Shown here piece after piece: positions 1-10,650 of a stretch of 10,650 bases of DNA (position 1 is its first letter; every line of letters starts with the position of its first letter). Under the pieces are notes generated by a model. It was given only the letters and a program-made list of their open reading frames with translations. It was not told where the DNA came from and made no database searches. The DNA is from an uncultured Bacilli bacterium (GTDB lineage: Bacteria > Bacillota_I > Bacilli_A > RF39 > UBA660). Made by a program: the position numbers and the translations under genes. The DNA lies in assembly GCA_948750805.1 (NCBI GenBank), contig CAPZYV010000026.1:1-10650 (forward strand), given 5' to 3'.

Positions 1-1013
1 ATATTAATAAACCTTTAAAGATTATTGGCATAACAGGTTCTAATGGTAAAACAACAACTACAACCATTATATATGAAATATTAAAAGCAGCAGGTAAAAG
101 TGTAAAATTAGGTGGAAATATTGGAACTCCATTATCCCAAATTGTAAATACACTAGAAGAAAATGATATTCTTTTATTAGAAATATCAGACCATCAATTA
201 ATTGATTTTAAAGATTTTAAAACTGATATTAGTGTGCTTACTAACCTTTGTCCAACTCATTTAGATTATCATGGTTCTTATGAAGCTTATAAAAATACTA
301 AAAAGAAAATATTTGCTCATCATACAAATAGTGATATAGCTATTATAAATAAAAATAATTTTGATTCTATGGAATTAACAAAGGATATTTTATCGACAAA
401 GTATTTCTTTAACGATGAATCTAATTATATAAAAGACAATTTAATTTATGTTGATAAAAATGTAGTTATTAACACTCACGACATTTTATTAAAAGGGGAA
501 CACAACTATGAAAATATTTTAGTAGTATTCTTACTTTTAAAAGTTTTAAATATTGATTTTAAATATGCTAAAGAAGTTTTAAAAAACTTTAAAGGTGTTG
601 AACATCGTATTGAATTTGTTAGAACTCTAAATGGTATAAGTTATTATAATGATTCTAAATCTACTAATCCGATTGCAACTATAACTGCTTTAAAAAGTTT
701 TAAAGAAAATATTCATTTAATATTTGGTGGTATGGATAGAGAACAAGAATTTGAAGCATTAATACCATATTTAAGTAAAATAAAAAAATTATATGCTATT
801 GGTGAAGTTAGAAATCGAATTGTTTCATTTGATAAAAAAAATAACATACTATATGAAGAGTATGAAACTTTAAAGGAAGCTATGGCAAGTATCAAAAATA
901 ATGCTATAGAAAACGATATAGTTCTTCTTAGTCCTGGTGCAGCTTCTTGGGACCAATATGCCAAATTTGAAGAACGTGGCGATGAATTTAAGAATATTGT
1001 TAACAATTATTAG
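1..1013 (+). CDS. murD: UDP-N-acetylmuramoylalanine--D-glutamate ligase MurD (5' end cut by window edge)
   Basis: Cytoplasmic ligase that adds D-glutamate to UDP-MurNAc-L-alanine using ATP, an early step of peptidoglycan synthesis. The reading frame is open from base 3, so about 110 N-terminal residues of a usual ~450 lie off the left edge and 336 are visible. The P-loop GITGSNGKTTT is at 27-59, followed by GGNIGTPL, then PTHLDYHGS of the central Mur-ligase domain. The C-terminal domain shows HRIEFV, the NDSKSTNP motif, IFGGMDRE and the closing SPGAASWDQY with FEERGDEFK, all diagnostic of MurD rather than MurC, MurE or MurF. An ATG-like start inside this frame (GTG at 234) is internal and not real. 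One oddity: the usual ELSSFQL reads EISDHQL here. A hairpin terminator follows at 1080-1106, so murD ends its transcription unit. Identification is secure; the missing N-terminus cannot be judged. Confidence 0.96.
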   Translation, partial: INKPLKIIGITGSNGKTTTTTIIYEILKAAGKSVKLGGNIGTPLSQIVNTLEENDILLLEISDHQLIDFKDFKTDISVLTNLCPTHLDYHGSYEAYKNTKKKIFAHHTNSDIAIINKNNFDSMELTKDILSTKYFFNDESNYIKDNLIYVDKNVVINTHDILLKGEHNYENILVVFLLLKVLNIDFKYAKEVLKNFKGVEHRIEFVRTLNGISYYNDSKSTNPIATITALKSFKENIHLIFGGMDREQEFEALIPYLSKIKKLYAIGEVRNRIVSFDKKNNILYEEYETLKEAMASIKNNAIENDIVLLSPGAASWDQYAKFEERGDEFKNIVNNY

Positions 1014-1079
1014 TTTAGATGTTATAGTCAAGAACAAATCTAAATGAAGAAAACAAATCACTAAATACTATAAAATTAT

Positions 1080-1106
1080 AAAACAAGGAAATCTTGTTTT
1101 TCTTTT
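1080..1106 (+). terminator. Rho-independent terminator after murD
   Basis: Perfect 8-bp stem AAAACAAG (1080-1087) and CTTGTTTT (1093-1100) around a 5-nt loop GAAAT. The downstream side is T-rich (1097-1106, interrupted by one C). It lies 67 nt after the murD stop and just before the next promoter. Confidence 0.75.
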
Positions 1107-1117
1107 TGCAAGCTTTC

Positions 1118-1146
1118 TTTACAAATTTAATTGTTTTTGTTATACT
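1118..1146 (+). promoter_or_regulatory. Sigma-A-type promoter for rlmB-sigH
   Basis: -35 TTTACA (1118-1123), a 17-bp spacer, and -10 TATACT (1141-1146). Both boxes match 5 of 6 consensus bases. The predicted start of transcription is near 1153, only about 12 nt before the rlmB start codon, so the ribosome-binding site would sit at the very 5' end of the mRNA. Confidence 0.8.
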
Positions 1147-1153
1147 AACAAGT

Positions 1154-1159
1154 AGGTGA
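1154..1159 (+). promoter_or_regulatory. Ribosome-binding site that fixes the rlmB start
   Basis: AGGTGA, 5 nt before GTG 1165. An in-frame GTG at 1156 lies inside this element and cannot be the start. An ATG at 1163 is out of frame. Confidence 0.75.
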
Positions 1160-1164
1160 TTGAT

Positions 1165-1854
1165 GTGTACGTATGTGGCCGAAATGTTTTAAAAGAAACA
1201 CCAATTAATAAAATTCGTAAAGTATATTTAAAAGAAAATTTTAAAGAACAAGAAATAATAAATTATCTTAAAGATAATAAAATTAAATACGAAATAGTGC
1301 CTGAATTTCGTTTAAATAAAATGACTAAAGAACGCCATCAAGGTGTAGTAATTGATGCGTTAGAATATGAATATTATAATTTAAATGATTGTTTAGACGA
1401 AAATTTTGTAGTATGTTTAGACCATTTAGAGGACCCTCATAATTTAGGTGCTATAATTAGAACCTGTGAGTGTGCGGGTATAAAATCTATTATTATTCCA
1501 AAAGAACGAAGTGTTAGAGTTACAGATACTGTAATGCGTACAAGTGCGGGAGCTATCAATAATGTTAAAATAATATTAGTTAATAATTTAAATGAAGCAT
1601 TAAAAAAACTTAAAAAAAATCTATTCTTTGTTTATGCTGCAGACATGGATGGAATAAATTATGCTGATGTTGATTATGCTAATAAAAAAGTATTAGTAAT
1701 TGGCTCTGAAGGAAATGGCGTTTCAAGAATAATTCGTGAAACTAGTGATGAAGTAATTAGTATTCCAATGACAGGTAAAATAAATTCTTTAAATGCTAGT
1801 GTTTCGGCAGGTATTTTAATCTATGGTATGATAAGAGGTAATAATGGAATATAA
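1165..1854 (+). CDS. rlmB: 23S rRNA 2'-O-methyltransferase RlmB (TrmH/SpoU family)
   Basis: SPOUT-class methyltransferase that uses S-adenosylmethionine to methylate the ribose of a 23S rRNA guanosine (G2251 in E. coli). The N-terminus MYVCGRNVLKE matches the YGRN start of the RlmB substrate-binding domain, which supports GTG 1165 (229 aa) over GTG 1156. The catalytic half carries motif 1 DPHNLGAIIRTCE with the conserved N and R, motif 2 IGSEGNGVSR followed by IPM, and motif 3 INSLNASVSAGI, which forms the knotted SAM site. Total length is normal for the family. It has its own promoter at 1118-1146. Its last 11 bases overlap sigH, implying translational coupling; rlmB, yacP and sigH are neighbours in Bacillus subtilis, and yacP is missing here. 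The family is certain. The exact target nucleotide is inferred from the family, and a tRNA target is less likely. Confidence 0.88.
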   Translation: MYVCGRNVLKETPINKIRKVYLKENFKEQEIINYLKDNKIKYEIVPEFRLNKMTKERHQGVVIDALEYEYYNLNDCLDENFVVCLDHLEDPHNLGAIIRTCECAGIKSIIIPKERSVRVTDTVMRTSAGAINNVKIILVNNLNEALKKLKKNLFFVYAADMDGINYADVDYANKKVLVIGSEGNGVSRIIRETSDEVISIPMTGKINSLNASVSAGILIYGMIRGNNGI

Positions 1855-2449
1855 TGAAGAAGAAATATTATCTTTAGCTTTAGAAAATAATGAAGAAGCG
1901 CGTAATATTATTTATGAAAAAAACAAATTTCTTGTAGATAATTTAATTCATAAATATTATCCTATTGCTACTAAATTAGGTATTGATATGAAAGAATTAG
2001 AGCAAGAGGCTTATTATGCTTTTTCTGATGCGCTAAACTCTTATCGTGAAGATAAAAATACTAAACTATCAACTTTTATTTTTCTTTGTGTAGAAAGAAG
2101 ACTGCAAAAAATTATTAAACGTTACAGTGGGGAAAAAGCTAAAATATTAAATAATACTTATTCTCTAGATTATGATTATAATGAAGATGGCACTACACTA
2201 AAAGATTTAATAAGTGATAATGAGCAAAGTGACCCTTTAAATAATTTAGCTAGTGAAGAAGATTATAAAGAATTATTAAAAAAGATTAAAGAATGTTTAT
2301 CTGAATCAGAGTATATTGTATTTAATTATGTCATAAAAGATTTTGATTATCAAACAATCGCTTTACTTATAAATAAAAATCCGAAACAAGTAGATAATAC
2401 TATTCAAAGAATCAAACATAAAATAAGAGATATTATCATGAGTGATTAA
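1844..2449 (+). CDS. sigH: Sigma-70 family RNA polymerase factor, sigma-H (Spo0H) type
   Basis: Alternative sigma factor of 201 aa (B. subtilis SigH is about 218). Region 2 runs roughly over residues 25-100, with a core-binding segment around KELEQEAYYAFSDAL and a -10-recognition segment around KLSTFIFLCVERRL. A short acidic linker follows, with the SigH-like pattern of aspartates and DP. Region 4 is an HTH near residues 145-197 ending in VDNTIQRIKHKIRDII, close to the NALQRVKRKL end of Bacillus SigH. There is no region 1.1 or 3 of housekeeping type. Its place directly after rlmB repeats the Bacillus order and strengthens the call. AGAGG at 1834-1838 lies 5 nt before ATG 1844, inside the rlmB end. 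In Bacillus, SigH drives transition-state, competence and early sporulation genes. Its regulon here is unknown, and no SigH promoter was identified in the window. Confidence 0.82.
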   Translation: MEYNEEEILSLALENNEEARNIIYEKNKFLVDNLIHKYYPIATKLGIDMKELEQEAYYAFSDALNSYREDKNTKLSTFIFLCVERRLQKIIKRYSGEKAKILNNTYSLDYDYNEDGTTLKDLISDNEQSDPLNNLASEEDYKELLKKIKECLSESEYIVFNYVIKDFDYQTIALLINKNPKQVDNTIQRIKHKIRDIIMSD

Positions 2450-2480
2450 CTTTATCACCTTGATAAATATCTCTTTTTTT
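2427..2480 (+). terminator. Terminator hairpin across the convergent sigH and radical SAM gene ends
   Basis: Outer arms 2427-2438 (GAGATATTATCA) and 2461-2473 (TGATAAATATCTC) pair over 12 bp with one bulged A at 2465. An inner GTGAT/ATCAC stem (2442-2446, 2454-2458) stacks inside. Seven Ts follow (2474-2480), a good terminator for sigH. Both stop codons lie inside the hairpin. Read from the other strand it is followed only by a weaker TTATTTTATG run, so termination that way is likely less efficient. Confidence 0.8.
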
Positions 2481-3353
2481 CATTTCTTTATCTATATCAT
2501 TTAATACACAAAATTTTTTTAATAGCCAAGCAGGAGCTATAAGTTCTTCTTTTATGGGGTCACCAGTAATTCTTTCTATTACAACTTTTTCATTTAAATT
2601 TTCTAATTGTTCACAAACAATATCAATATATTCTTCTTTACTTAAAATATGAAAAGATTCTTTTTGATACATACAAGCCAGTTCTGTATCTTTAGATATA
2701 TATAACATATGGATTTTAATGCCATCAATATTAAGCTTATTTAAATATTTAACAGTTTCTATCATCATTTCTTTAGATTCGTTTGGTAAACCATTAATAA
2801 TATGCACAACTGTAAAGATATTTCTCTTTTTTAAGCTTTTAATAGCTTTTTCAAAATTAGCTAAATCATGTCCTCTATTTATTAATTTTAAAGTTTCATC
2901 ATGCATAGATTGTAAACCAATCTCTAAAGTTAAAAATGTTTTTTGATTCAACTCTTCTAAATAGTCTAAAACATCATCTGCTAAACAATCACTTCTAGTT
3001 GCAATCGAAAGACCTACAACATTAGGAATTGATAAAGCTTCTTCATACTTTTCTTTTAAAGTATTTAAAGGAGCATAAGTATTACTATTAGCTTGAAAAT
3101 AAGCAATGTATTTAGAATTTGGCCATTTCTTTTCAAGTGGTATTTTGACAATTTCAAATTGGTCTTTTAAATCTAAATGAGAAAAGCTATTACCACTTCC
3201 GTGACTGCAAAAAATACATCCCTTACCATTTTTAAAATTAGGACAACTAAAATTACCATTTAAACTAACTTTAAAAACTTTAGAATTAAATTTAGTTCTT
3301 AAAAAATAATTTAAAGTATGATATCTTTTATTATCTAAAGTATATTTAAACAT
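2436..3353 (-). CDS. ytqA: Radical SAM protein, YtqA type (TIGR01212 family)
   Basis: Iron-sulfur enzyme of the radical SAM superfamily; the family's reaction is not firmly established. The N-terminal DNKRYHTLNYFLR and VFKVSLNG precede the cluster motif CPNFKNGKGCIFCS. The third cysteine follows the second by two residues (CX2C), and the first is eight residues earlier (CX8C), as in YtqA, whose spacing differs from the commonest CX3CX2C. Further on are an AYFQANSNTYAP segment typical of the family, a LSIATRSDCL strand and LEIGLQS, which belong to the TIM-barrel core. ATG 3353 (305 aa) is chosen because GGTGA lies 5 nt before it; ATG 3365 overlaps that site. The gene starts 32 nt after the upstream 390-aa gene on the same strand and is probably co-transcribed. 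Its last 14 bases overlap the end of sigH. The family is firm; the gene symbol is by similarity only. Confidence 0.85.
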   Translation of the reverse strand: MFKYTLDNKRYHTLNYFLRTKFNSKVFKVSLNGNFSCPNFKNGKGCIFCSHGSGNSFSHLDLKDQFEIVKIPLEKKWPNSKYIAYFQANSNTYAPLNTLKEKYEEALSIPNVVGLSIATRSDCLADDVLDYLEELNQKTFLTLEIGLQSMHDETLKLINRGHDLANFEKAIKSLKKRNIFTVVHIINGLPNESKEMMIETVKYLNKLNIDGIKIHMLYISKDTELACMYQKESFHILSKEEYIDIVCEQLENLNEKVVIERITGDPIKEELIAPAWLLKKFCVLNDIDKEMKKRDIYQGDKVNHS

Positions 3354-3358
3354 ATGCT

Positions 3359-3363
3359 TCACC
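3359..3363 (-). promoter_or_regulatory. Ribosome-binding site for the radical SAM gene
   Basis: Minus-strand GGTGA, 5 nt before ATG 3353. It decides against the ATG 12 nt upstream (3365), whose last base is the first G of this element. Confidence 0.65.
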
Positions 3364-3385
3364 ATTTATATTTTACGATTTATAA

Positions 3386-4558
3386 CTATATTTGTCTAGT
3401 TGTAACATCAAGCGTATTATTTGCATATCTTCTAATTGCAACATTTAGTACGATATCATAAAGTGGGATATTATTATCTACTAAAAAATCAATAATTGAT
3501 ATAAGTTCTTCTTTTGTTAAAGTTCTTCCAGTACCTGGTATAGGAAACCCATTTTCATCTTTTTCTAAATTAACTTCAATATTACTATTTATAATATTAT
3601 CTATATTAACAAATGTCGCAATCTTAAATTTTGCAAAAAAATTTCTTAAAATTTGACTATCTTCATTACTTAAAAATTTACTAAAAATCTTTGGCACAGA
3701 ATTTAATCTTCTACCATTTAAGAATAAATAATAATCAACAAAATCAAAACTTCTAATTCCTGTATCTGTTAAAACACCATTTTTAATATTAATCACAAGT
3801 TCATTATATAAAATTGCAAGCTCTATATTATCTTTAGGAGTAATAGTTCTTTTAGCTAAAACTTGTCTTTTTAATTTTTCATCTTCTAAAAAATGACATC
3901 TCTTAAAAAATCTATTAGGGTTTAAATTATGTAAAGAACAATACTCATCAGAACTTAATTCACTTTTAAGAAAATCTGTATATAATTCTTCTAAATTTAC
4001 TGGCTTAATATAAGTTTCTTCTAGTTTTTCTATTAATTCTTGATATAAATCATCTTGAGCTTTTCTATCTAAACTGTTGCAATAATGATAAACATAACCT
4101 CTTATCTCTTCTGGCGAAATTTTATTTTGTTTTCTAATTCTGGTTCTTTCTTCAATTGTTCCTGCGTTTCTAAATGCTTCAACATTTTTAATATATTTAC
4201 AATCAGAAGTAGTAAAGCAAGAATAATATTTTAATAAAATAGTACTAATTAAGTTTTTATGTTTAATATAAACATTTTGAAAATCTTGGTCATTAGCGGC
4301 ATAAGAAGATAAATGCCATATAATAAAGTTTTTTGAAATACCAAATACTTCAAATGTTTCTTTAACATCATCCAAATCTTCTGCTTCTATTAGAGCCATT
4401 TTATCTAGTGCTTGTTCAATAATTATTTTAATAGTATTATTAAATTGAAAAGTTTCTTCTAGTCCTTCGCACATAGAAAACTTTTGTGCTTTACGAAAAT
4501 CAACACTTGATAATGGCTTGAGATTAATAAAATTATCAAAAGCTTCTCTATAAGTCAT
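3386..4558 (-). CDS. Hypothetical protein, 390 aa, possibly DNA-binding
   Basis: I do not recognise this protein. It has no signal peptide or membrane segment and reads as a soluble, mostly helical, charged cytoplasmic protein. Three segments look like helix-turn-helix or similar short helical units: residues 72-86 (around GISKNFIIWHL), residues 189-228 (around EYCSLHNLNPNRFFKR) and residues 350-384 (around IPLYDIVLNVAIRRYA). The middle one, with a small turn between two helices and basic residues after it, is the best HTH candidate. Six cysteines are scattered (residues 30, 114, 120, 160, 207, 221) without a metal-binding pattern. The start ATG 4558 follows AAGGGTGA by 5 nt; GTG 4567 lies inside that site. 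A promoter candidate precedes it, and the radical SAM gene follows after 32 nt. A regulator or nucleic-acid-associated role is a guess. Confidence 0.7.
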   Translation of the reverse strand: MTYREAFDNFINLKPLSSVDFRKAQKFSMCEGLEETFQFNNTIKIIIEQALDKMALIEAEDLDDVKETFEVFGISKNFIIWHLSSYAANDQDFQNVYIKHKNLISTILLKYYSCFTTSDCKYIKNVEAFRNAGTIEERTRIRKQNKISPEEIRGYVYHYCNSLDRKAQDDLYQELIEKLEETYIKPVNLEELYTDFLKSELSSDEYCSLHNLNPNRFFKRCHFLEDEKLKRQVLAKRTITPKDNIELAILYNELVINIKNGVLTDTGIRSFDFVDYYLFLNGRRLNSVPKIFSKFLSNEDSQILRNFFAKFKIATFVNIDNIINSNIEVNLEKDENGFPIPGTGRTLTKEELISIIDFLVDNNIPLYDIVLNVAIRRYANNTLDVTTRQI

Positions 4559-4563
4559 AAAAA

Positions 4564-4571
4564 TCACCCTT
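4564..4571 (-). promoter_or_regulatory. Ribosome-binding site for the 390-aa gene
   Basis: Minus-strand AAGGGTGA, 5 nt before ATG 4558. It rules out the in-frame GTG at 4567, which is part of the element. Confidence 0.7.
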
Positions 4572-4584
4572 TAAAATTAGTAAT

Positions 4585-4613
4585 ACTCTATCACAAAATA
4601 GTTTAAAAGTCTA
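4585..4613 (-). promoter_or_regulatory. Candidate promoter for the 390-aa gene and the radical SAM gene
   Basis: On the minus strand: -35 TAGACT (4613-4608), a 17-bp spacer, and -10 TAGAGT (4590-4585) preceded by TGA, which gives an extended -10 (TGn). Each hexamer matches 4 of 6 consensus bases. Spacing and position are good; box quality is moderate. Confidence 0.5.
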
Positions 4614-4657
4614 GAATTATTTCTTACTAAAATTTATAAATAATTAAATTATAAAAA

Positions 4658-4688
4658 TTGTGCTATTTCTTATTTTAGTTCATATACT
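4658..4688 (+). promoter_or_regulatory. Candidate promoter for the calcium ATPase gene
   Basis: A good -10 TATACT (4683-4688) lies 22 nt before ATG 4711. The only -35-like box is TTGTGC (4658-4663), at a long 19-bp spacing. Transcription would begin near 4695, leaving a leader of about 16 nt that contains AAGGG. Confidence 0.5.
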
Positions 4689-4710
4689 TTTTTAGAAGGG
4701 ACGGGCTATC

Positions 4711-7311
4711 ATGTATCAAGGTCTAAATAATAATGAAGTAGAACAAAATCGTAAAAAGTATGGAACTAATAATATTAGTAATGTTAAAACAAATAGTTTT
4801 TTTAAACTTTTATTAGAGTCATTAGGTGACCCCATCATAAAAATTCTATTAATAGCACTAGCTATAAAAGTAGTATTCTTATTTAAAGATTTTGATTATT
4901 TTGAAACACTAGGTATTTTAATTGCTATATTTTTGGCTTCTTTTATTTCTACTATTTCTGAATATGGTAGTGAAGCTGCATTTAGACGTCTGCAAGAAGA
5001 ATCTTCAAAAATACTTGTTAAAGTTATTAGAAATGGAGCAGTTATTTCTATCCCTATTGAAGAAGTGGTGGTCAAAGATATAATAGTTTTAGGAAGCGGA
5101 GATAAAATACCTGCAGATGGTTATATTTTAAAAGGTGAGTTAAGTGTTGATGAATCAAGTCTTAATGGTGAAGCTAAAGAAGCTAAAAAGTATCCGCCTT
5201 TAAATGTTAATAATTTAAAAGATAATAATAAAGTTTTTAGAGGAACAGTTGTATATAACGGTAATGCTTATATGGAAGTTACAAGTGTTGGGGATAAAAC
5301 TATGTATGGTGCTTTAGCCCATGAAGTTGCAGAAGCTTCTCCTACCTCTCCACTAAAATTACGTCTTGCTGGACTTGCTAAATTTATTAGTAAAATAGGT
5401 TATTTCGGGGCTGGGTTAGTAACTATATCTTATCTTTTTTCTGTAATTGTAATTGATAATAATTTTGATATGACAGCCATTTTAAATACACTAACTAATT
5501 TTAAAGTTATGTTTGACCACTTAATTTACGCATTAACTTTAAGTGTTACAATAATTGTAGTCGCTGTACCAGAAGGTCTTCCTATGATGATTACTTTAGT
5601 ACTATCGAGTAATATGAAAAAAATGCTTAAAAGTAATGTTTTAGTGCGACGACTTACAGGTATTGAAACTGCTGGCAGTATCAATGTTTTATTAACGGAT
5701 AAAACTGGAACTTTAACTAAAGGCAAATTAGAAGTAACAGAAATCATAAGTGGAGATAATATTTACTATAAAAACATTAATAATCTTCAAAAAAATTTTG
5801 CTTATTATGAAAAAGTATATGAGTGCTTATACTATAATAACGATTCAAGTTATGATACTAATAATAATCCAATTGGGGGTAATCAGACTGATAAAGCATG
5901 CTTAAAGTTTTTAAATTTTGATAAAAATATTAAAAGAGCCATCATTAAGAAGACTCCATTTGATAGTAAAGTAAAATATAGTACAGCTACGTTAAATAAT
6001 GGTTTAACATATATTAAAGGTGCTCCTGAAATAATTATGCCCAATGTAAGTTTATACTTAAATAAAAATGGTGAAGAAAAAGTTATCTTAAACAAAAAAT
6101 TATTAACTAATCAAGTCGCTTCTTTAACTAAAAAAGGTATTAGAGTATTAGCTTTATGTTATAGTAAAAATAATAGTCTTGATAACTTAGTATTTATAGG
6201 TCTTATTGCAATTCGTGACGAACTAAGAAAAGAAACTAAAGAAGGTGTTAGTTTAATTAGAAGTGCAGGTATTAATATAATAATGATTACTGGTGATGCT
6301 CGTGATACAGCATGTGCTATAGCTCATGACGCTGGGCTACTTGATGAAGATGATTTAGTTTTAACGAGTAATGAATTATCTAAGATGAGTGATGAAGAAT
6401 TAAAAACTAAAATCGGAAATCTTAAAGTGGTTGCCAGAGCTCTACCCCAAGATAAATCACGTTTAGTAAGAGTGTTAGAAGAAATGGATTTAATTGTCGG
6501 TATGACAGGGGATGGTGTCAATGATGCTCCAGCTCTAAAAAAGGCTAATGTTGGTTTTGCGATGGGAAGTGGTACTGAGGTAGCTAAAGAAGCTAGTGAT
6601 GTTGTTATTTTAGATGATAATATTTTATCTATTAGTAAAGCTATTTTGTATGGACGAACTATATTTAAAAGTATTAGAAAATTTATTATATATCAGCTAA
6701 CAGTTAATATGTGTGCCTTAATTTTATCAATAGTCGCTCCTTTTATCGGTATAAATACGCCTATAACAATTATTCAAATGTTATGGCTTAATATGATAAT
6801 GGATACTTTTGCTGGCCTTGCATTTTCTTTTGAACCGGCTCTTAAAAGTTATATGACTGAACCTCCTAAATCTAAAAATGAACCAGTTATAAATTCTTAT
6901 ATGATAGGTGAAGTTTTATTTACTGGTTTATATTCCGCCATATTATGTATTTTGTTCTTAAAATTACCAATAGTTCGAGAATATATTAGGGTTGGCGAAA
7001 ACTATAAGTATTTAATGACTGCCTATTTTGCTTTATTTATTTTTATCGGAGTATTCAATTCATTTAATGCCAGAAGTGAACGTTTAAATATATTGGCTAA
7101 TTTAAAAGAAAATAAAGTATTTATTATAATCATAGCATTTATTTTAACAGTTCAAATTTATCTCATTTATCACGGGGGAGACTTATTTCGGACATACGGC
7201 CTAACGGCAAAAGAACTTTTCATTGTTTTACTATTAGCAGCTACTGTATTTCCTGTTGACTTTTTACGCAAAATTTATTTAAGACGCCATCACTTAAAAA
7301 CTGGTGTGTAA
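4711..7311 (+). CDS. Calcium-transporting P-type ATPase, P2B-like
   Basis: Membrane pump of 866 aa with about ten membrane spans, predicted to export Ca2+ at the cost of ATP. TM1-TM2 lie near residues 43-83. The actuator domain has DESSLNGEA, with Glu154 in the dephosphorylation loop. TM4 carries PEGLP (Glu288, a Ca2+ ligand). The phosphorylated aspartate is Asp330 in DKTGTLT. Nucleotide domain KGAPE is at 436-440, then MITGDARDTA and TGDGVNDAP (599-607, Mg-binding Asp601 and Asp605). TM5 has QLTVN (Asn666), and TM6 has LWLNMIMDTFAGLAF (Asn694, Asp698). The TM5 and TM6 residues fit the single-site pattern of plasma-membrane-type (P2B) pumps rather than the two-site SERCA type. The loop motif, normally TGE, is NGE (Asn152). 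No calmodulin-type tail is evident. It appears to be transcribed alone. Calcium is inferred from ligand residues; Mn2+ cannot be excluded. Confidence 0.9.
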   Translation: MYQGLNNNEVEQNRKKYGTNNISNVKTNSFFKLLLESLGDPIIKILLIALAIKVVFLFKDFDYFETLGILIAIFLASFISTISEYGSEAAFRRLQEESSKILVKVIRNGAVISIPIEEVVVKDIIVLGSGDKIPADGYILKGELSVDESSLNGEAKEAKKYPPLNVNNLKDNNKVFRGTVVYNGNAYMEVTSVGDKTMYGALAHEVAEASPTSPLKLRLAGLAKFISKIGYFGAGLVTISYLFSVIVIDNNFDMTAILNTLTNFKVMFDHLIYALTLSVTIIVVAVPEGLPMMITLVLSSNMKKMLKSNVLVRRLTGIETAGSINVLLTDKTGTLTKGKLEVTEIISGDNIYYKNINNLQKNFAYYEKVYECLYYNNDSSYDTNNNPIGGNQTDKACLKFLNFDKNIKRAIIKKTPFDSKVKYSTATLNNGLTYIKGAPEIIMPNVSLYLNKNGEEKVILNKKLLTNQVASLTKKGIRVLALCYSKNNSLDNLVFIGLIAIRDELRKETKEGVSLIRSAGINIIMITGDARDTACAIAHDAGLLDEDDLVLTSNELSKMSDEELKTKIGNLKVVARALPQDKSRLVRVLEEMDLIVGMTGDGVNDAPALKKANVGFAMGSGTEVAKEASDVVILDDNILSISKAILYGRTIFKSIRKFIIYQLTVNMCALILSIVAPFIGINTPITIIQMLWLNMIMDTFAGLAFSFEPALKSYMTEPPKSKNEPVINSYMIGEVLFTGLYSAILCILFLKLPIVREYIRVGENYKYLMTAYFALFIFIGVFNSFNARSERLNILANLKENKVFIIIIAFILTVQIYLIYHGGDLFRTYGLTAKELFIVLLLAATVFPVDFLRKIYLRRHHLKTGV

Positions 7312-7372
7312 AAAAATAAATTTATTACACCGTTCGACAAATTTTGCACGAATTATATGTTAATATCTTTTT

Positions 7373-7378
7373 AGGTGA
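7373..7378 (+). promoter_or_regulatory. Ribosome-binding site that fixes the sirA start
   Basis: AGGTGA, 7 nt before ATG 7386. It excludes an in-frame TTG at 7344 that would add 14 residues unlike the family N-terminus. Confidence 0.7.
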
Positions 7379-7385
7379 TGTAAAA

Positions 7386-7805
7386 ATGCGTACATTTTAT
7401 ATATTTAATATTAATAAAAGTTTTTATAATCTTATGAAAAACAATCCATATCATTTATATAAAGCGATGGAAGATATTCATACATTTGATGAAAGCGATA
7501 TTAATATGGCTTATGATTTATTTAAACAAATAGCTAGCCCTTTTGATAAAAGTAAAATTAATAATAAAATATTTAATGAAGCTAAAGATAATGACTTTTA
7601 TTCTAAGTTTCATAACGTTCATCGAATCCAAAATAAATATATACCTGAAGATTCTATGTTAGTGGTTAATAATGCTTTTATTCTTTTAGAAAGTAATATT
7701 TTAAAACCATATTTTATGAATACACTAAAAGAATATAAAAATTTATTTGTTTGCGATTTTAAAAATAAAGATTATTTTTGGTTAAACGAACTTGTTTGCT
7801 TGTAA
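7386..7805 (+). CDS. sirA: SirA-like inhibitor of replication initiation
   Basis: Small cytoplasmic protein of 139 aa (Bacillus subtilis SirA, formerly YneE, is about 148). In Bacillus it binds domain I of DnaA and blocks new rounds of replication when cells commit to sporulation. The N-terminus MRTFYIFNINKSF resembles the start of SirA, an aromatic-rich beta strand. The C-terminus FVCDFKNKDYFWLNEL matches the family ending, where Bacillus has a DF, an aromatic residue and WLN in the same places. The middle is divergent. The next gene is yneF, exactly the neighbour of sirA in B. subtilis, which is the strongest support. No clear promoter was found in the 74-bp gap after the ATPase gene; a weak extended -10-like TGTTAATAT lies at 7358-7366. 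Family call fairly firm; the DnaA target is inherited from the family. Confidence 0.78.
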   Translation: MRTFYIFNINKSFYNLMKNNPYHLYKAMEDIHTFDESDINMAYDLFKQIASPFDKSKINNKIFNEAKDNDFYSKFHNVHRIQNKYIPEDSMLVVNNAFILLESNILKPYFMNTLKEYKNLFVCDFKNKDYFWLNELVCL

Positions 7806-7828
7806 AAAACCATATTTTATAGTAAAAT
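7800..7828 (+). promoter_or_regulatory. Candidate promoter for yneF
   Basis: -35 TTGTAA (7800-7805), a 17-bp spacer, and -10 TAAAAT (7823-7828). These match 4 of 6 and 5 of 6. The -35 overlaps the sirA stop codon. A competing -10 TATAGT at 7818-7823 has only a poor -35. yneF could equally be read through from sirA. Confidence 0.45.
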
Positions 7829-7851
7829 TAAATACGTAAGGAGAAAAAATT

Positions 7852-8061
7852 ATGTGGGGAGAAATACTTTGGGGAATAATTGGTTTAATCGCTGGTTTAG
7901 TAATTGGATTTTTTCTAGCTAGATTCTTAATGCAAAAATATTTAAAGAAAAATCCACCTATAAATGAAAAAATGATTGAAGTTATGATGACTTCTATGGG
8001 AAGAAAGCCAAGTAAAAAGCAAGTAAACCAAGTTATGAGCCAAATGAACAAATTTATGTAA
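7852..8061 (+). CDS. yneF: UPF0154 family membrane protein YneF
   Basis: Single-span membrane protein of 69 aa; the family has no established function. The N-terminus holds one hydrophobic helix of about 20 residues rich in G, A and I (around residues 5-26), followed by a basic juxtamembrane stretch. The soluble tail carries the hallmark NPPINEKMI, then [18 protein letters not shown], which defines UPF0154. Length equals that of other members. Start ATG 7852 has AAGGAG 8 nt upstream. It follows sirA by 46 nt, as in Bacillus subtilis. A strong bidirectional terminator begins at its stop codon. Confidence 0.92.
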
Positions 8062-8089
8062 AAAATGAAGCCAATGTGCTTCATTTTTT
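8060..8089. terminator. Bidirectional terminator between yneF and the NadR-like gene
   Basis: Perfect 12-bp stem: AAAAAATGAAGC (8060-8071) pairs with GCTTCATTTTTT (8078-8089) around a 6-nt loop. The A and T runs give a U-tract in both directions. The stem overlaps the last base pairs of both converging genes: the yneF stop at 8059-8061 and the minus-strand gene stop at 8081-8083. Confidence 0.9.
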
Positions 8090-8548
8090 CATATCATTAT
8101 AAATACTACTATCTACCATATCTTTATAATTATCAATATTATTTCTAATTAGAGTCGCACTTATTGGAAATAACTTTCTATTTATATCAACTTCTCGATT
8201 TATAATATGCATATATTCTGCAACTTTAATCCCATATTTTTCACTACTATAAAAATGAGTTGGTTTAATATTGCCTAAAACATTTACTAAATATTTCATT
8301 TGTACTTGAACACTTTTATAATCAAGACCATACATTGATGGGGGATTATGAGCTATTATTATTTTAACTTCTGGGTATAATTTTTTAATCCATTCAGCTC
8401 TTATTTCAGAACTAATATTTATTACATCAGTATCATATACAATTACATAGAATATATCCATTTCTTTTAAAGCTGTTTCAATTAAATATTGATGTCCTTT
8501 ATGAAGGGGAGCAAACTTACCTATTGTAAAACCAATTTTTTTATCCAT
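8081..8548 (-). CDS. NadR-type nucleotidyltransferase (probable NMN adenylyltransferase), single domain
   Basis: Cytoplasmic HxGH-superfamily enzyme of 155 aa, expected to join AMP from ATP to nicotinamide mononucleotide in NAD salvage. The N-terminus GFTIGKFAPLHKGHQYLIETAL holds the catalytic HKGH (His16, His19) and is the typical NadR version of the motif. The second signature, ISATLIR (129-135, Arg135), fits the ISxTxxR nucleotide-binding motif. The central EIRAEWIKKLYPEV and THFYSSEKYG are also NadR-like. Enteric NadR carries an HTH before and a ribosylnicotinamide kinase after this domain. Here the kinase is absent, and an HTH regulator is a separate gene ending 2 nt upstream. GAGG (minus strand 8558-8555), 6 nt before the ATG, lies inside that gene, indicating translational coupling. 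The domain is confident; NMN as substrate is inferred. Confidence 0.8.
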   Translation of the reverse strand: MDKKIGFTIGKFAPLHKGHQYLIETALKEMDIFYVIVYDTDVINISSEIRAEWIKKLYPEVKIIIAHNPPSMYGLDYKSVQVQMKYLVNVLGNIKPTHFYSSEKYGIKVAEYMHIINREVDINRKLFPISATLIRNNIDNYKDMVDSSIYNDMKK

Positions 8549-8550
8549 TT

Positions 8551-8829
8551 TTAACCTCTAGAATTATTATAAGTTAATTTATCAATTTTTCCAAGAATAT
8601 AATCAGCACTAACATTATAATTTTTACAAATGGTATATAAAAAGGGAGTGGCAATTAAATTTGTGCCTCTCTCATATTCAGCAATAGTTGATTGATTCAC
8701 GTGTAATATCGAAGCTAATTTATTTTGAGTCAGTTTATTTTCTTTACGAAATTCTTTAATTCTTTTCCCAGATTCTAATTTATCAAGCTTTTTAATATTG
8801 ACATAGTTTAATAAAATTAAATATATAAT
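8551..8829 (-). pseudogene. Second HTH domain of a frameshifted tandem XRE regulator
   Basis: The frame is open from just after a TAG at 8832-8830 to TAA 8553-8551 and holds a complete XRE-type HTH domain of about 65 residues. It begins at GKRIKEFRKENKLTQ, continues through NKLASILHVNQSTIAEYERG, and ends with YNVSADYILGKID. There is no ATG, GTG or TTG start in this frame, so it is not an independent gene. It lies in the +1 frame relative to the upstream HTH ORF. The whole stretch 9001-8551 is 451 nt, one base more than a multiple of three, and would encode a 149-aa two-HTH protein if one base were removed. Tandem HTH proteins of this kind are, to my recollection, common in gut Firmicutes. It could be a true pseudogene, a sequencing or assembly error, or less likely a programmed shift. 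Confidence 0.75.
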
Positions 8830-9001
8830 CTAATGAAACATTAAAATAATCACATAAAGTACTCAAATATTTTATAGGTATTATATAATATTCGCTTTCA
8901 TAATGGGTATATGTAATTTCAGATATATTTAAAATTTCTGCTACCATTTTTTGAGTTAGGTCATGTTTAACTCTTAGTTCTTTTAATCTTTCACTATACA
9001 T
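8792..9001 (-). CDS. XRE-family HTH transcriptional regulator (first half of a broken tandem-HTH gene)
   Basis: DNA-binding domain of the Cro/C1 (XRE) type. From ATG 9001 it encodes 69 residues: MYSERLKELRVKHDLTQ, then helices 2 and 3 in KMVAEILNISEITYTHYE, and the family ending YFNVSLDYIF. Start ATG 9001 has GGTGA 5 nt upstream (minus strand 9011-9007); the in-frame TTG at 9013 overlaps that site. After YIF the frame gives a short unrelated tail, FNFIKLCQY, and a stop at 8794-8792, while a second HTH continues in the next frame. A full-length partner would be 149 aa. It is divergent from the surface-protein gene at 9172 and heads the unit with the adenylyltransferase gene. As written, the product would be a one-domain protein that may still bind DNA. 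Its target is unknown; NAD salvage or its own promoter is a guess from position. Confidence 0.75.
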   Translation of the reverse strand: MYSERLKELRVKHDLTQKMVAEILNISEITYTHYESEYYIIPIKYLSTLCDYFNVSLDYIFNFIKLCQY

Positions 9002-9006
9002 TAATT

Positions 9007-9011
9007 TCACC
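9007..9011 (-). promoter_or_regulatory. Ribosome-binding site for the XRE gene
   Basis: Minus-strand GGTGA, 5 nt before ATG 9001; it decides the start over the TTG at 9013. No convincing promoter was found for this gene; TTTGGT and TATGAG around 9020-9050 are weak. Confidence 0.6.
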
Positions 9012-9073
9012 AAGATAATTTTCTCATATTAATTTATTAATAAAACCAAACCGTTAAAATAATGATATTTTTC

Positions 9074-9102
9074 TTGACTTTAAATATAGAAGATAATATA
9101 GT
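9074..9102 (+). promoter_or_regulatory. Sigma-A-type promoter for the surface-protein gene
   Basis: -35 TTGACT (9074-9079), a 17-bp spacer, and -10 TATAGT (9097-9102), 5 of 6 in each box. It is the closest to consensus in the window. Transcription should begin near 9109, giving a leader of about 63 nt. Confidence 0.85.
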
Positions 9103-9117
9103 ATTAATGTAAATAAT

Positions 9118-9154
9118 AAAATTCTAAAATTGAGCGCTAATTATTTAGAATTTT
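9118..9154 (+). promoter_or_regulatory. Hairpin in the 5' leader of the surface-protein gene
   Basis: Perfect 11-bp inverted repeat AAAATTCTAAA (9118-9128) and TTTAGAATTTT (9144-9154), separated by 15 nt that contain the palindrome AGCGCT and short ATT/AAT complements. It lies wholly within the predicted leader and ends 17 nt before ATG 9172, just ahead of the AGAAGG ribosome-binding site (9158-9163). The only T run is the end of the stem itself, so it is a poor terminator. It may instead stabilise the mRNA, bind a regulator, or be a recombination site. Confidence 0.6.
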
Positions 9155-9171
9155 GAAAGAAGGAATAAATA

Positions 9172-10599
9172 ATGCAATTTGAAGTAATAAGAAAAAGTCA
9201 TAAGAAGAGTATTATAGTAGGAGTTACTATCTTTATAATATTAGCAATAGTATTAGTAGTAAAATTTACTTTTGCTGAATATAGCTTAGTAAAAAGTATT
9301 AAAATAGCACAAGGAACTATTAATTACAAAATACCAGATTTTAAAATAATGGCAATGTATAAACAAAAAGAAGAAAGTAATTGTACTGAAGATTCTTGCT
9401 ATAATGAAATGGCAGAAAATGAAGTAATGCCAGAAAGTGGTTATGTTATAAATGAATCTAAAAGTTATTGTGAATTAAATGGTAATAAAGATAATAATGC
9501 CAAAATATATACAGACGATAATGGTAATCATGTGGTTTCTAAAATTACTAGGGGAAGTAGATGTTATATATACTTAGATAAAGTTCTAACAGCAGGAGAA
9601 ACAATACTTGGAAATGTTACTGTAAATAGTGGAACACCAGATTTTAGTAAAACAGCGCAAGCGGAATGTAGCAATACATATGCTTGTGAAACAACAAATG
9701 GCGTATATAAAGCCAAAGATAATGATGGAGAAAGCTATTACTTTAGAGGAAGTGTCGAAAATAATTATGTAAAGTTTGCGGGATTCTATTGGCGAATCAT
9801 CAGAATAAATGGCGATGGAAGTATAAGACTAATTTATGATGGAACAAGTGCTCATGCTAATGGTACAAGTACAAGTGAAAGCATAGCAGTAACAGAAGTA
9901 AAATGGTCTCATAAAGATGCATATTGGAATAGTTCGGATGACAATACATACATGAACAATAATGCGTATGTCGGATTAAAATATACAATAGGAGAACTTA
10001 GAGGGCTAGGAACAAAATCAAACGCTTTACAAGAACTAGAGAAATGGTATACAAGTAATCTATCAAAATATGCAAATAAAATAGATACTAATGCAGGATT
10101 CTGTGGCGATAGAACACCAAGTACAAGTAATACAACAAGTAATGGTTTAGGAGGAACAGGAACAACCGAAACATATTATGGAGCGAGTATAAGACTATTT
10201 AATAGTGACAGTTCAGCAAATTCATCTCCAGTGTTAACATGTGAAAATATTAATGATTTGTATACGATAAGTAATTCAAATAAGGGGAATAAAAGTTTAA
10301 CATATCCAATCGGATTAATAACAGCAGATGAAGTTTCTATGGCAGGAGGAATAACTACAGTAAGAAATAGCGGTTACTACTTATATAATGGACAAAATTA
10401 TTGGACTTTATCACCAAGAAATTTTAAGTATACATCAGCTTATATGTTTTTTGTGGATGATGGTGGGGGCAATAACGGTAATCATATGCATGCAACACTT
10501 GGCCTACGTCCAGTAATAAATATTCGTTCTGACACTAAATTTATTTTCACGGGAACAGGCGATAAAGGAACTATCACTAACCCTTACATTGCATCCTGA
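9172..10599 (+). CDS. Membrane-anchored extracellular protein with a C-terminal DUF6273-like domain
   Basis: Function unknown; 475 aa. A basic N-terminus is followed by one hydrophobic helix (residues 13-33) and a possible signal-peptidase site after TFA (residue 35), so it is either a secreted protein or anchored by an uncleaved helix. No LPXTG or second membrane span is seen. Eight cysteines (71, 76, 100, 131, 166, 172, 311, 357) all lie outside the membrane helix, an even number that suits disulfides. Recognisable blocks are YYFRGSVENNYVKFAGFYWR (189-208), a Ser/Thr/Asn/Gly-rich stretch (314-333), YPIGLITADEVSMAGG (378-393) and YWTLSP (410-415), followed by GLRPVIN (444-450). The last two resemble the W-SP and RP blocks of DUF6273-like domains. 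I recall multi-copy relatives in uncultured gut Bacilli. It has its own promoter and a leader hairpin. Adhesion or ligand binding is inference. Confidence 0.75.
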   Translation: MQFEVIRKSHKKSIIVGVTIFIILAIVLVVKFTFAEYSLVKSIKIAQGTINYKIPDFKIMAMYKQKEESNCTEDSCYNEMAENEVMPESGYVINESKSYCELNGNKDNNAKIYTDDNGNHVVSKITRGSRCYIYLDKVLTAGETILGNVTVNSGTPDFSKTAQAECSNTYACETTNGVYKAKDNDGESYYFRGSVENNYVKFAGFYWRIIRINGDGSIRLIYDGTSAHANGTSTSESIAVTEVKWSHKDAYWNSSDDNTYMNNNAYVGLKYTIGELRGLGTKSNALQELEKWYTSNLSKYANKIDTNAGFCGDRTPSTSNTTSNGLGGTGTTETYYGASIRLFNSDSSANSSPVLTCENINDLYTISNSNKGNKSLTYPIGLITADEVSMAGGITTVRNSGYYLYNGQNYWTLSPRNFKYTSAYMFFVDDGGGNNGNHMHATLGLRPVINIRSDTKFIFTGTGDKGTITNPYIAS

Positions 10600-10650
10600 C
10601 TAACGGACAGTTTTAGGTAAAGCAAGATAAACAGAGAAAAGAATAAGAAA
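10600..10650. other. Unassigned 3' end of window
   Basis: The 51 bases after the surface-protein stop hold no ATG on the + strand, no convincing terminator and no clear repeat. The segment is purine-rich at its end. It may be the leader of a following gene or the flank of a template or cassette element outside the window. Confidence 0.4.

Follow-up and report, generated by a model that had tools for sequence, protein, structure and literature searches.

The surface-protein gene and its variable region

The window, that is, the whole stretch of 10,650 nucleotides analysed here, carries a surface-protein gene whose features are listed in Table 1. The gene product has a predicted helix near its N-terminus, for which the confidence of the secondary-structure model was low to middling at the residues concerned; the hydrophobic sequence of these residues suggests that they may anchor the protein in the membrane. 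In the predicted model of the C-terminal domain, lectin-like entries were among the fold matches; known target structures of diversity-generating retroelements (DGRs) were not among them, an absence that excludes nothing. The window protein had no Pfam match at E<=0.1 and thus none to PF19789 (DUF6273), which scored above its curated cut-off in two homologues (P0003 and P0037). Elsewhere in the window, a small ORF at 7344-7805 matches SirA (sporulation inhibitor of replication, E 1.2e-6); the lineage is a small-genome, Tenericutes-like one.

Table 1. Positions in the window of the surface-protein gene and its parts
Feature	Positions	Strand	Basis or remark
Surface-protein gene, 475 aa	9172..10599	+	ORF; member of a very large paralogous family
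Predicted N-terminal helix, residues 11-33, probable membrane anchor	9202..9270	+	Model secondary structure
C-terminal domain, residues 139-475	9586..10596	+	C-type-lectin-like in the predicted model
5' conserved border YWTLSP, residues 410-415	10399..10416	+	Sequence
Variable region (VR), residues 416-443	10417..10500	+	Top-entropy segment of the protein
3' conserved border GLRPVIN, residues 444-450	10501..10521	+	VR-type end CCAGTAATAAAT
C-terminal tail, residues 451-475	10522..10596	+	Differs too between homologues with near-identical bodies

The initial annotation had singled out the irregular block between YWTLSP and GLRPVIN as a diversified cassette, possibly a DGR target. This description of the block was borne out, as was the expectation that paralogues would vary more here than elsewhere: in an alignment of 83 homologues, the mean column entropy of residues 416-443 was 2.80 bits, compared with 1.40 bits for the whole protein, and the block ranked exactly first among the 448 segments of 28 residues. 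Within it, positions 423, 425, 426, 428, 432, 434 and 439 were less variable than their neighbours, which gave a comb-like pattern. Lying close to the 3' end of the gene and flanked by conserved borders, it is placed as the VR of a DGR target would be. It had also been claimed that 13 of the 18 codons in residues 426-443 are NNT or NNC, and both the count and the codons are exactly so (233 of 475 codons in the whole gene are NNY). However, as a sign of adenine mutagenesis the count is only mildly unusual, with a hypergeometric p of 0.038 that should be read in the light of the post hoc choice of the stretch; a count of at least 13 occurs in 17 of the gene's 458 segments of 18 codons. Taken alone, the NNY count is a weak argument that could not have established a DGR.

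Family size and the probable genus of the window

Among the 7999 candidates sharing most words with the window protein, 7931 were scored as homologues at E<=1e-3. The matches per genome, to which some genes contribute more than one, numbered 45 in G012, 42 in both G035 and G021, 26 in G002, 18 in G019, 11 in G001 and 4 in G003. Of these genomes, G001 and G002 are MAGs that carry the label uncultured Tenericutes. When 386 sampled genomes of the wider family were compared by the radical-SAM gene that neighbours the family member in the window (2436-3365), identity was highest in G035 (83%), G019 (80%), G001 (78%) and G012 (75%), with G021 and several others next (69-73%). The first five of these genomes all fall into a group of 36 that represents the genus of G001, and on this one marker we infer that the window belongs to the same genus. 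It should be noted that two homologues on separate contigs, P0005 and P0080, have the same out-of-frame tail after the body, which suggests a common frameshifted copy or a common assembly error.

Reverse transcriptase and partner ORFs

The search for a DGR reverse transcriptase (RT) that had been proposed at the outset succeeded in the genus and not in the window: matches to a DGR-type RT (RVT_1) were found in 26 of the 36 genomes, and there was no RT in the ORF list of the window. The motif IGNMTSQ occurred in 17 of 18 scanned RT loci and IGNMSSQ in the other (L157). YMDD followed the IGNM motif in 17 of the 18, the remaining locus ending at a contig edge. We take IGNMTSQ and YMDD as marks of a DGR-type RT. 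The best PDB sequence match of the RT was 8ub7 ('Reverse transcriptase', 7.5e-26), presumably the Bordetella phage DGR complex, and a maturase RT came next (2e-12).

On contig C25 of G001, a MutS_I-like ORF (E 3.3e-6), a bAvd-like ORF and the 375-aa RT follow each other in this order. The bAvd model matched 24 of the 36 genomes at E<=1e-3, four of them above the curated cut-off; this genome search missed G001, whose ORF gave E 4e-9, just below the curated cut-off, when scanned directly.

Not all RT genes appear intact. Several stop codons interrupt the gene in G010, G012 and G016 and one in G004, G006, G007 and G032, and in G002 it is split across two contig ends. The only RT in G015, G018 and G033 is a version that is 42-44% identical (L141 and L147 in G015, L142 in G033, L143 in G018); G006 and G017 carry this version in addition to the main RT. 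A second RT-domain protein of G001 (L013; G001:C6, ORF 1270-2211), with 313 aa and a YCDD motif, is apparently not a DGR RT and is presumably retron-like.

Stand-alone template units and their arrays

The VR codons of G001 and G002 already pointed to an adenine-rich template, and a reconstructed template used as BLAST query gave matches in 31 of the 36 genomes. Some matches were about 300 bp apart, a spacing too small for whole genes. The matching units are short and non-coding; in order, they show GGTTAATCT, the template core and the tail GGTGTGCGYCCAATATCC, and then a conserved 3' element with a T-run after it. At the place of the GLRPVIN border, where VRs have the VR-type end CCAGTAATAAAT, the template RNAs have CCAATATCC. 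At the other border, the homology of templates and clean VRs (defined below) begins as TCTCCG; the window has TCACCA.

Of the 36 genomes, 30 had the template-specific tail and none had a match to the reversed control pattern. The number of these tails in a genome ranged from 1 to 24 and was highest in G034 (24), G007 (20) and G018 (14). The VR-type tail was found in 34 genomes, with 1-40 per genome, and its control pattern again in none. The genomes with decaying RT copies at G010:C43, G012:C6 and G016:C50 have 8, 12 and 3 VR-type tails, respectively. Among 50 spacings measured between successive units on one locus and strand, 38 were 254-372 bp, one was 609 bp, seven were 1295-1352 bp and four were longer. 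The recurrent spacing of 1295-1352 bp was seen at L258, L260, L261, L205 (G018), L199 (G012) and L218 (G024).

A template near the RT gene is typical of DGRs, although not obligatory. Here, no template was found beside the RT at G001:C25 (L050) or at the eight RT loci, out of nine, in which a VR on the same locus was available for comparison, and none of the 19 RT-bearing genomes with a complete tail listing had a template tail on the RT contig (contigs being short). Both RT and template tail were present in 23 of the 36 genomes, only the template in seven, only the RT in three and neither in three; this co-occurrence was not significant (Fisher p = 0.32; 36 MAGs, completeness not given). G035, the nearest genome by one marker, has eight template tails, no RT at E<=1e-30 and no bAvd. 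A phage origin was also considered and rejected, viral_contigs having neither an exact match to the template-tail pattern nor a match in the protein search. Within the window, nothing TR-like was present among the repeat families listed.

Structure and signals of the putative template RNA

Covariation was analysed in an alignment of the 3' element (66 of 104 usable elements), in which 14 pairs forming P2/P3 were named after inspection of the alignment. In these 66 elements 94% of the cells were paired and 11 of the 14 pairs had two-sided changes; the two-sided cells numbered 52, whereas shuffling gave 10.7 and sliding the partner no more than 10. The outer stem P1, in the best of six registers tried, was paired in 850 of 864 cells and had 12 two-sided changes, versus 1.5 in shuffles (maximum 6) and 3.6 in shuffles within genomes (maximum 9). 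Moreover, TATCC of the tail pairs with GGATA in all 108 units sampled; in nine of these both strands depart from the common form and pair nonetheless, and a further unit carries a flank variant.

A TATAAT box lies within 30 nt upstream of P1 in 78 of the 108 units (control 5), at a distance of 6-7 nt in 60 of the 78, and a downstream T-run is present in 84 of 102 units. The excess of TATAAT appears in this position-specific count, unlike in a general scan: consensus promoter and terminator patterns in one array (L253) were no more frequent than in shuffles. The minimum free energy of one whole template unit was likewise not below that of shuffles (z +0.9), and Rfam had no match at E<=0.1 for L213, L253, L265 or the window.

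When the wider family was searched under strict filters at E<=1e-5, a covariance model of the template-RNA 3' element, named R1, matched 8 of 386 sampled genomes: four of the genus, and G139, G287, G310 and G378; the window gave no match. Loci L277-L280 of these last four (G139, G378, G310 and G287) hold diverged template-RNA-like units with other tails and a different VR border. Adenine-rich cores before the R1 match are clearest in L279 and L280, and the tails of L278-L280 have ATTCC opposite GGAA.

Adenine specificity of the differences

For the sample, 101 VRs and 108 template units were read, the latter at places that we selected in 27 genomes; stretches cut by a locus end or without border motifs were dropped. 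Part of the set is biased: the 15 VRs of G031 came mostly from pattern searches, whereas the 27 of G035 came mainly from the protein search. The all-A reference was our own reconstruction, and the aligner scored all mismatches alike, with no preference for A. Against this reference, the 101 VRs were changed at 1333 of 2455 A (54%), 489 of 1461 C (33%), 272 of 1274 G (21%) and 172 of 1275 T (13%). Clean VRs, with less than 15% change at non-A sites, made up 43 of the 101 and 6 of the 27 in G035.

We then paired VRs with templates of the same genome by a score equal to the non-A mismatches plus half of the gaps, and 14 of 93 VRs reached a score of 6 or less. The differences in these pairs fell on 219 of 449 A, 19 of 359 C, 12 of 290 G and 12 of 335 T; the low non-A rate is partly due to selection on non-A mismatch, which does not account for the A rate. 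In the best pair, from G023, 16 of 37 template adenines and none of 70 other bases differ, with one gap position. Bases peculiar to a species are common to its templates and VRs: GGGGTGCG is found in both template tails of G011 and in 15 of its 16 VR tails, and GGTTTGCG in all three template tails and one VR of G023. The components of the system, the adenine bias, the RNA covariation and these species-peculiar bases can be read directly from the sequences.

The templates themselves vary. Compared with the reconstructed reference, the 108 units were changed at 29% of A, 14% of C, 9% of G and 7% of T. In the same order, the percentages were 62/29/19/11 in G034 and 35/7/3/3 in G007, and the excess at A was slight or absent in G012 (14/17/0/0), G025 (19/8/15/8) and G030 (17/7/15/9). 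It is conceivable, if somewhat doubtful, that templates too evolve by adenine mutagenesis, cDNA returning to templates as well as VRs, so that the arrays would be an evolving, heritable library. On the same tentative reading, fresh templates in such a library would be rich in adenine and fixed ones poor in it, with a range between the two. Tolerance of variation at adenine codons, acting via the VRs, could produce the same pattern in templates.

The window copy and a probable exchange of 3' ends

The expected repeat differing only at template adenines thus exists in the genus, as the G023 pair illustrates, but the window VR has no such partner in the sample. Its best match among the 108 templates, all from related genomes, differs at 25 of 68 non-A sites and 14 of 32 A sites. 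Against the all-A reference it is changed at 13 of 24 A, 9 of 15 C, 3 of 12 G and 3 of 13 T, and it ranks 77th of the 101 VRs in non-A change. In this respect it resembles the drifted majority of G035, where 21 of 27 VRs are without the adenine signature, as well as the VRs of G019, where none of six is clean and the searches for RT and template gave no match. Since it fits none of the 108 templates, the window copy looks retired or has an unseen template. The proposal of a DGR target therefore holds for the family, with its RT, Avd-like ORFs, templates and adenine-focused differences, and does not hold in the same way for the copy on which it was made. Most likely, to judge from these comparisons, the window copy goes back to a templated VR and has since diverged through ordinary mutation and recombination at its 3' end.

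Recombination was addressed by a piecewise comparison of 89 of the 120 homologues listed. In 25 pairs (body >=0.85, VR <0.7), the median identity was 0.93 for the body, 0.75 for the last 20 residues before the VR, 0.30 for the VR, 0.88 for the border and 0.68 for the C-terminal tail; with the tail diverged as well, the difference extends past the VR border. Conversely, five pairs with body identity below 0.8 have identical VRs and a tail identity of 0.96 or more; two of these pairs differ only by the interchangeable P0106 and P0107. In P0004/P0015, for example, VR and tail are identical and the body identity is 0.68. Under DGR homing alone, tail and body should be equally similar; exchange of 3' ends is thus probably also acting besides the DGR, and the gene-conversion alternative raised in the initial annotation finds support as well. 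Gene conversion or recombination of 3' ends among paralogues may even be the source of the diversity, with the DGR incidental to the window copy. We consider this stronger form rather unlikely: it leaves the adenine bias of clean VRs and the template RNAs unexplained, and body and tail may also have been mixed by chimeric assembly, since repeats in MAGs can be chimeric and several G035 contigs end at family genes. In any case, it complements the DGR reading rather than excluding it.

A still less probable view is that the window copy is a currently active DGR target whose template, with another non-A backbone, lies outside the sequences read. The 108 units are a sample, the species of the window is outside it, the window copy keeps its GCT and GTG codons in register, and its VR coincides with the entropy peak of the homologues. 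However, the many non-A mismatches to the best template argue against an active copy, as does the fact that C is changed as often as A (relative to a reconstructed reference), and the G035 VRs indicate that drifted copies are common. Finally, a surface loop under ordinary diversifying selection, or under relaxed constraint, would need no special mechanism and would suit both the substitutions of the window copy, which show no adenine bias, and the situation in G019. This view is very improbable in view of the adenine bias, the templates and the RT of the same genus and the low VR identity (13-53%) of near-identical bodies, and for the family as a whole it was already unlikely.

A proposed trans-acting DGR with many templates, and its relation to known systems

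We therefore favour, with good though not full confidence, the reading that the stretch is the VR of a putatively C-type-lectin-like protein whose family in this genus is diversified by a trans-acting, many-template DGR, the window copy having drifted. The system would comprise an RT operon (MutS_I-like, bAvd-like and RT, as read in G001) and template-RNA genes separate from it, up to 24 per genome and many in tandem arrays. A unit typically carries a -10 box of its own and a stem that closes round the template, followed by a structured 3' end and a T-run resembling a terminator. In copying a template RNA, the RT would err at adenines, and any of the paralogues, of which a genome may have up to some forty, would then have its VR replaced by the cDNA. 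Transcription, cDNA synthesis and homing are the steps that we infer, from sequence features only. With such a system, a single enzyme could diversify much of the surface of a small-genome bacterium. Where the RT operon is separate from as many as 24 template-RNA genes and from tens of targets, all in a genome of 0.8-1.5 Mb, RT-centred surveys could under-count such systems; the R1 model offers a means of finding template RNAs without a nearby RT.

DGRs are usually portrayed as compact cassettes, and that of the Bordetella phage BPP-1 type has a TR, a VR, Avd and an RT. The genus system differs from BPP-1 in having several to many templates, which stand alone, were not seen beside the RT and are often in tandem. 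Few RT genes would here serve many targets, covarying stems belong to the template RNA itself, and a MutS_I-like ORF precedes Avd in G001. On the other hand, the different 3' ends of TR and VR and the 3' position of the VR are as in BPP-1, and the fold that holds the VR, lectin-like in BPP-1, may here be lectin-like too. The RT family, the Avd-like partner and the adenine-directed TR-to-VR differences also agree (in part after the available sections of PMC4891356).

Multiple TRs and activity in trans have been reported before, according to the available parts of three papers (PMC4891356, PMC6642488, PMC10907252). Treponema denticola resembles our genus in its surface-protein targets, which are several and remote, in the targets left over where strains lack the core system and in the multiple TR variants seen in the metagenomes of some individuals; the accessible sections of that report ascribe the latter to colonisation by several clones (PMC4891356), whereas we found up to 24 tails in one MAG. 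For Thiohalocapsa PB-PSB1, RT and TR were proposed to act in trans on remote targets, but its nine DGR loci with 15 targets were shaped by locus duplication, and template-only arrays are not described in the available part of the paper (PMC10907252). The MetaCSST survey, in the portion at hand, gives 271 of 948 DGRs as multi-VR, 216 of these 271 with one TR, and includes some DGRs with several TRs and many VRs; its example of six TRs and 91 TR-VR pairs was called atypical, with few A-to-N changes, and template RNA genes with promoter, stems and terminator are not described in that portion (PMC6642488). A large DGR survey sought repeats around the RT, as stated in the sections available (PMC8144416). 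In the PMC literature, which leaves aside bioRxiv and holds few subscription papers, we found no description of template-only RNA gene arrays. The many-template, trans-acting DGR suggested by these genomes would be a new arrangement of a known kind of DGR.
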